DNA from: a virus
Direction: 5' to 3' (one strand)
IMG/VR virus record: IMGVR_UViG_3300042569_002815
Coordinates: 50,162-114,161 of that record
DNA: 64,000 nucleotides
In this document: positions 1-64,000 of the stretch, one piece after another
Position numbering within the stretch: position 1 is the stretch's first letter
Layout: every line of letters starts with the position of its first letter
Notes under the pieces: generated by a model
What the model was told of the DNA's origin: nothing
Databases searched by the model: none
What the model saw: only the letters and a program-made list of their open reading frames with translations
Program-made: the position numbers and the translations under genes

Positions 1-105
1 ATCAATTTCAATTAGTCTTTCGCCAGCATCATTAATTGTAAAAAGATATTCTGGTTGAACTAATTTAAGTTCACCAATTGGTTCTAAATTTTCGTGATTG
101 TCCAT
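1..105 (-). CDS. Hypothetical protein, 3' part cut by window edge
   Basis: An open frame starts with ATG at 105 and runs off the window start after 35 codons (begins MDNHENLEPIGEL). No family is recognised from this piece. It lies downstream of the terminator at 161-180, so it starts its own transcript. The upstream region is AT-rich without a Shine-Dalgarno sequence, like most genes here. Confidence 0.55.
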   Translation of the reverse strand, partial: MDNHENLEPIGELKLVQPEYLFTINDAGERLIEID

Positions 106-160
106 TATAGTAGGTTTAAGATATTTTACTATAGTTAATTACCAAAGTTTATGCATAAAA

Positions 161-180
161 AAAGCTGCCCGAAAGCAGCT
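161..180 (-). terminator. Rho-independent terminator
   Basis: Perfect stem AAGCTGC/GCAGCTT with a six-base loop, followed on the minus strand by a T tract. It ends the transcript of the 218-757 gene. Confidence 0.8.
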
Positions 181-217
181 TATTTAGAGTTGGAGCTCTA
201 GGTTCCAAAGGAATCCT

Positions 218-757
218 TTATTGTTTTTTCTTCTCAATATCAGAAGAAATTTTCTTTTTAAGTTGTTTAATTGAATTTAAGGCTTTACTATTATCAGGTC
301 TTGTCTCAATTATAGTTGGTTCAGGTTCATCTGGTATTATTGAATATGCAACTTGAATAGTATCTTCAGTTGAGCTAGGCGAGCGTCTTATCATTCGATT
401 GCTAGTTTCTGCTCGTTTCTCAGTTCTAGTAATAGTGGTTTGTCCACGTTCCATTTCAATTTCAATTGAAGTAATAATGCCAAGAATTTCCTTTTCTTTT
501 GCAATTAAGTCATTTGTACAGCTACGTTGATTGTCTAATACTTGTTGTGTTAATTCTCCAACTCGTGAATTTAATTCAAAGATTTCAGTTTTTTGACGAT
601 TTACCTTAAGGTTGAGTTCGTCATGATCCATTGTAACACTATCAAATAGGCGTGGGCCAACTGTCATTAGTGTTATAGCAATTAGTAAAAATACCAGGGC
701 AAAAAGTCTCTGCCCTGGCGTAATTGTAGTTAATATGTCTTTAATGTACTTAATCAT
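218..757 (-). CDS. Membrane-anchored coiled-coil protein, spanin-like
   Basis: 179 aa. One transmembrane segment at about residues 18-36 (LFALVFLLIAITL) is followed by a long charged helix rich in E, K, N and Q (about 45-105), then a low-complexity basic tail. A short N-terminal anchor plus periplasmic coiled coil is the layout of an inner-membrane spanin (Rz type), and the gene sits in a block of cell-wall genes. No sequence-level family match is recognised, so the role rests on topology and neighbours. Its ATG overlaps the stop of the upstream gene (TAATG), suggesting coupled translation. Confidence 0.6.
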   Translation of the reverse strand: MIKYIKDILTTITPGQRLFALVFLLIAITLMTVGPRLFDSVTMDHDELNLKVNRQKTEIFELNSRVGELTQQVLDNQRSCTNDLIAKEKEILGIITSIEIEMERGQTTITRTEKRAETSNRMIRRSPSSTEDTIQVAYSIIPDEPEPTIIETRPDNSKALNSIKQLKKKISSDIEKKKQ

Positions 758-1350
758 TATACAATATCCTTAGACTCAATTAGAGTGTAAGTAAATGATT
801 TACCGTGAATCCCTGCAGCTTTTCTACAGAGAGCCATAAAATCTTCAAACTCAGCCGCCTTTTTAAATACTTGACATCCTTCTGACCAGTTTTCTACATA
901 GGTAGAATCTGCTCCAGCTTTATGGATGTTAATACCAAAAATACCTTCTTGAATTTTGTTTTCATCGTATTCTAGATCTTTGTCTGCATCACGATATACT
1001 TTTACAGGTTTTTGTTGCTTAAGAGCTTCATACTTACCTTGGTGTAAACCTAGTGTATGCGAACCTCTATATTGACCTTCAACAAGTCTAGCAACTCCTG
1101 CTGCATTATGGTATTCCATAACACCCTTTTTACCTGGATCGGTTGTGGCCATCCAGCAATGAGATTTCCATTCGCCTCCTAGTTTATATGATACTGTAAT
1201 GCAATCATCGAATGCATTTGTAACTTTTTGACCAGTTGCTGAATTTCTAACTCCAACAATATTAAGATCATAGTCCTTTGCACCTTCAAACCAAACATAT
1301 CCCTTTGATTTTACTGCATTTTCAATCTGTTCTCTAGTGTAACAACTCAT
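757..1350 (-). CDS. L,D-transpeptidase (YkuD)-like protein
   Basis: 197 aa. The C-terminal part has GINIHKAG at residues 139-146 and, after about ten residues, SEGCQVF (156-162). This matches the His...Ser-x-Gly-Cys active-site layout of the YkuD fold, with His143 and Cys159 as likely catalytic residues. Family members cut or form peptidoglycan peptide cross-links. There is no signal peptide, so it would need a holin for export if it acts in lysis. The last motif residues (Q-V) differ from the usual H/R-N, so divergence or a changed substrate is possible. Upstream sequence is A-rich with no Shine-Dalgarno. Confidence 0.65.
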   Translation of the reverse strand: MSCYTREQIENAVKSKGYVWFEGAKDYDLNIVGVRNSATGQKVTNAFDDCITVSYKLGGEWKSHCWMATTDPGKKGVMEYHNAAGVARLVEGQYRGSHTLGLHQGKYEALKQQKPVKVYRDADKDLEYDENKIQEGIFGINIHKAGADSTYVENWSEGCQVFKKAAEFEDFMALCRKAAGIHGKSFTYTLIESKDIV

Positions 1351-1368
1351 AATTTAAAAAATTTATTT

Positions 1369-2613
1369 TTATCTAAACCAATTTTTAGGATTGGCTTTCT
1401 TTGCGGCCTTTTCTAATTCTCTAGCGGCTTTATTTGCTGCATCTTCTGCCGCTCTTGCTGCTTGTTCAGCAGCTCGCTTAGTTGCTTCAGCTGCGCGTTG
1501 AGCTTCTACTGCAGCAACTCTAGCTGCCTCATCTGCTACTCGTTTAGCCTCAGCAGCTTGTCTTTCAATTTCTCTAGCTGCAGCTGCTGCTTGTTCATCA
1601 GCAATACGTTTAGCTTCTGCTGCTTGCTTTCTAGCTTCTTCGGCTGCAGCCTTTGCAATACGATCCGCTTCTTCCGCGGCTCTTTGTGCTTCAGCTGCGG
1701 CAAGTTCTGCTGCTTTCTTAGCTTCCTCAGCCGCGATTTCAGCTTGTTTATGAGCCTCTTCTGCTGCTGCTTTTGCAATTTCATCTGCATTATTTGCAAG
1801 ATCAATTGCTGGATTTAAGTCTAAATCAACATTAATATCAGCATCCAAACCTACTAATAAGGCGGCTTCTCCACTAATACCAATTGAAACTTCTCCATCA
1901 TTATATGTTGCATGAGCTTCACCTTCAACTCCAACCTGAACTCCGATACTTGCACCAACTTCAGCGCTTGCATCCGCATTACCAATTGGAGTATCAATAC
2001 CAGCAGATCCGCCAGCTTCAACTCCTGCTCCAGCTCCAGCCATTGCGCCACCACCTACGTCAACTCCATGCTCTCCAACTGAGGCATGTCCTTCAACTCC
2101 AGCATGTGCTTCAGCATAAGCTCCAGCATGACCTTCAGCGTCTGCTCCAACTTTAACTTCTCCAAGTGGAGTGTCTAATCCAGCTTCAGCATGGGCTTCA
2201 GCGCTAGCTTCAACTTCTACCCTAGCATCAACGCTAGCTCCAGCTTCGACTACTGCATCTGTTCCATTCCAACCTGCTTGGGCATGAGCTTCAGCATTTG
2301 CTTCTGCGCTTGCATGAGCCTCTGCATGAGCATCTGTTTCAGCTTCAACACTTACTCCTCCACCTAGTTCTTGACTAGCATGAGCTTCAGCGTTTGTTTC
2401 TGCTGATACTTCGGCACTTACGTGAGCCTCAGCTCCAGCATATGCCATTCCACCATCAATACCAGCTTCAGCACTTGCGCTTGCTTCAGCGTGTGCATCG
2501 TATGAGGCATCAGCGCTTGCGCCAACTTCTTCATTACCAGTTTGTGTAGATACTGAATCAGAAATTTCTACTGAAACTTCTGCCTCTACCTTAACTTCTT
2601 GAGTGTTTTCCAT
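1369..2613 (-). CDS. Ala/Glu/His-rich repeat protein
   Basis: 414 aa of two low-complexity halves. Residues about 30-265 are degenerate short repeats of the type AEAHAS/AGAEAH with many Gly and His. Residues about 280-405 are a charged Ala-rich coiled coil (repeats such as AEEARKQAAEAKRIA) ending in a basic tail that closes with NPKNWFR. No signal peptide or known domain. The first half could form a beta-solenoid or fibrous shaft, the second half a rod. Frame shadows on both strands are artefacts of its GCT/GCA-rich codons. Possibly a structural or fibre-related protein; no function can be assigned. Confidence 0.8.
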   Translation of the reverse strand: MENTQEVKVEAEVSVEISDSVSTQTGNEEVGASADASYDAHAEASASAEAGIDGGMAYAGAEAHVSAEVSAETNAEAHASQELGGGVSVEAETDAHAEAHASAEANAEAHAQAGWNGTDAVVEAGASVDARVEVEASAEAHAEAGLDTPLGEVKVGADAEGHAGAYAEAHAGVEGHASVGEHGVDVGGGAMAGAGAGVEAGGSAGIDTPIGNADASAEVGASIGVQVGVEGEAHATYNDGEVSIGISGEAALLVGLDADINVDLDLNPAIDLANNADEIAKAAAEEAHKQAEIAAEEAKKAAELAAAEAQRAAEEADRIAKAAAEEARKQAAEAKRIADEQAAAAAREIERQAAEAKRVADEAARVAAVEAQRAAEATKRAAEQAARAAEDAANKAARELEKAAKKANPKNWFR

Positions 2614-2621
2614 TTTTTATA

Positions 2622-2930
2622 TTATTTGTTTTTTAACTCTTGAATTGCATCTTCAACATACTTATCGCGTTGATCCTGTAAATACTTGATTCGTTCTAGC
2701 ATATCTTCCTTATCTTCCTTTGCTGTTTGTTGAATATAAGTTTTTTGTTCTTCGTACAGCTTTTGCCAATATGCAACACGCTCTTCCATCATTACGCCCT
2801 GATACCAAATAACACCTACCATCAATATAATAGTAAAGGATTGTTCCTTTAGCTTTGAAAAGAATGTATCAGCAAATCCACTAACTGGACTCTGGTTTTC
2901 TGCCATTAGATTTTTATCTTTTTCCTTCAT
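2622..2930 (-). CDS. Small membrane protein with coiled coil
   Basis: 102 aa. One hydrophobic segment at about residues 31-46 (FTIILMVGVIWYQGV) followed by a charged coiled coil to the C-terminus. A second ATG (MAENQ, codon 9) would remove the overlap with the upstream gene, and either start is possible. By position in the lysis block and topology it could be a holin or spanin component; not recognised by sequence. Confidence 0.65.
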   Translation of the reverse strand: MKEKDKNLMAENQSPVSGFADTFFSKLKEQSFTIILMVGVIWYQGVMMEERVAYWQKLYEEQKTYIQQTAKEDKEDMLERIKYLQDQRDKYVEDAIQELKNK

Positions 2931-3297
2931 GAACCACCTTTAATCCATGGTTTCGGTCAATATACATGTATTCACATGACACTAAACCAAATTGTTCAAA
3001 GTGATCTAAAACTTCATCTGCTGAAAATTCAGAACAAGAGTAAATATCAAATTGAAAAAATGCTGGGTCGGCTTTATCCCAAACGTGAATGGCTGCATGT
3101 GATGTAGCTAAGGTAACTGTACCAGTAATACCTTCATTGCCAGGTTCATCTACATAAATTGAAGTTGGACCGGCTACAACAACCATTCTTACTTTTTTAA
3201 CAAGATCAGTTAGCCACTGATTTAAAATATCTTCATCTTTTGGAGGGTTTTGGATATAGCCTCTTACCAAAAGATGAAGATGATTAGGAGTGAACAT
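2914..3297 (-). CDS. speD: S-adenosylmethionine decarboxylase-like protein
   Basis: 127 aa, the size of bacterial AdoMet decarboxylase proenzymes. The pattern TSHAAIHVW (65-73) and DIYSC (84-88) aligns with the family signature. Ser66 would become the pyruvoyl group, with His71 and Cys88 at the spacing of the catalytic His and Cys in the Thermotoga enzyme. The residue before the processing serine is Thr rather than the usual Glu, so self-cleavage may be altered. The reaction makes decarboxylated AdoMet for spermidine synthesis; polyamines neutralise packaged DNA. No aminopropyltransferase is visible nearby. An SD-like GAGGA lies upstream, unusual in this genome. Confidence 0.75.
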   Translation of the reverse strand: MFTPNHLHLLVRGYIQNPPKDEDILNQWLTDLVKKVRMVVVAGPTSIYVDEPGNEGITGTVTLATSHAAIHVWDKADPAFFQFDIYSCSEFSADEVLDHFEQFGLVSCEYMYIDRNHGLKVVHEGKR

Positions 3298-3315
3298 TTT
3301 AAAATTCCTCGAAAA

Positions 3316-4152
3316 TTATTTTAATAGATTGTAATATTCGTTAAAGTGTTTAATACGATCATCAAGACCAATTGTACCACCATTAACTCTTTTAGTTACA
3401 GCAGTAACGGTTGCAGTATCTGCACCTTTATCGCAAATTGACCAAAGTTTATTTGAATCAAAAAAGAATGCTGCAGAAGCTAAAGGATATTTAGTTGCAA
3501 CTAGGTCTGGATTAGCTACAGTATCTTCACCAATAAACTTAGCGAAATTTGTGTAGTTTGATTTTCCAGTTAATTGAATATAACCACGACCGCGGAATTT
3601 GAAACCATCTTTAGATGCTTCATTACCATTACCCATACGATCTGCATAAACTCTTGAAGCAATTTTCTCAGGATTACGAGCATAAGACTCATTTAGGTTA
3701 CCTGGGAAATATTTACCAAAGATTTTTTTAAGACCATCTGCTGAATAATTAACATTTTCGCTAACGGCTTTAAATCCGCCACTTTCGTGACCACACTGTG
3801 CTAAGAAGTGAGCTAAACGCAAAGGAGTAGTAATATTAAATTTAGCAGCAGTATCAGGAATTTGCGCAAGAACTGCATCTGGTACATGACCTTTAAGCGC
3901 AGCTAATTTAAAAGAAGATGGTGGAATTGCGGCAGCAGGGGCTGCAGCTACAGGAGCAGCTGATTCGCTAATACCTAATTTTGCAAGTGTAGCAGGTCCA
4001 GCAATACCATCAGCAGTAAGACCGTTTGCGGTTTGCCATGCTTTTAATTTTGCTTCTGTACCAGGACCAAATGATCCATCGGCACCTGCACCTAATTTTT
4101 CTTGAAGTTTTTTAACTAAGTCTCCGGTAGAACCGATTTTAAGTACTGACAT
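3316..4152 (-). CDS. Endolysin: peptidoglycan-binding domain plus GH19 domain
   Basis: 278 aa. Residues 1-60 are a PG_binding_1 repeat (IGSTGDLVKKLQEKL, DGSFGPGT, DGIAGPAT). After an Ala/Pro linker, residues about 80-278 are a glycoside hydrolase family 19 (chitinase-fold lysozyme) domain with AHFLAQCGHESGGF, catalytic Glu123, and the conserved RGRGYIQLTGKSNY stretch. It would cleave the glycan backbone of peptidoglycan at lysis. No signal peptide, so release depends on a holin; the next gene downstream is holin-like. Full length for the family. Confidence 0.93.
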   Translation of the reverse strand: MSVLKIGSTGDLVKKLQEKLGAGADGSFGPGTEAKLKAWQTANGLTADGIAGPATLAKLGISESAAPVAAAPAAAIPPSSFKLAALKGHVPDAVLAQIPDTAAKFNITTPLRLAHFLAQCGHESGGFKAVSENVNYSADGLKKIFGKYFPGNLNESYARNPEKIASRVYADRMGNGNEASKDGFKFRGRGYIQLTGKSNYTNFAKFIGEDTVANPDLVATKYPLASAAFFFDSNKLWSICDKGADTATVTAVTKRVNGGTIGLDDRIKHFNEYYNLLK

Positions 4153-4163
4153 TTTGTTAAGTT

Positions 4164-4559
4164 TTATTTTTTAAAGAATAATTCAAAGATGATTCCAATA
4201 AGTGCAGCGAAAATAATCCACATTGCTTTGTTAATACCGTCTTTCCACTTATTAACTTCATTAAGCACTTCAAACTTTTCGCGCATGCTTTTTTCATTAT
4301 CCTCTCTAAATTGAGTGTTTTTGTTTACTCTAACTACAACTCCTGTTTCAGGGTCAAGTAGGAGTTTTTTAATTTGACTAATGTCATCATGCAACTTTTC
4401 GTGAGATTCCTCAATTGCCTCAACCTTTTCTTGAATAATCTTTAGTTCACCATTGGGCATATGCTTACGGATATGGTCCAGTGCACCAAGGATTTCGTCC
4501 ATCATTTGGCTAACCTCTTCGTTATTGCTTTTTCGACGTCTGATAGGCTGATCTGACAT
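4164..4559 (-). CDS. Holin-like protein (C-terminal anchor, XhlA-like topology)
   Basis: 131 aa. A charged, mostly helical cytoplasmic part (about 1-108) is followed by one strongly hydrophobic C-terminal segment (AMWIIFAALIGIIFELFF) and two lysines. This layout resembles XhlA-type haemolysin/holin partners. It lies directly downstream of the GH19 endolysin on the same strand with a gap of only 4 nt, which supports a lysis role. No direct sequence match is claimed. Confidence 0.65.
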   Translation of the reverse strand: MSDQPIRRRKSNNEEVSQMMDEILGALDHIRKHMPNGELKIIQEKVEAIEESHEKLHDDISQIKKLLLDPETGVVVRVNKNTQFREDNEKSMREKFEVLNEVNKWKDGINKAMWIIFAALIGIIFELFFKK

Positions 4560-4580
4560 TTACTGTGTTCTAATTTTTTA

Positions 4581-4820
4581 TTAAGCTGTAGGTTCTTCTA
4601 GCATTTGAAGACCTTCTTCCCCTTGACCAGGTTCAACTGCAGGCTGTTCCATACTAGGTGCCATAGCTGGTTCAGCTTGAGGCATCATAGGCTCTTCCAT
4701 TGGTTGCTCTTGAGCAATTGGCATCTCTGGTTGCATCTCTGGTTGCATAGCTGGCATTGCATCAACTTGAGGTTGATCTTTTGCTACGAACTCATCGAAA
4801 CTCATGATACGATTATCCAT
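4581..4820 (-). CDS. Pro/Glu/Met-rich small protein with capsid-leader-like start
   Basis: 79 aa. The start (MDNRIMSFDEFVAKD) resembles the capsid-targeting leaders seen elsewhere in this window, but lacks the final (I/L/V)-x-E, having VAK instead. The rest is low complexity with repeats such as MQPEMQPEM and many P, E, M and Q, so probably disordered. A TATAAATAA late promoter lies 20 nt upstream. Plausibly a head-associated or scaffold-like small protein; not assigned. Confidence 0.65.
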   Translation of the reverse strand: MDNRIMSFDEFVAKDQPQVDAMPAMQPEMQPEMPIAQEQPMEEPMMPQAEPAMAPSMEQPAVEPGQGEEGLQMLEEPTA

Positions 4821-4840
4821 TGTTTTCGGTTTTATTTTTG

Positions 4841-4849
4841 TTATTTATA
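4841..4849 (-). promoter_or_regulatory. T4-like late promoter TATAAATAA
   Basis: Exact match to the T4 late core TATAAATA, 20 nt before the start of the 4581-4820 gene. Confidence 0.65.
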
Positions 4850-4854
4850 CGCCA

Positions 4855-4885
4855 GGAAAAAAGAAAAAGGGCCGAATGGCCCTTT
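4855..4885 (-). terminator. Rho-independent terminator
   Basis: Eight-pair stem AAAGGGCC/GGCCCTTT with a four-base loop, then a T-rich run on the minus strand. It closes the 4909-5292 gene; the plus-strand copy lacks a T run. Confidence 0.8.
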
Positions 4886-4908
4886 AAAAAATGTTGATTT
4901 GTGTAATA

Positions 4909-5292
4909 TTAGAATCCTTGTTCACGACGTAATTGATCTTCATCGTGATCCATTTGAATTTTAGTCATTCTGTCCATTTCCTCATCACTAATAGATTTAT
5001 TAAATACAATTCTAGGGTACCAATATCTATCATCATCACTATCAAATTCATTATATGATTGATCTTTGTCAACTGAATATCCTTGAGATTCAACCCATTG
5101 CATCATTTGCGAAAATTCTTCAGGATGAATATCGCCTCTAACCTGAATAGTAATTTTACCATGAGTAGAATAAGTATCAGAATAAGCTCTAACACCAAAT
5201 TGCTCGCTAAAGTCCTTACCTAATTGTTCTTCTTGATATTCTCCATATGATTCGTTAACATATTGACTAAATGGTTTAATGTGTTTTGACAT
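4909..5292 (-). CDS. Predicted internal head protein (capsid leader VNE)
   Basis: 127 aa from MSKHIKPFSQYVNES. This internal ATG, three codons after an upstream one, is chosen because it puts the leader at the very N-terminus as in the related genes. The leader fits the T4 internal-protein pattern, with cleavage predicted after Glu12. The remainder is acidic (EFDSDDDRYWYPR) with no recognised domain. A GATAAATAA late promoter lies 19 nt upstream of this start and a terminator follows the gene, so it is a single late transcription unit. Confidence 0.8.
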   Translation of the reverse strand: MSKHIKPFSQYVNESYGEYQEEQLGKDFSEQFGVRAYSDTYSTHGKITIQVRGDIHPEEFSQMMQWVESQGYSVDKDQSYNEFDSDDDRYWYPRIVFNKSISDEEMDRMTKIQMDHDEDQLRREQGF

Positions 5293-5311
5293 TATTTGCA
5301 AATAATTTTTA

Positions 5312-5320
5312 TTATTTATC
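5312..5320 (-). promoter_or_regulatory. T4-like late promoter GATAAATAA
   Basis: Late-type octamer upstream of the 4909-5292 leader gene, placed between it and the terminator of the tRNA-Ser unit. Confidence 0.65.
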
Positions 5321-5324
5321 TAAA

Positions 5325-5353
5325 AAGAAAAAAGGAGAATCTTTCGATTCTCC
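5325..5353 (-). terminator. Rho-independent terminator
   Basis: Stem GGAGAATC/GATTCTCC capped on the minus strand by a GAAA tetraloop, then a T run. It ends the tRNA-Ser transcript. Confidence 0.85.
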
Positions 5354-5357
5354 TTTG

Positions 5358-5442
5358 CGGAGGCGGTAGGATTCGAACCTACGGAACCTTTCAGTTCAAC
5401 AGTTTTCAAGACTGCCGCGATCGACCACTCTGCCACACCTCC
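5358..5442 (-). tRNA. tRNA-Ser(TGA)
   Basis: Class II cloverleaf with a long variable arm. Anticodon loop CTTGAAA gives TGA; the T loop is standard and the discriminator is G. CCA is not encoded. Confidence 0.95.
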
Positions 5443-5455
5443 AATTAAATATAAC

Positions 5456-5683
5456 TTACCTATTTACTATCATTTCATGCATTCGGTTAAGATCAGAGTT
5501 ATCATATATTAGGATCTTTTCATCTCCAACTCGACCGACTGCCCTTAATCCGCAACCTTCACAAATAATTCCGTCTTGATAGTGTTCATCCATCAGACTA
5601 CCAAAAATTTGATCTGTGTCGATGTCTGGTGGAAACTCATCTCCCCACATTTCAGGGGCGCATTTATCACAAAATTCTGCCAT
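5456..5683 (-). CDS. Small protein with two CxxC pairs
   Basis: 75 aa. CDKC (residues 5-8) and CEGC (41-44) suggest a small zinc-binding fold; the rest is acidic. It lies just upstream of tRNA-Ser in transcription order and just downstream of a 34-aa gene. Family not recognised. Confidence 0.7.
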   Translation of the reverse strand: MAEFCDKCAPEMWGDEFPPDIDTDQIFGSLMDEHYQDGIICEGCGLRAVGRVGDEKILIYDNSDLNRMHEMIVNR

Positions 5684-5686
5684 AGT

Positions 5687-5791
5687 TTAAAATTTACCCC
5701 ATTGGGATTTATGTCTATTTTCTTCGGCTATCTTGAATCCAAGTAGAATCTCTTTAACGATAGCTTTAATTTTAGTTATTATATTTTTCAT
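5687..5791 (-). CDS. Microprotein, 34 aa
   Basis: Starts MKNIITKIKAIVKEILLGFK and ends with a polar tail. The first 20 residues form an amphipathic, basic helix. Its ATG overlaps the stop of the GuaB-like gene (ATGA), typical of translational coupling, which supports it as a real gene. Function unknown. Confidence 0.6.
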   Translation of the reverse strand: MKNIITKIKAIVKEILLGFKIAEENRHKSQWGKF

Positions 5792-6861
5792 AATAGGTGA
5801 GGTTTTGCTTCTGTTTGACCAGCATTAGTTATTTGTACCCATTTTGGATGGAAAGTTGCAAGCGATTCTGCTCCGGCATAAGAAAGAGCAGATTTTACTC
5901 CATCAATTAGGCCTTCTACAATAAACTTAACTCCGCCTTTAAAAGGAACAATAGTAGATTCTCCTTCAACATTACGCTGAGCTTGACCGTGAACTGTTTT
6001 AGTTTCTAATGAGGCTGCTCCTCTATATCGCTTATACAAACCAGTTGACTTTTCAACAATTTGACCTGGACTTTCTGAAGTTCCAGCTAGGAGAGAGCCT
6101 AACATTACTGTACTTGCGCCTAGTGCTAGGGCTTTTGCAATATCTCCGCTAGTTTTAATTCCGCCGTCTGCCATTACTGGAGTTTTTGCAACTGCAACAA
6201 TATCATTAACACAGGTTACGTTTGGAATTCCAAATCCAGTTTTAATTCGCGTTGTGCAAAGGGATCCTCCACCAATTCCAACTCGCAAACCATCTGCTCC
6301 CCATGATTCTAAATCTTGAGCTGCTTCTGCAGTTGCAATATTTCCTGCAATAATATCAACATGTTCTGGTAAATTTTCTTTACACCATTCAATCATGGAC
6401 TTTACATTTTTGTGATGGCCGTGTGCAACATCAATTAAGAGGATATTTGCACCAGCTTCCACTAGTGCTTTAGCTCTATCCATATCGCTTGCCATTACTC
6501 CGATTGCTGCCATAATTGGAACCTGTTTAATTTCAGCGTGCCAATCATCATACATAACTCCCCAATCTTCGTATGGTCCACCAAATCCATCGCCATAAAT
6601 TTTATGACTTAGCAGTTTAACCTGTTTAGCCTGCTCTTCAATTGGCATAAATCTGTGAATACAGCCGACTCCTCCTAAAAGAAACATTCTAAATGCCATT
6701 TCCAATTCGCACACAGTGTCCATTGGCGAAGCAACTAGAGGTCGCATTAAACCATAGCGGCGACTTACTAGAGTTTGTAAGTTAATGTTTTGACGACTTG
6801 AAACCTCTGAATAACCAGGTACAAGTTGAATATCGTCATATGTAAGGGCAATGCTATTCAT
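5788..6861 (-). CDS. guaB: IMP dehydrogenase / GMP reductase family enzyme without CBS domains
   Basis: 357 aa from MNSIALTYDDIQLVPGY; this start is chosen over an upstream ATG because the family N-terminus begins here. It overlaps the stop of the upstream gene by 8 nt. The catalytic loop GGGSLCTTRIKTG carries the active Cys, and VMADGGIKTSGDIAKALALGA is the phosphate-binding stretch. The CBS pair of most IMP dehydrogenases is absent, giving the length of GMP reductases. The flap carries YRGAAS, closer to the YRGMGS of IMP dehydrogenase. Either assignment puts it in guanine nucleotide supply; IMP dehydrogenase is favoured but not certain. Confidence 0.88.
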   Translation of the reverse strand: MNSIALTYDDIQLVPGYSEVSSRQNINLQTLVSRRYGLMRPLVASPMDTVCELEMAFRMFLLGGVGCIHRFMPIEEQAKQVKLLSHKIYGDGFGGPYEDWGVMYDDWHAEIKQVPIMAAIGVMASDMDRAKALVEAGANILLIDVAHGHHKNVKSMIEWCKENLPEHVDIIAGNIATAEAAQDLESWGADGLRVGIGGGSLCTTRIKTGFGIPNVTCVNDIVAVAKTPVMADGGIKTSGDIAKALALGASTVMLGSLLAGTSESPGQIVEKSTGLYKRYRGAASLETKTVHGQAQRNVEGESTIVPFKGGVKFIVEGLIDGVKSALSYAGAESLATFHPKWVQITNAGQTEAKPHLL

Positions 6862-7591
6862 TATCTGTAAATTTAATAAAGGTGATTTCATTTGTTTCGG
6901 GATTCCAGTCAAATGTTACTGGTTTGTTAGCATATTCGTAATATTCATTTAAGATTGATGCATTAAACCAGTGAGTGTGTCCATCAAACTTGTAACCAAA
7001 TCCTCCATGGATATGACCACAAACATGAATTTTAGGTTTGCGTTCAGCTGTATCAATATGATTTCTCAAAAGTGGACAACCTAAATTTGGTTCGTTATAT
7101 GGAGGACCACTCGTATCTAAATGACCTTGTGCAGGACCGTGTGTAACCAAAATATCAGTATCTTCTGGAATAGCTGCCCATTTAGCAGCTAACTCTTCTC
7201 CTTGACGAGGAAGATTAAATGCCCAGTGATGGAATTCTGGTTGCCAAGGGCTACCATAGATTTTAGCAGTTTTTACATTTGCATCATGCGCATCTCTATC
7301 TCCAACGATAATCCAATCGTCTTGCAAATAATCAATCCACTTATAAGAGCGAACAATCTCCATTGATTTCTCTGGAAAATCTTCAAACATTCTGTCATGA
7401 TTTCCTGCAATAAACACCTTATGGTCGTATTGGTCTAACCCATCAAACCATTTACAAAAACTTGTAATGTCTGGCGCATTTCTTCCAGAGTTCATAATAT
7501 CTCCAGCATGGATTAGTAAGTCTCCACCTGGTAAATCATGGGTTACCTCATGGTGTTTTGTGTGCGTGTCGCTAATTAGTGTAATTCTCAT
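6854..7591 (-). CDS. Calcineurin-like metallophosphoesterase
   Basis: 245 aa. All metal-binding motifs are present in order: DTH (8-10), GD near residue 31, GNHD, a TH and a GHIHGG motif near the C-terminus. The order and spacing resemble the 239AB/MPPED-type phosphoesterases. The substrate cannot be told from sequence; the family includes nucleotide phosphodiesterases. It has a GTATAATA promoter 32 nt upstream and overlaps the GuaB-like gene, so the two form an operon. Confidence 0.9.
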   Translation of the reverse strand: MRITLISDTHTKHHEVTHDLPGGDLLIHAGDIMNSGRNAPDITSFCKWFDGLDQYDHKVFIAGNHDRMFEDFPEKSMEIVRSYKWIDYLQDDWIIVGDRDAHDANVKTAKIYGSPWQPEFHHWAFNLPRQGEELAAKWAAIPEDTDILVTHGPAQGHLDTSGPPYNEPNLGCPLLRNHIDTAERKPKIHVCGHIHGGFGYKFDGHTHWFNASILNEYYEYANKPVTFDWNPETNEITFIKFTDNE

Positions 7592-7623
7592 TGATTGATT
7601 CTTTCTTATTTTTTACTTAATAC

Positions 7624-7631
7624 TATTATAC
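7624..7631 (-). promoter_or_regulatory. GTATAATA promoter element
   Basis: Octamer repeated before many non-late genes in this window; here 32 nt before the metallophosphoesterase start. Confidence 0.55.
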
Positions 7632-7660
7632 AAAAAAAGAGCAGTGATTATCTGCTCTTT
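7632..7660 (-). terminator. Rho-independent terminator
   Basis: Stem AAAGAGCAG/CTGCTCTTT with a seven-base loop, followed by a T run on the minus strand. It ends the 7686-8622 pair of leader genes. Confidence 0.8.
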
Positions 7661-7685
7661 CTTATATCTTCTATGTTTAATTTGG

Positions 7686-8243
7686 TTATCCTAATTCATA
7701 AAATTTTTCAAGAGCAGCTTGAATTCTATCCGAAATAGATGGATCGGCTTGTTCAGCAATATCTGCAATTAGTGCAATACCATTTACGACATTATCGTAA
7801 CCAGGAAGGTATGTGACATTTTTATCTTTCTTATACATTCTTAGTACATCGATTAGGGTATCTTCAATAAAACCTGCAATTGCATTTGCATTAACGTTCA
7901 TTGGATCTTCTCCATCTGGAGAAATGATTTCAGCGTATTGTCTAACCTGTTCCCCGATTTCAGCAATTTCTTCAGCATGAGATTTATTATCTTGGTAAAC
8001 ATCAACCTTTTTGGTCTTATTAACAAGATCCTTTGGAACTCTAACTATCTTTTTGCTAGAATCCAATAATTCAATCTTAATAAAATCCGAATCCATATCA
8101 ATTACTTGACCAGGCCCTCTGTAACTAGTTACATAATCACCAGGTTCAATTTCAGGATTGTCTTCATTTTTCTGAAACTCTGCTTCAGGATCTTGCATAA
8201 ATTTGTCAAGATCAAAGTCTTCGTATATCTTAATATATTTCAT
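7686..8243 (-). CDS. Predicted internal head protein (leader IYE) with SH3-like segment
   Basis: 185 aa. Starts MKYIKIYEDFDLDKF; predicted cleavage after IYE at residue 8. Residues about 33-72 (GDYVTSYRGPGQVIDMDSDF onward) look like a KOW/SH3-type small barrel. The rest is an acidic helical region. Its start overlaps the end of the 8230-8622 leader gene by 14 nt, so the two are co-translated. No enzymatic motif seen. Confidence 0.8.
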   Translation of the reverse strand: MKYIKIYEDFDLDKFMQDPEAEFQKNEDNPEIEPGDYVTSYRGPGQVIDMDSDFIKIELLDSSKKIVRVPKDLVNKTKKVDVYQDNKSHAEEIAEIGEQVRQYAEIISPDGEDPMNVNANAIAGFIEDTLIDVLRMYKKDKNVTYLPGYDNVVNGIALIADIAEQADPSISDRIQAALEKFYELG

Positions 8244-8622
8244 CGTATTTAATAACTAGTTCACCAAGAACTTCAATTTTTCCAACTAACCTCTGAAAAG
8301 CAGTCTGATCAATTTTAACAGAATCTTTTGTTGAATATAATTCATCTAATAGTTTACTGTACTCTTTAACTGCAGATTCTCTATCTTCCTTAGACCAACC
8401 GTTTGCTGCTTTTTTGTAATATGGTAATTTAACAACAAAGTGATTATATGTTAGTAGTGCATTACCGCCTCTTTCCTTTGCACCATCTGCAATTTTAGTA
8501 GCGCCCATTAATCTAGATTCGTCAAACTCAATAAATTTTTGTTTGAGTGTATCTACCTTGGTTTCTTCAGATTTAGCCTCCTCATTAATAAATTCGCTAA
8601 AAGGTTTAATTTGGTTTTTCAT
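8230..8622 (-). CDS. Predicted internal head protein (leader INE)
   Basis: 130 aa. MKNQIKPFSEFINEE is one of the clearest capsid-targeting leaders here, nearly the T4 internal-protein pattern, with cleavage expected after INE (residue 14). The mature part is Lys/Glu-rich and helical with no recognised domain. A GATAAATAA late element lies only 4 nt upstream of the ATG, implying a leader of almost no length. Confidence 0.82.
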   Translation of the reverse strand: MKNQIKPFSEFINEEAKSEETKVDTLKQKFIEFDESRLMGATKIADGAKERGGNALLTYNHFVVKLPYYKKAANGWSKEDRESAVKEYSKLLDELYSTKDSVKIDQTAFQRLVGKIEVLGELVIKYDEIY

Positions 8623-8626
8623 ATAG

Positions 8627-8635
8627 TTATTTATC
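8627..8635 (-). promoter_or_regulatory. T4-like late promoter GATAAATAA
   Basis: Directly upstream of the 8230-8622 leader gene; spacing suggests a leaderless or near-leaderless transcript. Confidence 0.65.
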
Positions 8636-8641
8636 TAAAAT

Positions 8642-8667
8642 AAAAAAGGACTGAATTTCTTCAGTCC
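8642..8667 (-). terminator. Rho-independent terminator
   Basis: Stem GGACTGAA/TTCAGTCC with a GAAA tetraloop on the minus strand and a T run. It ends the tRNA-Leu and tRNA-like unit. Confidence 0.85.
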
Positions 8668-8672
8668 AGTCG

Positions 8673-8786
8673 TACAAGAGGAAGGACTTGCACCTTCACG
8701 GTTTAGTTACCTACTAACCAACCTCTGGGCGAGGTCACGTCTATCTATCGACATGTGGCCACATGTGTCGCTTCCGCCACTCTTGT
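8673..8786 (-). tRNA. Aberrant class II tRNA-like element with hairpin in the D loop
   Basis: A 7-bp acceptor stem (ACAAGAG/CTCTTGT), a 5-bp T stem and a long variable arm fold as in a class II tRNA. The anticodon stem GACCT/AGGTT frames loop CGCCCAG, so position 33 is G instead of U and the nominal anticodon is CCC. The T loop is TGCAAGT rather than TTCRANT. The D loop holds an extra hairpin containing the 16-bp palindrome at 8751-8766. It lies 6 nt from tRNA-Leu(TAG). Either a decayed tRNA or a tRNA mimic; the intact acceptor and variable stems argue against simple decay. Confidence 0.5.
8751..8766. repeat. 16-bp perfect palindrome
   Basis: ACATGTGGCCACATGT sits inside the D-loop region of the tRNA-like element. 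It can form an RNA hairpin or be a protein-binding site. Confidence 0.8.
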
Positions 8787-8792
8787 ATTGAG

Positions 8793-8874
8793 TACCCCCT
8801 GAGAGACTCGAACTCTCAAACCTTGCGGCACTAGATCCTAAGTCTAGCGTGTCTACCAATTCCACCAAAGGGGC
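8793..8874 (-). tRNA. tRNA-Leu(TAG)
   Basis: Class II cloverleaf; anticodon loop CTTAGGA gives TAG. Variable arm TGCCGCAAGGT is typical of Leu. CCA not encoded. Confidence 0.95.
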
Positions 8875-8879
8875 AGGTG

Positions 8880-9137
8880 TTATTTCTTATACTTTACAAT
8901 TTTAATTTGAACAGTATCACCCACTCTCATTGCTTTTCTAGATGTGTGAGTTGTTCCGCAATCAGTTTTAATTCTCCACTCTGGATCAATTTGCAGTGTA
9001 TGCTTTTGACCGATTTGGAAATATTCAACCTCTGTCACAACACAATCCTTTTCGATTACTTCAGCAACCTTAGGAGATTCACAGCCAAGAGCGGCTATTG
9101 TAAAAATTGTTCCAATTATAAAATATACTTTTTTCAT
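8880..9137 (-). CDS. Small lipoprotein
   Basis: 85 aa from MKKVYFIIGTIFTIAALGC. An earlier in-frame ATG lies inside tRNA-Arg and is rejected. Residues 1-18 are a signal peptide and Cys19 follows a lipobox (AALGC), so it should be a membrane-anchored lipoprotein. The mature part is short with no known domain. It could act in superinfection exclusion or envelope change, as many phage lipoproteins do, but nothing in the sequence shows which. Confidence 0.75.
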   Translation of the reverse strand: MKKVYFIIGTIFTIAALGCESPKVAEVIEKDCVVTEVEYFQIGQKHTLQIDPEWRIKTDCGTTHTSRKAMRVGDTVQIKIVKYKK

Positions 9138-9149
9138 ATCTAAATTTTG

Positions 9150-9224
9150 TGGTAGTCCCGCCAAGAATCGAACTTGGATCCACTGCTTAGAAGGCAGTTG
9201 TTCTATCCGTTGAACTACAGGACC
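9150..9224 (-). tRNA. tRNA-Arg(TCT)
   Basis: Canonical cloverleaf; loop CTTCTAA gives TCT. CCA appears to be encoded at the 3' end (9150-9152). Confidence 0.94.
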
Positions 9225-9230
9225 GTGTCG

Positions 9231-9419
9231 TTATTTACTGTTATTCAATTCTCTCCATAGCTTATCGCTATATAGATTAACTAAAATAAACAGGGTCCAC
9301 CATCTGACATCAATAACATCTAACATGCTCTTATCAAATGCTGCAATTGCCAATACTACCATAAGTAGTAAGTTAATTACAATCTGTGTCCAAATTAAAA
9401 ATTTACTCGTCTTTTCCAT
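9231..9419 (-). CDS. Small protein with two transmembrane segments
   Basis: 62 aa from MEKTSKFLIW; the earlier ATG would run into tRNA-Pro and is rejected. Two hydrophobic segments (about residues 6-26 and 38-50). It sits between two tRNA genes with a GTATAATA element 5 nt upstream. Function unknown. Confidence 0.6.
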   Translation of the reverse strand: MEKTSKFLIWTQIVINLLLMVVLAIAAFDKSMLDVIDVRWWTLFILVNLYSDKLWRELNNSK

Positions 9420-9424
9420 AATTA

Positions 9425-9432
9425 TATTATAC
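9425..9432 (-). promoter_or_regulatory. GTATAATA promoter element
   Basis: Lies 5 nt before the start of the 9231-9419 gene. Confidence 0.5.
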
Positions 9433-9443
9433 CTAAAATTTAG

Positions 9444-9518
9444 TCGGGATGGCAAGATTCGAACTTGCGACCTCCTGCTCCCAAAGCAGGCGCGATAACC
9501 GTGCTACGCTACATCCCG
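9444..9518 (-). tRNA. tRNA-Pro(TGG)
   Basis: Canonical cloverleaf; loop TTTGGGA gives TGG. Acceptor CGGGATG/CATCCCG. CCA not encoded. Confidence 0.95.
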
Positions 9519-9541
9519 AGTAGCTAAAACTAATATACTAA

Positions 9542-9844
9542 TTAACTAGTAATTAGAGTGTCCGATTTTTGCGACTTTGAACTTGTCGATCCTAATTTTT
9601 TATCAAGTCTTGAATCAGTGTAGGATTTGCACTCTAATTCGACTCTTCTTATTTCTAATTCTAAATCTGTTCTCCATACTTGGAGATCTTGGTGGTAATC
9701 TCGATTTATTTGATCGAGACCTTGGTGGAGATTTTCAATCTGCCTTGCTTGTCTGTTAACCTTAAGCAAACCAATAACAACAACTACGGCAAATGCAATA
9801 GCAACCATCGTTAGCATACCTAAAGCGAATGAAGTTAATTCCAT
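9542..9844 (-). CDS. Membrane-anchored coiled-coil protein
   Basis: 100 aa. N-terminal hydrophobic segment (about 4-27, LGMLTMVAIAFAVVVVIGLL) and a coiled-coil region (about 30-80) rich in Q, D, E, R and L, then a Ser/Lys tail. Topology resembles spanin or phage membrane anchors. No family recognised. Confidence 0.65.
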   Translation of the reverse strand: MELTSFALGMLTMVAIAFAVVVVIGLLKVNRQARQIENLHQGLDQINRDYHQDLQVWRTDLELEIRRVELECKSYTDSRLDKKLGSTSSKSQKSDTLITS

Positions 9845-9905
9845 TGTTTTAAGATTATTTTGTGTCTTAGCTACAATGGTCTTATACTACAGAAAAAAGA
9901 ATGGA

Positions 9906-10142
9906 TTAATCGAGATGAAAATAGATCTCAGCCAGTGGATAGAGTTTTTCACTGGGGCTTTTAACTGATACTTGCGGTCGATAAACTCTAGTGTTTGTTT
10001 TCCTGTGGTTTCTTGCCATCCAGATTGTTACAAACTCTTTTACCGTATCTTCTACCTCTTCACCTTTAGAATTTACCATAGTAAAGCGCTTGCCGATGTA
10101 AGTATCGTCAATGGTAACTGGTGATTTTAGTAGTGTCGACAT
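9906..10142 (-). CDS. Hypothetical protein
   Basis: 78 aa, basic, mixed alpha/beta composition (TIDDTYIGKRFTMVNSKGEE). No motif recognised. A weaker late-like box (GTTAAATAAC) lies just upstream. Confidence 0.6.
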   Translation of the reverse strand: MSTLLKSPVTIDDTYIGKRFTMVNSKGEEVEDTVKEFVTIWMARNHRKTNTRVYRPQVSVKSPSEKLYPLAEIYFHLD

Positions 10143-10228
10143 AATAACAGTTGTTAATTTTAGTTATTTAACAAAGTCGCCACTAAAAGTTTTTAAAAAA
10201 TGAAAGCTTTTATAAAAATAACATTAAA

Positions 10229-10693
10229 TTAATCTTGAAGTCGTCCCGCTCCTTTGTATGCAGCCCTATATCGAGGTTCCATTAGTGAACTTACTTTAAC
10301 ACCCTCTGCCCTATTTGCTGAATGAACAAACATAGTTTCTCCGATATAAGTTCCACAGTGCCAACCCGATGGAGATTGACTGCTTCTAAAAAATACGAGG
10401 TCTCCTATTTCAAGACTGTCCTTTTTAATTCGGATAGTTTGATTCCATTGTTTATAGCAAACTCCTTCTAGTTTAACCTCATAAACATCTTGATAGAGTC
10501 TTTTATTAAACTGTGAACAGTCAATACCCGCTTCAGTTGAACCGCCAAGTTTATATGGTTTACCGATCCACCTTATAACAAATGCATTAAGAATTGAATC
10601 TTGTGTAAATGGAGGAACTTCAGTTAAAACTTGACCGAAGCCTAACGACGTTAATGCGGTAAGAAGAAATCCTACAACCAATAATTTTTTCAT
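10229..10693 (-). CDS. Secreted NlpC/P60 cysteine peptidase
   Basis: 154 aa. Signal peptide at 1-20 (MKKLLVVGFLLTALTSLGFG). The NlpC/P60 fold shows GIDCSQF with catalytic Cys59, a GDLVFF strand, and WHCGTYIG with catalytic His112. The family cleaves peptide bonds in peptidoglycan stems. The Sec signal implies export to the periplasm on its own, independent of a holin, so timing must be set by transcription. Full-length single domain without a binding module. Confidence 0.88.
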   Translation of the reverse strand: MKKLLVVGFLLTALTSLGFGQVLTEVPPFTQDSILNAFVIRWIGKPYKLGGSTEAGIDCSQFNKRLYQDVYEVKLEGVCYKQWNQTIRIKKDSLEIGDLVFFRSSQSPSGWHCGTYIGETMFVHSANRAEGVKVSSLMEPRYRAAYKGAGRLQD

Positions 10694-10710
10694 AATTTTA
10701 ATTTTTAAAT

Positions 10711-10944
10711 TTAATCTGGAAGATCTAATGCAAGAGATTGCATAAATCCAGGATTTGCTTTGATTTCGCTAATTGCATCTAATAATTCACCCTTTGACAT
10801 GCCAAACAGCGAACAGCGTTCTTTAATACACTTTTCTTCTTTAGTGTCATAGTTTTCCCAAACATCATAGAAATATCCAAGCGCATGGTCCCAACCATAT
10901 ATGATGGTATTTCCATTGTCTAGTTTTTTAGTGTATCTGCTCAT
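10711..10944 (-). CDS. Hypothetical protein
   Basis: 77 aa, charged, with a Trp/Tyr-rich central part (YGWDHALGYFYDVWENYD) and two cysteines in KCIKERC. Its ATG touches the stop of the upstream gene, so the run 10711-12364 looks like one operon of small genes. No family recognised. Confidence 0.65.
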   Translation of the reverse strand: MSRYTKKLDNGNTIIYGWDHALGYFYDVWENYDTKEEKCIKERCSLFGMSKGELLDAISEIKANPGFMQSLALDLPD

Positions 10945-11252
10945 TAGTTCTTTGATTTAATTGCGCTAAGAATAATATCAGTTATTCTATTTAGACGCCA
11001 TTCACTCTTTTGTTCTTTAATTGTTAATGGTTCAGTATTATTATGAACATTAACTTGACTATTATATTGATATCTAAATGCATCAAAATATATTTGATGT
11101 AAATGGGTTGGAATATCACTAAAGTCAGCTGTACATTCAATTGGTAAAGAGGTCTCACTACCAGCAATCTTAATACTACTCTTAATAGTAACTTTGCCAG
11201 AACCTTTCATGGTTAGGTGGCTTGAATCTGTATTAATTGTTAGTGTGCTCAT
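10944..11252 (-). CDS. Hypothetical protein
   Basis: 102 aa from MSTLTINTDSSHLTMKGSG. This start avoids a long overlap with the upstream gene. The first half is beta-rich with alternating Thr/Ser/Ile. No motif recognised. Confidence 0.6.
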   Translation of the reverse strand: MSTLTINTDSSHLTMKGSGKVTIKSSIKIAGSETSLPIECTADFSDIPTHLHQIYFDAFRYQYNSQVNVHNNTEPLTIKEQKSEWRLNRITDIILSAIKSKN

Positions 11253-11520
11253 AATCTGATACTTTAAGACCCCATTGCATATCAACCCAGCTCATATTGA
11301 TCTCGGCCTGTTTTTTAGTTGTAAGTCTATTGTTTTTACGTAAATAATCAACGCCCCATTCCATCCATTGATCACGCTGTTCCATAGTCATGGTCCAATC
11401 CCAAAACCAATTGTCTTTACGGTCAACTATATCTTCGTACTTAACAGCATGACCAGCGATCTCAAACATTTTATCAATGAGGATCTTAGCATTTTCTTCT
11501 GGAGTTTTCTTCTTTGCCAT
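11233..11520 (-). CDS. Hypothetical protein
   Basis: 95 aa from MAKKKTPEENAKILIDKMF; chosen because the earlier ATG adds an atypical extension. Trp-rich centre (NWFWDWTMTMEQRDQWMEWG). Helical and charged; family not recognised. Confidence 0.65.
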   Translation of the reverse strand: MAKKKTPEENAKILIDKMFEIAGHAVKYEDIVDRKDNWFWDWTMTMEQRDQWMEWGVDYLRKNNRLTTKKQAEINMSWVDMQWGLKVSDYEHTNN

Positions 11521-11521
11521 A

Positions 11522-11785
11522 TTATAGAGCTTGAATTTTCGCAAGAGCTTCGCTCACTGCAGTCTCACTTAAATATCCTAATACATCATCAGTAATTGGA
11601 GTATCATAAGTAATATCACCATCTTGACCAAATACTGCTAATTCGTATTGACCTCTGGTTCCACCATATGAAAATGGGGTTTTAACTATGCTTGCTCCAA
11701 ATCCATTAGCAAATTGGATTTTTGCCTGAACGCCACCCATTCCATTTGGATGATCTTTAAATTCTAAATCTTTAAATGTTTTCAT
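11522..11785 (-). CDS. Hypothetical protein
   Basis: 87 aa, beginning MKTFKDLEFKDHPNG. Gly-rich, beta-type centre (YGGTRGQYELAVFGQDGDITYD). The start faintly recalls the capsid leaders but lacks the (I/L/V)-x-E end, so it is not counted as one. Confidence 0.65.
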   Translation of the reverse strand: MKTFKDLEFKDHPNGMGGVQAKIQFANGFGASIVKTPFSYGGTRGQYELAVFGQDGDITYDTPITDDVLGYLSETAVSEALAKIQAL

Positions 11786-11788
11786 TTC

Positions 11789-12028
11789 TTAAAAATTAAA
11801 TGGTTCGCCGTCTACCTTAACTGCAACAATATCCTTGTAGTTAGATAAACTTTGAATATACTTTTTAGGATTTTTAACCTTATCATAAGATAGGGTTTTT
11901 CCATTATTGTAGGTAATTTCAACAACTGACCCACCTGGAGTCAAGCTTAAATTATTTGTTCTAAATTGATCAGAGACATTTAGTGTTCTACTTACTTGCA
12001 TATATCGTTTTAAATTTGCTGGGTTCAT
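11789..12028 (-). CDS. Hypothetical protein
   Basis: 79 aa, basic, with an SH3-like or beta composition (GGSVVEITYNNGKTLSYDKV). Part of the small-gene run. No family recognised. Confidence 0.6.
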   Translation of the reverse strand: MNPANLKRYMQVSRTLNVSDQFRTNNLSLTPGGSVVEITYNNGKTLSYDKVKNPKKYIQSLSNYKDIVAVKVDGEPFNF

Positions 12029-12034
12029 ATTAGA

Positions 12035-12364
12035 CTATTGTCCGCAACCGCAATCGGCATCCTCTGATAGAGGACCTTCAATTGGAGGTTCGCTCGGTTT
12101 ATAAAATGCTTGATTACGTTCCCATAATTCATCATCAGTAATATCAACTTGACCTTCTTCATCGATAAATCTAAGAGTCCATCTACCTTCACCATACTTT
12201 TGGTTAAGTTCTTCAATTCTGTCCGGTCTAGTATCAACTAAATCTCCTTTTGCAAAGGTATAGTTTGAACACACATGAGAATAGAGTACTTCTCCTTCTT
12301 CAGTTACAACTAAAAATTGGGCATCTTCTGTTTGTCTAATGCCTGGATAAATGTATAGATTCAT
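12035..12364 (-). CDS. Hypothetical acidic protein with CGCG tail
   Basis: 109 aa. Acidic, with the C-terminus ending DADCGCGQ, which could bind a metal. The middle (RPDRIEELNQKYGEGRWTLRF) is helical. No family recognised. Confidence 0.6.
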   Translation of the reverse strand: MNLYIYPGIRQTEDAQFLVVTEEGEVLYSHVCSNYTFAKGDLVDTRPDRIEELNQKYGEGRWTLRFIDEEGQVDITDDELWERNQAFYKPSEPPIEGPLSEDADCGCGQ

Positions 12365-12368
12365 ATAA

Positions 12369-12464
12369 TTAGCTTGATTTGATAATTCCCCAAATAACTC
12401 CGCCTAGCCAAAGAGCTATGACTAAATAAATTATTAGGTCCTTTCCGTTAATTTTATTTTTCAT
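12369..12464 (-). CDS. Single-span membrane microprotein, 31 aa
   Basis: MKNKINGKDL then a transmembrane helix (LIIYLVIALWLGGVIWGII) and a short tail. A GTATAATA element sits 5 nt upstream. One of several similar one-span microproteins in this window. Function unknown. Confidence 0.55.
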   Translation of the reverse strand: MKNKINGKDLIIYLVIALWLGGVIWGIIKSS

Positions 12465-12469
12465 AATAA

Positions 12470-12477
12470 TATTATAC
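12470..12477 (-). promoter_or_regulatory. GTATAATA promoter element
   Basis: Lies 5 nt before the 12369-12464 microprotein. Confidence 0.5.
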
Positions 12478-12490
12478 TAAATTAGTTTTA

Positions 12491-13618
12491 TTAATGGCTA
12501 TCACCAACTTCCCAGTTTTCTGCATAGATCAAGTAATCTGGATTAATTACTTTTGCAACTTTGCTTCTATCTCCAGTATGATGTTTTACAACAACTCCTT
12601 CGTGAGGCACTTTAGTTCCAAAGATAAAATTATCAAAGACATACATATCTTCAATTTCTTTATTCCAATCTCCTACATAAAGTACATCAACATAAGGTAA
12701 GTCCATTTCAATTCCAACAAAATTAAAGGCCTCATCAGTTGAACAGTATTTGCCATTGATTTCCAAGTCAAATCCTGCAAATTCAATTTCCTTTAGACCA
12801 TAGTCATAATTCTTTTGAATACCTGCTCCATAGATTTCTCCATATAGAACAACGCCAATTCCAATACCATCTGGGAATCTTTCGGGATCCTTGGCAAACT
12901 TCCATAAAACCTGTTTAAGATTATACTTTGCAGCAATATCATACCAGACATTAGTGTCGTAGAAGCCCTGAGAGTCTGATCCTTTTTCTACATTATGTGA
13001 ACCTACTACAAATTCGTAATCGACCCATTTTGCACCAAAGAATTTCTTTACCTTATCGAATAGAGATAATTTGTTTTTCTTTACAATACCATATCGAGCA
13101 TTGGTTCCATGGATCTTACGTGAAATTTCAACCCAATCATCTTCAGTAAAAATTCCTGGTACGTTCTTTGCATTTGGAAATTTGTAGTAAATATGAAAGT
13201 TTGGATTTTCTGAATATCTGATCTTTTTACCAGAACTCAATTGAACCTGCTTAACTGGTGGTTCGTATTTCCAAATATTCATTGCATACATCATGTCTTT
13301 ACCTTCATAGTAATTTTCCATGAATGGAACATGTTTAATTGGAATGATTAGACACTCTGAATATACTCCACGTAATTTTACAGTACGGACTCTACCGCCT
13401 TTACGTAAATAGTTTGTAACATTTAAGGTGTCAGACAATTCGACTGGAATTACTGCATCGGTTGTTGCAACTACTACAAGATCCCCATTAGAGTATTGTC
13501 CCTTTTGGACAATTGCTTGCCATCCACTGACTAATGCCAATTCAATAGCATCTGCTCCTGGAATAGGTACGATTTCACCAATACTTGTTACAAAGCAAAC
13601 TGAATTATTATTTTCCAT
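12491..13618 (-). CDS. RNA ligase with N-terminal OB-like domain (DRB0094/Rnl5-like)
   Basis: 375 aa. Residues about 1-120 form an OB-like domain (GADAIELALVSGWQAIVQKG). The nucleotidyltransferase core has motif I KIHGTN with AMP-accepting Lys168, and EGVVVK near the C-terminus as motif IV. Domain order matches the Deinococcus-type RNA ligase family rather than T4 Rnl1. It would seal breaks in RNA such as cleaved tRNA. The P-loop kinase gene lies 2 nt upstream, a ligase-kinase pairing typical of RNA repair. It lies in a window with 25 tRNA genes, which are plausible substrates. Confidence 0.9.
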   Translation of the reverse strand: MENNNSVCFVTSIGEIVPIPGADAIELALVSGWQAIVQKGQYSNGDLVVVATTDAVIPVELSDTLNVTNYLRKGGRVRTVKLRGVYSECLIIPIKHVPFMENYYEGKDMMYAMNIWKYEPPVKQVQLSSGKKIRYSENPNFHIYYKFPNAKNVPGIFTEDDWVEISRKIHGTNARYGIVKKNKLSLFDKVKKFFGAKWVDYEFVVGSHNVEKGSDSQGFYDTNVWYDIAAKYNLKQVLWKFAKDPERFPDGIGIGVVLYGEIYGAGIQKNYDYGLKEIEFAGFDLEINGKYCSTDEAFNFVGIEMDLPYVDVLYVGDWNKEIEDMYVFDNFIFGTKVPHEGVVVKHHTGDRSKVAKVINPDYLIYAENWEVGDSH

Positions 13619-13620
13619 TT

Positions 13621-14034
13621 TTATAATTTTATTTCAAAACGATTTTTCATTTGTTCCAACTTATCATCAGGCACACCATGCACATTTACACCACCGTGTC
13701 TATTTTCTACAATTAGGGAAGTAACCCGATAGTTCCACTGTTTAGCTAAATCAAAGTATGCCTCCATTTCCCATTCTTGTGTAAAGGTATTAGATACAAT
13801 AATTGTACTATTGTGTCCAGTTGTATGGTTTAGGAGCATTGCATGTTCAACACTATCTTTGCACCACTTATGTGCATCTTTAATTTTAGCTGGATCGAAT
13901 TTATAAACTCCAGCCTCGATAAAATATTGATCTGCTTCAAAGTGAACGCATCCACTTCCACCTGCTCCTAATAGGGTTGCCGTTGTACTTTTACCCGAAC
14001 CTGGGATTCCTCTCACTAAAATTAAGTTTTTCAT
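13621..14034 (-). CDS. P-loop kinase, polynucleotide-kinase-like
   Basis: 137 aa. Walker A GIPGSGKST at 9-17 followed by an AAA_33-type kinase fold (HFEADQYF, IIVSNTF, then a lid helix). Proteins of this type phosphorylate 5' ends of nucleic acids or small substrates. The gene is 2 nt from the RNA ligase, so a 5'-kinase step of RNA repair is the best inference. It lacks the phosphatase half of T4 Pnkp, which other genes here might supply. Confidence 0.83.
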   Translation of the reverse strand: MKNLILVRGIPGSGKSTTATLLGAGGSGCVHFEADQYFIEAGVYKFDPAKIKDAHKWCKDSVEHAMLLNHTTGHNSTIIVSNTFTQEWEMEAYFDLAKQWNYRVTSLIVENRHGGVNVHGVPDDKLEQMKNRFEIKL

Positions 14035-14035
14035 A

Positions 14036-14566
14036 TTAAGTTATATCTGGATTTAAATATACTAATTCGCAATTATGTTTTACCCATTTAACTGGAAAGG
14101 TTAAGTGATTAGATGAGGCTGACATTTTTTCTAATTTACATAGAGCCTCATTCAAGAAAACTTGGGTTGAGCCTTTCCAAATACGCTGACAAATTAGGCC
14201 ACTTTTTACATCAAACTCTGCAAAGAAAAATGCTGAGTTTCGGGTTATTCTAATTAAATTACCATCGTGAATTCTATCTAATTGAAATCCTCCTCCCTCT
14301 TTACATGATAAGTATTCATATTGTTCCTTACCACATTGAGAATAAGCATCTGCTCCATGTTTAGTAGTATGACACTTATGACCAAGAATTTCAGCAATCA
14401 TCCATTCTTTAATAAAACCTGGAGTTAACAAGTCTTGTTGAAAGCCTAAACCAGCCTTAAGCTGGTCTAGAGTTTCAATTAATAATTTAACTTTGTTTGG
14501 CTCAGATTCTATTATTTTAAGTAGATCGGTGGTTGTCATTTTCTGATTTAGCTTGATTGTATTCAT
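14036..14566 (-). CDS. Hypothetical protein, possible restriction-endonuclease-like fold
   Basis: 176 aa. The stretch EWMIAEILGHKC...HGADAY...YEYLSCK has the spacing of an E-D-ExK type nuclease core (Glu, then Asp in GADAY, then Glu/Lys in YEYLSCK). A following GGGFQLDRI and RITRN block looks conserved. This is a pattern-level suggestion only. A second ATG (MTTTD, codon 10) is an alternative start. It follows the kinase and ligase genes and could belong to the same response set. Confidence 0.6.
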   Translation of the reverse strand: MNTIKLNQKMTTTDLLKIIESEPNKVKLLIETLDQLKAGLGFQQDLLTPGFIKEWMIAEILGHKCHTTKHGADAYSQCGKEQYEYLSCKEGGGFQLDRIHDGNLIRITRNSAFFFAEFDVKSGLICQRIWKGSTQVFLNEALCKLEKMSASSNHLTFPVKWVKHNCELVYLNPDIT

Positions 14567-14750
14567 TAATCATATGTGCAGCTAATGCAATAACAAATGC
14601 AATAACTAGTATTAATAGTGCAAGGCCGCCAATAAATGAGAGTATGCTTGATTTATTCATTAGAATAAAAGCCTCTTCAATTGTTGAGACTACGCCGACT
14701 GTCACTAAAAAATATAGTATGACTATGCCAAGGGTTGATGCTATTTTCAT
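14517..14750 (-). CDS. Small protein with two transmembrane segments
   Basis: 77 aa. Hydrophobic segments at about 5-24 and 36-60 with a polar tail. The end overlaps the next gene by up to 50 nt. Function unknown. Confidence 0.6.
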   Translation of the reverse strand: MKIASTLGIVILYFLVTVGVVSTIEEAFILMNKSSILSFIGGLALLILVIAFVIALAAHMINEYNQAKSENDNHRST

Positions 14751-14770
14751 ATAAATTATTAAAAAGTTAG

Positions 14771-14844
14771 TGGTCCATACAGGACTCGAACCTGTGACCT
14801 TCTCGTTATGAGCGAGCTGCTCTAACCAACTGAGCTAAAGGACC
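14771..14844 (-). tRNA. tRNA-Met(CAT), elongator-like
   Basis: Canonical cloverleaf; loop CTCATAA gives CAT. The G1-C72 pair and TAGCTCAGTTGGTTAGAGC D arm are elongator-like. One T-T mismatch at pair 6. Could also be Ile(CAT) if lysidine-modified. Confidence 0.9.
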
Positions 14845-14845
14845 G

Positions 14846-15187
14846 TTAAATTGAATAATACTTTTGAAGATCTTCACGTATTATAACCAAACCATCTGGC
14901 AAAAACCTAACAACGGCTTGATTTAATTTAGGAGAGTCTTCATTTTCAAAACGTCCATCCATTTCATAAAGAACATAGATAGTTTTTCCTTCAGCTATTG
15001 CGATTTCGCTTAATTCATCTTTGCTAAGTGTAATGTCAATATCTCCCCACCAAATCTTGCCCTCATCTGTACATACATTAGAATTAAAAATTACTAAATT
15101 ACCAGGGTTATTTTCGCGATAACCGCTTTTGCTACCTGATACAATATGGCCAGGCCAGCCTAATACTTGATTTAATAGATTTTCCAT
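14846..15187 (-). CDS. Hypothetical protein
   Basis: 113 aa, mixed alpha/beta with a clear hydrophobic core (KTIYVLYEMDGRFE, VVRFLPDGLVIIRED). No family recognised. A GTATAATA element lies 19 nt upstream and tRNA-Met is directly downstream. Confidence 0.65.
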   Translation of the reverse strand: MENLLNQVLGWPGHIVSGSKSGYRENNPGNLVIFNSNVCTDEGKIWWGDIDITLSKDELSEIAIAEGKTIYVLYEMDGRFENEDSPKLNQAVVRFLPDGLVIIREDLQKYYSI

Positions 15188-15206
15188 TTCTGTAAATTTA
15201 TAAAGA

Positions 15207-15214
15207 TATTATAC
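15207..15214 (-). promoter_or_regulatory. GTATAATA promoter element
   Basis: Located 19 nt before the 14846-15187 gene. Confidence 0.5.
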
Positions 15215-15228
15215 CTAAAAGAAGTGAG

Positions 15229-15240
15229 TTAGAGCCTCTC
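15229..15240. repeat. Left arm of 12-bp inverted repeat flanking 15251-16045
   Basis: TTAGAGCCTCTC, the exact reverse complement of 16120-16131. The two arms bracket one gene. Confidence 0.6.
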
Positions 15241-15250
15241 TGTTCTGGTT

Positions 15251-16045
15251 TTAGTCTAAAGATTCGCCGCAACTAGGGCAAAACTTCCAACTAGATTTTT
15301 TGATACGTGAGCCGCATCCACTGCAGTAGTTACGTATTTCAGCAACCTCTACTGGTTTTTTGGAAAGTGGTAGTAGTTTTATAATTACAGTTTCATTAAC
15401 CCAATAATTATAAGTACCACTGTCTTGAGAAAATTGTTGTTTTGATTTAGAACCTTCTTCAACTCTTCCAGTTTCAAGAGAACCTGCAACTGGCATTGAG
15501 ATATTATTAACAGTGGTTCCACCATAACTAACTGTACCTATACTATTGCTAGTATAACTTATGCCTGAGCCAAGTTGACTAGTACTAGTTCCAGTTGTTG
15601 TAAAAAAGGTATTTGGATTAATTGTAGTAGTATGCGAGCCATTCCAATTATTTGAATTAATTGTCATGGAATTACCATACCAGTAATTTCCTCTTAAGTT
15701 TTGTTCATAGTAGAATTCAACTTTAACTTCGCCGTTTTTAGCAATTGCCTCTTTAGCATCAGCTGAGTCTTCAACTTCGTAAGTTTCAAACTTAAATTTT
15801 TTAGCAATATCAATATAACGTTCAAGATAAGTTCGTTGACCAGGTCTAATAACTAGTCCAGCCTGAGAAATTGCTTTACCATTAATTGAAATTTTTGCTA
15901 GGACTTTGCACTGGTGAGGATTAAAAATTTCCAGTTCAAATTGTTGTCCGTCTTTTAGGTAGACAGAATTTTCGTATTGTTTAATACGATTCTTGTTGCT
16001 GGTGATATTCACCGAACAACGCTTTTGTTCTTGTAGTGTATACAT
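15251..16045 (-). CDS. Beta-rich protein with C-terminal zinc ribbon
   Basis: 264 aa. Residues about 25-90 form a beta domain (VYLKDGQQFELEIFN, KISINGKAIS, GLVIRPGQRTYLERYID). A Ser/Thr/Asn-rich middle (120-185) follows, and the C-terminus is a zinc ribbon with CSGCG and CPSCG. Proteins of this general build occur in large viruses but no function is known to me. It is flanked by a 12-bp inverted repeat, possibly marking transfer or shared RNA hairpins. Confidence 0.75.
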   Translation of the reverse strand: MYTLQEQKRCSVNITSNKNRIKQYENSVYLKDGQQFELEIFNPHQCKVLAKISINGKAISQAGLVIRPGQRTYLERYIDIAKKFKFETYEVEDSADAKEAIAKNGEVKVEFYYEQNLRGNYWYGNSMTINSNNWNGSHTTTINPNTFFTTTGTSTSQLGSGISYTSNSIGTVSYGGTTVNNISMPVAGSLETGRVEEGSKSKQQFSQDSGTYNYWVNETVIIKLLPLSKKPVEVAEIRNYCSGCGSRIKKSSWKFCPSCGESLD

Positions 16046-16119
16046 TTTAGATTTATATTTTTGCTTACCTCTTTATGACCGTAAGATCATTCAAGGGCTA
16101 TTAACCCGAGGCGAACAAG

Positions 16120-16131
16120 GAGAGGCTCTAA
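16120..16131. repeat. Right arm of 12-bp inverted repeat flanking 15251-16045
   Basis: GAGAGGCTCTAA, exact reverse complement of 15229-15240. It lies in a 107-nt gene-free stretch. Confidence 0.6.
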
Positions 16132-16152
16132 TTCTCTCTTCTTCAGTATTAT

Positions 16153-16392
16153 TTACTTTTTATTCTTAAAAAGTTTTACTGTTCTGATTAGCTGTGCACA
16201 AGTTTCAACAACTGCAAGACATAATGAAATCTTAACTGCCCATTCAATTGACCAGTGTTGATTTTCAAGATGACCTAACGCAATTGAACAAAGCGTGAGC
16301 AAAGAAATTGGAACAATAAAATTTACCCCAACCATTACATAAAATATGATGTTTAGGAATGAGTGTAGTTTTGCTTTAGCAGTTTCTTTCAT
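16153..16392 (-). CDS. Small protein with two transmembrane segments
   Basis: 79 aa. Hydrophobic segments about 13-40 and 51-65. Its ATG overlaps the stop of the 45-aa gene upstream by one base (TAATG). Could be a holin-type protein because a transglycosylase gene is in the same operon, but this is only context. Confidence 0.6.
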   Translation of the reverse strand: MKETAKAKLHSFLNIIFYVMVGVNFIVPISLLTLCSIALGHLENQHWSIEWAVKISLCLAVVETCAQLIRTVKLFKNKK

Positions 16393-16529
16393 TAGAATAA
16401 GATTTTAATTATAAGGGCAACAAGTGCAGCAAAGGCTCCAGTAATTAATACTATCGCCACTATTTCTTGATGGCCTTCGACCTGTTTTTTACTACGACCT
16501 TGATGTTCATTTGGATCCCAGTTTTCCAT
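16392..16529 (-). CDS. Single-span membrane microprotein, 45 aa
   Basis: Polar N-terminus (MENWDPNEHQGRSKKQ) followed by one membrane helix (IVAIVLITGAFAALVALII). Stop overlaps the next start. Too short for standard calling thresholds but well placed between two genes. Confidence 0.6.
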   Translation of the reverse strand: MENWDPNEHQGRSKKQVEGHQEIVAIVLITGAFAALVALIIKILF

Positions 16530-16540
16530 AGTACTTTACT

Positions 16541-17041
16541 TTATTTAACTATGCGTCTAGCATAATCATTGACAAGAGGCCTTCCTGTATTATAACAGCC
16601 AAGGGCAACTGGCCAACTATCATATCTTTTATACAAATAAGCCAAAAGTTTCATTGAGATTTGAACATTTAGTTCAAGATTATTCAACAATTGCTTTTTG
16701 GTTACAGGGTCATCCCATATAAAATTTGCAGTTGGAACCTGTATCTGCATTGCGCCGTATGCGGCAGCCGATGATGTTAATTTAGGATTATATTTCCAAT
16801 GAAATGGTCCTTTATAACCTGTTTCTTCTCGAGCAACTCCCATTGCAATGTGGAACGGAACACCGTATTCTTCAGAGTATTTCTCTAAATAATAATAAAG
16901 AGCTAAACTTGGCGGTGACTTCTCATTGATTGTTCCGCTGCTTAGCTCTTTAGGTTTTTCGGTATTTAATAGTCTCCAAAGGAAACCGAATGCTAAAATT
17001 CCAGCCAATACAATGAGAGTTTTAAATGATTTTACTCCCAT
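16541..17041 (-). CDS. Lytic transglycosylase (SLT-like), membrane-anchored
   Basis: 166 aa from MGVKSFKTLIVLAGILAFGF; this start avoids overlap with the gene upstream. Residues 6-22 are a signal anchor. The SLT core shows a catalytic Glu in GVAREETGY, then AYGAMQIQ and a conserved ALGCYNTG near the end. It would cut peptidoglycan glycan strands in the periplasm. The third glycan- or peptide-cutting enzyme type in this window after GH19 and NlpC/P60. Confidence 0.85.
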   Translation of the reverse strand: MGVKSFKTLIVLAGILAFGFLWRLLNTEKPKELSSGTINEKSPPSLALYYYLEKYSEEYGVPFHIAMGVAREETGYKGPFHWKYNPKLTSSAAAYGAMQIQVPTANFIWDDPVTKKQLLNNLELNVQISMKLLAYLYKRYDSWPVALGCYNTGRPLVNDYARRIVK

Positions 17042-17051
17042 ATTTTTAATA

Positions 17052-17381
17052 TTAGTGGCCAGTAGCATTTACATATGCCTTTTGTGCATATATGTTAAAA
17101 ATAACACGTCCAATTGAATCTGAATAGATTGTATAAACCCCAGTCTTTCTATCAATAATTAGCAAATCTTCTTTTTCATTTACGGCAACTGACGTATTTT
17201 TAAGAGTTTTTGCTTCTCTCCAAGCCTCTCCTTTGACTTTGTTTAGGGCTAGTTCGTAATAGTAACCAATACAAAATCCAGAGATTAGTGCACTAGCTAA
17301 AACTACAACTGTTCCAAGCCGCTTAAGTAAAGCTGATGCTTTTTCAATTAGTTGTTGGGCGAAGTTTTTTTGATTTTCCAT
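17052..17381 (-). CDS. Membrane protein, single span
   Basis: 109 aa. Transmembrane segment about 22-42 (LGTVVVLASALISGFCIGYYY) and a periplasmic domain with short strands. Overlaps the glycosyltransferase-like gene by 38 nt. No family recognised. Confidence 0.6.
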   Translation of the reverse strand: MENQKNFAQQLIEKASALLKRLGTVVVLASALISGFCIGYYYELALNKVKGEAWREAKTLKNTSVAVNEKEDLLIIDRKTGVYTIYSDSIGRVIFNIYAQKAYVNATGH

Positions 17382-18387
17382 TTTTTCTTTCTTTAGGTTT
17401 ATCTGAATCTAATATACCTAAGTAATAGTCTTTTTGGTCGTTAAACAATTCTCTAGCCTCTGCTAATAAAACTGGATAAGACTTATCGATTTCTGGAAAA
17501 TCTTTATCTAAATCACTTAGAATTCTGCCTAATACTGCTTGTCGAACTATTGCATAATTTAAGTTATGCTTTAGTCCCCAAATATGAAAAACATTATCAA
17601 ATTTTTCTTTAGCTTCTTCAATGGGCTCATTGTGAATCCACCCATACATATCTGGTGAAATATGCATAACATCAACCTTTGGTCCAGGAATCCAACTTGA
17701 ATTTAAATATGTCTGTATATTAATGCCGCGCTCCTTTGCTAAACTAGGCAATAGATATTGTTCAACAAAAATCATATCGCCTGCTCCAGGAAGAGTTTCC
17801 CATTTATGACTATTCTCAATGATTGAATCAACCTGATCCATCCATTCGTGTACAAATGGAGCAACATTATTTAAATACAGAATTGCAGTGTTAGTTGCTT
17901 TATTTTCCCAATTAGTAATTGGGCTTTCAATTTCAGCTAATTCATATATGCTAGGTCCACTAACATATTCAACGTCTGGATATTTAATTGGATCGATTTC
18001 TTCATAATGAAATGTTAAAATCGGAGCGTCTATACTAAAGTTATATCTGGATTTGATGTATAGGTCTGTGTCCAATATGCAAAACTTATCGAAGTCTCTG
18101 GAAAGGTGCTTAGCTATCATCATTTTTGGATATGCCCAAAATCTAGGGCTACCGTTCATTAATACTTGTTCATGATGAATTGTATCAACGAATGAATATG
18201 CATTATGTAGGCCATAATGAAATACTTGAGATTCCCTTTCTGGACTAATGTATAATCCCATTGGGCCAAAGTTTTTTCTCCAGTATAGAGCAGATGCTAA
18301 TTGGCAAAGTAATTCTACAGATTTAAACTTTCCTTCATCAACATCGCTTGAATAGAATGCATGTACTCCTAAAATTGGTTCACTCAT
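17344..18387 (-). CDS. Glycosyltransferase-like protein (GT-A, DxD)
   Basis: 347 aa. FCILDTDLYI carries a DxD metal/sugar-nucleotide motif in a GT-A-like setting (YPKMMIAKHLSRDFDKFCILD). It resembles the DUF6734-type putative glycosyltransferases of Bacteroidota by overall pattern. Likely targets are host surface glycans or phage DNA or proteins; sequence does not say. A basic tail (KPKERKNGKSKKLR) is unusual. Confidence 0.65.
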   Translation of the reverse strand: MSEPILGVHAFYSSDVDEGKFKSVELLCQLASALYWRKNFGPMGLYISPERESQVFHYGLHNAYSFVDTIHHEQVLMNGSPRFWAYPKMMIAKHLSRDFDKFCILDTDLYIKSRYNFSIDAPILTFHYEEIDPIKYPDVEYVSGPSIYELAEIESPITNWENKATNTAILYLNNVAPFVHEWMDQVDSIIENSHKWETLPGAGDMIFVEQYLLPSLAKERGINIQTYLNSSWIPGPKVDVMHISPDMYGWIHNEPIEEAKEKFDNVFHIWGLKHNLNYAIVRQAVLGRILSDLDKDFPEIDKSYPVLLAEARELFNDQKDYYLGILDSDKPKERKNGKSKKLRPTTN

Positions 18388-18391
18388 AGGA

Positions 18392-18664
18392 CTAAGCTAG
18401 TAGCTCATTAATTTTTTCAATAATATCAGCTTGCGCTTTTACGCCAACTGACTGGTATGCAGTTTCGCTATCCTTTAAATAGACTAATGCTGGAATTGAT
18501 CTAATTCCATGCAGAGCGGCTGTATCTGGATCTTCATCTGCATTTACTTTAGTAATTTCAACTAAAGAGTTTTCACTAAAATGTTCAGCAACCCTTTCCA
18601 TAACTGGTCCAAACGTTCTGCAAGGTCCACACCATGGTGCTGAAAAATAAATTACGTTAATCAT
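18392..18664 (-). CDS. Thioredoxin
   Basis: 90 aa, a compact thioredoxin fold with WCGPC at 11-15 and the cis-proline segment IRSIPALVYLKD. It reduces disulfides, for instance to recycle ribonucleotide reductase as in other large phages. No reductase gene is in this window. Slightly shorter than bacterial TrxA but with all core elements. Confidence 0.93.
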   Translation of the reverse strand: MINVIYFSAPWCGPCRTFGPVMERVAEHFSENSLVEITKVNADEDPDTAALHGIRSIPALVYLKDSETAYQSVGVKAQADIIEKINELLA

Positions 18665-18677
18665 TGTTTTCTTTATT

Positions 18678-18965
18678 TTATTTTACTCTTAAAACCTGTT
18701 TAGATTTTTCTTCTATCCATTCAAGCTTTCTATATTTAAAATCTTTCCACTCTTCAAAGTCATCTAATATATCGATAACTTCGTGTGGAACTAGCACAAA
18801 TCCATCTGGTGCAATACCTGCAAATTTATAATAGTTTGAATCCTTTAATTTTTCTTTGACTAGTGAATTATCAAATGGCTCATCATATAAACCGGCCTCT
18901 TGATCTAATCTCATCATTTCAGCAAGTATTTTTCCTCGCTCTTCTCTTGTAAGATCCTCTGACAT
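18678..18965 (-). CDS. Hypothetical protein
   Basis: 95 aa, charged and helical (LTREERGKILAEMMRLDQE; IDILDDFEEWKDFKYRKLEW). Begins the thioredoxin operon just after tRNA-Leu. No family recognised. Confidence 0.65.
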   Translation of the reverse strand: MSEDLTREERGKILAEMMRLDQEAGLYDEPFDNSLVKEKLKDSNYYKFAGIAPDGFVLVPHEVIDILDDFEEWKDFKYRKLEWIEEKSKQVLRVK

Positions 18966-18982
18966 TTAGTTGAGGTTATTTT

Positions 18983-19071
18983 TGGTACCGACGGCCGGAG
19001 TCGAACCGGCACGGGCATTACGGCCCAAGAGATTTTAAGTCTCTCATGTCTACCTATTTCATCACGTCGGC
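18983..19071 (-). tRNA. tRNA-Leu(TAA)
   Basis: Class II cloverleaf; loop CTTAAAA gives TAA. CCA appears encoded at 18983-18985. Confidence 0.95.
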
Positions 19072-19083
19072 ATTTAACTAAGT

Positions 19084-19091
19084 TATTATAC
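19084..19091 (-). promoter_or_regulatory. GTATAATA promoter element
   Basis: 12 nt upstream of the 5' end of tRNA-Leu(TAA). Confidence 0.55.
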
Positions 19092-19120
19092 TAAGTTTAT
19101 TAACTGGGTTATCAGTCGAA

Positions 19121-19129
19121 GATAAATAT
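19121..19129 (+). promoter_or_regulatory. T4-like late promoter GATAAATAT on plus strand
   Basis: Same late box as on the minus strand, 23 nt before the only plus-strand capsid-leader gene. Confidence 0.6.
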
Positions 19130-19152
19130 TTATAGAAATAACTCAATTATTA

Positions 19153-20064
19153 ATGGGAAATCACATTAAAAATTTTAAAGGTTGGAAGAACGTTTCAGAA
19201 GCTGGTTCTTGGGGAGAGTGGATGCAATCATTAGTTACTGGTGTAGGAGCAGAGACTCCAGAATTAGGAGCAGATGCAAAGGCTGCATTAACTGGTGTAA
19301 AGACATTAGCTGGTACTGTTGTAGATAAAATTGCAGATACTCTTGGAATAGAAACTGACAAAAAAGAAGAACCAAAATCTTCTAAAGCTTTTAAATCAAA
19401 TAGCGGAAAAATTCCAGAAGAACACATTGCAGCATTAGAAGCAGCCATGGATAGACATGGAATTACAAATGAATTTGCAAGAAAGGCTATTCTTGGAGTA
19501 GTATCAAAGGAATCTCCAGACCTAAGACCTGAAGTTGACTATAGTAAAACTTCTAACTCTAGAATTAGAGAAGTATTTGGATCAAGAGTTTCAGAATTAT
19601 CAGATTCTCAACTTGATGCATTAAAAGCTAATCCAACTAATTTTTGGGATAGAGTATATGGACCAACTGATCCAACTGGAAGAGGCTCAAAATATGGGAA
19701 TTCTGAACCAGGCGATGGCGAAAGATATAGAGGTCGTGGATTTAATGGAATTACATTTAAAAGTAATTATATCAATCTTCAAAAAGTTTACAATGAAATT
19801 GGTAAACTTGAAACTAATGCTACAATCGATATAGTTGATAATCCAGAACAGTTGGAAGATCCAGCTATTGCAGCAGAATTTGCAATTCTTTATTATATCG
19901 ATAGTTTTAAAAGAGCAAATAAAAACCTAAATAACTTTAGTGATTTAGAATCTGCCGTAACTGATTATGTTAGATCAACTGCAGGTTGGGGTTCAGATAT
20001 TACAAGCGGTGTTAAGGCTCAGGGTTTTGCTAGAGCTTTAGACTATGCACAATCATTAGCGTAA
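19153..20064 (+). CDS. Predicted injected muralytic protein: capsid leader plus GH19-like domain
   Basis: 303 aa. The start (MGNHIKNFKGWKNVSEAGS) is a capsid-type leader with predicted cleavage after VSE (residue 16). Residues about 85-300 show a chitinase/lysozyme-like fold: AILGVVSKES with candidate catalytic Glu120, then GDGERYRGRGFNGITFKSNY, the GH19-type substrate motif. It differs strongly from the endolysin at 3316-4152. It is the only leader gene on the plus strand and has its own late promoter. Injection with the DNA, or placement in the virion, would let it open peptidoglycan at entry. Confidence 0.82.
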   Translation: MGNHIKNFKGWKNVSEAGSWGEWMQSLVTGVGAETPELGADAKAALTGVKTLAGTVVDKIADTLGIETDKKEEPKSSKAFKSNSGKIPEEHIAALEAAMDRHGITNEFARKAILGVVSKESPDLRPEVDYSKTSNSRIREVFGSRVSELSDSQLDALKANPTNFWDRVYGPTDPTGRGSKYGNSEPGDGERYRGRGFNGITFKSNYINLQKVYNEIGKLETNATIDIVDNPEQLEDPAIAAEFAILYYIDSFKRANKNLNNFSDLESAVTDYVRSTAGWGSDITSGVKAQGFARALDYAQSLA

Positions 20065-20065
20065 T

Positions 20066-20242
20066 ATGAAGATTAGAGATATTAAACCCCAAGATAAAGA
20101 TATGGTCGATGGAATAGTCGATATTATCAAACAAGTAAGGGACAAAGATAATCGAGAAGAGATTGCAACCAATATGGTTAAGCAACTAAAGAGGGAAAAG
20201 ATTATCTTAAACTATGAAGACTTTTTAAAAGCCTGTAAATAA
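20066..20242 (+). CDS. Small helical protein, 58 aa
   Basis: Starts MKIRDIKPQDKDMVDGIVD one nt after the stop of the muralytic gene; charged and helical throughout. Closed by a plus-strand terminator, so it forms a two-gene unit with its neighbour. Function unknown. Confidence 0.7.
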   Translation: MKIRDIKPQDKDMVDGIVDIIKQVRDKDNREEIATNMVKQLKREKIILNYEDFLKACK

Positions 20243-20244
20243 CA

Positions 20245-20270
20245 AAAGCCGCTTAATGCGGCTTTTTCTT
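20245..20270 (+). terminator. Rho-independent terminator (plus strand)
   Basis: Stem AAAGCCGC/GCGGCTTT with a five-base loop and a T-rich run on the plus strand. It ends the two-gene plus-strand unit. Confidence 0.85.
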
Positions 20271-20275
20271 TTTAG

Positions 20276-20347
<72 letters not shown>

Positions 20348-20380
20348 ATATAATATTTTCAAGATGTGATTGTTGGAACG

Positions 20381-20412
20381 TAAAAAAGAAAAACGCTGAG
20401 ATTATACGTTTT
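20381..20412 (-). terminator. Terminator of the large RNA
   Basis: Stem AAAACG/CGTTTT followed on the minus strand by TTCTTTTTT. The stem is weak, so the end point is approximate. Confidence 0.5.
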
Positions 20413-21276
20413 AACGTTAGATCTTTACATAGGATTATTGTTTCCCTACTTATCCAGAGACTTTTGATCTCTACTCTAACAGTGCCGGTTTTTTAGGTGT
20501 ACCACTCCTTGAGCTGCGGGTTTGAACTACTCTCCTCATATTATATCTACCAGAATCTGCCGATCCCGTTAACCCTTGCGAGGCTATAGATTTTTCTGAG
20601 AACTCGTATTGGACTTGCGATCCTTTACGGCAACTGACAACCAGTTACTAGGTAGGCACCTTTCGTTCGCAGCTGACGAGCGCTTAAGCTTTGTTTTAAA
20701 ATGGATTTTAGTTATTCACCAAAAGAACTTTTTATTTCCAAAGTTTATTGACTCTGTGGATTGTGAAAGTAGTGGCTCGTCACTAGGCCAGCCCCGATTT
20801 TGTCAGGGTCGATACTTAACTACTCTCTGAGATATCCCTACCTCAATTTTTCCGGATTCCTCTTAACTGCAGTCTTGGTAGACTGATGATAAGGTTAATA
20901 ACAGCACCACCTGTACATCAACTTGTCTTTCGACTTTAAGGCTCCCATTAAATTGGAGTTCGCAATCATGGAGTCGGATGATTCCACTCCTTGCAAATAT
21001 CCTACGGGTTAATCTTATTGAGGTTCCCCTCTCAACTAAACGACCCACATCGCCTAGTCAGCATTCCAGTTCTCCTACAGTGTTACCCTCAGATACTTAG
21101 GACTTCTGATATCCCGCTTGCCTACTTGAGTTCCTTGCGAAACCGCAGAGCTGATAAGTCATATAGCTCCACTTTATACCTGTTTCCAGGTTTATTTGAC
21201 GATCATAGGCGACCGTTTTGCAACCTAGCAAGCTAGGCTACATATATCAATAAGATTCAAAGAACTTGTTTGTGTT
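20382..21276 (-). ncRNA. Candidate giant structured RNA (GOLLD/ROOL type)
   Basis: About 895 nt with no credible gene, lying between tRNA-fMet and the tRNA array. On the minus strand it holds many local hairpins: 21224-21237, 21179-21190 (CCTG-GAAA-CAGG), 21136-21147, 21018-21035 (GGAA-type loop), 20925-20934 (GTC-GAAA-GAC), 20871-20884, 20792-20808, 20632-20646, 20456-20472. GNRA tetraloops appear only when read on the minus strand. A GTATAATA promoter precedes it and a terminator-like stem follows. Size, phage origin and tRNA neighbourhood match GOLLD best; ROOL is usually shorter. Family identity is inferred, not tested. Confidence 0.7.
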
Positions 21277-21283
21277 ACTTATT

Positions 21284-21291
21284 TATTATAC
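21284..21291 (-). promoter_or_regulatory. GTATAATA promoter element of the large RNA
   Basis: Places transcription start near 21276, just before the first hairpins of the candidate large RNA. Confidence 0.55.
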
Positions 21292-21299
21292 CTACTTTA

Positions 21300-21539
21300 T
21301 TTGATTTTGGTTTAAATAAGTAAAAAAAAAAATTAAGGGTTTGAAAAGAGATCCGAAAAAATTTTCGCTAAAAGAGTGTTAATATTTGACAGGTGCCATT
21401 TTTGAATTACTTGAATCTTGAAATTTGAATTCAGAGTCCTTGTCTTAACATCGATTGGATAGCCAGAAGTATGTTGCTAAGGGCGCGAGGCCGTCTTAGA
21501 TGCTACTGATTCTCCTTCACTCTTTTCTCTCCCCTATTT
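21300..21539. other. Gene-free stretch between the large RNA and 21540-21968
   Basis: 240 nt, very AT-rich on the low-coordinate side (an A run near 21325 and the palindrome CGAAAAAATTTTCG at 21357-21370) and GC-richer near 21480-21500. No gene or canonical tRNA is seen. It may be a 3' UTR or a promoter region of the RNA. Confidence 0.4.
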
Positions 21540-21968
21540 TTAAATTTTGGTTTTTGCGTTGTGAGCTTCTAGCTCCTCTTGCAACATCTCGATTTGAGAC
21601 TCCAATTTTTCAATCAATTGATCTTTTTCAACGATTGAGATTTGTGAAGTGTACTTCACTGGAGAATCCATTCGATATGATTGGTGCATTCCTTCTTTGC
21701 AGTCTAAACCTTTCAATTTAGAAACCAAAGATTTCAATTCAGCTAATCTAAAGATTTTATCATAAACCTTTGCATTAGCTTTGTGAATAGCTGTTTTTAA
21801 TGCAACTAATTCATCAACCGATGCCATTGCTTTTTCCAACGCTTCTCTTGCATCATAAGGACGTGTAGTTCCTTCTTGAATAGAGTTGTACGCTGAAACA
21901 TGCGAAATGTACTCATTAGTTTTTGAAACTAATTTGTTTTTCTGTTTAAGTGCTTTTGTGATATTCAT
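21540..21968 (-). CDS. DIP1984-like helical protein
   Basis: 142 aa. Starts MNITKALKQKNKLVSKTNEY and is helical throughout. Pattern of an N-terminal helix, a VDELVALKTAIHKANAK helix, and a final coiled coil resembles the DIP1984 (septicolysin-like) family of unknown role. It sits inside the tRNA/RNA array and is the only coding gene between the large RNA and tRNA-Gly. Function unknown. Confidence 0.65.
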   Translation of the reverse strand: MNITKALKQKNKLVSKTNEYISHVSAYNSIQEGTTRPYDAREALEKAMASVDELVALKTAIHKANAKVYDKIFRLAELKSLVSKLKGLDCKEGMHQSYRMDSPVKYTSQISIVEKDQLIEKLESQIEMLQEELEAHNAKTKI

Positions 21969-22023
21969 GTTTTATTGTATTACTTAGTTAATAATAGTTT
22001 TTAATATACTTAAAAACTTTTTG

Positions 22024-22095
22024 AGCGAATAGACAGAATCGAACTGTCGTCTCCAACTTGGAAGGATGGAGTAATAACCACTATACGATATTCGC
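22024..22095 (-). tRNA. tRNA-Gly(TCC)
   Basis: Cloverleaf with loop CTTCCAA giving TCC; one T-T mismatch in the anticodon stem. Acceptor GCGAATA/TATTCGC. CCA not encoded. Confidence 0.88.
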
Positions 22096-22192
22096 AGTTT
22101 TGGGTAGGTTCAGACATGTTCTGCCTATCGGGCAGGTCTGCCTACCGAGACCTCGTCGTTGAATTTCTTCAGAGCGTACCGAGACACTGTTG

Positions 22193-22259
22193 TAGTCAGG
22201 ATAGGATTCGAACCTATTGCAACTTTGCCATAAAGAGTCAGCCTTACTGTTACTCAACC
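22193..22259 (-). tRNA. Degenerate tRNA-like gene
   Basis: 67 nt. A perfect T arm (ATAGG-TTCGAAT-CCTAT) and an acceptor with one A-C mismatch are present. The D arm is shortened and the anticodon stem has a C-A mismatch, with a nominal anticodon ATG. Probably a decaying tRNA, or one with an unusual D arm. Confidence 0.45.
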
Positions 22260-22299
22260 TTGGGGAGGTGTCTCCAACCAATGGACTCCTAACTATTTG

Positions 22300-22373
22300 C
22301 GGTCCGTACGGGACTCGAACCCGTGATCTCCTACGTGACAGGCAGGCGTCCACTCCAACTGGACCGACAGACC
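22300..22373 (-). tRNA. tRNA-Asp(GTC)
   Basis: Canonical cloverleaf; loop CTGTCAC gives GTC; discriminator G. CCA not encoded. Confidence 0.95.
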
Positions 22374-22476
22374 ATTTAGATATTTCAGAAGAGGTTACTA
22401 AACTTCAGCTCTTCAAAGCTTCTCAACTTACAGCGTTCCGTCAATTGTTTACGCTGCTAACTTATTCGGTAAAGCG

Positions 22477-22548
22477 TAGCCCGTACGAGAATCGAACTCG
22501 TCTCTCACCCGTGAAAGGGGCGTGTCCTAACCGATAGACTAACGGGCC
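22477..22548 (-). tRNA. tRNA-Glu(TTC)
   Basis: Canonical cloverleaf; loop CTTTCAC gives TTC. CCA not encoded. Confidence 0.95.
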
Positions 22549-22742
22549 AAGGACAAATCTTGCATGCTCACCATGCTTGTGGATTTGATTGAACATAGTT
22601 TACTGTTCACCTGTTTTGAGTGCACCAAAGAGCAGGGTCCATCACATAATACCTTGGGTCATGTATACTTCATTGGGTAGCTACTCCCACGAAGCCAAGG
22701 TCTCTTTCAACGGTGCTAATCCGTCTTATGTAAGATTTGTAG

Positions 22743-22816
22743 TGGAGGATATCGGATTCGAACCGATGACCCCTTGCGTGCAAGGCAAGTGCTCTAGCCA
22801 ACTGAGCTAATCCCCC
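22743..22816 (-). tRNA. tRNA-Ala(TGC)
   Basis: Canonical cloverleaf; loop CTTGCAC gives TGC. The 194-nt spacer before tRNA-Glu holds no gene. CCA not encoded. Confidence 0.95.
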
Positions 22817-22828
22817 GTTTAATATAAT

Positions 22829-22836
22829 TATTATAC
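22829..22836 (-). promoter_or_regulatory. GTATAATA promoter element
   Basis: 12 nt upstream of tRNA-Ala; same spacing as for tRNA-Leu(TAA). Confidence 0.55.
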
Positions 22837-22861
22837 TATAAACAAGTACATAATTGCATTG

Positions 22862-22934
22862 AGCCTCCTGTCGGAATCGAACCAACGACCTACTGATTAC
22901 AAATCAGTTGCTCTACCAGCTGAGCTAAGGAGGC
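22862..22934 (-). tRNA. tRNA-Thr(TGT)
   Basis: Canonical cloverleaf; loop TTTGTAA gives TGT. CCA not encoded. Confidence 0.95.
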
Positions 22935-23053
22935 AAATAGATGAAGTATGACGTCTACTTAATTTACAGCAACCTTCTGATAAATTAAGGGTTCTCTTCA
23001 TCATTGTGGACATAGACTCATCGTCTACTCTTGGGCTTCCACTAGCCCCTTTG

Positions 23054-23124
23054 TTGTCCCGCAAGGATTCGAACCTCGATTATCTGGACCAAAACCAGAT
23101 GTGCTGCCGTTACACCACAGGACA
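23054..23124 (-). tRNA. tRNA-Gln(TTG)
   Basis: Canonical cloverleaf; loop TTTTGGT gives TTG. CCA not encoded. Confidence 0.95.
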
Positions 23125-23156
23125 GTATACTTTCCAATACGTCAAAGACCAATTTG

Positions 23157-23238
23157 TGCCTGCAGATGGACTCGAACCACCGAACCCGTAAGGGAGCTGA
23201 TTTACAGTCAGCCGCAATTGCCGCTATGCGATACAGGC
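23157..23238 (-). tRNA. tRNA-Tyr(GTA)
   Basis: Class II cloverleaf; loop CTGTAAA gives GTA; variable arm present. CCA not encoded. Confidence 0.95.
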
Positions 23239-23244
23239 ATTATT

Positions 23245-23916
23245 CTATTTTCTAGGCTTTTTAGAAATTACCTCATCGATAATTCCATATGCCTTTGCTT
23301 CTTCAGCACTAAGCCAAAAGTCTCTAGTTGCATCTGCTTTAACTTGTTCTGGATCTTTATCACAATATCCGCCAAGTAAAACAAATAGCTCGTCATTTAC
23401 TTTTTGCCACTCTTTCCAATCAATTTCAGCGTCTTGGATATTTCCGCTGAAACCTCCTGAAGATTGATGCAACATTGTAGTTGAGTGTTTTAGTGAGCTT
23501 CGCTTTCCTTTTGTTCCAGCTCCCAACAGCACTGATCCCATTGATGCTGCCATTCCAGTATTAACTGTTCGGATATCGCAGTTAATATAATCCATTACAT
23601 CAACCATTGATAAGCCGCTCTTAACACTTCCACCTGGACTATCAATATGCATAGTAATATCTAATCCATCAACTGAATCCAAAAACATTAGCTGAGCTTG
23701 CACAATAGTCGACATATGATCGTTGACTGGACCTGCTACCCAAATTAGTCTTTCCATCATTAATCTGGAAAAAATATCCATTTGGGTGGCACGTAATTCG
23801 CGCTCTTCTAAAATATAAGGAGTCATTGATGACTCAATCTGCTTTTTATGGTAATGCATGTTCAGTGAAGAAATTCCATGATTACTCATTGCGTACTTTT
23901 CAAATTCGTTTCTCAT
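23245..23916 (-). CDS. clpP: ClpP-like serine protease
   Basis: 223 aa. The ClpP fold carries the triad Ser125 (GMAASMGS), His150 (TTMLHQSSGG) and probably Asp195 in a KADATRD stretch aligned to the bacterial motif, followed by WLSAEEAKAYGIIDEV. N-terminal 40 residues are longer than the mature bacterial protein. Possible roles are head-protein maturation or proteolysis of host proteins; a separate prohead protease is not visible here. It sits within the tRNA array with its own GTATAATA element 5 nt before the ATG. Confidence 0.93.
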   Translation of the reverse strand: MRNEFEKYAMSNHGISSLNMHYHKKQIESSMTPYILEERELRATQMDIFSRLMMERLIWVAGPVNDHMSTIVQAQLMFLDSVDGLDITMHIDSPGGSVKSGLSMVDVMDYINCDIRTVNTGMAASMGSVLLGAGTKGKRSSLKHSTTMLHQSSGGFSGNIQDAEIDWKEWQKVNDELFVLLGGYCDKDPEQVKADATRDFWLSAEEAKAYGIIDEVISKKPRK

Positions 23917-23921
23917 ACAGT

Positions 23922-23929
23922 TATTATAC
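23922..23929 (-). promoter_or_regulatory. GTATAATA promoter element
   Basis: 5 nt before the ClpP start, implying a near-leaderless mRNA. Confidence 0.5.
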
Positions 23930-23947
23930 TAATTTAATTATACTATG

Positions 23948-24022
23948 TGCTTTCTGTAGGATTCGAACCTACGACCTCCTCGGTGTAAACGAGGCGCTCT
24001 AAACCAGCTGAGCTAAGAAAGC
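23948..24022 (-). tRNA. tRNA-Val(TAC)
   Basis: Canonical cloverleaf; loop TTTACAC gives TAC. CCA not encoded. Confidence 0.95.
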
Positions 24023-24126
24023 ATGGCGCTTCATATTGTTCACAACTGATAACCATATTGGATTACCCATTTAAACTTACGACAGCTTTTAACTGAGAGA
24101 TCGCAAGATTGTGTATGAAGCATGTG

Positions 24127-24200
24127 TGATCCCGAATGGACTCGAACCATTGACTCCCTCATTAAAAGTGAGGTGCTCTAACCAACTGAGCTACGAGATC
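24127..24200 (-). tRNA. tRNA-Lys(TTT)
   Basis: Canonical cloverleaf; loop CTTTTAA gives TTT. CCA not encoded. The 104-nt spacer before tRNA-Val has an 8-bp complementary pair (GCTTCATA/TATGAAGC) at its edges, perhaps a tRNA relic. Confidence 0.95.
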
Positions 24201-24205
24201 ATTTG

Positions 24206-24280
24206 TTGCGGGACTGGGACTCGAACCCAGAACTTCAGCTTATGAGACTGACGAGATAGCCACTTTCTACGCATCCCGCA
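24206..24280 (-). tRNA. tRNA with CAT anticodon (Met or Ile2)
   Basis: Cloverleaf with loop CTCATAA; acceptor TGCGGGA/TCCCGCA. As an elongator-type and an initiator CAT tRNA are also present, this one may be Ile decoding AUA after lysidine modification. Sequence alone cannot decide. Confidence 0.88.
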
Positions 24281-24284
24281 ATAT

Positions 24285-24359
24285 TGGCGTCCCAGGCAGG
24301 ATTCGAACCTACGACCAGTTGATTAACAGTCAACTGCTCTACCACTGAGCTACTGAGAC
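24285..24359 (-). tRNA. tRNA-Asn(GTT)
   Basis: Canonical cloverleaf; loop CTGTTAA gives GTT; discriminator G and encoded CCA (24285-24287). Confidence 0.95.
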
Positions 24360-24364
24360 TTTTG

Positions 24365-24435
24365 CACGCCTGAAAGGATTCGAACCTCTAACAGCGGTTT
24401 TGGAGACCGACATGATACCATTTCACCACAGACGT
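24365..24435 (-). tRNA. tRNA-Trp(CCA)
   Basis: Canonical cloverleaf; loop CTCCAAA gives CCA; discriminator G. Confidence 0.95.
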
Positions 24436-24443
24436 GTATGTTG

Positions 24444-24513
24444 AGTACAAGGTCGGAATCGAACCAACACCAATAGTTTTGCAGACTATCCGACCACCAC
24501 GATCATCCTGTAC
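24444..24513 (-). tRNA. tRNA-Cys(GCA)
   Basis: Cloverleaf of 70 nt; loop CTGCAAA gives GCA; discriminator T, as usual for Cys. Confidence 0.93.
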
Positions 24514-24519
24514 TTATAG

Positions 24520-24591
24520 TAGTTCCTAAAGGACTCGAACCCTTATCTCTTGATCCGTAGTCAAGTGTTCTATCCATTGAACTAAGAAACT
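24520..24591 (-). tRNA. tRNA-Arg(ACG)
   Basis: Canonical cloverleaf; loop CTACGGA gives ACG, which would need A34-to-inosine editing by the host TadA. Confidence 0.95.
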
Positions 24592-24596
24592 ATGAG

Positions 24597-24670
24597 TCGA
24601 ACTGGATGGACTCGAACCATCGGCCACTCGCGTATCAGGCGAGTGCTCTAACCAACTGAGCTACAGTTCG
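24597..24670 (-). tRNA. tRNA-Ile(GAT)
   Basis: Canonical cloverleaf; loop CTGATAC gives GAT. Confidence 0.95.
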
Positions 24671-24717
24671 ATTGAATTAGAGCAAATATAAAACAAATAT
24701 TTGACACTAAAAAATTT

Positions 24718-25146
24718 TTAATCAACTTTTTTCCAATCTTTTTCTTCTCCTAATCTAATAGGAACAAAGAGGGCGAAACCATTATCATCTTCAAAATGAT
24801 TGCAGGTATCAATATAAGTGTTACCGAACTTATATCTCCAATATTCAAATTCCTGCTTCTCAGCATTCCATTTAGCTGTTGTGGCATTACGAGTGTCGCC
24901 AATATAAACTTGACCATGGATCAGGTCGCGTTTTGGAATCGCTCCTCTTTGTATAAGTTTAGGAACATAGAAGTTTTTATATTCTTCTGCATCTGCTCTT
25001 GGAATAGTTGGAACTTCGTGTGGCTCCTTAAATGGAGTAGTTTCAGTTTCCCAATATTCCTTAATTCTTTTAATACGTTCCATTCGTTCGTGTTCTAACT
25101 GTTTCTGTATTTTGAGTTTCATAAACTCCTTATCGATATTTTCCAT
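24718..25146 (-). CDS. Hypothetical protein within the tRNA array
   Basis: 142 aa. N-terminal charged helix (about 1-35) then a mixed domain with Tyr/Trp (NAEKQEFEYWRYKFGNTYIDT). No family recognised. It separates the Ile and Ser tRNA genes. Confidence 0.7.
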   Translation of the reverse strand: MENIDKEFMKLKIQKQLEHERMERIKRIKEYWETETTPFKEPHEVPTIPRADAEEYKNFYVPKLIQRGAIPKRDLIHGQVYIGDTRNATTAKWNAEKQEFEYWRYKFGNTYIDTCNHFEDDNGFALFVPIRLGEEKDWKKVD

Positions 25147-25167
25147 ATCATTTTATTTTTTAATTAG

Positions 25168-25252
25168 CGGAAGCTGAAGGATTCGAACCTTCGGGACTTT
25201 GACATCCACAGCTTTAGCAAAGCTGCACAATAGACCACTCTGACAAACTTCC
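25168..25252 (-). tRNA. tRNA-Ser(GCT)
   Basis: Class II cloverleaf; loop TTGCTAA gives GCT; discriminator G. Confidence 0.95.
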
Positions 25253-25254
25253 AA

Positions 25255-25331
25255 TGGGGTAATTAATGGGATTCGAACCCATACTAGCAGAACCACAATC
25301 TGACGTGCTAACCATTAACACTATAACTACC
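25255..25331 (-). tRNA. tRNA-His(GTG)
   Basis: Loop TTGTGGT gives GTG. Discriminator C with a G at position -1, the His identity pair, and an encoded CCA at 25255-25257. Confidence 0.92.
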
Positions 25332-25407
25332 ATAAAACCCCACTTCACCAGCTTAACGGACTGGCTGCCATATGGGAGTGGGGGTACCCCGTTAATTCGG
25401 GACTCCG

Positions 25408-25480
25408 TGGACAGGGGCGGGATCGAACCGCCGACACCAGGATTTTCAGTCCTGTGCTCTACCTACTGAGCTACCTGTCC
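25408..25480 (-). tRNA. tRNA-Phe(GAA)
   Basis: Canonical cloverleaf; loop CTGAAAA gives GAA. CCA not encoded. Confidence 0.95.
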
Positions 25481-25520
25481 AAATACTTTCCAACATGTCA
25501 AAGAACCAACTCTAGAAAAA

Positions 25521-25548
25521 CAAAAAACCCGAACTTTTTGGGTTCGGG
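25521..25548 (-). terminator. Rho-independent terminator
   Basis: Stem CCCGAAC/GTTCGGG followed by a T run on the minus strand; ends the unit that holds the small 25586-25684 gene. Confidence 0.8.
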
Positions 25549-25585
25549 CTCAGTGTTTTCATAGCTACTAACTTTATAATACCTA

Positions 25586-25684
25586 TCAACTCCTGAACCC
25601 TAAGTCACGGTCATTGCCTGTCCACTTAGCATATGCTACTTGGCTAAAGCAATTCTCGATAATATGGTTCATTTGTGTTTGCAT
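25586..25684 (-). CDS. Microprotein, 32 aa
   Basis: MQTQMNHIIENCFSQ start, soluble and polar. Bounded by a TATAAATAA late box 20 nt upstream and a terminator downstream, which together support a real small late gene. Confidence 0.5.
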   Translation of the reverse strand: MQTQMNHIIENCFSQVAYAKWTGNDRDLGFRS

Positions 25685-25704
25685 CACTTTTGTTATTTGT
25701 ATAG

Positions 25705-25713
25705 TTATTTATA
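25705..25713 (-). promoter_or_regulatory. T4-like late promoter TATAAATAA
   Basis: Exact late core 20 nt before the 32-aa gene. Confidence 0.55.
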
Positions 25714-25756
25714 TCTGCTAATATACAAAAAGTTTTTGATAATTAGCACATTAATT

Positions 25757-25897
25757 TTATTTTTTATTTTTCTTAGTCTTTAAGACAGATTTAAAAATCT
25801 TGTTATCATTTTTCTCATGATATGATACATGCTTAAATGCAATATACACAAAAGCAATACATAAAGCACAAACCAATATTTGTATAATTAGTCCCAT
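25757..25897 (-). CDS. Single-span membrane microprotein, 46 aa
   Basis: MGLIIQILVCALCIAFVYIA forms an N-terminal membrane helix; the rest is Lys-rich (KTKKNKK end). Function unknown. Confidence 0.55.
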   Translation of the reverse strand: MGLIIQILVCALCIAFVYIAFKHVSYHEKNDNKIFKSVLKTKKNKK

Positions 25898-25911
25898 AAT
25901 TTAAAATATTT

Positions 25912-26364
25912 TTATGCAGTATGTGCAATATTTACACGTACGCAGGTTTGTTGTTGTGCTTCATTCATAAAAAAGTTATTAATATAACCCATGATATTGG
26001 CACTTCCAATTGGATTTGCTGAGTGAGTATAGACTAGTGGAAATGGAAAAGGCTTTCCTCGTTTTACATCTCTTGATAAGTCACTCCATTTTGGATTTAC
26101 ATCATAGAATTCATTTACCAAAAATTTAGCACAGTCATATCCAGTTTTCTCATTAATATGAGTGTAGTCTAAAATATAATTAGGGCTTACGTTATTAAAG
26201 TATTCGCTCATTGCAGAATCTCCTAAGTCATGGTCAAGAGAAATTACTTCAATATTTTCTAAACCAGTTGCCTTAACTAAGGTTACAAACTCTTCATAAT
26301 TTCTAACTACAACCCACTCAGTTTCAACTGGAGTTCGAACATCGTCTAAATAAATTCTAATCAT
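25912..26364 (-). CDS. Cyclic-phosphate receiver (cREC)-like protein
   Basis: 150 aa. Receiver-like acidic pocket (YLDDVRTP at 5-12) and ISLDHDLG near 41-48, then TGYDCAKFLV and a C-terminal HSANPIG stretch. This set is characteristic of the cREC family predicted to process cyclic phosphate ends in RNA-repair systems. It fits the RNA ligase, kinase and 2H proteins in the same phage. No histidine-kinase partner is expected. Its start overlaps the next gene's stop (ATGA-type). Confidence 0.75.
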   Translation of the reverse strand: MIRIYLDDVRTPVETEWVVVRNYEEFVTLVKATGLENIEVISLDHDLGDSAMSEYFNNVSPNYILDYTHINEKTGYDCAKFLVNEFYDVNPKWSDLSRDVKRGKPFPFPLVYTHSANPIGSANIMGYINNFFMNEAQQQTCVRVNIAHTA

Positions 26365-26642
26365 ATCTTTTTATTTTCTCTTAATTGCTGACGTAAATCA
26401 TCAATTTCTTTTATACTAAACCAGTTTCGGCTTTCCCAAATATCAACTAGCAATTTGGCTAATTCATTTTCAGTGTAGCTTGAACCTCCAAATAGTTCGC
26501 CTACCTCAATCGGTCCTTTTTCTTTAGCGTAACCGTCTTCTATTGCATAGTCGGCTAGCTCTTTCTTTTCTGTGTTTGAACATTCGCTCCAATACTCTGA
26601 TGGATCGATATCAAGTTCTGCTTCTGTGTAAAATTCTGGCAT
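26361..26642 (-). CDS. Hypothetical acidic protein
   Basis: 93 aa, strongly acidic N-terminal half (DIDPSEYWSECSNTEKKELAD) and a helical tail. Second gene of a four-gene operon running to 25912. No family recognised. Confidence 0.65.
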   Translation of the reverse strand: MPEFYTEAELDIDPSEYWSECSNTEKKELADYAIEDGYAKEKGPIEVGELFGGSSYTENELAKLLVDIWESRNWFSIKEIDDLRQQLRENKKI

Positions 26643-26643
26643 T

Positions 26644-26871
26644 TTATTTTCTATTTAAGATTTCAACTTTAAGTAGGTCATCTGAGTCTTTGGAAACTTT
26701 AAACGTTACTTCCCTAGCGCCCTTTGCCCAAAATAACAATTCTAACATTTCAGATATTTCGTCTGGATATTGTTCACGTAAAACTGCACCAGATCGGAAT
26801 GGATCATTTTCGATCTTGTCTTTAAACTCGTCCATTGTTTCTTTAAATAACTTTAGGTTTAACTTTGCCAT
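26644..26871 (-). CDS. Hypothetical protein
   Basis: 75 aa, helical then beta (AKGAREVTFKVSKDSDDLLK). No motif recognised; 1 nt from its neighbour. Confidence 0.65.
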   Translation of the reverse strand: MAKLNLKLFKETMDEFKDKIENDPFRSGAVLREQYPDEISEMLELLFWAKGAREVTFKVSKDSDDLLKVEILNRK

Positions 26872-26888
26872 TTGAGATTAATATACCC

Positions 26889-27116
26889 TTAATGGGGCCA
26901 TTTTAGCTTAGGACACGCAGTTGGTCCCTTTGGCGAGAAAATTTTCTTGTTAAGTGGACAGCCACATGCGCCACAATAGTGAATATTTAATTGATTGACC
27001 TTTGCCTCTGGACACTCTTCGCAAATTGCAAGTCTTTCATCTGCTGTTGCTTTTTGTTCGGGTGTTGGATTAAATGACCTAAACCAGGCAATTGATACTT
27101 CCTTTAAATCTATCAT
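26889..27116 (-). CDS. Cys-rich zinc-finger-like protein
   Basis: 75 aa. Six cysteines in the order CEECP, CGACGC and CPKLKW form a likely zinc-binding fold, a pattern seen in many small conserved phage proteins (ERLAIC..CP..., ending CPxxKW). The start codon directly follows a 7-bp inverted repeat at 27117-27140 that may control translation or transcription. Confidence 0.7.
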   Translation of the reverse strand: MIDLKEVSIAWFRSFNPTPEQKATADERLAICEECPEAKVNQLNIHYCGACGCPLNKKIFSPKGPTACPKLKWPH

Positions 27117-27140
27117 ATAAGACGGACTTTTCTGTCTTAT
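27117..27140. repeat. Inverted repeat directly before a start codon
   Basis: ATAAGAC and GTCTTAT arms with a ten-base loop. On the minus strand the hairpin ends at the ATG of 26889-27116, as expected for an operator or a translational control stem. Confidence 0.5.
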
Positions 27141-27160
27141 ACTAGGAAAATTCCATTGGA

Positions 27161-29446
27161 TTACTGGCGAAATCCAGTTCTGACTAAATAAAAATTAGTC
27201 GTTGAGCCAGATACCAGAGCATCGACTGTTAGTACCTGTAAACCAGGATAGGTTGAAGTTAAGTTAGTAGTTCCATTATTAATAGGAGTCCAATCGCTAG
27301 CTTTAAATATTCTGTAAGCTGGAGTTGAGTTTGGCCAAGCTGAAAGATTAGAATTTGCTTTAGAATAAACTAGAAAAATATCCGTTATTGATAGAGTTGA
27401 ATTTCCATTCGCATCCATTCTATAATAATCCTTTGAATTAAATGATTGACTTAAAACTTTTTGAGTAAATGATTGAGCATCAGTTGAGGTTGGATTATCT
27501 ACAGTAATAGAACCAATAACTATTCTAAAATCATTTTTATTTGCACTCAATTGGGTCGAAAAAGAATACGCTCCACTTGAATTAGTTGTGGCTGAACTAA
27601 GTAGACTATAATTTGAATCGGGTTTTGGTTTTGAATAAAGCTGAATTGAAATATTTGCAATACCAACTCCTTCAGAATTATACACATTTCCAGTTTGGGA
27701 AAATGGCGCAACTATAATCATTCCAGCGCTTGAAAAGGTAAATCCACACGTTCCATTTTGTAATTGAGCTCTATACAAAACTCCATCAGTTTGATTTGAA
27801 TATGAATTAGTAGCAGAGGTATTTGTAATATCTGACCAAGTTACTCCGTCATTAATTGAACGCTGCCATTTAACAATAGTTCCAGTGTAACCGCTTAGAG
27901 TTAGGGTACCTGAGTTAGTTGAAGTTGCATGTACAGCAGATGAAACTGATCCTCCAACTGGTGGAGTTCCTGAAGTTACAGTAATGGTTTTTGCAGTAGA
28001 CATTACAGCCGCTCCACAGTTTGGCGTTTGTACTTCAACTCGATAATAATAAGTTCCAGCTGTACTAATCGTTTGGTTTAAACTAGCAGTGGTATTTGAA
28101 ATGTCAGTCCAGTTAACATTATCAGTAGATCTCTGCCATTTATTAATATTTCCCTGTTGACCAGATAGAGTAAGTTCAGCCTGTCCACCTGAACAAATTG
28201 AATTGTTTGCAGCAAATATTGTTCCTGCATTAGTTGGTTTAACTGATAGAAAAACACTTGAAGTTGCAAGGCCAGTACATGAAGTTGGACTAGTTGAATT
28301 TATAATTGCTCTATAATAAGTTGTTTTAGTTAAGTTAGTTACGGTTATACTAGAGGAAGTACTTGTTATAGTTGTTCCAGCTGTAAAGAAGTTATCAAAT
28401 GAAGATTCCCATCTAACTATACTTCCTGTGTAATTGTTTAAGGTTAAGGTTGTACTGTTTGAGCCAGAACATACATTAAGATTTCCACCTGATATCCAAC
28501 CGCTTGATGCCCCACTAATTTCAAGGTTTCTGGTTGAGATAGTTACACTTGAAGTTATATCTCCTGGCATATCTCCGTATTCACAAATATAGCCACCTAA
28601 ATTTACATTTGGTAAATCATTCCATTGACCATTATTAGATGAATAGAATTGTCCGTAATGTTCACCACCAGCATTGTTTGGTTCTCCTCCTGCCCATTTG
28701 GCATATTGTCCAGTTACTGCAGTTGATGAATTTGAAAATTGAGTTCCTTTTTCTGGCCCAGTTACCCAATGCCATTTTTGTTCAACCGCTGATTGCGACG
28801 CAAAGGCAGTACTACCCTTTGCTGTATTTACAGCAGATACTTCATCGGAAGCGCCAAACCACGCGTCAGAGGACATTAATTTCCAAACAAAGTTATTTTC
28901 TGCTTCGGATGACATTGTTGCCAAATAACCGGCTCTACCAAAATAAGAACGATTTTCTGCTGAGGTTTTTGCATTTGTCCAAGTTGTACTTCCAGAAACG
29001 TACTCGTAAAAGTGTTCAGTTAGAGGGTTGTAAAATAATGTACCGGCAACAAATGTTACACGTCTTTGGAGAGCATAGCAAGTTGACGTAGTAGATCTAA
29101 ACTCTACTCCTCTTAAAACGGTTTGCCAATCAGTTGCGCTCGCTGTGCCATTAAATACTAAAACTCCAGTTGTTGTATTAAATGCTGAAACGCTTACGCC
29201 CGATGGAAGAGTTACAGTTGATCTTAATTGATCTCCACTTGTATAGGATTGAGATATCTGAACCCTAAATCCAGTGATTGTTCCATTTGCAGTTACCGCT
29301 ACGTTTGGATCAACCTTTGTCCAAGTATTATAGCTAACAGATAGAGTCGAAGAGCTTCCTCCCAAACTAACAGACGTTGCTTGGGCATTTACCAAAGTTG
29401 GCGCTAACCAAATAAGACTTAGTAATATGAGAGCTCTTTTAAACAT
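27161..29446 (-). CDS. Secreted multidomain protein with C-type lectin-like and dockerin-like modules
   Basis: 761 aa. Signal peptide 1-21 (ends LVNAQ). Residues about 130-290 are C-type lectin-like (YLATMSSEAENNFVW, WVTGPEKGTQF, KWAGGEPNN, GQWNDLPN, GGYICEYG). Residues about 315-580 hold several Ig-like repeats with recurring RSTDNVNW or RSINDGVTW motifs. A carboxypeptidase-regulatory-like unit (AYSFSTQLS) and a dockerin-like EF loop (DANGNSTLSITDIFLVYSK) follow. It shares the SAWPNST module with the 33166-35100 protein. Expected on the cell surface or outside; sugar binding is likely. Confidence 0.82.
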   Translation of the reverse strand: MFKRALILLSLIWLAPTLVNAQATSVSLGGSSSTLSVSYNTWTKVDPNVAVTANGTITGFRVQISQSYTSGDQLRSTVTLPSGVSVSAFNTTTGVLVFNGTASATDWQTVLRGVEFRSTTSTCYALQRRVTFVAGTLFYNPLTEHFYEYVSGSTTWTNAKTSAENRSYFGRAGYLATMSSEAENNFVWKLMSSDAWFGASDEVSAVNTAKGSTAFASQSAVEQKWHWVTGPEKGTQFSNSSTAVTGQYAKWAGGEPNNAGGEHYGQFYSSNNGQWNDLPNVNLGGYICEYGDMPGDITSSVTISTRNLEISGASSGWISGGNLNVCSGSNSTTLTLNNYTGSIVRWESSFDNFFTAGTTITSTSSSITVTNLTKTTYYRAIINSTSPTSCTGLATSSVFLSVKPTNAGTIFAANNSICSGGQAELTLSGQQGNINKWQRSTDNVNWTDISNTTASLNQTISTAGTYYYRVEVQTPNCGAAVMSTAKTITVTSGTPPVGGSVSSAVHATSTNSGTLTLSGYTGTIVKWQRSINDGVTWSDITNTSATNSYSNQTDGVLYRAQLQNGTCGFTFSSAGMIIVAPFSQTGNVYNSEGVGIANISIQLYSKPKPDSNYSLLSSATTNSSGAYSFSTQLSANKNDFRIVIGSITVDNPTSTDAQSFTQKVLSQSFNSKDYYRMDANGNSTLSITDIFLVYSKANSNLSAWPNSTPAYRIFKASDWTPINNGTTNLTSTYPGLQVLTVDALVSGSTTNFYLVRTGFRQ

Positions 29447-29448
29447 AA

Positions 29449-29895
29449 TTACATTTTGCTAACTGCGTCTAATAAACTTTTCTTTATAGCGCTAGCAAAA
29501 GTTGTTTTTTCAAATGGAAGGTTCTCATCCTTTAATTCAATTAAGGTAGATTTAACTGTTGTTTTAGCAGTACCTTCTCCAATATATTCTTTACCATCTT
29601 TGGTAACTTTAACTTTAATAATAGTTTCCTTTTTAATTGCAGTAAAGGGTCCAATTGCAATTCCTGTAGTTGGAGCTTCAATTGAAAATACGTCTACTGT
29701 AATTGGCGAACCGTCATTACAAATTGTAAATTTTTCTGAAACGATTTCTTCGGCTAATTGTTTAATACCGAAAATTACTCTTTCTTTTTTCATATCAGGC
29801 GCATCTGCACTTGCTACAACACTTGTTACTTTATAACAAGGTTCAGTAAACGAAAGTAGAGTAAGCGTCGATAAAACTAATAATAACTTCTTCAT
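29449..29895 (-). CDS. Exported protein of unknown family
   Basis: 148 aa. N-terminal signal peptide (MKKLLLVLSTLTLLSFTEP, then Cys20; the site is not a classical lipobox). The mature part is beta-rich, and the C-terminal helix (SAIKKSLLDAVSKM) resembles that of the CsgG-like protein at 31605-32318 (KKSLETAASRVVSKL). Likely periplasmic or membrane-anchored partner in the same export block. Confidence 0.7.
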   Translation of the reverse strand: MKKLLLVLSTLTLLSFTEPCYKVTSVVASADAPDMKKERVIFGIKQLAEEIVSEKFTICNDGSPITVDVFSIEAPTTGIAIGPFTAIKKETIIKVKVTKDGKEYIGEGTAKTTVKSTLIELKDENLPFEKTTFASAIKKSLLDAVSKM

Positions 29896-29910
29896 TTGTT
29901 TTTATTTTTT

Positions 29911-31608
29911 TTAAAGCATAACCTTACCGCCAGTTAAGACCTGATAGTTAAGCATATTTTTATTCATTTCATAAGTTCCCGAGAAACTTATATTAAATTT
30001 AAATTTCTTTGTAATTGAATAATCCCATGAACTAAATGGAACTACTAATAATCCTGAACTCCACCATTGGCCTTCATAGAATTGTGTAAATGGAGAATAG
30101 ACTCCAAGTACTAAAAGAGTACCTGTTACCTTTTTACCTGCATTAAACATGTAAAATCCTCCACCAACTGCTGACAAGTTTTGAAAACCAGTTTCTCCAA
30201 TTGCACCAGCTGTAAAGTTTAAACCGCCCATTAGGGAAAGCTTAGTAAATCTCTTTGATCCAAGTAAAGTTGTAGTATTAAAGAAGTCCCTTGCTGGATT
30301 TACCATTGACGAGTTTGCAACAATAATAGTTGTTTTTGATTTAGGCAAAGTCCAAGCTCCATAAAAGGTAATATTTGAATTATTAATTTGAGTAGTAAAG
30401 TTTCCTAAAAATCCTCTAGCAAAAGTATTTTTAGTATTAGACTTAGTCATACTCATTGTAAATTTAAACTGGTCCTTTTCTCCCTCTTCCGCGCTTCGTA
30501 CTGCAACAATATCGCCAGTTCCAATTAAGGCTCCAGTTCTTGCTCGGTTTTTATCTCCATTCTTTGAGCTACCTCCGCTTGAACTGCTACCTCCGCTGCT
30601 GCCTCCGCTTGAAGTTGCTTCAGCTGCATTAGATACTGAGTTAGTTGTTCCGCCATTACCTCCACTTGAATTAGATTGAGTTAACCCGCCAGACTCTGTT
30701 GTGTTTCCAGTACCTCCGGCTGATCCCGAACCTGTGCCATTAGTGTTACCATTAGATCCAGTTCCAGTTGTACCAGATGATCCCGTATTACCTACAGGCG
30801 GCTGAGACGACGAACCTCCTCCTTGAGTTGAACTACCTGAACCTGAGCCGCTTCCTCCCGAGCCTGAAGCAGGGTTTCCACCTGTTTGGCCAGATCCTGA
30901 ACCTGATCCAGTGTTTCCGCTTCCAGTATTTCCACTAGAACCTGTTGTATTTCCTCCGTTATTATTAGATGACCCATTTCCTTGATTATTTCCTGAACCT
31001 ACTGATCCCGACGAGCTTTGATTGCCGCCTTGACTTGATCCACTAGATTGACTACCCCCATTAGAACCAGAGGAGCCAGTATTATTGCTGCTATTACTAC
31101 CGCCGCTATTCCCATTTCCGCCATTACGATTGTTATTATTTTTCTTTTCACCACTGCCTCCGTTACCGGTACCGTCTCCGCTTGATCCATTATTTACAGT
31201 GTTTCCAAGATTACCTCCAACCGTACTTGATGCGCCAGCTATGTTTGATGCAAGACTTGACGCCATCATTGATACTGACGTAATATTAGTCAGGGTTGAA
31301 ATAATATTATTTGTAACAATTAAATTTGTTGATTGAACTGCTTGTGTTGTTGCTTGATCACAAGGTTTTCCAGCATTTGCGCCAGATGTTTGATTTAACC
31401 AAGCTAAAAATGCTCCATTACTAAAATCTGTATTAGTAAATGTTCCAACTTGCCCATAATATGTAACAGCAATAGCTGCTCCACTTAATGGAACTGAAAC
31501 AAATTTAATATTTTTTGTACATGGATCTACATATTGATAAATGTAGCTTTGTGCTTTTACTAAGGAAGTAGAAGCAAATAAAAATACCAGTAAGACTAGA
31601 TTTTTCAT
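29911..31608 (-). CDS. Exported protein with Gly/Ser/Asn-rich linker and barrel-like C-terminus
   Basis: 565 aa. Signal peptide 1-19. Residues about 20-140 are a soluble domain with Cys pairs. Residues about 140-355 are low-complexity G/S/N/T repeats. Residues about 365-565 look like antiparallel strands of an outer-membrane barrel (FKFTMSMTKSN, GLNFTAGAIGET, FKFNISFSGTYEMN). The last residues (GGKVML) do not end in the usual Phe. Function unknown; likely surface-exposed. Its start overlaps the CsgG-like stop by 4 nt. Confidence 0.75.
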   Translation of the reverse strand: MKNLVLLVFLFASTSLVKAQSYIYQYVDPCTKNIKFVSVPLSGAAIAVTYYGQVGTFTNTDFSNGAFLAWLNQTSGANAGKPCDQATTQAVQSTNLIVTNNIISTLTNITSVSMMASSLASNIAGASSTVGGNLGNTVNNGSSGDGTGNGGSGEKKNNNNRNGGNGNSGGSNSSNNTGSSGSNGGSQSSGSSQGGNQSSSGSVGSGNNQGNGSSNNNGGNTTGSSGNTGSGNTGSGSGSGQTGGNPASGSGGSGSGSGSSTQGGGSSSQPPVGNTGSSGTTGTGSNGNTNGTGSGSAGGTGNTTESGGLTQSNSSGGNGGTTNSVSNAAEATSSGGSSGGSSSSGGSSKNGDKNRARTGALIGTGDIVAVRSAEEGEKDQFKFTMSMTKSNTKNTFARGFLGNFTTQINNSNITFYGAWTLPKSKTTIIVANSSMVNPARDFFNTTTLLGSKRFTKLSLMGGLNFTAGAIGETGFQNLSAVGGGFYMFNAGKKVTGTLLVLGVYSPFTQFYEGQWWSSGLLVVPFSSWDYSITKKFKFNISFSGTYEMNKNMLNYQVLTGGKVML

Positions 31609-32318
31609 CGTCTAAAAACTCCCTTTTTGATCAACTTGCTTACAACGCGTGAAGCAGCAGTCTCAAGGGATTTCTTAGTAGATATACCGATCGTTGATTG
31701 ATTAAATTTAACTTCATCAACTCCGTCCAATAGACTTGCTTTCTTAACGGTGATGGCTTCTCCAAGACCTGAGCCAGTAATTATTTCACCGGTTTCAGAA
31801 TCAACAAATCTTACTTGAAGGCCGATTGTGGTTTTTTGTTTAACCTCTGCACCAGATACTTGAATTTCTTCATCTTCTGAAATTGCAAAGTCATAAACTT
31901 CGATATACACAAAATATTTAGCAAGGATAACATTTCCTTTTACCTGAATAGTATTTGCTGAGATTCCCTTATCTGATGCTTTTTGTTGAGCAATCATTTT
32001 TTGTTTAATCTCTTCTCTGTCCTCTGTGAATTTAAATCTATCGGTTGATTCTAAAAATTCAAGAACAATATTGGCAACACCAAGACCTACACGATTGTCC
32101 TTTAATTCAGGGTACATTGCATAGAGTTCTTCGTTAATACCAATTTTCAATACCTGTATAGGAATTACAATAGTATCATCGTAATTTGCAACAAGGTTTA
32201 TTGACTGTTTCTTTTCAAAATCAGCCTGATAGGTTTCAGTTTTAGTTGAACCAATGGTTTGAGCTTGAGCACCCACCGCCAATAGCAGCATGATGCAAAT
32301 TACGATTAACTTTTTCAT
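31605..32318 (-). CDS. CsgG-like secretion/outer-membrane protein
   Basis: 237 aa. Signal peptide 1-19 (ends GAQAQ), no lipid cysteine. The CsgG pattern is visible: GLGVANIVLEFLESTDRFKF, a helix with EIKQKMIAQQ, GNVILAKYFVYIEVYDF, and VRFVDSETGEIITGSG, with a C-terminal helix. In bacteria CsgG forms the curli secretion pore; related proteins have other envelope roles. Lack of the lipobox and separate csgE/csgF means a curli role cannot be assumed. It sits amid other exported phage proteins, its likely partners. Confidence 0.75.
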   Translation of the reverse strand: MKKLIVICIMLLLAVGAQAQTIGSTKTETYQADFEKKQSINLVANYDDTIVIPIQVLKIGINEELYAMYPELKDNRVGLGVANIVLEFLESTDRFKFTEDREEIKQKMIAQQKASDKGISANTIQVKGNVILAKYFVYIEVYDFAISEDEEIQVSGAEVKQKTTIGLQVRFVDSETGEIITGSGLGEAITVKKASLLDGVDEVKFNQSTIGISTKKSLETAASRVVSKLIKKGVFRR

Positions 32319-32419
32319 ATTCCAAATTTATAGGCAATAAATCCAATACCACCGAACCATGCCGCTGCTATTAAAATTATTTTCCAATTTTCTTCAAAAA
32401 AGGAGTAAACCTTTTTCAT
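32315..32419 (-). CDS. Single-span membrane microprotein, 34 aa
   Basis: MKKVYSFFEENWK then a membrane helix (IILIAAAWFGGIGFIAYKF). Stop overlaps the CsgG-like ATG (ATGA), supporting a real gene in this operon. Confidence 0.6.
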   Translation of the reverse strand: MKKVYSFFEENWKIILIAAAWFGGIGFIAYKFGI

Positions 32420-32433
32420 AGGACTCAATTTTT

Positions 32434-32793
32434 TTATTCAGCAGTATTAGATAAAGACTGACCGTCTTCTTCGTCAACTTTCTGAATTAACATTTTGTCG
32501 CGATCTTCTGAATTAAACCAGTAGTCAACAACTTTATTTAGGTTACCAACGAATGCACCCAAAAGAATTAATAACATTTCTTTCCAGTCTTCTCCGATAG
32601 TAGCACCCATAAATACGCCAGCATTAATTCCTACAATAATTAAAGTGAATAACCCTAATACAATTGCAGTAATTCTCCATCTGTTTGCTTGCATTTGTTG
32701 TAACATGTAATAGAATCTGTTCCTATCATCTACTTTTACATATTCTTCTTTTCCGAAGCCTAATGCATTTTTAACCGTTTCTTTAATAGACAT
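32434..32793 (-). CDS. Membrane protein, two spans
   Basis: 119 aa. Soluble N-terminus (1-38), two membrane segments at about 40-62 and 70-86 (LLILLGAFVGNLNKVVDYW), and an acidic tail. Holin-like topology but longer than usual. No family recognised. Confidence 0.65.
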   Translation of the reverse strand: MSIKETVKNALGFGKEEYVKVDDRNRFYYMLQQMQANRWRITAIVLGLFTLIIVGINAGVFMGATIGEDWKEMLLILLGAFVGNLNKVVDYWFNSEDRDKMLIQKVDEEDGQSLSNTAE

Positions 32794-32815
32794 TTTAGTG
32801 TTCTTTATTTTTTAA

Positions 32816-33139
32816 TTACCAAGACTCTTCTTCTTTCTTAGGTTCAGCCTTAGGTTTTGCAGGCTCTGCTGCAGGTTTTTCAATAACACGCTCTTTAATA
32901 ATTGTGTTAGTTCCACCAGATTGTTTTTGTTGGTTAGTGTTATTGTTTTCAAGGTTGATTACAACTGGAGCAGGGGCTGGGGCAGCTTGTTCAGTTTTAG
33001 TCTCTTCCTTGTCGCTTCCACCACCGAAAAGAGTAGTAGTCAAATAGGTTCCACCTGCTAATACTGCAGTTGAAAGAGTTCCTATGATGGTCTTTTTAAG
33101 ACCTGACCAAGTGCCTTCGTTTTGTGTTTCTTCAGACAT
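32816..33139 (-). CDS. Membrane-anchored Pro/Glu-rich protein
   Basis: 107 aa. One membrane segment about 17-41 (TIIGTLSTAVLAGGTYLTTTLF) then a disordered tail of Ala/Pro/Lys/Glu repeats. Might span the periplasm; no family recognised. Confidence 0.65.
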   Translation of the reverse strand: MSEETQNEGTWSGLKKTIIGTLSTAVLAGGTYLTTTLFGGGSDKEETKTEQAAPAPAPVVINLENNNTNQQKQSGGTNTIIKERVIEKPAAEPAKPKAEPKKEEESW

Positions 33140-33165
33140 TGTGAGTTTGTTTTTTTATTATTTAA

Positions 33166-35100
33166 TTACTTTGAAACTATTTCTTTTGCTGATGCAACTT
33201 TCTTACCAGCGGTTAGGATCGCATAGTAAATTCCACCTTGAACATGGCTTAAGTCTGTACTATAAGTATAGGTTCCAGCTGGCATAAATTGATTTACTAG
33301 GGTTTTAATTGGCTGACCTAAGTTATCTCTAAATGTAAGATTAACCATTGCATCTTCTAAAACGTTAAATGTTACTGCAACATGACCTTGAGTTGGGTTT
33401 GGTGCAAGTTTAACTGTCATTAAATTATTTTCAATAGTTCCTACTCCCCATCCTGGATTAACAATTAAGACTTGAATAATTCCGTCAGTCGGGGTAATGT
33501 TTAAATCTTTATGAGTTGTATTAACTCCAGCATATTTTCTAGTCACATAAAGCGGGCTTTTATTCCATTGATCTTTTGGAACAAGCGCTAGGAATTGAAG
33601 ATTAAACGCAGTTTGTCCATCTGCAATTGGGTGAGTTGTTGTAAAATCTGCACCACCCCATTCAATAGTACCATCTTGTGGGTTTACAAAAGAAAGCCAG
33701 TGTGAAATATTTTCAGTCGCTGCGATTGATTTAAATTCAAGTAATTGTGGATCGTATTTTAAAGCCAATTGAAGAGATCCTAATTGAACATTGTTAGATA
33801 AAACTTTAACTGGAACATTAAGAAGATTACCTGCTTCAACTGTAATTTCTGGCATGTTTACTTCAATTGTTTCTAAAGTAGCTGCATTATCATATTGAGT
33901 TGTTGCATCAATAATATGGTTAGGCGCATTGTTTGGATTAACAATTTGAATAGGAACCATACGTGCCATGTGGAAACCAGTTCCGTTTGCATCTCCTTTA
34001 CCTAATACATAGAACGTTACAGAATCAGGTTGACCTGCGACAATATTAAATGTAATATCAGTTGTACCTGCAATTGATGATGTATAGTTAGTAGATGAAC
34101 CGTTAATTGTATTGTATTCAGCTACGGTAAAGAATTTAACATCCATTGTACTGTTTGGCCATGCAGAGAATCTTCCAGCTAATCTACCATAGATACCATA
34201 CGCATCTGTAATTGAGATAGTATTATCTGAGTTTACGTCAGCTGCATAATAATCAAATCCAAGTGGAGTAGCTTGACCTAATACGTATTGGTTTACTTTA
34301 GCAGCATCCGCTGTAGAGATTGTATTACCTACAGTTAAGGTATCACCTTTAACATAGAGACGAGCATTAAAATAAGTTGTATCAACAACTACATCATTAA
34401 ATGCAAATGCTCCAGATACGGCAGTCGTATCCATTTTGATAGTTGTCCAAGTACCACCAGTTTTTGGGCGTTGTTGTAATTGAACAATAATGTTCTTAGA
34501 ACCAGAACCAGTTACGTTAGTGAATGTACCGTGGTAATTAAGAGATGGACGCAAGAAGATACCACCGTAGTTATGTTGGCTTAGTGTACCATCAGTACCA
34601 TCTTGTTTTGCTAACAGTTGAGGAAACGAGTTTCCGCTAGTTGCAGACCAAGTTAAGTTTGAAATTGCAGTTAAGGCTTGGAATGTAGCATTCGCGGCAT
34701 GATTAAATGTAATTTCAAAAGTTTCACCTTGAGCTAGCGACCATGTACTGCTTGAACCTGTATAAACAAGAGTAATTGTAATAAATCCATTAGTTGAATC
34801 AGTTACATAAGAAAGAACTTCGTTTGATGCTGGAGTTACTGCAGCGACCGTAGCACCAGTAAATGCAGTCTTATCATAGAATATTCTAAATTGAAGACCT
34901 GTTACTAGGGTTGAGGTATTATTTTTGTAAGTAATTTTTGCTTTAGTTTGACCAAGCAAAGACGATCCAACTGTATAGTTGGTGTCAATAATTACCCAAG
35001 CACCAGTAGATGGGGCTGGGGGACCCGTTTGGGCATAAGTTTCTGTTGTAGCCGCAAAACATAATACAGCACACAAAATGGTTAATAACCAGTTTTTCAT
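33166..35100 (-). CDS. Secreted protein with cohesin/dockerin-like modules and a type IX sorting domain
   Basis: 644 aa. Signal peptide 1-23 (ends ETYAQ). Residues about 30-165 form a first cohesin-like beta domain. A dockerin-like loop (DVNSDNTISITDAYGIYGR) and the SAWPNST module match the 27161-29446 protein. A second cohesin-like domain spans about 415-550. The last 80 residues (KLAPNPTQGHVAVTF, DNLGQPI, GGIYYAIL, KEIVSK) fit the type IX C-terminal sorting domain, which sends proteins across the outer membrane in Bacteroidota. A late promoter lies 22 nt upstream. Expected on the surface or secreted late. Confidence 0.82.
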   Translation of the reverse strand: MKNWLLTILCAVLCFAATTETYAQTGPPAPSTGAWVIIDTNYTVGSSLLGQTKAKITYKNNTSTLVTGLQFRIFYDKTAFTGATVAAVTPASNEVLSYVTDSTNGFITITLVYTGSSSTWSLAQGETFEITFNHAANATFQALTAISNLTWSATSGNSFPQLLAKQDGTDGTLSQHNYGGIFLRPSLNYHGTFTNVTGSGSKNIIVQLQQRPKTGGTWTTIKMDTTAVSGAFAFNDVVVDTTYFNARLYVKGDTLTVGNTISTADAAKVNQYVLGQATPLGFDYYAADVNSDNTISITDAYGIYGRLAGRFSAWPNSTMDVKFFTVAEYNTINGSSTNYTSSIAGTTDITFNIVAGQPDSVTFYVLGKGDANGTGFHMARMVPIQIVNPNNAPNHIIDATTQYDNAATLETIEVNMPEITVEAGNLLNVPVKVLSNNVQLGSLQLALKYDPQLLEFKSIAATENISHWLSFVNPQDGTIEWGGADFTTTHPIADGQTAFNLQFLALVPKDQWNKSPLYVTRKYAGVNTTHKDLNITPTDGIIQVLIVNPGWGVGTIENNLMTVKLAPNPTQGHVAVTFNVLEDAMVNLTFRDNLGQPIKTLVNQFMPAGTYTYSTDLSHVQGGIYYAILTAGKKVASAKEIVSK

Positions 35101-35122
35101 TTTAAATCTAGACCTTTTCTTA

Positions 35123-35131
35123 TTATTTATC
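35123..35131 (-). promoter_or_regulatory. T4-like late promoter GATAAATAA
   Basis: Late box 22 nt before the type IX-like secreted protein start. Confidence 0.65.
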
Positions 35132-35162
35132 TAAATCAATCTTTTTAAAGGTCACCTGAAAC

Positions 35163-35193
35163 AAAAAAAGAGGAACAATATTGTTCCTCTTTT
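35163..35193 (-). terminator. Rho-independent terminator
   Basis: 28-bp perfect palindrome with arm AAAAGAGGAACAAT and a T run on the minus strand; ends the lipoprotein transcript. Confidence 0.85.
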
Positions 35194-35215
35194 GGCCGGA
35201 GTTAATGTCTCCCGA

Positions 35216-35383
35216 TTACTTAGTTGCAGTAGTGTCTACGGTTGCAGTCGAGTCTGCTGCTACTACAGTTGAGTCTACTTGAGTAGAGTCAGCCGCAGGA
35301 GCTTCAGCGGTCGTTGCACCATTTCCACATGCAGTAAATCCTACTGCAGCAACTAGAATCATTACGATTGCGTACTTTTTCAT
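35216..35383 (-). CDS. Small Ala/Ser/Thr-rich lipoprotein
   Basis: 55 aa. MKKYAIVMILVAAVGFTAC is a lipoprotein signal with Cys19, then a disordered tail rich in A, D, S, T and V (ADSTQVDST, DTTATK). This is a common kind of lipoprotein in Bacteroidota genomes, so recent transfer from a host is likely. A GTATAATA element lies 31 nt upstream. Function unknown. Confidence 0.8.
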   Translation of the reverse strand: MKKYAIVMILVAAVGFTACGNGATTAEAPAADSTQVDSTVVAADSTATVDTTATK

Positions 35384-35414
35384 AGCTATGGTTTTTTGTT
35401 TTGTTTTGTAAAGA

Positions 35415-35422
35415 TATTATAC
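35415..35422 (-). promoter_or_regulatory. GTATAATA promoter element
   Basis: 31 nt before the small lipoprotein. Confidence 0.5.
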
Positions 35423-35441
35423 CCAATTTGGGCAGTTGGTT

Positions 35442-36056
35442 TTAAATTCCAGACTCTTCAAATGCTTGCCTCATTCTTGCAGAGAGTTGATCGTATCTCA
35501 TGTTAAATTTTGGCGAACAGGCACTAAGAACAGTCTTATTTGAATATGGTGTATTGCCAGGTTTACACCATTTTCTAGAAGTAAGCATCCAATTATAGAA
35601 GAGAACATAAGCATTTGCACTCTTAGTATACTTTTCAATATTAATAGGCAAATTAAAGTCCCTTATTAATTGAACACTACGTTTTTCGTTATCTAGTTCA
35701 AGATCTCTAGATAGGGCCATCCATTTTTCAATATTACGTTTAGTTGCACCATTTAACCACTCTTCAATATGACCCATTGCATAGCCAGATTCTTTCCAAA
35801 TAGGAATCTTTTCATTCCATTGGGTAAAGTGTCCAAATTCGTGTACTAAAACTTCAACTGATACTGGATTTAACATGGCAACCACAAGCTTTCGATTTTG
35901 GTCATCGAAATAACCTGAACACTTCATACCCTGACCAAGTCTTAGGTATCTAACGTTTCTCAGTTCGACTTTGATTCCAGTATTTTTACATTCAGACTTT
36001 ACGTGCTTAATGAATGCTTTAATACGTGGATGTTCTAGTCGACTGGCGGTTGTCAT
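35442..36056 (-). CDS. Putative zinc metalloprotease (HExxH)
   Basis: 204 aa. Zinc motif VHEFGHFTQW with His72, Glu73 and His76, and a helix with conserved Glu downstream (ELDNEKRS) as candidate third ligand. Compact, no signal peptide, so it would act in the cytoplasm. Family not named with certainty. It lies in the late/exported gene block. Confidence 0.75.
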   Translation of the reverse strand: MTTASRLEHPRIKAFIKHVKSECKNTGIKVELRNVRYLRLGQGMKCSGYFDDQNRKLVVAMLNPVSVEVLVHEFGHFTQWNEKIPIWKESGYAMGHIEEWLNGATKRNIEKWMALSRDLELDNEKRSVQLIRDFNLPINIEKYTKSANAYVLFYNWMLTSRKWCKPGNTPYSNKTVLSACSPKFNMRYDQLSARMRQAFEESGI

Positions 36057-36062
36057 ATAAAA

Positions 36063-36797
36063 TTATTTATTTGGCTTCCATACGAGGCCGATTTGAAAGA
36101 CCCCATCGTATGGTTTAATCTCTGGTTTTACCCAAGTTTGATAAGTTTGGTGATTAACGTCACCGCCAAGTGAAAACGATAGGCTTTTTGATAGTGGGTG
36201 CTCTACTAAAACAATAACCCTGCTTACCATGTTATTACTTGCACTAGCACCGGTGTTAGAAAATAGAGGCGGCTGCACAAGGGCAGTAACTGTTAACTTA
36301 GTTAATATACCCAAAACCAGTTTAGTTCTGGTCGAACTTCTTATGGTCCAGGTTCGGTTTCCTTCTATTAGCTGAAGCTGCTCGGTTGTTACTGCTTGTG
36401 AAACTTCCAGTTTTTTGCCAGGCAGATCAATTACAGTAACCTTATAACCAGCCCCTCCGGTCACCCTGAAATCCACCTTTCTGGTATATGAATGTTCCCC
36501 TTCGCTAAATAATATAAGTGACTGGACCTTATCCAGAGTCTTCCAGCCATATACCGAGGCTGTAATATCCCGTCTTTGCAGAACCATTACCTCATTAATT
36601 GAAGCATATTGAACCTGTCCAGAAAGGGTTGCAATTCCACCAAGCTTTCCAGTGTCCTTTGACTTGTATTCGCCTTTCGCGCCAATTAAATAGCCAGCTC
36701 GATTACCGACATTGAGCATGCCATTTATGGAATAGGCTTGTGTTTGAGCCTTTACCAAACTTGGTAAAAAGCATAATATAAAAATTAGTTTCTTCAT
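36063..36797 (-). CDS. Exported beta-barrel-like protein
   Basis: 244 aa. Signal peptide 1-18 (ends VKAQT). Repeated amphipathic strands through to the end (FQIGLVWKPNK) suggest an outer-membrane barrel of small size. No family assigned. Its start overlaps the Prs stop by 4 nt (ATGA-type), so the two are co-transcribed. Confidence 0.7.
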   Translation of the reverse strand: MKKLIFILCFLPSLVKAQTQAYSINGMLNVGNRAGYLIGAKGEYKSKDTGKLGGIATLSGQVQYASINEVMVLQRRDITASVYGWKTLDKVQSLILFSEGEHSYTRKVDFRVTGGAGYKVTVIDLPGKKLEVSQAVTTEQLQLIEGNRTWTIRSSTRTKLVLGILTKLTVTALVQPPLFSNTGASASNNMVSRVIVLVEHPLSKSLSFSLGGDVNHQTYQTWVKPEIKPYDGVFQIGLVWKPNK

Positions 36798-37762
36798 TGT
36801 GGAATTAAGGTTTGGGCAACTGATACCGATTTGGTCATTGCAAAAATTGTTTTAGCAATTGGTTTTGCACAGCTAACAGTTTTTATTTTTTCATGAAAAT
36901 TTGAGGGAATTGACGTACTAATAACTAGCGAATCTAGAAATTGGCCGTTTTCACCGCTTAGCCTTTCGTAAGCTGGGCCAGATAAAACACCGTGCGTACA
37001 AATAGCATGGACCCGTAATGCTCCCGCTTCTTTTAAGAGTTTTGCTGCTAGCAAAAGAGTTCCACCAGTATCGACCATATCATCAATTAAGATTACACAG
37101 CGACCTTTAACATCTCCAATAAGATCCATTCGCTCAATTGAATTTGGCTTGTCTCTTAATTTAGATAGCATTGAAAAAGTTGCTGTTTCATGGGTCTTAA
37201 CAAAGTGTTGATAAAAACGATTGGCTCGCTTTACTCCACCTGCATCAGGGGAACATACTGTCCAATCGCAAGTTGGGTCCAATTCCTGAACATATTCAGT
37301 AAATGCAACCCATCCAGGAATATGTTCAACTGGCATATCAAAGAAACCTTGAATTTGTTCTGAATGTAGATCAAATAAGATGGCTTTGTCTGCTCCAGCA
37401 TTTTTAATAAGATCGGCAATTGCTTTTCCACCAATTGAACCACGATGCCCCTCTCTACGATCTTGTCTTGAATATGCAAGGTACGGAAGAATAACAATAA
37501 TTTCAGATGCAGATGCACGTTTAGCTGCATCGATTGAAAGTACTAATTTAATTATTGCATCTGAACTTGTTAGGGTTGTAACAAGAAAAACAGATTTATC
37601 TCTAATTGATTCTAAGAATTGAGGACTAAACTCTCCATCAGAGAATTTATCAATTTTAAATTTACCTACTCTAATATCAGAATCAGTTAATTCTGAAAGG
37701 TGCTCGCAAATTTCATTTGCAATTGGACGGCCGTCGATTGAGAAAATCTTGTATTGTTTCAT
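36794..37762 (-). CDS. prs: Ribose-phosphate pyrophosphokinase
   Basis: 322 aa from MKQYKIFSIDGRPIANEI; earlier ATGs extend into the MazG-like gene. Core motifs are clear: ATP loop YLAYSRQDRREG, LFDLHSEQIQGFF, CSPDAGGVKRA, and the ribose-phosphate loop IDDMVDTGGT. It makes PRPP for nucleotide and NAD synthesis. Phages often pair it with a nicotinamide phosphoribosyltransferase, which is not in this window. Confidence 0.95.
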   Translation of the reverse strand: MKQYKIFSIDGRPIANEICEHLSELTDSDIRVGKFKIDKFSDGEFSPQFLESIRDKSVFLVTTLTSSDAIIKLVLSIDAAKRASASEIIVILPYLAYSRQDRREGHRGSIGGKAIADLIKNAGADKAILFDLHSEQIQGFFDMPVEHIPGWVAFTEYVQELDPTCDWTVCSPDAGGVKRANRFYQHFVKTHETATFSMLSKLRDKPNSIERMDLIGDVKGRCVILIDDMVDTGGTLLLAAKLLKEAGALRVHAICTHGVLSGPAYERLSGENGQFLDSLVISTSIPSNFHEKIKTVSCAKPIAKTIFAMTKSVSVAQTLIPQ

Positions 37763-37763
37763 T

Positions 37764-38069
37764 TTAGTTTTGTTCTTTAACAAAGGTTCCGTTAACCATT
37801 TTACCTGTACGCTTGGCAATAACATCATAGGATCCGTTAATGCACTCTTCAATTGTATAACCCTTTAGTTTGGCTAGGTTTGTAAGTACCACGACACAAT
37901 CGCCAATTGCATCTTTAAATTCAGCTTCGTCCTGTTTTAAGAGTGATTGAGCAAGCTCTCCCATCTCTTCGCATAATTTAATGTACTGTGTTTTAGGATC
38001 GCCTTTAGCGTAGATTCCTTTGTCTTCTGCCCAATCTCTAATGGATTGGAATTCATTTGTTAATTGCAT
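37764..38069 (-). CDS. MazG-like nucleotide pyrophosphohydrolase
   Basis: 101 aa. The EEMGELAQSL...DAIGDCVVVL arrangement is the ExxE...ExxD metal-binding core of the MazG fold. Single-domain, phage-type. Predicted to hydrolyse nucleoside triphosphates or alarmone-related substrates, perhaps to keep host growth signals low. Its ATG overlaps the stop of the upstream gene and it lies 1 nt from prs, forming a nucleotide-metabolism operon. Confidence 0.88.
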   Translation of the reverse strand: MQLTNEFQSIRDWAEDKGIYAKGDPKTQYIKLCEEMGELAQSLLKQDEAEFKDAIGDCVVVLTNLAKLKGYTIEECINGSYDVIAKRTGKMVNGTFVKEQN

Positions 38070-38794
38070 TATGATACGTATTTAGAAAAATTAATTGCTG
38101 CTTGTTTGGCCTCATTATTTGTTTCAATAACCTTTGGCCCTCTTTGTTTAAATGGTATTACATGGGAAATTCCATCTTCGATAATCCACTTTCTATCTAA
38201 ATCATCGACTGCGCTATTTAGACTTTTTTGATATGCTAATGAGAATTTAGTCCACTCTTCTTCAGTATAATCTGATTCGACTGGTTTATATTTTGCATCA
38301 AATAGACGATCGCCCTTTTTAAATGCAGCCTTTGCTCTATGCGACCAACCGATCCATGCATTATCGGTTAGGGAATAACCTGCACTTGGAAAGTCATCAC
38401 ATATAACAACAGATCTCTCAAGCATCCAATAACAATCGTCTAGTGTTCCAACTAATTTCTTGCTAATTGGTGTAGTGACTGCATCAGGTAAAGACCAATC
38501 ATCATAGGTATTTTGTGAAGCATCTTTAACTTGATAATTGCCAACCTTAACTCCACACGTTGATTCAAAAACTTTAATAAGTTTCTGATCCTTTCGGAAA
38601 CCCTTTAGAGTTTCCCTCTTTTTTAGTCTACTTGTAAAGTAAAGACCTAAAAATTTAAAATGTACATTGTTTAAAATATCTCCGCCTGATCGGTAGTATG
38701 GAGATTCCTTTGAGATTGAAAAATAAAGTTTTCCTACATAGAAACTTCTTTTCTTAATTCTGAATAGGTCGCAAAACCATTGTCCAAATTGCAT
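38069..38794 (-). CDS. Hypothetical protein
   Basis: 241 aa. Aromatic- and Lys-rich N-terminal half with beta strands (KRSFYVGKLYFSISKESPYY) and a conserved-looking YSLTDNAWIGWSHRAKAAFKK block around residue 145. No family recognised. First gene of the MazG-prs operon; GTATAATA 24 nt upstream. Confidence 0.7.
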   Translation of the reverse strand: MQFGQWFCDLFRIKKRSFYVGKLYFSISKESPYYRSGGDILNNVHFKFLGLYFTSRLKKRETLKGFRKDQKLIKVFESTCGVKVGNYQVKDASQNTYDDWSLPDAVTTPISKKLVGTLDDCYWMLERSVVICDDFPSAGYSLTDNAWIGWSHRAKAAFKKGDRLFDAKYKPVESDYTEEEWTKFSLAYQKSLNSAVDDLDRKWIIEDGISHVIPFKQRGPKVIETNNEAKQAAINFSKYVS

Positions 38795-38818
38795 ATAGTT
38801 ATAATTAGTATGTTAAAC

Positions 38819-38826
38819 TATTATAC
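38819..38826 (-). promoter_or_regulatory. GTATAATA promoter element
   Basis: 24 nt before the 38069-38794 gene; drives the MazG-prs operon. Confidence 0.5.
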
Positions 38827-38849
38827 TAAAAAAATAAAATTAGATTAAC

Positions 38850-39107
38850 TTAATCTTGAGGAATTTCTAATACCCACTTAGAGTCTCCGAAATTATATGA
38901 ACCTGAGTTTGGTTCGGCTATAATTGACTCGCCTTTTTCTGGGGTAAGTTTAAGCCTTCTGCTAACACCATCCATTGTAATGTCAGCAGAAGGAATAATA
39001 TTATAAGGGTTTGTATTGTTGGGAGATGAGTCTAGATATCCATCATGATTTACATGATCGGCTTGCTTTAACTTAGCCCACTCATCATATGATAATACCT
39101 TTGGCAT
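38850..39107 (-). CDS. Hypothetical protein
   Basis: 85 aa. MPKVLSYDEWAKLKQ recalls the start of the 4581 gene (RIMSFDEFVAK), so a relation to the capsid leaders is possible, but the (I/L/V)-x-E end is missing. The mature part is polar with Asn/Pro/Ser. It follows a leader gene 3 nt away. Confidence 0.6.
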   Translation of the reverse strand: MPKVLSYDEWAKLKQADHVNHDGYLDSSPNNTNPYNIIPSADITMDGVSRRLKLTPEKGESIIAEPNSGSYNFGDSKWVLEIPQD

Positions 39108-39110
39108 AGA

Positions 39111-40010
39111 TTAACGACGACCGTATCTATTTAACATGCTCCAGTCCTTAGGTCCACCATTAACCGTGCAAATCTTAATAGATTTGTGGCCGCTAGATTC
39201 TGCGCAAACTGAAAGTTCTCTGCTTGTAATTCCACACTGATCTGCAATGTCGAATGCAACATGAGCAAGTTCGTCTGGATAATTAAATCCTAATTCAACT
39301 ATAACATCATCATTTGTTAAAGTAATCTTTGCACCTTTACCGCTTGATTTAAATTCATCGCAGAATTTTTCAAATTTTACGTCTAGCCCTAAATCATTTT
39401 CAAATTCAATATTTTCTTCAACTGATTTAGGTTTAGAATCGCCACTAAAGAATGGTTCAACATCTTGTTTTTCATTCTTTTTAGGGTTTTCTTTAGGATT
39501 AGTAAAGTGATCCTTTGGATATGTTGTAACGTTTAGGACAAATTTCTTGTTTTTAAAATCTACTTCGAACGATTTTGAAATTTTAGATCCATCTTCTTGT
39601 TCTTCCCATCCACCAACTGAAGCGCCTTTAGGCTTTTCTCCATTTAGTGTATCAAGACCAACTCCACCTTTAGAATATTGAAGTGGCTTGTATTCAGATA
39701 ATTTTTCAATTGCTTCAGCATCAGACTTAGCTTTAACTAACATCCAATCCTGATCAAAGTCTCCATAACTAGGAACCCAACCATACCAAGTAAAGTAGTA
39801 ATCTTGTTCTTCAGCTTGAGGCTCATCTGCTTTAACTTCTTCTTTAGGGGCTTCTTCCGCCTTAGGCTCTTCTGCAGCAGGTTCTTCAGCTGGAGCAGCT
39901 TCTTCTTTTGCAGGCTCTTCAGTCGGCGCCGCATCAGTTGCAGGAACAGCTGGAGTTTCTTTTTCTTCTTCGTTTACTGTAAATTTATCGAAGTTTGTTA
40001 CAATTGACAT
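39111..40010 (-). CDS. Predicted internal head protein (leader VNE)
   Basis: 299 aa. Leader MSIVTNFDKFTVNEEEKE with predicted cleavage after VNE (residue 14). Residues about 20-68 are a Pro/Ala/Glu-rich disordered stretch (EEPAKEEAAPAEEP). The rest is a soluble alpha/beta region with WYGWVPSYGDFDQDW and an SRELSVCAESSGHKS end part. No enzyme motif recognised. A GATAAATAA box lies 21 nt upstream, inside the end of the thioesterase gene. Confidence 0.78.
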   Translation of the reverse strand: MSIVTNFDKFTVNEEEKETPAVPATDAAPTEEPAKEEAAPAEEPAAEEPKAEEAPKEEVKADEPQAEEQDYYFTWYGWVPSYGDFDQDWMLVKAKSDAEAIEKLSEYKPLQYSKGGVGLDTLNGEKPKGASVGGWEEQEDGSKISKSFEVDFKNKKFVLNVTTYPKDHFTNPKENPKKNEKQDVEPFFSGDSKPKSVEENIEFENDLGLDVKFEKFCDEFKSSGKGAKITLTNDDVIVELGFNYPDELAHVAFDIADQCGITSRELSVCAESSGHKSIKICTVNGGPKDWSMLNRYGRR

Positions 40011-40031
40011 AATTTTAGATCTTTTTCAGAA

Positions 40032-40040
40032 TTATTTATC
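40032..40040 (-). promoter_or_regulatory. T4-like late promoter GATAAATAA
   Basis: Overlaps the stop region of the thioesterase gene and precedes the 39111-40010 leader gene. Confidence 0.6.
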
Positions 40041-40439
40041 TTCCGCTGTTATATCATAATGGAATCCATTACGTACCTTATCTGAAATAGGGATAGGACT
40101 TCCATCCTCGTCAATTCTAACAAATGTAATATGAGTAGACAAGACAATATCTTCTTCGTGGGTATACACATTAAATGATCTTGCCTCCATATAAAGCGTA
40201 ATACTAGTATTGCCAACTTTGGTTATGGCACCATAGATTTTGAGCAGACTTCCTTCTTTTGCTGGCTTTTTAAAGATACACTCGTCAATTTTAACAGTAA
40301 CCATTCTGCGATTGTGTGCATATTCCATTGCATAGCCAGCAGCTGCTGCATCAATCCAGGCTAGGAGCTTACCTCCAAATAAATTACCATGAAATCCTAA
40401 ATCAGATTTCTTAATTGGGTGTTGATTCAAAAACTTCAC
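40032..40439 (-). CDS. Acyl-CoA thioesterase, hotdog fold (YciA-like)
   Basis: 135 aa. The helix motif GFHGNLFGGKLLAWIDAAAAGYA is the family signature (N-x-x-G-G-x-x-x-x-x-D), followed by strands with KIDECIFKKPAKEG. Members release CoA from acyl-CoA. Rare in phages; may alter membrane lipid or CoA pools. Overlaps its upstream neighbour by 29 nt. Confidence 0.87.
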   Translation of the reverse strand: MKFLNQHPIKKSDLGFHGNLFGGKLLAWIDAAAAGYAMEYAHNRRMVTVKIDECIFKKPAKEGSLLKIYGAITKVGNTSITLYMEARSFNVYTHEEDIVLSTHITFVRIDEDGSPIPISDKVRNGFHYDITAEDK

Positions 40440-40626
40440 GTTTGTATATTGTTTTAAATTTTACCGGAAGATTTTTATAAAGATCCTCCTTTAACTTTTG
40501 AAATGCCACATCTAAAATATCAATACTAGAATTCTCTACCATTTCTTCAGTTAATCTAACTTGAACTTGAACAGTATCATCGGGAGTTGCTCCCCGTTTT
40601 CTAATTAGTATTTCGTAGTCTTGCAC
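40411..40626 (-). CDS. Hypothetical protein
   Basis: 71 aa, acidic, beta then helix (QVQVRLTEEMVENSSIDILD). Immediately downstream of the topoisomerase subunit. No family recognised. Confidence 0.6.
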   Translation of the reverse strand: MQDYEILIRKRGATPDDTVQVQVRLTEEMVENSSIDILDVAFQKLKEDLYKNLPVKFKTIYKREVFESTPN

Positions 40627-41978
40627 TATTTAGTTTTTAAATTCTTCTTTAACTCTGCAAGATCTGTTCTATACATATCGATCGGTGCAGTTTTCTTTAC
40701 TGTTACCAATTCTGCAGATTTCTCTTTAACCTCATTTACTAACTGTTCGTATTTCTCTTTGGTTAAAGTTTGAATTTGCATGCTTAACAAGTAATCAAAG
40801 CTAGAATTAATGCGGTCAAATTTTAGTTCTTCTAATTCAGTAACAAGTTCTTGTTTTGGACGATTACCTAATTTAAGTTTACCATCAATAATCATCTTAA
40901 TAAATCTAGCTCTATTTGAAAGATACACTAAATCCTTTTCTAAACTATCGATTAAGTAGGCTTTACGTTTATCATAATAGGTTAACCTGAATTTTACAAA
41001 GTATTCTACTAATTCAGGTAAAGTTGTAAATATTTTAAGCTTACCTCTTTCATCTAGACAAGTTAAGTTTTCGCTTTCTGTTTCGACTAATTTAAGAGTA
41101 GATTCTAATCTATCCTTTGCAATTAATTCTGAAAGTTTTGCTCGTTGAAACTTAAGAGTATATGAAATTCCATTTGAACAATTATCTTCGTATGAAAAGA
41201 TAATTCCTTTTTCTTGTAGAGAATTTAAATGGTTCTCATATTTTTGAAATGTCATTGATGGCGGTAACTCTGTAATTTCAACAGTTGTAGTATTAACTAC
41301 TCTAGCAACTCCTTTAAACTGATATTGATTATCACCAATTCTAGAAATTGGTCCATTGAAATCTTTAAACCATGGTAATAACTCTCCAATCTTTTTACCA
41401 TCTAAGACTTTAGTACACGCTTCTATTAATTGAGCAGGATTTCGATTTAAGATATTGGTTGCAAAACCTACTGCAATTCCTGAACTTCCATTTAAGAGAA
41501 CAGTTGGAATAATTGGTAAGAAATATTTAGGTTCGATTTCATTACCCTCTTCTATTTGAGAAGTTAAGAGTTCAAAATCTTTATAGAGTAATCTAAAGTT
41601 AGGAGTTAACTTTGTTGAAATATAACGTGGAGCTCCAGCTTCTGGAGAACGCAAAGATCCAAACTGGCCAACCTCATCTAATAGAGGAAGCGAGTTTTTA
41701 AATGATTGAGCCATTCCAATAATAGCTCCATTTAGGGATCCATCACCATGATGATAGTGGGCATCAGCTGCAATTCTACCTCCTAATTGAAATATCTTTA
41801 GAGGTTTATCATTAGAGCCTTTCCAAACTTTATCCGCGATAAAAATAATTTTACGTTGAGTCGGTTTGAATCCATCGATAACTGAAGGAATTGCTCTGTT
41901 CTCAAGAGTATACATACCATACGCTGCATAGTCTTGATCTAGAAATTGCGATACTGATTTTAATTCTGCTTTAATCAT
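40626..41978 (-). CDS. Type II DNA topoisomerase, cleavage subunit (T4 gp52-like)
   Basis: 450 aa. The GyrA/ParC-like winged-helix core is clear: DGFKPTQRKIIF, HYHHGDGSLNGAIIGMAQ, and GAPRYIS with active Tyr119. It lacks the C-terminal DNA-wrapping blades of gyrase, matching T4 gp52 in size. With the next gene it forms the viral topoisomerase that relaxes DNA at replication. Its ATG overlaps the stop of the ATPase subunit by 4 nt. Confidence 0.95.
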   Translation of the reverse strand: MIKAELKSVSQFLDQDYAAYGMYTLENRAIPSVIDGFKPTQRKIIFIADKVWKGSNDKPLKIFQLGGRIAADAHYHHGDGSLNGAIIGMAQSFKNSLPLLDEVGQFGSLRSPEAGAPRYISTKLTPNFRLLYKDFELLTSQIEEGNEIEPKYFLPIIPTVLLNGSSGIAVGFATNILNRNPAQLIEACTKVLDGKKIGELLPWFKDFNGPISRIGDNQYQFKGVARVVNTTTVEITELPPSMTFQKYENHLNSLQEKGIIFSYEDNCSNGISYTLKFQRAKLSELIAKDRLESTLKLVETESENLTCLDERGKLKIFTTLPELVEYFVKFRLTYYDKRKAYLIDSLEKDLVYLSNRARFIKMIIDGKLKLGNRPKQELVTELEELKFDRINSSFDYLLSMQIQTLTKEKYEQLVNEVKEKSAELVTVKKTAPIDMYRTDLAELKKNLKTK

Positions 41979-43810
41979 ATTGAAAATTGTAAAAGTCTTT
42001 CTTTACGTGGAGCTGAGTCATTACCGAACCAGTCTTCTAAAGATTGCTTTGCTTGTTTATCGTTAGTTAATTGTACTAAATTTGGGTTATGAATAATCTC
42101 GCGATACTCATCATCTTCTAGAGCGGCAAGACCTTTTTTGTATTCAACATTCCAACCAGTCATTTTAGTTTTAGCCTCCCATTTTAAGTAGTCGTCTGCT
42201 GTATAGAATGGAACTATTTCCTTTCCCTTTTTAGCAACAACCAATGGAGTCATAACTTTAAAAATCTTTCCTTCAGTTACAAGTTCTGGCCAATACTTAT
42301 TAAAGAAATTAATTAGTAGACCTGCAATAGAGTCTCCATCTGGATCCGCATCTGTATAGATTAAGATTCGATTGTATCGCATTTCCTTAGGGTCTTCTCC
42401 TAATTTAATACCTAACGAAGCCATTAACTGCACAACCTCGTCATTCTTAATAACTTCAGTATTCTTCATTTCGCTTACATTAAGGAATTTACCTTTAAGT
42501 GGAAATGCTCCAAATACTTGAGGATCTCTAAACTTACGAACTGCTGAAAGTGCAGACATACCCTCAAATATTCCAAGCGAACATTTGTTTCGGTCTTTGC
42601 CTTTAGCATCAATTAATTTAAGAACTTTAGTAGTTGCAAGAGATTTATTAAGTTTACGTAACTCTGCTCTCTCTTCAGCTTGTTTCTTTTGTTGAATCCA
42701 ATCTAAAAGAGATTCAATTATTTCTGATGCAAAAACTGCTTTAGCAAATTTTTCTGAAACTGTATGAGCTGTTCCAAATTCTTTAGGTTCAGTAATTAAT
42801 TTCTCCTTTGTTTGAGATGAGAATGCTGGATTAATTACAGTACAGTTTATGAATAAGAAAACATGATTACGGATTTCTGAAGGTTTAACTTCAACCTTAT
42901 GTTTCTTTTTAATTAAGACACGTAAGTCTTCGATTACCTGATTAAGGATATAGTTCTCATGGGTTCCACCATCTTTAGTTTCAATCGAGTTAACAAAAGA
43001 AATAGATTGATACCCATCTTTTGAATGACCTACTGCAAATTCCCAATGCTCGCTCTTTTCCCAAATAGGATTTTGAACATAGAGCTCAACATATTCTTTG
43101 AAATTTTTAAATCTAAATTTCTCTCCATTAAATTCTAACTTAAGACCAGGATTTGCTGCTGCAATATCAATAACGCGTTTACGCATCATTTTAATATGAG
43201 CTTCATCAAGAGCTTTCATTTCAAATCTGCTTAGATCTGGCTCATACGAAATTTCAGTAAAACCTTGGTTTGACGCAGAAATCTTTGCATCACCTTTAAC
43301 TGACATGTTTTTAGTAAAGAGTTGAACTAGTCTCTTTTTACCATCAGCGGTTTCAATCTTAAACTTATTAGAAAAAATATTAACTAATGATGCACCAACT
43401 CCATTTGTTCCAGCAACAGTTCTGCCTTCGTCATCATTAAAATTGGAGCCAGCTCTAAGATTAGAGAAGATTAATTCTGGAATCCAAACCTTGTGTTCGG
43501 GATGCTGAACTACTGGAATTCCACCATTATCCCAAACTGAAATAGAGTTGTCTTTAACTACAACTTTGATTTGGTTAATTTTACCTGAGCGTTTATGCTC
43601 ATCGACTGAGTTTGAAATAATCTCATCGAATAACTTTAGAAAGCCGGGATTGTAAGTCAATTCCTCTTTCTCATACATACCATCTTTTAGGATCCATTCC
43701 TGACTTGTATGCGGTTTAGTCGAACCGATATACATGCCTGGTCTTTTTAGGACGTGCTCGATCTCATCAAGCAGCTGGTATTTCTTACTAATTTCTTTTG
43801 TTGATGCCAT
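41975..43810 (-). CDS. Type II DNA topoisomerase, ATPase and TOPRIM subunit (T4 gp39/gp60 fused)
   Basis: 611 aa. GHKL ATPase (DEIISNSVDEHKRSG, WDNGGIPVV, GRTVAGTNGVGASLVN), a transducer region, EGMSALSAVRKFRD, then TOPRIM with YTDADPDGDSIAGLLI. In T4 these parts are split into gp39 and gp60; here they are one continuous gene. Full-length and intact. It would act in viral replication with the 40626 gene. Confidence 0.95.
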   Translation of the reverse strand: MASTKEISKKYQLLDEIEHVLKRPGMYIGSTKPHTSQEWILKDGMYEKEELTYNPGFLKLFDEIISNSVDEHKRSGKINQIKVVVKDNSISVWDNGGIPVVQHPEHKVWIPELIFSNLRAGSNFNDDEGRTVAGTNGVGASLVNIFSNKFKIETADGKKRLVQLFTKNMSVKGDAKISASNQGFTEISYEPDLSRFEMKALDEAHIKMMRKRVIDIAAANPGLKLEFNGEKFRFKNFKEYVELYVQNPIWEKSEHWEFAVGHSKDGYQSISFVNSIETKDGGTHENYILNQVIEDLRVLIKKKHKVEVKPSEIRNHVFLFINCTVINPAFSSQTKEKLITEPKEFGTAHTVSEKFAKAVFASEIIESLLDWIQQKKQAEERAELRKLNKSLATTKVLKLIDAKGKDRNKCSLGIFEGMSALSAVRKFRDPQVFGAFPLKGKFLNVSEMKNTEVIKNDEVVQLMASLGIKLGEDPKEMRYNRILIYTDADPDGDSIAGLLINFFNKYWPELVTEGKIFKVMTPLVVAKKGKEIVPFYTADDYLKWEAKTKMTGWNVEYKKGLAALEDDEYREIIHNPNLVQLTNDKQAKQSLEDWFGNDSAPRKERLLQFSI

Positions 43811-43858
43811 CTGTTAGACGTAATTTAAATTAATATACCCAATTGATTTGGGTTTAGG

Positions 43859-43963
43859 CTAGGAAATCAGCCAAGCAATAAGTTTTCCCCAAAGAAAGCC
43901 GCCGATAATTAAAACGGTTATCCAAGTAATGAGGAAGGTCCAGTTATATTTTTTCCATTTCAT
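43859..43963 (-). CDS. Single-span membrane microprotein, 34 aa
   Basis: MKWKKYNWTFLITWITVLII then GGFLWGKLIAWLIS, one or two short membrane helices. GTATAATA lies 4 nt upstream. Function unknown. Confidence 0.55.
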   Translation of the reverse strand: MKWKKYNWTFLITWITVLIIGGFLWGKLIAWLIS

Positions 43964-43967
43964 GGAA

Positions 43968-43975
43968 TATTATAC
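43968..43975 (-). promoter_or_regulatory. GTATAATA promoter element
   Basis: 4 nt before the 34-aa microprotein. Confidence 0.5.
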
Positions 43976-43994
43976 TGGTGTAGTCTAAAAGAGT

Positions 43995-44744
43995 TTAAGC
44001 TTGATATAATTCAATACGTCCCTTATTATCAATTAAGATAGCAGACATATTTTCAATCCAGTCTCCAGAGTTTAGGTAATGGTGACCATTGATATAGCGG
44101 TCAGCTGGTTGGTGGATATGACCGCAGATAACTCCATGACAGCCTTTCTTTTCTGCCATGCGTAGAGCAGTTACTTCAAAATCATTAACATAATTGGTTG
44201 CAACTTTAACTCCAGCTTTTATTTTCTGAGAAATAGATTGATATGGAAGATTTCTCCATTTTCTATATCCATTGTAGATACGATTTAACCATAATGCAAA
44301 GTCATAACCGACTGCTCCAATTTTGGCTAACCATTTGTAATTTGTAATAAAAACATCAATAACATCTCCGTGAAAAACATAATAACTTTTGCGCTGCCAT
44401 ACATCAGACTCAATCCATTCGGAATATTGTAGATGATAGTCTTCTCTAAATTCAATTCCACCAAATGCATTACCAATAAATTCAGTTAAGAACTCATCGT
44501 GGTTTCCTCTAATCCAAATAATTTGAATATCATTTGAAAGTCTTAGTAATTTACCAAGAACTTTAGTATGTTCTTTTCTCCACTTGCCTCCTCTGTTAAT
44601 TGCCCATCCATCTATAATATCTCCATTAAGAATTAATTGATGGGTTTTGTGTGTATCTAAAAATTCTAAGAATTCATCGCATTTAGAATCCTTTGTTCCT
44701 AAGTGTAGGTCAGATACTATTATTGACTGATATGTCATGTCCAA
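43995..44744 (-). CDS. UDP-2,3-diacylglucosamine pyrophosphatase-like phosphoesterase (LpxH-like)
   Basis: 249 aa. Metallophosphoesterase motifs SDLHLGTK, NGDIIDGW, RGNHDEF, HGD and GHIHQP in the spacing of the LpxH/YbbF family. Family members act in lipid A synthesis. The paired glycosyltransferase gene overlapping upstream suggests a joint role in surface glycolipid change. No signal peptide; cytoplasmic or membrane-peripheral. Confidence 0.85.
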   Translation of the reverse strand: MDMTYQSIIVSDLHLGTKDSKCDEFLEFLDTHKTHQLILNGDIIDGWAINRGGKWRKEHTKVLGKLLRLSNDIQIIWIRGNHDEFLTEFIGNAFGGIEFREDYHLQYSEWIESDVWQRKSYYVFHGDVIDVFITNYKWLAKIGAVGYDFALWLNRIYNGYRKWRNLPYQSISQKIKAGVKVATNYVNDFEVTALRMAEKKGCHGVICGHIHQPADRYINGHHYLNSGDWIENMSAILIDNKGRIELYQA

Positions 44745-45439
44745 TAATCATGGTGTTTTTTAAAAAATTCAGGGTTATTCCTGTTAATATAACTTAAAAT
44801 CATTAACTTAAACATATAGAAAATACCTTTATTCTCAAATCTTCTTGGTGAAGTATAAGCAAGGTGCGGTTTTAACATTTTAAAATTAGCACGACTTACT
44901 TTAGAAGAAATTGAATAGTCCTCTGCAAATATTTCAGATGGATCATATCCACCAACTCCCCAATAGGTTGAGGTTTTCCATAATTGAAATCCGCCTATTG
45001 CAAATGGAGGTCCAATCTTTTGAAAGAATTCAAAAGCTCTAAAAGTCCAGTTCCATTTAGGATCTGTATAGAAAGGTATTGTAAGTAAATCAATATGAGG
45101 ATTAGCACAGCAATAAATTATAGACTGTACTAGTGTATTAATATCAGTCAACATAATATCTGCATCCAAAAAGAGTAGATACTCAGTTTGGACTAGACGC
45201 GAACCTGTTAATCTGGCTTGGGCTGGAAATCCACCTTCTACTATTTGAATATCTAAATCCTTAAAGTCAGATTTACACTTAGCTAAAATATCAAGTGACT
45301 CTTGATTATCTGAACTATCAGCAATAATTATGTGAAGGTTTTGAGATTCTACTTGGTTTGAGATAGCAAGTAGACAGGCATAGATTGTATTGCCTTCATT
45401 TTTACATGGAATAACTATTGTTAACTTGGTACTAATCAT
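44735..45439 (-). CDS. Glycosyltransferase family 2
   Basis: 234 aa. GT2 core with IVIPCKNEGNTIYACL, IIIADSSDN, LFLDADIMLTD (DxD) and FAEDYSISSKV acceptor loop. No membrane segment. Its last 10 nt overlap the LpxH-like start. Likely modifies a host lipid or surface polysaccharide; acceptor unknown. Confidence 0.88.
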   Translation of the reverse strand: MISTKLTIVIPCKNEGNTIYACLLAISNQVESQNLHIIIADSSDNQESLDILAKCKSDFKDLDIQIVEGGFPAQARLTGSRLVQTEYLLFLDADIMLTDINTLVQSIIYCCANPHIDLLTIPFYTDPKWNWTFRAFEFFQKIGPPFAIGGFQLWKTSTYWGVGGYDPSEIFAEDYSISSKVSRANFKMLKPHLAYTSPRRFENKGIFYMFKLMILSYINRNNPEFFKKHHDYWT

Positions 45440-45512
45440 ATAATGTTATCTATTGGACTTTGCCAACCTGATAGCCAATTCTAGGATTATCAAATCATTA
45501 ACACTATGTTTA

Positions 45513-45764
45513 TTAATCTTCCTCGAAATGCTCTAAACTAAATGAGATAGGTTCCAGTTCAGAATAAGATTTGTTCTTATCGATTGCTGAAACTGTTGAA
45601 TAAGCAGCCCAACTTCCAGTTACAGTCCAGTGTAGAGTAGACTCGTCAGAGTGGGTCTTCCATTTTTTAACATGTCCGCCATCAGCTAACTGAGTCAAGA
45701 CTGTTTCCATAACTCGTTCAGTTGTAGAGTTATATGTTGTAATATAAAATTCTATAAATTGCAT
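45513..45764 (-). CDS. Hypothetical protein
   Basis: 83 aa, beta-rich (FIEFYITTYNSTTERVMET; TLHWTVTGSWAAYSTVS). GATAAATA late box 9 nt upstream. No family recognised. Confidence 0.6.
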   Translation of the reverse strand: MQFIEFYITTYNSTTERVMETVLTQLADGGHVKKWKTHSDESTLHWTVTGSWAAYSTVSAIDKNKSYSELEPISFSLEHFEED

Positions 45765-45773
45765 AACTGAAAA

Positions 45774-45781
45774 TATTTATC
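45774..45781 (-). promoter_or_regulatory. T4-like late promoter GATAAATA
   Basis: Late box 9 nt before the 45513-45764 gene; it overlaps the end of the methylglyoxal synthase gene. Confidence 0.55.
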
Positions 45782-46145
45782 AACTACAGTGGAGGCCTTT
45801 TAGGATAAGGCGTGCACAACTTGGATTAGTTGCAAGTGGGACATTATGTACATCACAGATTCGCATTAGCATCTGTACATCGGGTTCATGTGGATGGGCA
45901 TCAAGTGGATCCCTAAAAAATATAACTGCCCCGATTTCTTTTTCTGCAACTTTAGTTGCAATTTGAGCATCTCCACCCATAGGACCCGACAGGACCCGAG
46001 TTACCTTGAGTCCTGCCTGTTCTACGAATTTTCCGGTAGTGCCGGTTGAGATAAGATTAATTCCATCTAATGCTTCACGGTTTTCCATTAGGAATGCAAC
46101 CATTTCTGCTTTTTTGCCATCGTGTGCAATTAGTGCAATTTGCAT
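45780..46145 (-). CDS. mgsA: Methylglyoxal synthase
   Basis: 121 aa from MQIALIAHDGKKAEM; an upstream ATG is rejected because the family begins here. The full signature is present: STGTTG (33-38), SGPMGGDAQI with catalytic Asp59, FFRDPLDAHPHEPDV with His84 and His86, and PLATNPSCA. The enzyme converts DHAP to methylglyoxal and free phosphate, bypassing lower glycolysis. Rare in phages; releasing phosphate for viral nucleic acid synthesis is a plausible benefit. Slightly shorter than the bacterial enzyme, missing only the tail. Confidence 0.93.
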   Translation of the reverse strand: MQIALIAHDGKKAEMVAFLMENREALDGINLISTGTTGKFVEQAGLKVTRVLSGPMGGDAQIATKVAEKEIGAVIFFRDPLDAHPHEPDVQMLMRICDVHNVPLATNPSCARLILKGLHCS

Positions 46146-46150
46146 GTTGT

Positions 46151-46354
46151 TTAGTTCTGTTTTTCTGTTACTAACCATGTGTTTATTACTGCGCCAAACA
46201 TGTCTCGATTACTCTTGGCATGTTGGAATCTTTGACTTGCTCTAACCGCGCATTTTTCGCGCTGCTCGACTACAAGTTTCTCAGCTTCAGCAACTGTTAA
46301 ATATCCTGCCTTTTTGGCAAGACTATCCATCAGTTCTCTTAACTTTCTTTTCAC
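46151..46354 (-). CDS. Hypothetical protein
   Basis: 67 aa, basic and helical (VAEAEKLVVEQREKCAVRAS). Overlaps its upstream neighbour by 32 nt. No family recognised. Confidence 0.6.
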   Translation of the reverse strand: MKRKLRELMDSLAKKAGYLTVAEAEKLVVEQREKCAVRASQRFQHAKSNRDMFGAVINTWLVTEKQN

Positions 46355-46631
46355 GTGCTTTCTTTATATTTTTAAGATGATTAACTACTCTCTGTAGTTT
46401 ATCAGCATCCTTTGGGTTTAGTATTACCTCGTCAAAAGCCCCAAAGCGGCTCTTACGACCAAACGCATAGGCCAATCCATACCATAGGCGTTTCCAAAAA
46501 CTTCGATAGTTTGTTAGGTGAATATGCATAAACGCTAGTTGATCGTCTATTTGTTTATCGTATTCCCACATAAATAGTATTTGATGGTCAGTTGAGTGAC
46601 ACTCACAAATTAAAACTTCTTGGTTTTCCAT
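46323..46631 (-). CDS. Conserved small phage protein
   Basis: 102 aa from MENQEVLICECHSTDHQI; chosen over a longer start. The pattern CECHSTDHQ, an HIHLTNYRSFWKRLWYGL stretch and RFGAFDEVILNPKDADKLQ recalls a small protein family common in large phages. Function unknown; the Cys/His start may bind a metal. Confidence 0.7.
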   Translation of the reverse strand: MENQEVLICECHSTDHQILFMWEYDKQIDDQLAFMHIHLTNYRSFWKRLWYGLAYAFGRKSRFGAFDEVILNPKDADKLQRVVNHLKNIKKAREKKVKRTDG

Positions 46632-46650
46632 ATATTTTATACTAAGGTTA

Positions 46651-46788
46651 TTAAATAGGGTCTCCAGATTTCCACTGATGGCCGCAGTCACTGCAATATG
46701 TGCTAGATCTTAAATCATATTCACTACCACAGTTTGGGCACTTATGCCAGATTTCATGGTTAAAGATTCTCTGTATTAACTTAATCAC
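46651..46788 (-). CDS. Zinc-ribbon microprotein with GTG start
   Basis: 45 aa. The start GTG overlaps the stop of the 2H phosphoesterase gene (GTGATTAA). CPNCG (17-21) and CSDCG (32-36) form a zinc ribbon. Coupled translation with the upstream gene supports it. Function unknown. Confidence 0.6.
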   Translation of the reverse strand: MIKLIQRIFNHEIWHKCPNCGSEYDLRSSTYCSDCGHQWKSGDPI

Positions 46789-47320
46789 GTTTTATTTCAA
46801 TTTTATGTTTTTCACCATTTGCCATCGAATAAACTGCATGACTTGGATGGATTTGATATTCCTTACCTTTAAATTGATCCGCATACTTTTTACCTATACC
46901 TTTTTTAATATAGGCGACTGTCATATGAGGATGATAGTCTGGAAAGTCTGACGTAAAAGGAAACTGCTTTAACTTAGTATTAAGTTCTGATAATTGATCT
47001 CCTTTAATATCAAACTTTAAGACATCATACTTATCATTCTCAAATAGAGATGGGTTATGTGCCTTAACTGTTGTATAAGTCGGTTCGCTTACAATAGGTT
47101 CAACTTTATCTAAGCCAACATTATTATGTAGACCATACAGTAAAGTTACATGAGGTTCATCTTCTAATCCAAATGTTTGATCGTCTGGATCCACGTACAC
47201 ATCATCACGATCTATTTGATCATGTAATTCTGACATTTGTGGAAAATCTAGATAAAGCATTGCACATGAAAAATCATAGGCTGCTTTCTTTTCATTAATA
47301 AAATCTTTAATTGTTTTCAT
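46781..47320 (-). CDS. 2H phosphoesterase (2'-5' RNA ligase superfamily) with capsid leader
   Basis: 179 aa. Leader MKTIKDFINEKK with predicted cleavage after INE (residue 10). Two HxT motifs, HVTLLYG (His57, Thr59) and HMTVAYI (His132, Thr134), frame the 2H active site. The superfamily includes RNA cyclic phosphodiesterases and the phage Acb1 enzymes that cleave CBASS cyclic nucleotides. With a capsid leader it would reach the cell with the DNA, before any phage gene is expressed. Substrate is not determined by sequence. Confidence 0.85.
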   Translation of the reverse strand: MKTIKDFINEKKAAYDFSCAMLYLDFPQMSELHDQIDRDDVYVDPDDQTFGLEDEPHVTLLYGLHNNVGLDKVEPIVSEPTYTTVKAHNPSLFENDKYDVLKFDIKGDQLSELNTKLKQFPFTSDFPDYHPHMTVAYIKKGIGKKYADQFKGKEYQIHPSHAVYSMANGEKHKIEIKRD

Positions 47321-47328
47321 TTTATATT

Positions 47329-47829
47329 TTAACAGAATTCAGTTGAGCTTGAAACTCTTAGCCCATCGATTTCTCGATCAGCATAGGATTTCCAATTATT
47401 TCCTAAGTATTGTTCCTTATCTCGCATGTATGCTTCATCAGCGACTAATCCATCAGGTTGACCCCATTCCATAGCCATTTGAATAAACTCATCAGCTTCC
47501 AACTCTGTTCCATACTCATCAACTACTCTACCACTCTTAATAAACTTAAGTAGGGTTTCTTTATTGGTGTAATATCTTTCGCCATTAAAATTCCAGCAGA
47601 ATTTCCAGCCGCTTGACCTTTTACCTAAGTGAATTGAAGTTTGATCACAGAACTCGTCCCATGGAGATTCATGTTCCCATACATAATCAGAATCATGAGT
47701 AGGAATTGTAGAAAATCTGCGTTCAATATTTGAAGGCGTCATCTCTAATTCCTGAATACGCTTAGCTAATCTAGCTTTACGCTCTTCCATTTCTTGTTCA
47801 GTTGGAATTCTGTAATAGTTAGTTCCCAT
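47329..47829 (-). CDS. Conserved phage protein (MGTNYY type)
   Basis: 166 aa. MGTNYYRIP start and IHLGKRSSGWKFCWNFNGERYY core, a recurring signature in large phages. Function unknown. Overlaps the HAD gene by 11 nt. Confidence 0.75.
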   Translation of the reverse strand: MGTNYYRIPTEQEMEERKARLAKRIQELEMTPSNIERRFSTIPTHDSDYVWEHESPWDEFCDQTSIHLGKRSSGWKFCWNFNGERYYTNKETLLKFIKSGRVVDEYGTELEADEFIQMAMEWGQPDGLVADEAYMRDKEQYLGNNWKSYADREIDGLRVSSSTEFC

Positions 47830-48415
47830 TTCCTAAAAATTTTAAAATTGATTCTTTGATTCCACTTTGTTTTATTCCTTCTCTTGATTTTGGAGTTAAG
47901 ACAAAATTAGAGAGACCCCAATCTCTATCCATATCTCCCCAATCTGGATCTGTGTATGGCGCTCCCATATTTAAATCGTCGACTGCAACCCAATGTGTTA
48001 TTTCTGGATGATCGATTAAGTATTGCTTGATTTCAATTGCGCGAGTCTGTTCTAAATCCCATTTAGGCGCCCAAACAAATGTACCTGCATTATACCAATT
48101 ACACTCAGCCAAGTTTGGAGTATATGCAATTGGTTTTTTAATAATACCCTTTGCCTCATAGTATTCTCCCATCTCTTCTACATTTGCCCAACGTTTCCAG
48201 TCTGAACTAACTACAATTTCTGCTCCAGTTTCTTGCAAGATTTCATTTAGAATTGCAACCGCTTTCTTATTGAAATTATCAAAACGCGCATCAACTGATA
48301 ATGACAAAACTGATTGACTCAGTTTTCTGCCAGCTTTTTGCTGCTTCTTAAATCGCCCGCCCCATTCGGTTGCTAAGCAAATTACTCCATCATGATCTAA
48401 AAATATTACTTTCAT
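47819..48415 (-). CDS. HAD-like phosphatase of RNA-repair type
   Basis: 198 aa. FLDHDGV at 5-11 with nucleophile Asp7 and Asp9, IVVSSDWKRW as motif II, and WVAVDDLNM as the late acidic motif. The fold pattern matches HAD proteins grouped as RNA-repair (Swiss Army Knife) phosphatases. It could remove 3' phosphates before ligation by the RNA ligase. Its role here is inferred from the other repair genes. Confidence 0.75.
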   Translation of the reverse strand: MKVIFLDHDGVICLATEWGGRFKKQQKAGRKLSQSVLSLSVDARFDNFNKKAVAILNEILQETGAEIVVSSDWKRWANVEEMGEYYEAKGIIKKPIAYTPNLAECNWYNAGTFVWAPKWDLEQTRAIEIKQYLIDHPEITHWVAVDDLNMGAPYTDPDWGDMDRDWGLSNFVLTPKSREGIKQSGIKESILKFLGNGN

Positions 48416-48663
48416 TTTGTATCTAATTTAGTAGAAATCCATACTAAGCTTTTCCAAATAAGGGAAATAACTATAGCTGCCCAAAACAGTGGCCACATAA
48501 AACTAATAGTTGCATAGGCTTCAGCATTTGAGTCATAATCATCATAGTAGTCTGGATGCGGTGGATCATAGTTATTAAGATCCAAGCCATTTTTAAATTT
48601 GTGCATTACATATAGGGATATAAAATATCCAACTACGTAAATTAAGAATATTAGATTTATCAT
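48412..48663 (-). CDS. Membrane protein, two spans
   Basis: 83 aa. Membrane segments about 2-19 and 54-71 with an Asp/Tyr/Pro-rich loop (YDPPHPDYYDDYDSNAE) between. No family recognised. Confidence 0.6.
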   Translation of the reverse strand: MINLIFLIYVVGYFISLYVMHKFKNGLDLNNYDPPHPDYYDDYDSNAEAYATISFMWPLFWAAIVISLIWKSLVWISTKLDTK

Positions 48664-48676
48664 AAATTTATTTTAA

Positions 48677-48880
48677 TTACCAGCTTTCTACATCAGTTAA
48701 ATCCAATTCCACCTTTGCTAAATGGCTAAAGACACTAAGTTCCATACCAATTCCGTTAGGTGTATATTTCCAAGTAAGTAACCCAACCTGACCATGTAGA
48801 GCCTTAATGTGGCCAATCCATTCCTCATACTTTGCTTGTTCTTTATCGTTTAATTCTATTTCAATTTTGTGATTTGCCAT
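48677..48880 (-). CDS. Hypothetical protein
   Basis: 67 aa, mixed charge, ending in a Leu/Asp/Val tail (VELDLTDVESW). No family recognised. Confidence 0.6.
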   Translation of the reverse strand: MANHKIEIELNDKEQAKYEEWIGHIKALHGQVGLLTWKYTPNGIGMELSVFSHLAKVELDLTDVESW

Positions 48881-48881
48881 C

Positions 48882-49181
48882 TTATCTGTTGGTTAAAAGG
48901 TATTCTGAGTTTTTGGTTTTAAATCTAACAAATTTTAAGTAACCTTCTTCATCCCTTTCCTCTTCTAAGATTTCAGTTACGACAGTTGTCAACCAATAGT
49001 CTTGATTAGAATAACTTCGAGCAGTAACAGATCCTACTAGGAGTGAACACCCGACTACCGGTTTATGATCGACTACTTCTTTAAATGTCTTGTCTTCATT
49101 CCAAGCAATAGCATCGACCCTTGCTCCTTGCTCCATAAATTCTTCTCGACCGTCTGGATGTATTTTAATTAGAGTTGGCAT
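48882..49181 (-). CDS. Hypothetical protein
   Basis: 99 aa, beta-rich with a conserved-looking start (MPTLIKIHPDGREEF) and a VGSVTARSYSNQDYWLT stretch. No family recognised. Confidence 0.6.
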   Translation of the reverse strand: MPTLIKIHPDGREEFMEQGARVDAIAWNEDKTFKEVVDHKPVVGCSLLVGSVTARSYSNQDYWLTTVVTEILEEERDEEGYLKFVRFKTKNSEYLLTNR

Positions 49182-49182
49182 C

Positions 49183-49383
49183 TTAGTTACATTTACACTG
49201 GGATCCAGTTAAGTTATCAATTTCGCAATCAGCTAGGTAAAGAGCTCCAGCGATTTTAGTCATTTGCTCTGCAGTTAAGGTATAAGTTGGCTGATCAAAT
49301 CCAATTGTCATTGCGTCAGCTTCGTCAAAACTTTCCATAATGGCACGAGCTTCATTAATTGCTTTTTGTGTCGGTGTTTCCAT
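49183..49383 (-). CDS. Hypothetical protein
   Basis: 66 aa, helical, with cysteines in the tail (CEIDNLTGSQCKC). No family recognised. Confidence 0.6.
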   Translation of the reverse strand: METPTQKAINEARAIMESFDEADAMTIGFDQPTYTLTAEQMTKIAGALYLADCEIDNLTGSQCKCN

Positions 49384-49516
49384 CTTCTTCTATTACTAAA
49401 TAATTAATACCAGATTCTGTCTTTTTAACAGTACCTGATTGAATAAGGTTATTAACTAGGTGTGGATCAATTTGAGCAAGCCAATTAATGGTCTGCTCCA
49501 TGTATACTACTTTCAT
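49355..49516 (-). CDS. Hypothetical protein, 53 aa
   Basis: From MKVVYMEQTINWL; a longer frame start would begin inside the upstream gene. GTATAATA lies 5 nt before this ATG, which decides the start. Helical; function unknown. Confidence 0.55.
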   Translation of the reverse strand: MKVVYMEQTINWLAQIDPHLVNNLIQSGTVKKTESGINYLVIEEDGNTDTKSN

Positions 49517-49521
49517 AGTAC

Positions 49522-49529
49522 TATTATAC
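49522..49529 (-). promoter_or_regulatory. GTATAATA promoter element
   Basis: 5 nt before the 49355-49516 gene. Confidence 0.5.
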
Positions 49530-49730
49530 TTTAATCTTGACAGATTTGGTAAAAATGTTATTGCGGATTTTGTGGTGTAGAACCCACAGTTTAGAATTGT
49601 GCTCACTTATAATTAGATCTTGATATCGATCTAATAGCTTTTCACAAACTTTAAGATGGGCTTTGGTAGTTGCCGACTCGACTATCTTGTCAATCCATTG
49701 TGCTATTGCAATATAGTCGAGTTGCTTCAT
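49524..49730 (-). CDS. Hypothetical protein
   Basis: 68 aa, basic helices (HLKVCEKLLDRYQDLIISEH). No family recognised; its end overlaps the promoter element of the next gene. Confidence 0.55.
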   Translation of the reverse strand: MKQLDYIAIAQWIDKIVESATTKAHLKVCEKLLDRYQDLIISEHNSKLWVLHHKIRNNIFTKSVKIKV

Positions 49731-49731
49731 G

Positions 49732-49866
49732 CTAGTTTTGAATTATACAGTACTTAACAAATAGTGCAATAAAACGAAGTGCAATACTTATACTTAATAA
49801 AGTAAAGACAAAATTCCAAATGCTTGAAAATGCAAAATTTGAAAGTGATTTAATTTTTGATCGCAT
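49732..49866 (-). CDS. Single-span membrane microprotein, 44 aa
   Basis: MRSKIKSLSN then a long hydrophobic stretch (IWNFVFTLLSISIALRFIAL). Lies between two genes with 1 nt to its neighbour. Function unknown. Confidence 0.55.
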   Translation of the reverse strand: MRSKIKSLSNFAFSSIWNFVFTLLSISIALRFIALFVKYCIIQN

Positions 49867-49897
49867 ATTATAGAGATTTATTCTATATTTTACTCTA

Positions 49898-50662
49898 TTA
49901 TGCAATAGGGTTTCCGTCAGAGTGACGTTTACGATAGGCTTCCTTGCCTAAGTCAATTAGTTTTTCAATATGGCCTGAATTTCTTAAAGCTTTAAACGTT
50001 AGGTTCTCAACTGAGAACTCTCCTCGTTCACTCAGACCATCCTTACGAGCTTTCATGATTTTCTCTTTAAGCCAATCAACCCTTGAAATTAGAGGCTCCT
50101 GAATTAACCCGAAATCGCTTGTAGCAATTTCATTAGCTAACATTTCAATCTCAGTTTGTAAGGCTTCAACCCTACGGCTAACGTCCTTAGGATCAATTGA
50201 AGGTGGGGTAAATCTAGGAATTGTAATCCACTCGTCTTTAAGTAGAGAATAGAGCCCGCTCGCTATATGTGGTTCGCTAATATCCTGTGCATAGAGTTCA
50301 ACATCATGATCTAAGATTCTAACTGGATGACGTTGATTCCACATAAAGCGTTGACCGTCTAATGCTTTTTTAACTAGAGCCGTATCTTCATTGATCTTAG
50401 TAAAATCAAAAAGAACATGCACATCAAAATCAGAGTATTGGGTCCAGTTATAATTGGCAAGAGATCCAGTTAAGTGAATATCTTCAATTGGAATCTCAAC
50501 CTTAAGCGCTTCGTAAAAATCTTGAGCAATAACAAGTAGTCTGTTACGCAGAGTTGGATGGATTTTCGGTGCAGAGTTTACATCAGCGATACCCCAAACT
50601 CTTGGATTAAGTTTAGGTTGATAGAAAGGTTCTAAGTCTTCGAAGAGTTTGATGTATCGCAT
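49898..50662 (-). CDS. Predicted injected nucleotidyltransferase (leader LFE)
   Basis: 254 aa. Leader MRYIKLFEDLEPF with cleavage predicted after LFE (residue 8). A minimal nucleotidyltransferase core follows: LTGSLANYNW with Gly66-Ser67, YSDFDVHVLF with Asp78 and Asp80, and ILDHDVELYA as the third acidic strand. This is the Pol-beta-like fold used by toxins, antitoxins, tRNA modifiers and cyclic-nucleotide synthases. A C-terminal helical part (about 165-250) is separate. The combination with a capsid leader is unusual. Confidence 0.82.
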   Translation of the reverse strand: MRYIKLFEDLEPFYQPKLNPRVWGIADVNSAPKIHPTLRNRLLVIAQDFYEALKVEIPIEDIHLTGSLANYNWTQYSDFDVHVLFDFTKINEDTALVKKALDGQRFMWNQRHPVRILDHDVELYAQDISEPHIASGLYSLLKDEWITIPRFTPPSIDPKDVSRRVEALQTEIEMLANEIATSDFGLIQEPLISRVDWLKEKIMKARKDGLSERGEFSVENLTFKALRNSGHIEKLIDLGKEAYRKRHSDGNPIA

Positions 50663-50691
50663 TTAGTAAAGATAGTATTTTAAAGTTTTAA

Positions 50692-52008
50692 TTATTGCAT
50701 CATAAGAGAAACACTATCTAAAGTAAGTATACCGTATTGGCCATCCTCTAAATCTATTAATGCATATGATATAACAAATGGAAATCCAGTTAAAGTTCCA
50801 TTTTGATACATTGACCCAGCTCGGCTAAGAGTTCTTGCGTTGTCTTCACTACATTTTATAGTGTTAACTGCATTACCTGCAACATCTGAAACTGGCGCAA
50901 ACACCTTACCAGTTGGAACATTCCACGAAATAGTTGCTTCTTCTGTACCTAACTCATCAACGGTTCCTTCAACAGTTGCAGTAAGATTCCTAACCTCTTC
51001 AGTTGAAAGTAATTCTCCGCCTAAATATTCCTTGGCCCATTCTTGTAATTTAGAAAGTTCTACTTTTTGTAAATCTCTCCATGGTTTAATTGCAGAGGTT
51101 TCTATTTGTGGAGATTGTCCAAAGAAATATCCTAGATATTGATCTCTAAGAACTGAATATGTGTTTGTTATTTCTCCGCTGGTCCCAGGGGCAGCTGGTG
51201 TAGTTGTTCCAGGCGTAGTTGTTCCAGGTGTAACTGCTCCAGAAGTTTTAACATCATATGGTGAAGCAGCTGTTGTAATCTTAACATAACGCCCGCCTCT
51301 TGGCAAACCTGTTTTAAATGTGATTGTAATTTTACCTGAAATAAAGGTAATTAAATCTGGAGTAAGTTTACCAGTTGTAGTTAGAGCCTTAACTATTTCT
51401 TCTTTCATTTTAATTGCACGATTCTCTGCAAGAAATTCATTACTTGGTTTTGCACCACCATAATTATGGTCTAATTGAGTATAGCCAGATGGAATTGCAG
51501 TTGTTGCTGGAGCAATATCGGCAGCTCCTTCAATTGCAATTGATTTAAAATTGTTTTTGGCTTGAGTTGAGTCTAATTTAAAATAATCAACCAAGTTTGT
51601 AATAAAACCATCAAATAGAACTTTTGCTGCTTGGGCAACTGTCCAATTTGGTGTAATAATATTATCAGGATAAGGAAAATCTGTTCCTTTAAAATCAACA
51701 GATGGTGTAATGGTTGGGGGCGCAGCCTGTGGAGGAGTGGTTGTAGCCGGTGTAGATTTAGGCTGATTTACGACTGCCCATTTTGCATTACGTAAAGCAG
51801 TTGAACCAAATCTCATCTTTGCATCTTCGCCAGTTTTATGCTTTGCTCCAATTCCAATAATAGTTTTTCCATCACCGTCCACTATTCCAAGTGCAGGGAA
51901 CGGTCCGCTCATTTTACCTTTCCAATCAATATACAGACTAGGATCAGCATCATCTTCAAAAATTCGATTTTCATTTAACCAATTCTGATATCTTAAAATG
52001 TTTGCCAT
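50692..52008 (-). CDS. Predicted internal head protein with OmpA-like segment (leader LNE)
   Basis: 438 aa. Leader MANILRYQNWLNENRIFED; cleavage after LNE (residue 13) or at the IFE site. Residues about 110-250 include IAIEGAADIAP and LAENRAIKMKEEIVKAL, an arrangement like OmpA-type peptidoglycan-binding domains. A Pro/Thr-rich linker follows (GTTTPGTTTPAAPGT) and a C-terminal beta region. Late box 23 nt upstream. Could be a packaged protein that binds the cell wall at entry; inference only. Confidence 0.72.
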   Translation of the reverse strand: MANILRYQNWLNENRIFEDDADPSLYIDWKGKMSGPFPALGIVDGDGKTIIGIGAKHKTGEDAKMRFGSTALRNAKWAVVNQPKSTPATTTPPQAAPPTITPSVDFKGTDFPYPDNIITPNWTVAQAAKVLFDGFITNLVDYFKLDSTQAKNNFKSIAIEGAADIAPATTAIPSGYTQLDHNYGGAKPSNEFLAENRAIKMKEEIVKALTTTGKLTPDLITFISGKITITFKTGLPRGGRYVKITTAASPYDVKTSGAVTPGTTTPGTTTPAAPGTSGEITNTYSVLRDQYLGYFFGQSPQIETSAIKPWRDLQKVELSKLQEWAKEYLGGELLSTEEVRNLTATVEGTVDELGTEEATISWNVPTGKVFAPVSDVAGNAVNTIKCSEDNARTLSRAGSMYQNGTLTGFPFVISYALIDLEDGQYGILTLDSVSLMMQ

Positions 52009-52031
52009 TTTATTTTAAAGTTTGTTTGTAG

Positions 52032-52040
52032 TTATTTATC
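52032..52040 (-). promoter_or_regulatory. T4-like late promoter GATAAATAA
   Basis: 23 nt before the 50692-52008 leader gene, inside the end of the CAP gene. Confidence 0.6.
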
Positions 52041-52530
52041 TGTTAGGTCGAACTGGTTCTGGACCGGTTGAGTAGATAATAACACATACACTCCAGTCCT
52101 TGGTTTCAATTCGACTATAACCAAATCTGACTTCAGTAAATTGACTGACTGAGGTTGTCATAATATCCCAATGGGCTTTACTGATTTTAAAATAGTAGAT
52201 AGCTTCTCTAGCAGACTTTGGCAAGTTTCCATATTTTGGGGTTCCAGCCCAGCATACCTCGTAAATGCCTAGGCCTTCATCTCCAAATTTTTCAGCCCGT
52301 CTCATTGGAGTTTTAGTTAAAGGCAAGTCTTCTTCATAGTGACCAGTCTTTTTACCAGCAATTAAATAATTTGCATGAAAGGCTGCAGCTGAGTCAAGCT
52401 TTGCAGTTCTGGCTATTTTGGTAGAAGGCGCAACCAATTCACGAATTACAGTATAAACGGAATCGGTTTTTACCTGTGCTTTTGCAAGTGGACTTATTGC
52501 AAAGATTCCTATGATTAACAACTTTTTCAT
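52036..52530 (-). CDS. Secreted CAP/SCP-like protein
   Basis: 164 aa from MKKLLIIGIFAISPLAKAQ (signal peptide 1-19). AAFHANYLIAGKKTGHYEE and an ISKAHWDIMTTS segment fit a divergent CAP (SCP) domain; catalytic residues are not certain. Exported; role unknown. It lies within the capsid-leader island but has no leader. Confidence 0.68.
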   Translation of the reverse strand: MKKLLIIGIFAISPLAKAQVKTDSVYTVIRELVAPSTKIARTAKLDSAAAFHANYLIAGKKTGHYEEDLPLTKTPMRRAEKFGDEGLGIYEVCWAGTPKYGNLPKSAREAIYYFKISKAHWDIMTTSVSQFTEVRFGYSRIETKDWSVCVIIYSTGPEPVRPNR

Positions 52531-52541
52531 ATAGTTAATAT

Positions 52542-52572
52542 ACAAAAAAAGCCGAGAAAATATCTCGGCTTT
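52542..52572 (-). terminator. Rho-independent terminator
   Basis: Ten-pair stem AAAGCCGAGA/TCTCGGCTTT and a T run on the minus strand; ends the 52592-53881 transcript. Confidence 0.85.
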
Positions 52573-52591
52573 ACTTATGGAATAGGTTAAC

Positions 52592-53881
52592 TTAGAACTT
52601 ATAGCATTTTAATCTAGGATATCTACGTCTATTACCGCTGAATAGTCCAAGTTTAGGCCATCTAATTTGGATTCTTGGTATGTAAATATCTGGGAAACGT
52701 ATTTTTAGTCTAAATGTATTTATTGCAATTGTTAATTTGTATTCATCTACTGGTACTTCAACCATTTCAGGTGGAACCGGAGTCCCTTCTGGCTTTTTCT
52801 CATCAGACGGAGTAATTTCAATAGTTGTATCATTAAATAAAATTACAAAGTCTGCCTTTGCCATTTGATATTGTCTAACTTGTGAAAGTTTTTCTTCATT
52901 AGACAAACCCTGTACAGTATTCCAAGCAGGCCCGCTTGTACCATCACCGTTTTGACCGGCTGCCTGTATTGTAACTTTAGTATCAGCATCAACTAAAACT
53001 CCAACTGATGATAGGCCTGTCTTAATGTAATTTAAAACTGCATTTGCTCTTTCGGTTGAAAGATCAATAAATGAAATTTTAGTTCCAGAATATTTAGAAG
53101 CATTAGGTGATGACTTTGGAGTACCGTTAGGTGCAGTTGAACAGCTTGATTCAATTTTAATCTCTGAACAAAATGCTTTTGGTTTTCCAGCAGGAGGATT
53201 TAATAAATCAATAGTTTCTTTAATGTCTTTAATTCTAGCATCAAGCTCAGCTTTAAATGAATTACTTAAAATCCACTCATTAATTACAAACACGTCTCCC
53301 TTTGAACCATCTTGTGTATAAGTAAATGGAACTGGCGTTGCATTAGGTTCAGTTGAAATATCAGGTTTATTTTGAATAGATCCAGGAGAAGTAATCTTTT
53401 TCTTTGTTTCAATATCAGAAACAATTACAGAACTTCTGCCTTTATTTAGAGCGGCTCTCATATCTTCGCGATTGTTTGAATTTAGGTCAACTAATAACAG
53501 TGTGTATAATAATTGCTTGTCTGTATTAGCTTTCCAGCTAGAAAGCTCTTCAGCTGTACCGCTAGATTGCGCTTTCTTTGTAATAAGTGCATCAATTTCA
53601 GCTAGAGCTGGATTTTTAATTAACTCTTGATAAATTTGATTTGCAGTCTTTCCTTCAAAGTTTCCATATCTGCCTAGATAGCCTGGAATATTTCCTTTGG
53701 TTAGGGTTCCGGTGCTTAGTGTAGATGTTATGCTATCAAAATATTGCATCGGTCTTAGTGAAGAACCTGTAGTTTGATATGTGTAACTCTCCTTATCAAA
53801 ACCTTCATTAACTGGCAGGTATTGATTAGTTAAACCTTCATTAATAAAGGTTTCAAATGATTTAATGGTTGACATTGACAT
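52592..53881 (-). CDS. Predicted internal head protein with OmpA-like segment (leader INE)
   Basis: 429 aa. Leader MSMSTIKSFETFINEGL; cleavage after INE (residue 15). A second OmpA-like pattern (EIKIESSCST, DLSTERANAVLNYIKTGL) sits around residues 240-290, followed by a Gln/Gly-rich part. The tail is basic with Arg/Pro (IRFPDIYIPRIQIRWP). No catalytic motif. Late box 17 nt upstream and a terminator downstream. Confidence 0.72.
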   Translation of the reverse strand: MSMSTIKSFETFINEGLTNQYLPVNEGFDKESYTYQTTGSSLRPMQYFDSITSTLSTGTLTKGNIPGYLGRYGNFEGKTANQIYQELIKNPALAEIDALITKKAQSSGTAEELSSWKANTDKQLLYTLLLVDLNSNNREDMRAALNKGRSSVIVSDIETKKKITSPGSIQNKPDISTEPNATPVPFTYTQDGSKGDVFVINEWILSNSFKAELDARIKDIKETIDLLNPPAGKPKAFCSEIKIESSCSTAPNGTPKSSPNASKYSGTKISFIDLSTERANAVLNYIKTGLSSVGVLVDADTKVTIQAAGQNGDGTSGPAWNTVQGLSNEEKLSQVRQYQMAKADFVILFNDTTIEITPSDEKKPEGTPVPPEMVEVPVDEYKLTIAINTFRLKIRFPDIYIPRIQIRWPKLGLFSGNRRRYPRLKCYKF

Positions 53882-53897
53882 TAATGTTTATTTGTAA

Positions 53898-53906
53898 TTA
53901 TTTATC
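53898..53906 (-). promoter_or_regulatory. T4-like late promoter GATAAATAA
   Basis: 16 nt before the 52592-53881 leader gene. Confidence 0.6.
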
Positions 53907-53930
53907 TTGTACTAGACTTTAGAGTTTAGA

Positions 53931-54767
53931 TTAAATAGGTTTGTTAAAGTATGGTTTTGGCGCAACATAGGTTGCATCTCTTTGTACAATTCGAGGATCT
54001 GCTGGTATAAATCTTTTGGAACTATTAGCATACCACTCATTCGCGAACTTATCTACCTTAGCATGAATGGCCTCTGCTCCAAGTTGATTAATTGTAACTT
54101 TAGCAATATTTCTGGCAATTACCGAATTAAGCTCATCCGCAGCAGTTGATGCTCCAGCTTGACTTGGATTAAATGTATCTCTAACTCTGGTTAAAAAAGT
54201 CTTAATAAACGGTACTGCTGTTTGAGTAATAAAAGTTTTTATCCAATTAATAACACTTGTAATTCCAAGCTTATCTGCTAACCACTTAACGGCTTGTGCA
54301 AACTTTGAACCAGAAAGAGCAGTTGAAAGTCTAGATGAAATACCAACTAATCCATTTAATAATATTGTAAGACCGTCAGTTACCTGTCGAGCGGCTGCTC
54401 TAGCTGCAGCTATGGTTACAGCGCCTCGCGGACCAAATGCCATAATGATTCGATTTAGCGAATTCTTAAGACCGACTGTAATTGCATTAATAGGATCAAA
54501 TATTGCAAATGCTTGAATTAGTCCACTAATAATAAGTTTAGTTTTTTCAAGACTATCACTTGAGAAATGGGCTTCAGCAAAATATGAAAGCATATTGATA
54601 ACATCAATTACTGCGCCTGATCCTGGTACAGTAACGTCAGCCACTGCTGCTGCAACATCTCCAACTAAGTGCGCAATATCTGATATTAAATCCTCATTAA
54701 TTGGAGGTTCAGTTGTTATTAGCTGGCCTTGACTACACCAATCTTCATATAGCATTAAATGTTTCAT
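53931..54767 (-). CDS. Predicted internal head protein, hydrophobic-helical (leader LYE)
   Basis: 278 aa. Leader MKHLMLYEDWCSQG with cleavage after LYE (residue 8); a second INE site lies at about residue 26. The body is an Ala-rich, weakly hydrophobic helical protein (VGDVAAAVADVTVPGSGAV, AITVGLKNSLNRIIMAF), which could insert into membranes. No enzyme motif. Overlaps the next leader gene by 4 nt. Confidence 0.72.
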   Translation of the reverse strand: MKHLMLYEDWCSQGQLITTEPPINEDLISDIAHLVGDVAAAVADVTVPGSGAVIDVINMLSYFAEAHFSSDSLEKTKLIISGLIQAFAIFDPINAITVGLKNSLNRIIMAFGPRGAVTIAAARAAARQVTDGLTILLNGLVGISSRLSTALSGSKFAQAVKWLADKLGITSVINWIKTFITQTAVPFIKTFLTRVRDTFNPSQAGASTAADELNSVIARNIAKVTINQLGAEAIHAKVDKFANEWYANSSKRFIPADPRIVQRDATYVAPKPYFNKPI

Positions 54768-55102
54768 TTGCTTAATTCTTTAATTGCGGTTACAATATCT
54801 TTGGCTTTAGTGATTTCACCAGAAGCTACTCTCTTTTTTAATTCTTGTTCAAGTGCAGAGTAAGATTTGCCGCTTCGGTCCGCCTTATTAATATCATCCA
54901 TGATTTGATCAATCAATTCATTAAGATCGCTCTTTTCCAATTCAACCCCTTCACCAAGCTTTTGTGCAACTTTACGAACAATTGCAACTATTCCCTTTAT
55001 ACCTAAAAGACCTAAAACAATACCTGCTTGTACAGTTAAAATAAGACTCTCGTTTAGTTGATTAGCTGAGTGCCAATTATTAAAGTTATTTACGTGTTTC
55101 AT
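54764..55102 (-). CDS. Predicted internal head protein, membrane-active helix (leader LNE)
   Basis: 112 aa. Leader MKHVNNFNNWHSANQLNES with cleavage after LNE (residue 18). Then one hydrophobic helix (LILTVQAGIVLGLLGIKGIVAIV) and a charged coiled coil. An AAATAAATA box lies near the start. Such a protein could help DNA pass the inner membrane; this is inference. Confidence 0.72.
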   Translation of the reverse strand: MKHVNNFNNWHSANQLNESLILTVQAGIVLGLLGIKGIVAIVRKVAQKLGEGVELEKSDLNELIDQIMDDINKADRSGKSYSALEQELKKRVASGEITKAKDIVTAIKELSK

Positions 55103-55118
55103 ATACTTTATTTATTTC

Positions 55119-55991
55119 CTAGAAGCCTGTACCGATTGAAAAAAGAATAGGGTTACTCTTTTTAAAACCTTGACTGTTTTTTTCAATTGTACTATTAAAT
55201 CTTAGTCCACTATTTAAGATAAAGTTCTTGCCTATTTTCCAATCAGCTTGTACACCATAATAGGCATCTAAATTAAAATCTGCTAGGTAACTAATATTAA
55301 GAGTACCATCGCTAAATGACCTGTGAATATCACTAACTAAAATAATTTGTGGTGAAAGTGTAACCCGTTTCTTTTTGATTGGATAAGAATAGATTACCAT
55401 TGCTCGGGTTGTTAACTGTCTAGATGGTGGCATGGTTGGATAGATGTTAGCTACCCAATTACCAAGCGAATCGACTGTGTATTCGCCTTGCCATGGGCCT
55501 TCCCACTCGCCCCAAAAGGTTTGGCTTGCAGTTAAGTTATAACCAATTGTGCCAAATCTACGGGTCTTAATCATATCAATAAATGAAAGGTTAATATTTT
55601 TCTGAAAATCAAAATCAAGGGAACCAACTACCTGTAGAGTTGTGCTACGCCAATCGCTTTTTCGGGTAAGACCATAACCTACACCATAATATTTCCAGCC
55701 TGGATTAATTGATAGGATTCCAGCATGATTCCACTCCCCGCTAGTCGAAGCCCTGTTAAGGGTTAAGTTAAGTGTAGTTGATACCTTACGACCCACAACA
55801 CCAAGTGAAAGGTCTGAAGTATTTAAGACGTCCTTTGAAAAATCAATATAGGCTTGAGTTGTTCCCAATCCCAACCATTGAGAGTTAAATTCAAATAGTT
55901 CTTGTGGTGTCAGCTTTAGGGTATCTGCGGTGGTTTGTGCAGTTGCGCCTAGACCAGTCACCAATAGTAATATGGTTAATAAAGTTTTCAT
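55119..55991 (-). CDS. Exported outer-membrane barrel-like protein
   Basis: 290 aa. Signal peptide 1-18 (ends GATAQ). Many amphipathic strands and a final strand ending in Phe (ILFSIGTGF), as in outer-membrane barrels recognised by the BAM machinery. About 12 strands can be suggested. Family not identified. It lies between leader genes, so is probably expressed late. Confidence 0.78.
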   Translation of the reverse strand: MKTLLTILLLVTGLGATAQTTADTLKLTPQELFEFNSQWLGLGTTQAYIDFSKDVLNTSDLSLGVVGRKVSTTLNLTLNRASTSGEWNHAGILSINPGWKYYGVGYGLTRKSDWRSTTLQVVGSLDFDFQKNINLSFIDMIKTRRFGTIGYNLTASQTFWGEWEGPWQGEYTVDSLGNWVANIYPTMPPSRQLTTRAMVIYSYPIKKKRVTLSPQIILVSDIHRSFSDGTLNISYLADFNLDAYYGVQADWKIGKNFILNSGLRFNSTIEKNSQGFKKSNPILFSIGTGF

Positions 55992-55997
55992 AATAGT

Positions 55998-56465
55998 TTA
56001 TAATCTTGAACCTAATTCATTAAATGCGCCGGTTGCAATAGCTCGGCCGTCCGCAACTGCTTGTGACCAACGATCCTTAACTAAGAATCCATTTGACAAA
56101 TAGTTGTCTAGATAATTATGGATAGGGCAGCCTCTGCCAGTTTGTTCCTGCCACCAAGTATCTAATTCGCTAAAGGCTTCTTCGGGTCCAGCAATAGCAA
56201 CGGTTTGTGCAATTGGCTGGGTCCTCGATCTAAATACTTTAACCACAAGTACAACCAATCCAAGCTCAACCAACTTTTCTTTAAACTCTGCTTCATCGAC
56301 TAGGCCACTTAGGAGTTTACCGTGCAGATCAATTCGTTTGGTTGTAATACCCCCTTCACCAAGACCCAGCTCTTGCAACCTTTGCCAAGTAGCAAAGGAA
56401 AACGATTCGGATATAGTATGGCGCTTAATCAACACTGCGCTCGTTAAATCTTTGGTCAATAGCAC
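55998..56465 (-). CDS. Hypothetical protein
   Basis: 155 aa, mixed alpha/beta with a possible hydrophobic core (LVELGLVVLVVKVFRSRTQP). Overlaps its upstream leader gene by 41 nt. No family recognised. Confidence 0.62.
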   Translation of the reverse strand: MLLTKDLTSAVLIKRHTISESFSFATWQRLQELGLGEGGITTKRIDLHGKLLSGLVDEAEFKEKLVELGLVVLVVKVFRSRTQPIAQTVAIAGPEEAFSELDTWWQEQTGRGCPIHNYLDNYLSNGFLVKDRWSQAVADGRAIATGAFNELGSRL

Positions 56466-57099
56466 GAATTATTATCTCTGGATTGGCCTCAACCTGCACC
56501 TCCTTAACAGAGTCTTTGCTTGAATACCATAGGATGCGGACCTTACCAGTCTCGGCACCAAGATCAGTTACACTAAAGTAGTAGGTATTTGGATATTTCT
56601 TTTGGTGACGTGCACCCATTCGAGAAAGATAAGTAGACTCAGCTTCCCATCGGGTTAGCTCAATTGCATAGGTACGGTCGCCGTCAAGCTTTTCCCATTT
56701 CCAGCGTCTACGAATCAGCATTTCCTCTAATCCAGCCAGTGGAGAGTCAGCAAGACCAAGGTCCTGCAGTCTATTATAAACCTGATGTTGCCTTTGCGGG
56801 TCTTCCCACTGTTCTGGATCCTGCGCCTCGTTTTTCTTTAATTGGCGTTTAACCTCTTCACGAACCTTTTCCATTTTTTTGGCATAGGCTGGATTATCTC
56901 CACGATTAAACACAATTTGCTGGTTTAGGGAACCAGTAATTTTACGCATATCACCCTTACGGCTAGAGATAAGCCACTTTGCCAGGGCCTTGATTCCAAG
57001 ATCGCGGAATCTGCCATTGGCATCAGGTGCATCTGAGTCTTTCCACTCTGGGCGTTTAGCCTCATTAATCCAAGCTGTGAATGTTTTAATTGAAGACAT
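56425..57099 (-). CDS. Predicted internal head protein, basic (leader INE)
   Basis: 224 aa. Leader MSSIKTFTAWINEAKRP with cleavage after INE (residue 13). The body is strongly basic with Arg/Lys/Gln-rich helices (KKMEKVREEVKRQLKKNE, IRRRWKWEKL), consistent with nucleic-acid contact inside a head. No catalytic motif recognised. Confidence 0.76.
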   Translation of the reverse strand: MSSIKTFTAWINEAKRPEWKDSDAPDANGRFRDLGIKALAKWLISSRKGDMRKITGSLNQQIVFNRGDNPAYAKKMEKVREEVKRQLKKNEAQDPEQWEDPQRQHQVYNRLQDLGLADSPLAGLEEMLIRRRWKWEKLDGDRTYAIELTRWEAESTYLSRMGARHQKKYPNTYYFSVTDLGAETGKVRILWYSSKDSVKEVQVEANPEIIIRAIDQRFNERSVD

Positions 57100-57106
57100 A
57101 CTCTAT

Positions 57107-57499
57107 TTAGATTTTTGTAAATTTAACACCAACTCCTAGGGTAGTATGGTCAACTGATTTACCATTAGCAAGATCCGGTAAGATTTTGGTTAGATCGTCA
57201 TACTCTACAGTATATGGATCAACGCCGCCCTGTACAGTACGACCAATTTGCATGCCGCCGTCTCCTAATTTCTTAAGCCAATTAAAATTAATTGCATATT
57301 GGTTATTAAGAGCAACTCCAATTATTTTGTAATTAAATACTTTGCCAGCACCGTTCTTAACTGCAATTGCATTGCCGCCTTTGTCGGCAGCCTTTGAAAT
57401 AGTAGCCTTTACTGGATTTGCCCAGCTAATTGAACCTGGTCCAGGTACAGTTACATCAGCATCTTCCCGTAACCAGTTCTCAAATAATTTTACCCACAT
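57107..57499 (-). CDS. Predicted internal head protein (leader LFE)
   Basis: 130 aa. Leader MWVKLFENWLREDADV, with LFE (residues 5-7) or LRE as cleavage site. The body is Gly/Ala-rich with beta strands (NQYAINFNWLKKLGDGGMQI). Late box 22 nt upstream. Ends the leader-gene island. Confidence 0.76.
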   Translation of the reverse strand: MWVKLFENWLREDADVTVPGPGSISWANPVKATISKAADKGGNAIAVKNGAGKVFNYKIIGVALNNQYAINFNWLKKLGDGGMQIGRTVQGGVDPYTVEYDDLTKILPDLANGKSVDHTTLGVGVKFTKI

Positions 57500-57521
57500 A
57501 ATAGTTTTAGTCTATTTCTTA

Positions 57522-57530
57522 TTATTTATC
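57522..57530 (-). promoter_or_regulatory. T4-like late promoter GATAAATAA
   Basis: 22 nt before the 57107-57499 leader gene. Confidence 0.65.
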
Positions 57531-57565
57531 CCCCAAATAAATAGCTATAACAAGACCATTATACT

Positions 57566-58195
57566 ATGAATCATAACTATTACTATATCCTCTTAGGAAA
57601 AAAGGCAGGTGGACCAGGTACCCAACCCACATCTAACTGTTCAGACTCTCTACAATTTAGATACTATTCAATTAATACTCCAGCTGGCCAAAGTGGCGAT
57701 TGGTATTATGGTATATCGGATCCAGATCCTGCGCTTGCCTGGTCAGGTCTGGTCTTTGGCGGAATAGTTGAGGTATGGGCTTCAACTCAAGTCCTAGGGC
57801 CAGGTACAAAACTCTATACGGACCAAGCCCAAACCCAAGAGGTAAGGGCAGTAGATGACGGTGCGCAATTCAGGATAGAGGCAAATCTCTTTACCTATAA
57901 GGTTGGGCTTGGTATTACCACAATTACCCAAATGGCTGAACCCCCTGATCGTCAAATCAGGATGAGCGGACCAGAACCAGGTTCCTGTGCCCTAAGCGGA
58001 CCCTATACCCAAACTGTATGGGTTGCAAGGGATCAGTGGCAGCAGGTTGACAGGGTATGGCTAGACCCTGCCCTAACCCAGCCCTATGTAGGCGGCGGTA
58101 ATTGGTACTATGCGGATGATACAACTATTCCTGCTTCAGGTACAACCTTACAGATTAATAACTGCGGTTGGGTTATAGGTTTCTTTGCCTGCTAG
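57566..58195 (+). CDS. Plus-strand repeat protein, possibly fibre- or surface-related
   Basis: 209 aa. Two similar units, VEVWASTQ...GTKLYTDQAQ and TVWVARDQ...VWLDPALTQPYVGGGNWYY, each followed by an INxxG-type strand. Such D-A-L-T-x-P units resemble repeats in Bacteroidota surface proteins. GC content is higher than in the surrounding genes and the gene is on the opposite strand, suggesting separate origin. Function unknown. Confidence 0.68.
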   Translation: MNHNYYYILLGKKAGGPGTQPTSNCSDSLQFRYYSINTPAGQSGDWYYGISDPDPALAWSGLVFGGIVEVWASTQVLGPGTKLYTDQAQTQEVRAVDDGAQFRIEANLFTYKVGLGITTITQMAEPPDRQIRMSGPEPGSCALSGPYTQTVWVARDQWQQVDRVWLDPALTQPYVGGGNWYYADDTTIPASGTTLQINNCGWVIGFFAC

Positions 58196-58402
58196 CTCTA
58201 GGTATCTTTCCGCCTCTAAAGCCAGAGGGGCGGCTCTTTACCTATAATAACACTACCCGTATCTAGACTACTACTTCTTCTATAGATACTTTCTCTACTT
58301 ATATTAATAATAGAAAGAACAAGCCTAACCCTATACCAGCCAGTCTAGACTCTTCTCTCCATTATCACTATCTCTATATAGAACCTACCCTACCAGACCG
58401 GG

Positions 58403-58412
58403 ACTACGGAGT
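58403..58412 (+). repeat. ACTACGGAGT copy 1
   Basis: Preceded by GGG; one of seven exact copies between 58.4 and 63.2 kb. Confidence 0.7.
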
Positions 58413-58459
58413 AACCTATCCAGACCAGACCCCAGCCAGCCAGTATACCTATAGCCGGG

Positions 58460-58469
58460 ACTACGGAGT
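58460..58469 (+). repeat. ACTACGGAGT copy 2
   Basis: 57 nt after copy 1, same GGG-flanked context. Confidence 0.7.
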
Positions 58470-58516
58470 GCCGCCTGCCAGCCGACCCAGACTGGTCCAC
58501 TTGGTCCTGCTTAAGG

Positions 58517-58526
58517 ACTACGGAGT
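58517..58526 (+). repeat. ACTACGGAGT copy 3
   Basis: 57 nt after copy 2. Confidence 0.7.
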
Positions 58527-58643
58527 GGTGCGTCTCTTCGTCGGGGCCCGCTACGGAAATCCTCGGGGTCGGGCGACCGCAGGAGAATCGGACATTAAGT
58601 AGAAGCTTGTAGACACCGGGCGCCAGGCTGTCTACTAGTCTGG

Positions 58644-58651
58644 TATAAATA
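58644..58651 (+). promoter_or_regulatory. Late-type TATAAATA on plus strand
   Basis: Exact T4 late core ending 5 nt before the recombinase ATG. Confidence 0.5.
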
Positions 58652-58656
58652 ACCCT

Positions 58657-59292
58657 ATGAAGAAGCAAGACATACCCCAGCCAGACTCTATACCTACTGG
58701 CAGTCTGGTATCGCGAAAGATCGCAGCCCAGAGACTAGGTGTAACCTTAAGAACGCTAGACCGCTATATAGAGCAGGGTAAGCTTAGTCCCTATAAGAAC
58801 AGGGTTAATGGTAGACTCTATATAGACTCAGACCAGATACTCTATCTACTAGGGAGTAGGGTACCCCAAGACCGGTTGGTTATAATATATTGTAGAACGG
58901 CCCCCATTCCGGACTCTGGAGCCTCGGGAATATCTAGCGCAACTCGTCTCAGGGAGCAGGTCGACAGGGTACAGGGCTATTGTACAGCCCGCGGAATCCG
59001 GGTAGATGAGGTAATCCAAGAGGTACGTCGCGCGAATAGACTAGATGATAATGCACCAGGTCTGAATAAGATTATGGATCTTGTAGTACGCAAAAAGGTC
59101 AGTACCCTGATAATAGAAACCCCTGACCGGCTTGCTCGCTTTCTTGCTTGGGATATACTCGAACGTGTCCTAATCTATCATGGTGTAGATGTACATATAA
59201 TCCAGCCCAAGGTCGGGCGGCAGGAATTCGTCGACGAGATAAAGGAAGAACTGGTAGATATAATCGCCTCTGCCAAGGAGCTCGGTATTTAA
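58657..59292 (+). CDS. IS607-type serine-recombinase-like protein with altered active site
   Basis: 211 aa. N-terminal MerR-like helix-turn-helix (SRKIAAQRLGVTLRTLDRYI, 19-38) fused to a resolvase-like domain with YCR (78-80) and a DRLARF motif (157-162), the arrangement of IS607 TnpA. The usual YxRVSS is replaced by YCRTAP and a Ser/Gly-rich insertion, with an SS pair only later (93-94). The catalytic serine is therefore absent from its normal place, so activity is doubtful; it may act as a DNA-binding regulator. No tnpB lies nearby. Plus strand, GC-richer. Confidence 0.75.
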   Translation: MKKQDIPQPDSIPTGSLVSRKIAAQRLGVTLRTLDRYIEQGKLSPYKNRVNGRLYIDSDQILYLLGSRVPQDRLVIIYCRTAPIPDSGASGISSATRLREQVDRVQGYCTARGIRVDEVIQEVRRANRLDDNAPGLNKIMDLVVRKKVSTLIIETPDRLARFLAWDILERVLIYHGVDVHIIQPKVGRQEFVDEIKEELVDIIASAKELGI

Positions 59293-59339
59293 AACTTTAA
59301 TATAGAGCAGAGTAGTCGTTAGTCCAACCCCCTAGAGAG

Positions 59340-59356
59340 AGGTAGGTCGGAGTATA
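59340..59356 (+). repeat. 17-bp direct repeat, copy A
   Basis: Identical to 63924-63940, about 4.6 kb away. Confidence 0.75.
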
Positions 59357-59604
59357 CTCTCCTGGATCTCTATGCGGGGTCCAGCCCTGGTCGGAGTTCT
59401 TGTCCTTATACCTATAGCTAATATACCACTTTTCCATGACACTTGACAATCTTTTTGGATAAAGTTATTAACAATTTCCCGGGCCTCTATTAGGCGGGCA
59501 TTTCTCCTGGGGCCGGGGATCCCCACGGAGCGGGGTGCGTAAAAATACCTATGCCCCGTCGGCATGGCCCAGGGGTTTGGGCCTATTTCTATTATACCTA
59601 ATTC

Positions 59605-59613
59605 TAATAAATA
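59605..59613 (+). promoter_or_regulatory. Possible late-type box TAATAAATA
   Basis: A weaker variant of the late box, 23 nt before the small basic protein gene. Confidence 0.4.
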
Positions 59614-59636
59614 ATTGCAAATAACCCGGTCTAGAC

Positions 59637-59765
59637 ATGGCAGCAAAGAAAGGCGCTACCGCTGGAACCCCCTTCCGAGTAAAGGTAAAGAAGGTTGGCA
59701 AGGCGAAGAAGAGCTTCGGTCCTAAGGAGCAGAAACCTAAGAAGTACGTAGGACAAGGTCGATAA
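59637..59765 (+). CDS. Small highly basic protein, 42 aa
   Basis: MAAKKGATAGTPFRVKVKK start; 14 of 42 residues are Lys or Arg with no acidic residue except one Glu, so it is likely a nucleic-acid binder or a DNA-compacting peptide. Ends at a 16-bp palindrome. It is the smallest clear gene in the plus-strand island. Confidence 0.6.
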   Translation: MAAKKGATAGTPFRVKVKKVGKAKKSFGPKEQKPKKYVGQGR

Positions 59766-59780
59766 GCCCGGGCCCGGGCT
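59765..59780. repeat. GC-rich 16-bp palindrome
   Basis: AGCCCGGGCCCGGGCT starts at the last base of the small basic gene and could form a strong hairpin, though no T run follows on the plus strand. Confidence 0.6.
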
Positions 59781-59783
59781 CTA

Positions 59784-59820
59784 GACAAAAAAGAAAGGGA
59801 CCGCTTGCGCAGATCCCTTT
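59784..59820 (-). terminator. Rho-independent terminator
   Basis: Stem AAAGGGA/TCCCTTT with a 13-base loop and T-rich run on the minus strand. Confidence 0.65.
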
Positions 59821-59884
59821 GGGTTAGCTATCGAAACGGTCTAGATTTAAATAGCTGGATAAGAACTCCAAGATCTTATACTCT

Positions 59885-59894
59885 ACTACGGAGT
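59885..59894 (+). repeat. ACTACGGAGT copy 4
   Basis: In the spacer downstream of the 59965-61086 gene. Confidence 0.65.
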
Positions 59895-59910
59895 ACAGTT
59901 TTAACTAAAA

Positions 59911-59936
59911 GAAAAAGGCCCTCTTTCGGAGGGCCT
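59911..59936 (-). terminator. Rho-independent terminator
   Basis: Stem AGGCCCTC/GAGGGCCT with a CGAAA loop and T run on the minus strand; closes the 59965-61086 gene. Confidence 0.85.
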
Positions 59937-59964
59937 AATTCTAATCAATCAATCAATCATCAAA

Positions 59965-61086
59965 CTATATAGTAGCAAACTGTGCTGCTTCTAAATCATA
60001 GTTACTCTTAGCGAAGAGACTTCCACCTGCTGCTTTGAAGCGTGCACGGTTTTCATACTCCTCTACTGTGTTATGGCTACCTAACCAAGTCAACTCGTTT
60101 ACAAGATCCCATACACTCATACCTGTCTTGATAAAGCTTTTCTGCTTGTCAGTCAAGAAATCTGGGTTATGACCTGCATTGAATACTCTGGCCATAGTAG
60201 ACTTGTACATTGGGAAGTGGTTGTCTACTACGCTTTCCTGTAGACGGCGTCTCATTTCAGGATCTTCGTGCTTAAGGTTACCTACTACGGAGTCCACCGC
60301 TCTTTGTACCTCGCTTAGACTTGCGCGTGTACCAGTTGCACGTTCCAATCTTTCAGAGAAGGCACGCGGTACAAAACCATTTTTGCCATAAGCTTTAAGG
60401 GATTGGAATAACTCGGCAATACCTTGAGCATTTGCCTGTTTTAATTGGAAGGCCGCTGTCATGTCTTTAGCTACTGCTCCATTAGCACATACTAATCTGT
60501 AGAAGAAATCATCTACCTGAGTTTGTGTAGGGTTATTCACTAAAGAGATTCCAAAACGGAATACCTCATCTTTACCGATACGTTCGAAACCTACTTCGCT
60601 GGTATGGATAAGGTTAATACGGCTAGTGCCGCCGCCATTGTCAATAGACTCGATATGCATGTCGGGAACCTCGTTAAGGATCTCCTCTGCAGTTTTAAAT
60701 AGAGTCTCATTAGAGATACGTGCAAACTTGTCTGCTTTCACGATACCTGTTACTTCGCGCTGATCGCGGTTAGCGACCATCATAAGAGGAACATCTCCAC
60801 CTCTACGCTCTGTATAATGTTTAACTGCACCGATAAGTTTATTACCGATTGCTGCATCACCGTTCTTCTCAAACTTAGAGTTTAAGGTTTGGTTGATGTT
60901 AAGTAGGGAAGCCAGCTGTTTGAAAAACGCGCCGCTAGCTGGGACCCTTGAGTCATTCAAGTGGATGAAGCCATCCTTCTGTGAATTGTCACTCAATTTG
61001 ATCTCACTTAGCATTACGGGTTTTGTCAGCGGTTCAGACTTGATTGCGGCTGCTTTTGCCTCGTTGAATTGTGCTTGTGATAACAT
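59965..61086 (-). CDS. DUF932-like phage protein
   Basis: 373 aa. The FGISLVNNPTQTQVDDFFYRLVCANGAV stretch and the overall size resemble the DUF932 / phage-plasmid family of unknown role. Basic, soluble, no membrane segment. GTATAATA lies 29 nt upstream and a terminator closes it, so it is monocistronic. Confidence 0.7.
   Translation of the reverse strand: MLSQAQFNEAKAAAIKSEPLTKPVMLSEIKLSDNSQKDGFIHLNDSRVPASGAFFKQLASLLNINQTLNSKFEKNGDAAIGNKLIGAVKHYTERRGGDVPLMMVANRDQREVTGIVKADKFARISNETLFKTAEEILNEVPDMHIESIDNGGGTSRINLIHTSEVGFERIGKDEVFRFGISLVNNPTQTQVDDFFYRLVCANGAVAKDMTAAFQLKQANAQGIAELFQSLKAYGKNGFVPRAFSERLERATGTRASLSEVQRAVDSVVGNLKHEDPEMRRRLQESVVDNHFPMYKSTMARVFNAGHNPDFLTDKQKSFIKTGMSVWDLVNELTWLGSHNTVEEYENRARFKAAGGSLFAKSNYDLEAAQFATI
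60284..60293 (+). repeat. ACTACGGAGT copy 5 (inside a gene)
   Basis: Within the DUF932-like gene, where it encodes part of an ordinary stretch on the other strand. Confidence 0.55.
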
Positions 61087-61115
61087 ATATTCTATTTGGT
61101 TTTTTTGGTTAATAT

Positions 61116-61123
61116 TATTATAC
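61116..61123 (-). promoter_or_regulatory. GTATAATA promoter element
   Basis: 29 nt before the DUF932-like gene. Confidence 0.55.
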
Positions 61124-61140
61124 TAAAGAGGAGAGCAGAA

Positions 61141-62259
61141 TTACTGCTCTACCTCAACTTTATTTTCTTGGGTAAATTCAGTTGGCTCCTCTACTGATGA
61201 GGTTTGCAAGGTTGCGCTTAGGAAAAGATCATCGAACTCGCTCTCTAATTCTTCTCGCCTTGCCTCTTCTGTGTGGGCTACCTCTTCAGCTCGGACTAGT
61301 TGGTCCCAACTTGCTTGGTCGTAAACTACTTGACCGTCGGCCATTGAGTAGAAGAGAGGTTTATTTACTAAGCTTCCGCCTCGACGGTTCTTTGTAAACT
61401 CTAGGTATCTACGATTTCCTGGTCCAAACTTAATCTCCATCATAGAAGTTGTCGCATGCTTAAGATAAGTTGATCCTACATAGGTACCGCCCTTCGTCAT
61501 GTGCTGAATACAGAAGATTGATTTACCCATACCATCAGCAGCTTTGATTACAAGATTAGTTAACCATGCCTCTGCGTAGGTTGACTTCCAACCTAAGACA
61601 TCCTTTAGCTTTACAATAATATCTTGGTGCGAGTCAATCAAGATTACATCGTGTTCTCCAGTCAAGGCCTTTTCAATTGCTTTCACAAAACCTGTTTGAA
61701 TATAATCCATTAACAAGAGGGTAGGAACCTCTGCAATAATTGGCATTTTACGGTAGTAGAAAAAGAGGTCATTGCGTGTCATCTCACTAGAGATATACAA
61801 GACCTTTGCTTCAGGTTGATTGCGTTTAATCTTCGCCAAGATATCTAGCATTACAGTAGACTTACCTACACCCGATTCTCCGATTACGATATTAGCAGTA
61901 CCGCCATAGATACCTCCACCTTCTTCATGGTCTGAGAATAGCTTGTCTAGCAAGGTACCAGTCTTAAAGCATTTAAAATCGGGGAAATCCATGTTTCCAA
62001 TCTCAACAATCTCCAACTCAACTTCCTTTGCAGCTGCGGATGGGGTTGCAACTACTCTGCTTGTTTGTGTTACCTCAGCTACCGTTTGAGGGCCACGCAG
62101 TTTTTTAATAACTCCATTAAATAAGGAGTAAGAGATTCCCTCGCCTAGAGGATGGGTTTGAAAGTTTTGGAATAGATCCAATACCTTGCCGGTTGGAACT
62201 TCGCCGCTGAATTCCTGTGTAAAATACTTGCGGACTTGGACTTCTTTTTTTCCGATCAT
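61141..62259 (-). CDS. RecA/RadA-like ATPase
   Basis: 372 aa. P-loop GESGVGKST (127-135), a KVLYISSEMTRNDLFFY segment typical of RadA-like proteins, and a Walker B-type HDVILIDSHQDI. A Glu-rich tail follows (residues about 320-372). Likely a DNA recombination or helicase-loading ATPase. Not UvsX-like in its core. GTATAATA lies 26 nt upstream. Confidence 0.82.
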   Translation of the reverse strand: MIGKKEVQVRKYFTQEFSGEVPTGKVLDLFQNFQTHPLGEGISYSLFNGVIKKLRGPQTVAEVTQTSRVVATPSAAAKEVELEIVEIGNMDFPDFKCFKTGTLLDKLFSDHEEGGGIYGGTANIVIGESGVGKSTVMLDILAKIKRNQPEAKVLYISSEMTRNDLFFYYRKMPIIAEVPTLLLMDYIQTGFVKAIEKALTGEHDVILIDSHQDIIVKLKDVLGWKSTYAEAWLTNLVIKAADGMGKSIFCIQHMTKGGTYVGSTYLKHATTSMMEIKFGPGNRRYLEFTKNRRGGSLVNKPLFYSMADGQVVYDQASWDQLVRAEEVAHTEEARREELESEFDDLFLSATLQTSSVEEPTEFTQENKVEVEQ

Positions 62260-62285
62260 ATGTTTGATTTTTAATTGATTACTAT

Positions 62286-62293
62286 TATTATAC
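62286..62293 (-). promoter_or_regulatory. GTATAATA promoter element
   Basis: 26 nt before the RecA/RadA-like gene. Confidence 0.55.
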
Positions 62294-62337
62294 TAATGCA
62301 GAGTAGTTATTGGCACTGCTCTTTAGTTTATCTATTT

Positions 62338-62347
62338 ACTACGGAGT
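62338..62347 (+). repeat. ACTACGGAGT copy 6
   Basis: In the spacer upstream of the RecA/RadA-like gene. Confidence 0.65.
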
Positions 62348-62383
62348 CCGGCCCTGTGGTAATCTGCATAAGCTAATATAATA

Positions 62384-62413
62384 AAAAAACCCCAAACTAA
62401 AAAATCTGGGGTT
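62384..62413 (-). terminator. Rho-independent terminator
   Basis: Stem AACCCCA/TGGGGTT with a 12-base loop and T run on the minus strand; ends the 62441-62695 gene. Confidence 0.75.
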
Positions 62414-62429
62414 AATTATTTTTGGAAAA

Positions 62430-62439
62430 GTTATTAACA
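62430..62439 (+). repeat. GTTATTAACA box
   Basis: Directly after the stop of the 62441-62695 gene; repeated at 59464-59473 and 63888-63897, with a near copy at 63900-63909. Confidence 0.5.
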
Positions 62440-62440
62440 A

Positions 62441-62695
62441 TTATTCGATCGTTTGGACCATGTCCCTAAGTACTGCACACTTCTCGTATTCTTCCCTGTC
62501 TTGGAAGTATTGAATCATAGAGTTGAGTGCTTCCTGTTTTTCAAAGGTTGGGGTCTGGTCGAAGATCGCGCCGCTAAGCTCGTTCTGTAGAGCATCGTAT
62601 AACAGATTCATGAACGCATCGAAATCTGTATGGCGAAGACTTACCAGCTCGGCTAGCATTTGGGAAGTCTTAAGGTCTCGTTTTATTTCGTTCAT
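62441..62695 (-). CDS. Hypothetical helical protein
   Basis: 84 aa. Helical; the YFQDREEYEKCAVLRDM tail resembles a UVR-type helical hairpin motif used in protein-protein contact. Late box 8 nt upstream. Function unknown. Confidence 0.65.
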   Translation of the reverse strand: MNEIKRDLKTSQMLAELVSLRHTDFDAFMNLLYDALQNELSGAIFDQTPTFEKQEALNSMIQYFQDREEYEKCAVLRDMVQTIE

Positions 62696-62703
62696 TGTAC
62701 AGG

Positions 62704-62712
62704 TTATTTATC
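62704..62712 (-). promoter_or_regulatory. T4-like late promoter GATAAATAA
   Basis: 8 nt before the 62441-62695 gene. Confidence 0.5.
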
Positions 62713-62756
62713 TTGTTATTAATATACCCAATCTACTAGGGAGTAGGCCAGGTCTA

Positions 62757-63137
62757 TTACCACCATGAGGTGTAATAGACATACTCACCAGCCGCGATCG
62801 CCTCTCTCGCTTCTCTAATAAACTCGAGGTCGCCTTTAATTTCGTCCTCATCCAATTGGCTATTACCAAAGAAGAAGCCGGCCGTTTGGGGTAATTGACC
62901 CTCTTTAATATGGCGCTCTAGCTGGTCCAAATCGTCGAGGTCTACTTCAACATTTACACAGTTGAAGCTATCAGCTGTACCGCCTTTAAGGTAATACAAG
63001 CTTTCCATCCAACCGTGCAGGTTAGGGTGCTTACGCCAGTAGTGAAGCTCTCTGTCTTCAACTCCTTCTTCGCTTTTGAAATCTACTGCAGTTTCTGGTT
63101 TGGTACTGCGAACCTGTGCATACATGTCTAATCCCAT
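62757..63137 (-). CDS. Conserved phage protein (MGLDMYA type)
   Basis: 126 aa. MGLDMYA start, HYWRKHPNLHGWM, GTADSFNCVNVEV, TAGFFFGNSQ and a final YYTSWW are the recurring marks of a small protein found in many large phages. Function unknown. GTATAATA lies 26 nt upstream. Confidence 0.75.
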   Translation of the reverse strand: MGLDMYAQVRSTKPETAVDFKSEEGVEDRELHYWRKHPNLHGWMESLYYLKGGTADSFNCVNVEVDLDDLDQLERHIKEGQLPQTAGFFFGNSQLDEDEIKGDLEFIREAREAIAAGEYVYYTSWW

Positions 63138-63163
63138 TTTAGTTTGATTTAATTGATTAATAT

Positions 63164-63171
63164 TATTATAC
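63164..63171 (-). promoter_or_regulatory. GTATAATA promoter element
   Basis: 26 nt before the 62757-63137 gene. Confidence 0.55.
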
Positions 63172-63173
63172 TT

Positions 63174-63183
63174 ACTACGGAGT
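63174..63183 (+). repeat. ACTACGGAGT copy 7
   Basis: Adjacent to the promoter element upstream of 62757-63137. Confidence 0.65.
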
Positions 63184-63187
63184 TATC

Positions 63188-63373
63188 TTATTCGTTACCG
63201 GCCCCATCGAAGTAGAGGAATTCTACTACCTCAGCTTGGTCAAAGATTCCTAGGTCTTCGAACATTGTGTAGGCCCCATCGGGGTCGGACATTGCTACGA
63301 CCTCCATTGCTTGGTAGACCGCGTCCTGACCCCATATTTTGATTGCTTCGTCGATTGCTTCTTGCGTTGCCAT
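63188..63373 (-). CDS. Hypothetical protein, 61 aa
   Basis: Acidic, starting MATQEAIDEAIKIWGQDAV and ending in an acidic, aromatic tail. Lies 2 nt from its neighbour. No family recognised. Confidence 0.6.
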   Translation of the reverse strand: MATQEAIDEAIKIWGQDAVYQAMEVVAMSDPDGAYTMFEDLGIFDQAEVVEFLYFDGAGNE

Positions 63374-63375
63374 AA

Positions 63376-63789
63376 TTAGATAGATTTTAAGAGTTGAGTA
63401 AAGTTTTCCGCTTGTGCTAAGGGCTCGTTGAATCCTTTTTCGCGTGAAAAGATTTCAGCTTGACCGCTATGACCAGATTTAGGAGTTACCCAATAGAGTA
63501 CCTCACCGGATTCGCGATCGCAGATAGAGAATGAATCATAAAGCGGACCACCCATTGGGCAATTATTCTTAAAGAATACATACACCTTATTGCAATCGAT
63601 TGGGTTTCCTTTTTCGCGAAAGTACTTTACCAACTTGATTACCTTGCTTTGAAGGGATTTAGCTCTACGCTCCAACGAATTATCGCTACAGAACCAGTCA
63701 TAGAAATCATGACAGTGAGAGTAAAGAGCTGATTCACCTTGACCCCATGCGTACATTTGGTCTACTAATGTTACTTGATTTTCTTGCAT
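63376..63789 (-). CDS. Conserved phage hypothetical protein
   Basis: 137 aa, with several Cys and Trp residues (YSHCHDFYDWFCSDNS) and a conserved-looking VYVFFKNNCPMGGPLYDSFS core. No family recognised. It starts the 63188-63789 operon. Confidence 0.65.
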   Translation of the reverse strand: MQENQVTLVDQMYAWGQGESALYSHCHDFYDWFCSDNSLERRAKSLQSKVIKLVKYFREKGNPIDCNKVYVFFKNNCPMGGPLYDSFSICDRESGEVLYWVTPKSGHSGQAEIFSREKGFNEPLAQAENFTQLLKSI

Positions 63790-64000
63790 AGTTTAATTGT
63801 TTTAAGTATTAATTGATATGTAAATATAACCAATTACTTTGACACTAAAAAACTTTTTTATACTTTTTTTCAAATTATTTTTCAGAAGTTATTAACATAC
63901 TTATTAACATTCCAAAAAGTCTGAGGTAGGTCGGAGTATACCTCCCGCTTCCTTGTTCCGAACCGTCCCGTCATATTGATTGATTGACATAGTAAATATA
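63790..64000. other. Gene-free end stretch with repeats
   Basis: 210 nt holding the GTTATTAACA box at 63888-63897 with a near copy 12 nt later, a TTTGACACTAAAAAA stretch near 63838-63852 like one near 24699, and the 17-bp repeat at 63924-63940. Probably promoter or regulatory DNA; no gene seen. Confidence 0.5.
63924..63940 (+). repeat. 17-bp direct repeat, copy B
   Basis: Identical to 59340-59356. Confidence 0.75.

Follow-up and report, generated by a model that had tools for sequence, protein, structure and literature searches.

A phage scaffold protein with a predicted type IX sorting domain and a cohesin, encoded beside lectin and CsgG-fold genes, suggests that a family of viruses re-coats the cells it infects

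Does a phage send one of its own proteins to the surface of the infected cell through the host type IX secretion system (T9SS), and what would such a protein do there? The question is raised by a gene on the minus strand of the 64,000-nucleotide stretch of viral DNA analysed here (the window). The sequence-only reading had placed at positions 33166–35100 a phage protein with an N-terminal signal peptide and a T9SS C-terminal sorting domain (CTD). The 644-residue frame is there, contained in a 114,161-base IMG/VR viral record that spans the entire window. Beyond that reading, our analysis adds a cohesin, a dockerin-like module, a conserved operon and its spread. We call the protein S and divide it as follows.

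33166–35100, minus strand: scaffold protein S, 644 residues, with signal peptide, N-terminal beta-sandwich, dockerin-like module, cohesin and type A T9SS CTD
35032–35100, minus strand: Sec signal peptide, residues 1–23 (read by eye; likely cut between A and Q)
34591–35028, minus strand: N-terminal beta-sandwich, residues 25–170 (strands of the model; own HMM)
34201–34323, minus strand: dockerin-like module, residues 260–300 (PF00404; profile match to dockerin)
33583–33864, minus strand: cohesin, residues 413–506 (PF00963; 6kg8; Foldseek)
33169–33405, minus strand: type A T9SS CTD, residues 566–644 (HMMs, model, alignment)

Both ends of S agree with what had been claimed for them. By eye, the N-terminus reads as a signal peptide (MKNWLLTILCAVLCFAATTETYA, then QTG after the cut), in line with a crude hydrophobicity scan that found a hydrophobic N-terminus in all 133 full-length S proteins. 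The motifs LAPNP, DNLGQPI, GGIYYAIL and IVSK are all present at the C-terminus. Taken alone, the window copy is borderline against the CTD models: it scored 26.2 bits with PF18962 (Por_Secre_tail; cut-off 27, E 1e-5, residues 567–642) and, with TIGR04183 (cut-off 23), 19.2 bits by hmmscan and 23.5 bits in a genome search. The family removes this doubt, since among 64 non-redundant S relatives (at most 92% identity; match defined as E<=0.01) PF18962 matched all 64 (best E 1.3e-12) and TIGR04183 matched 63 (best E 1.4e-13). The type of HMM search proposed for the sorting domain thus bore it out. Solved CTDs were weakly matched by the S family profile (8glj_D, E 0.012; 8glk_D, E 0.024), and the AlphaFold model of S places seven strands in an Ig-like fold over residues 563–642 (pLDDT mostly 77–90), as many strands as have been published for CTDs of type A (PMC12618676, PMC10994853). 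In the alignment, PNP, F578, G595, G609, Y613, G623 and Y625 are kept by 64 of 64 relatives, and the near-C-terminal lysine, K639 in the window, is lysine in 55, arginine in seven and glutamine in two. At the level of codon substitutions the CTD is under purifying selection (median dN/dS 0.14, maximum 0.27, in 41 usable of 42 pairs picked at 75–96% identity). Judged from its sequence, S is encoded by a phage and carries both a Sec signal and a complete T9SS sorting domain of type A.

The middle of S holds modules known from cellulosomes. Its cohesin scored 40.1 bits with PF00963, above the cut-off of 24.1, and was found with the same model in 56 of the 64 relatives (E<=0.01); it also matched 6kg8 (E 0.003), and Foldseek matched it to cohesins of cohesin-dockerin complexes. 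The other module has a canonical calcium loop (D288–D299) and a second, degenerate one, and the window copy reached 17.8 bits with PF00404, below the cut-off of 22.9. Because a type I dockerin was taken to need a score above that cut-off and two calcium loops, we name the module dockerin-like only; the S family profile did match a solved dockerin, 4uyp_B, at E 7e-4. A PHROGs search returned no family for S.

Downstream of S, on the same strand, lie membrane proteins and a set of exported proteins that recur with it.

32816–33139, minus strand: m, 107 residues, one likely membrane helix (family in 158 loci; conserved order)
32434–32793, minus strand: h, 119 residues, two likely membrane helices (86 loci; alignment)
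31605–32318, minus strand: G, exported CsgG-fold protein by its model (73% identical to immuto g17)
29911–31608, minus strand: B, exported, with a Gly/Ser/Asn-rich linker and a C-terminal outer-membrane barrel candidate (C-terminus conserved in 144 loci)
29449–29895, minus strand: p, 148 residues, exported (remote relative of G)
27161–29446, minus strand: D, 761 residues, exported, with a C-type lectin region and a C-terminal dockerin-like module and lacking a CTD (PF00059; shared module)

The order is S first, then the membrane proteins, G, B, the small CsgG-like p and lectin D. S (whole or split), m, G, B, p and D stood together on one strand in 128 of 164 loci, and many of the remaining loci reach a contig end. 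Nine of the 164 loci repeat a contig or genome already counted, leaving about 155 distinct records as judged from contig names; roughly 150 related viral records carry an S gene with lectin and pore-like neighbours. The model of G has the CsgG fold: Foldseek aligned it to 4uv2 at E 5.9e-9 (a modest TM of about 0.5, model pLDDT 71), and CsgG made up the top matches. Its sequence scored 18.9 bits with PF03783, under the cut-off of 20.8, and three of 39 G members matched that model at E<=0.1. Profiles of G and p matched in hhalign at 97.2% (E 3.6e-11, from shallow alignments), and, G apart, no operon protein gave a curli match in the Pfam scans. By sequence, the C-terminus of B looks like an outer-membrane barrel and is a candidate for one, although this region has no Pfam match. 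Protein h, for which no solved relative was found, is holin-like by appearance only.

Is S truly viral? A tblastn search found a relative of S in the complete genome of immuto, a phage in culture on Flavobacterium sp. LMO8, and pattern scans of IMG/VR confirmed 208 stretches encoding S and 402 encoding G; 80 loci of each were kept, and the locus counts given here rest on these. Pattern scans were also run for S and G across about 85,000 prokaryote genomes: none yielded a confirmed S relative, and for G there were two MAG contigs, which may be misbinned phage. All these scans use short peptide patterns and can miss distant relatives. The complete immuto genome, the 208 IMG/VR stretches and the lack of a prokaryote relative in the pattern scan together led us to reject host contamination as the source of S. 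When isolate phages were searched for CTDs, the sole matches were immuto and a 735-kb record of an uncultured phage (two accessions). The CTD-like segment of the latter (locus L174, 5752–7092; LR756501.1) is internal to an unrelated exported protein, not terminal.

Which protein of the operon bears the export signal is consistent throughout. TIGR04183 gave exactly one match in each of 30 viral records. With the family HMM, 159 of 159 CTDs accompany a cohesin and none of 137 dockerin-only proteins carries a CTD; Por_Secre_tail was likewise absent from 48 D proteins in Pfam. The C-type lectin call for the window copy of D is below cut-off (PF00059, 19.0 bits against 22.6), with relatives of D matching down to 1e-17, and EPN and WND motifs are both present in 71 of 94 distinct D proteins. 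Pfam assigned a C-type lectin to 33 of the 48 D proteins, LamG to 10 and PA14 to three, so that the sugar-binding domains are interchangeable between loci. We considered a diversity-generating retroelement for the lectins and set it aside, as 30 viral records contained no reverse transcriptase.

We used these results to build a reading of the whole operon. S would pass the inner membrane by Sec and then the outer membrane through the host T9SS by means of its type A CTD (SprA pore, PorV shuttle), a route that the sequence of S strongly implies. The T9SS would have to be that of the host, because a search of 11 of the family's viral records turned up no gene for the SprA translocon; a phage-encoded translocon was rejected on the same count. 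Removal of the CTD would follow, and we infer that S is secreted and either stays on the surface of the infected cell or is set free close to it. There its cohesin would bind the dockerin-like modules of the co-encoded D, and perhaps those on further copies of S, so that carbohydrate-binding proteins would cover the cell; this recruitment of lectins by cohesin-dockerin contact we infer from the domain architecture. G, p and the barrel candidate B probably assemble in the outer membrane into a phage-made structure that serves this coat. D has no known route of its own across the outer membrane, and may be carried by S through the T9SS or cross via the phage outer-membrane proteins. The benefit would most likely be that infected cells adhere to other cells or to particles, or that a second infection is blocked; adhesion, superinfection exclusion and lysis may all be candidates for the purpose.

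We lean, by a modest degree, towards this reading as a whole, in which S is exported by the host T9SS onto the infected cell and its cohesin recruits lectins. It is supported by the constancy of the CTD (64 of 64 relatives, seven strands, purifying selection, one per record), by the swapping of sugar-binding domains in D while S, m, G, B, p and D are kept together, and by the arrangement in immuto-like loci, where the scaffold is split between two genes and the half with the CTD starts with its own hydrophobic leader. Against it stand the sub-threshold dockerin-like module of the window with its degenerate loop, the lack of a known outer-membrane route of its own for D, and lysis genes near many copies, which also fit a role in lysis. 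Three further loci (L004–L006) also count against it: in these a TGA separates the CTD half from any signal peptide, and the half has no second signal. The TGA is in frame, is followed by ATG and falls exactly between scaffold modules (9060–9062 in L004 and L006, 1743–1745 in L005). In one other locus (L152, 7951–8700) an in-frame TGA takes the place of a conserved Trp codon, with the CTD intact after it. These scaffold TGAs may reflect readthrough, recoding, re-initiation or sequence error; in L004–L006 readthrough would restore export and re-initiation would not. A stronger version, in which large Bacteroidota phages of a widespread family clothe infected cells in a cohesin-dockerin lectin coat of their own, using the host T9SS and a phage CsgG-type assembly of the outer membrane, to capture neighbours or exclude other phages, we put forward tentatively, as a proposal with less than even prospects.

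The alternative that survives best, though we think it unlikely, is that the operon serves to lyse the Bacteroidota envelope: besides the holin-like h and G and B as CsgG-fold pore and barrel, surface proteins would weaken the outer membrane until the cell bursts. It is kept alive by the GH19 endolysin, 199-residue candidate endolysin or holin genes that lie inside the operon or within 3.5 kb of it in 46 of 80 loci with enough flank, and a lysis role has been suggested for phage CsgG (PMC9004378). The other 34 loci have no nearby lysis genes, however, the GH19 homologue of the window is about 23 kb distant, the holin likeness of h is one of appearance, and neither lectin diversity nor a surface-sorting signal is needed for lysis. 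We give still less credence to release of S and D as soluble or matrix glycan-binding proteins that alter aggregation or the capture of nutrients and do not assemble by cohesin-dockerin contact. Type A CTDs can give either static surface anchoring or release into the medium (PMC12618676). The degeneracy of the dockerin-like module would also fit, but nearly every locus has a cohesin together with a dockerin-like module, and both show purifying selection. It is very improbable that the CTD is an ornament of a virion protein with no role in T9SS export: CTDs have an Ig-like fold and phage particles commonly bear Ig-like domains, yet every relative ends in the complete set of type A motifs, a signal peptide is present as well, and the operon genes of immuto adjoin ribonucleotide reductase and nucleases, away from tail and capsid genes.

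Parts of the preferred reading, the lectin coat reached through the host T9SS, have precedents. Phage use of the type IX route had been called not established by the sequence-only reading; this holds in that we found no experiment on such export in the literature searched, but the route is not new as a prediction, because phage T9SS cargo was proposed earlier for Cryophage (PMC7468147) and crAss-like phages (PMC6949934). Cryophage encodes type A T9SS cargo for which hijack of the host system was proposed; its cargo is highly variable (an endoglucanase, a GH39 and a PA14 protein), whereas the window family has one conserved cohesin scaffold in a fixed operon. T9SS sorting domains have been noted in crAss-like phages of cluster 2, one with BACON repeats, on genes that adjoin head genes, and the accessible part of that source mentions no cohesin, dockerin or CsgG. 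A phage CsgG-type protein in a conserved operon is shared with Pelagimyophage and Melnitz, SAR11 and OM43 phages with CsgF, for whose CsgGF operons neighbour-cell capture and lysis were proposed (PMC7029224, PMC9004378); the accessible parts of these reports mention neither a T9SS signal nor a cohesin. RemA of Flavobacterium johnsoniae is a surface adhesin with a type A CTD and a lectin domain (PMC12618676), but it is a host protein with both in one chain, while the phage operon has them on separate proteins. The modules resemble those of cellulosome scaffoldins and dockerins by profile and fold; in contrast to a cellulosome, the predicted system is phage-encoded, has one cohesin per scaffold, replaces enzymes by lectins and is anchored by T9SS, all as predicted from genes. 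The literature searched, which took in few subscription journals and no preprints, held no joint description of phage, CsgG and cohesin and none of a cohesin/dockerin/CsgG phage operon; judged by titles and the openings of abstracts, no phage-encoded cohesin/dockerin system of Bacteroidetes was apparent in it.

If the reading is true, infected cells of a common phage lineage show a virus-made surface, and their sticking, settling and resistance to second infection would be changed. The reading further suggests what several conserved unknown genes in these phages may do, and immuto on Flavobacterium sp. LMO8 is a cultured phage-host pair that allows a direct test.

The region upstream of S offered minor observations on how the operon may be expressed. 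Generic sigma-70 sites were no more frequent than chance. The sequence-only reading had taken S for a late product; as a possible late-promoter motif, ATAAATA occurred upstream of S in 21 of 89 cases, where shuffling gave about 10 and other ORFs had it in 9%, too weak a signal among related sequences to mark a late promoter. A short ORF of about 55 residues with a lipobox-like start, MKKYAIVMILVAAVGFTAC (window 35216–35383, minus strand), precedes the S gene and is followed by a terminator-like hairpin of 12 pairs with a T run (35166–35193, minus strand), so the operon may start a new transcript. Elsewhere in the window are 24 tRNA genes, all on the minus strand (5357–25480). Just upstream of S, at 35442–36056 and 36063–36797 on the minus strand, are a protein with an HEFGH zinc-peptidase-like motif and an exported DUF481-like barrel candidate, both common to the closest relatives only.
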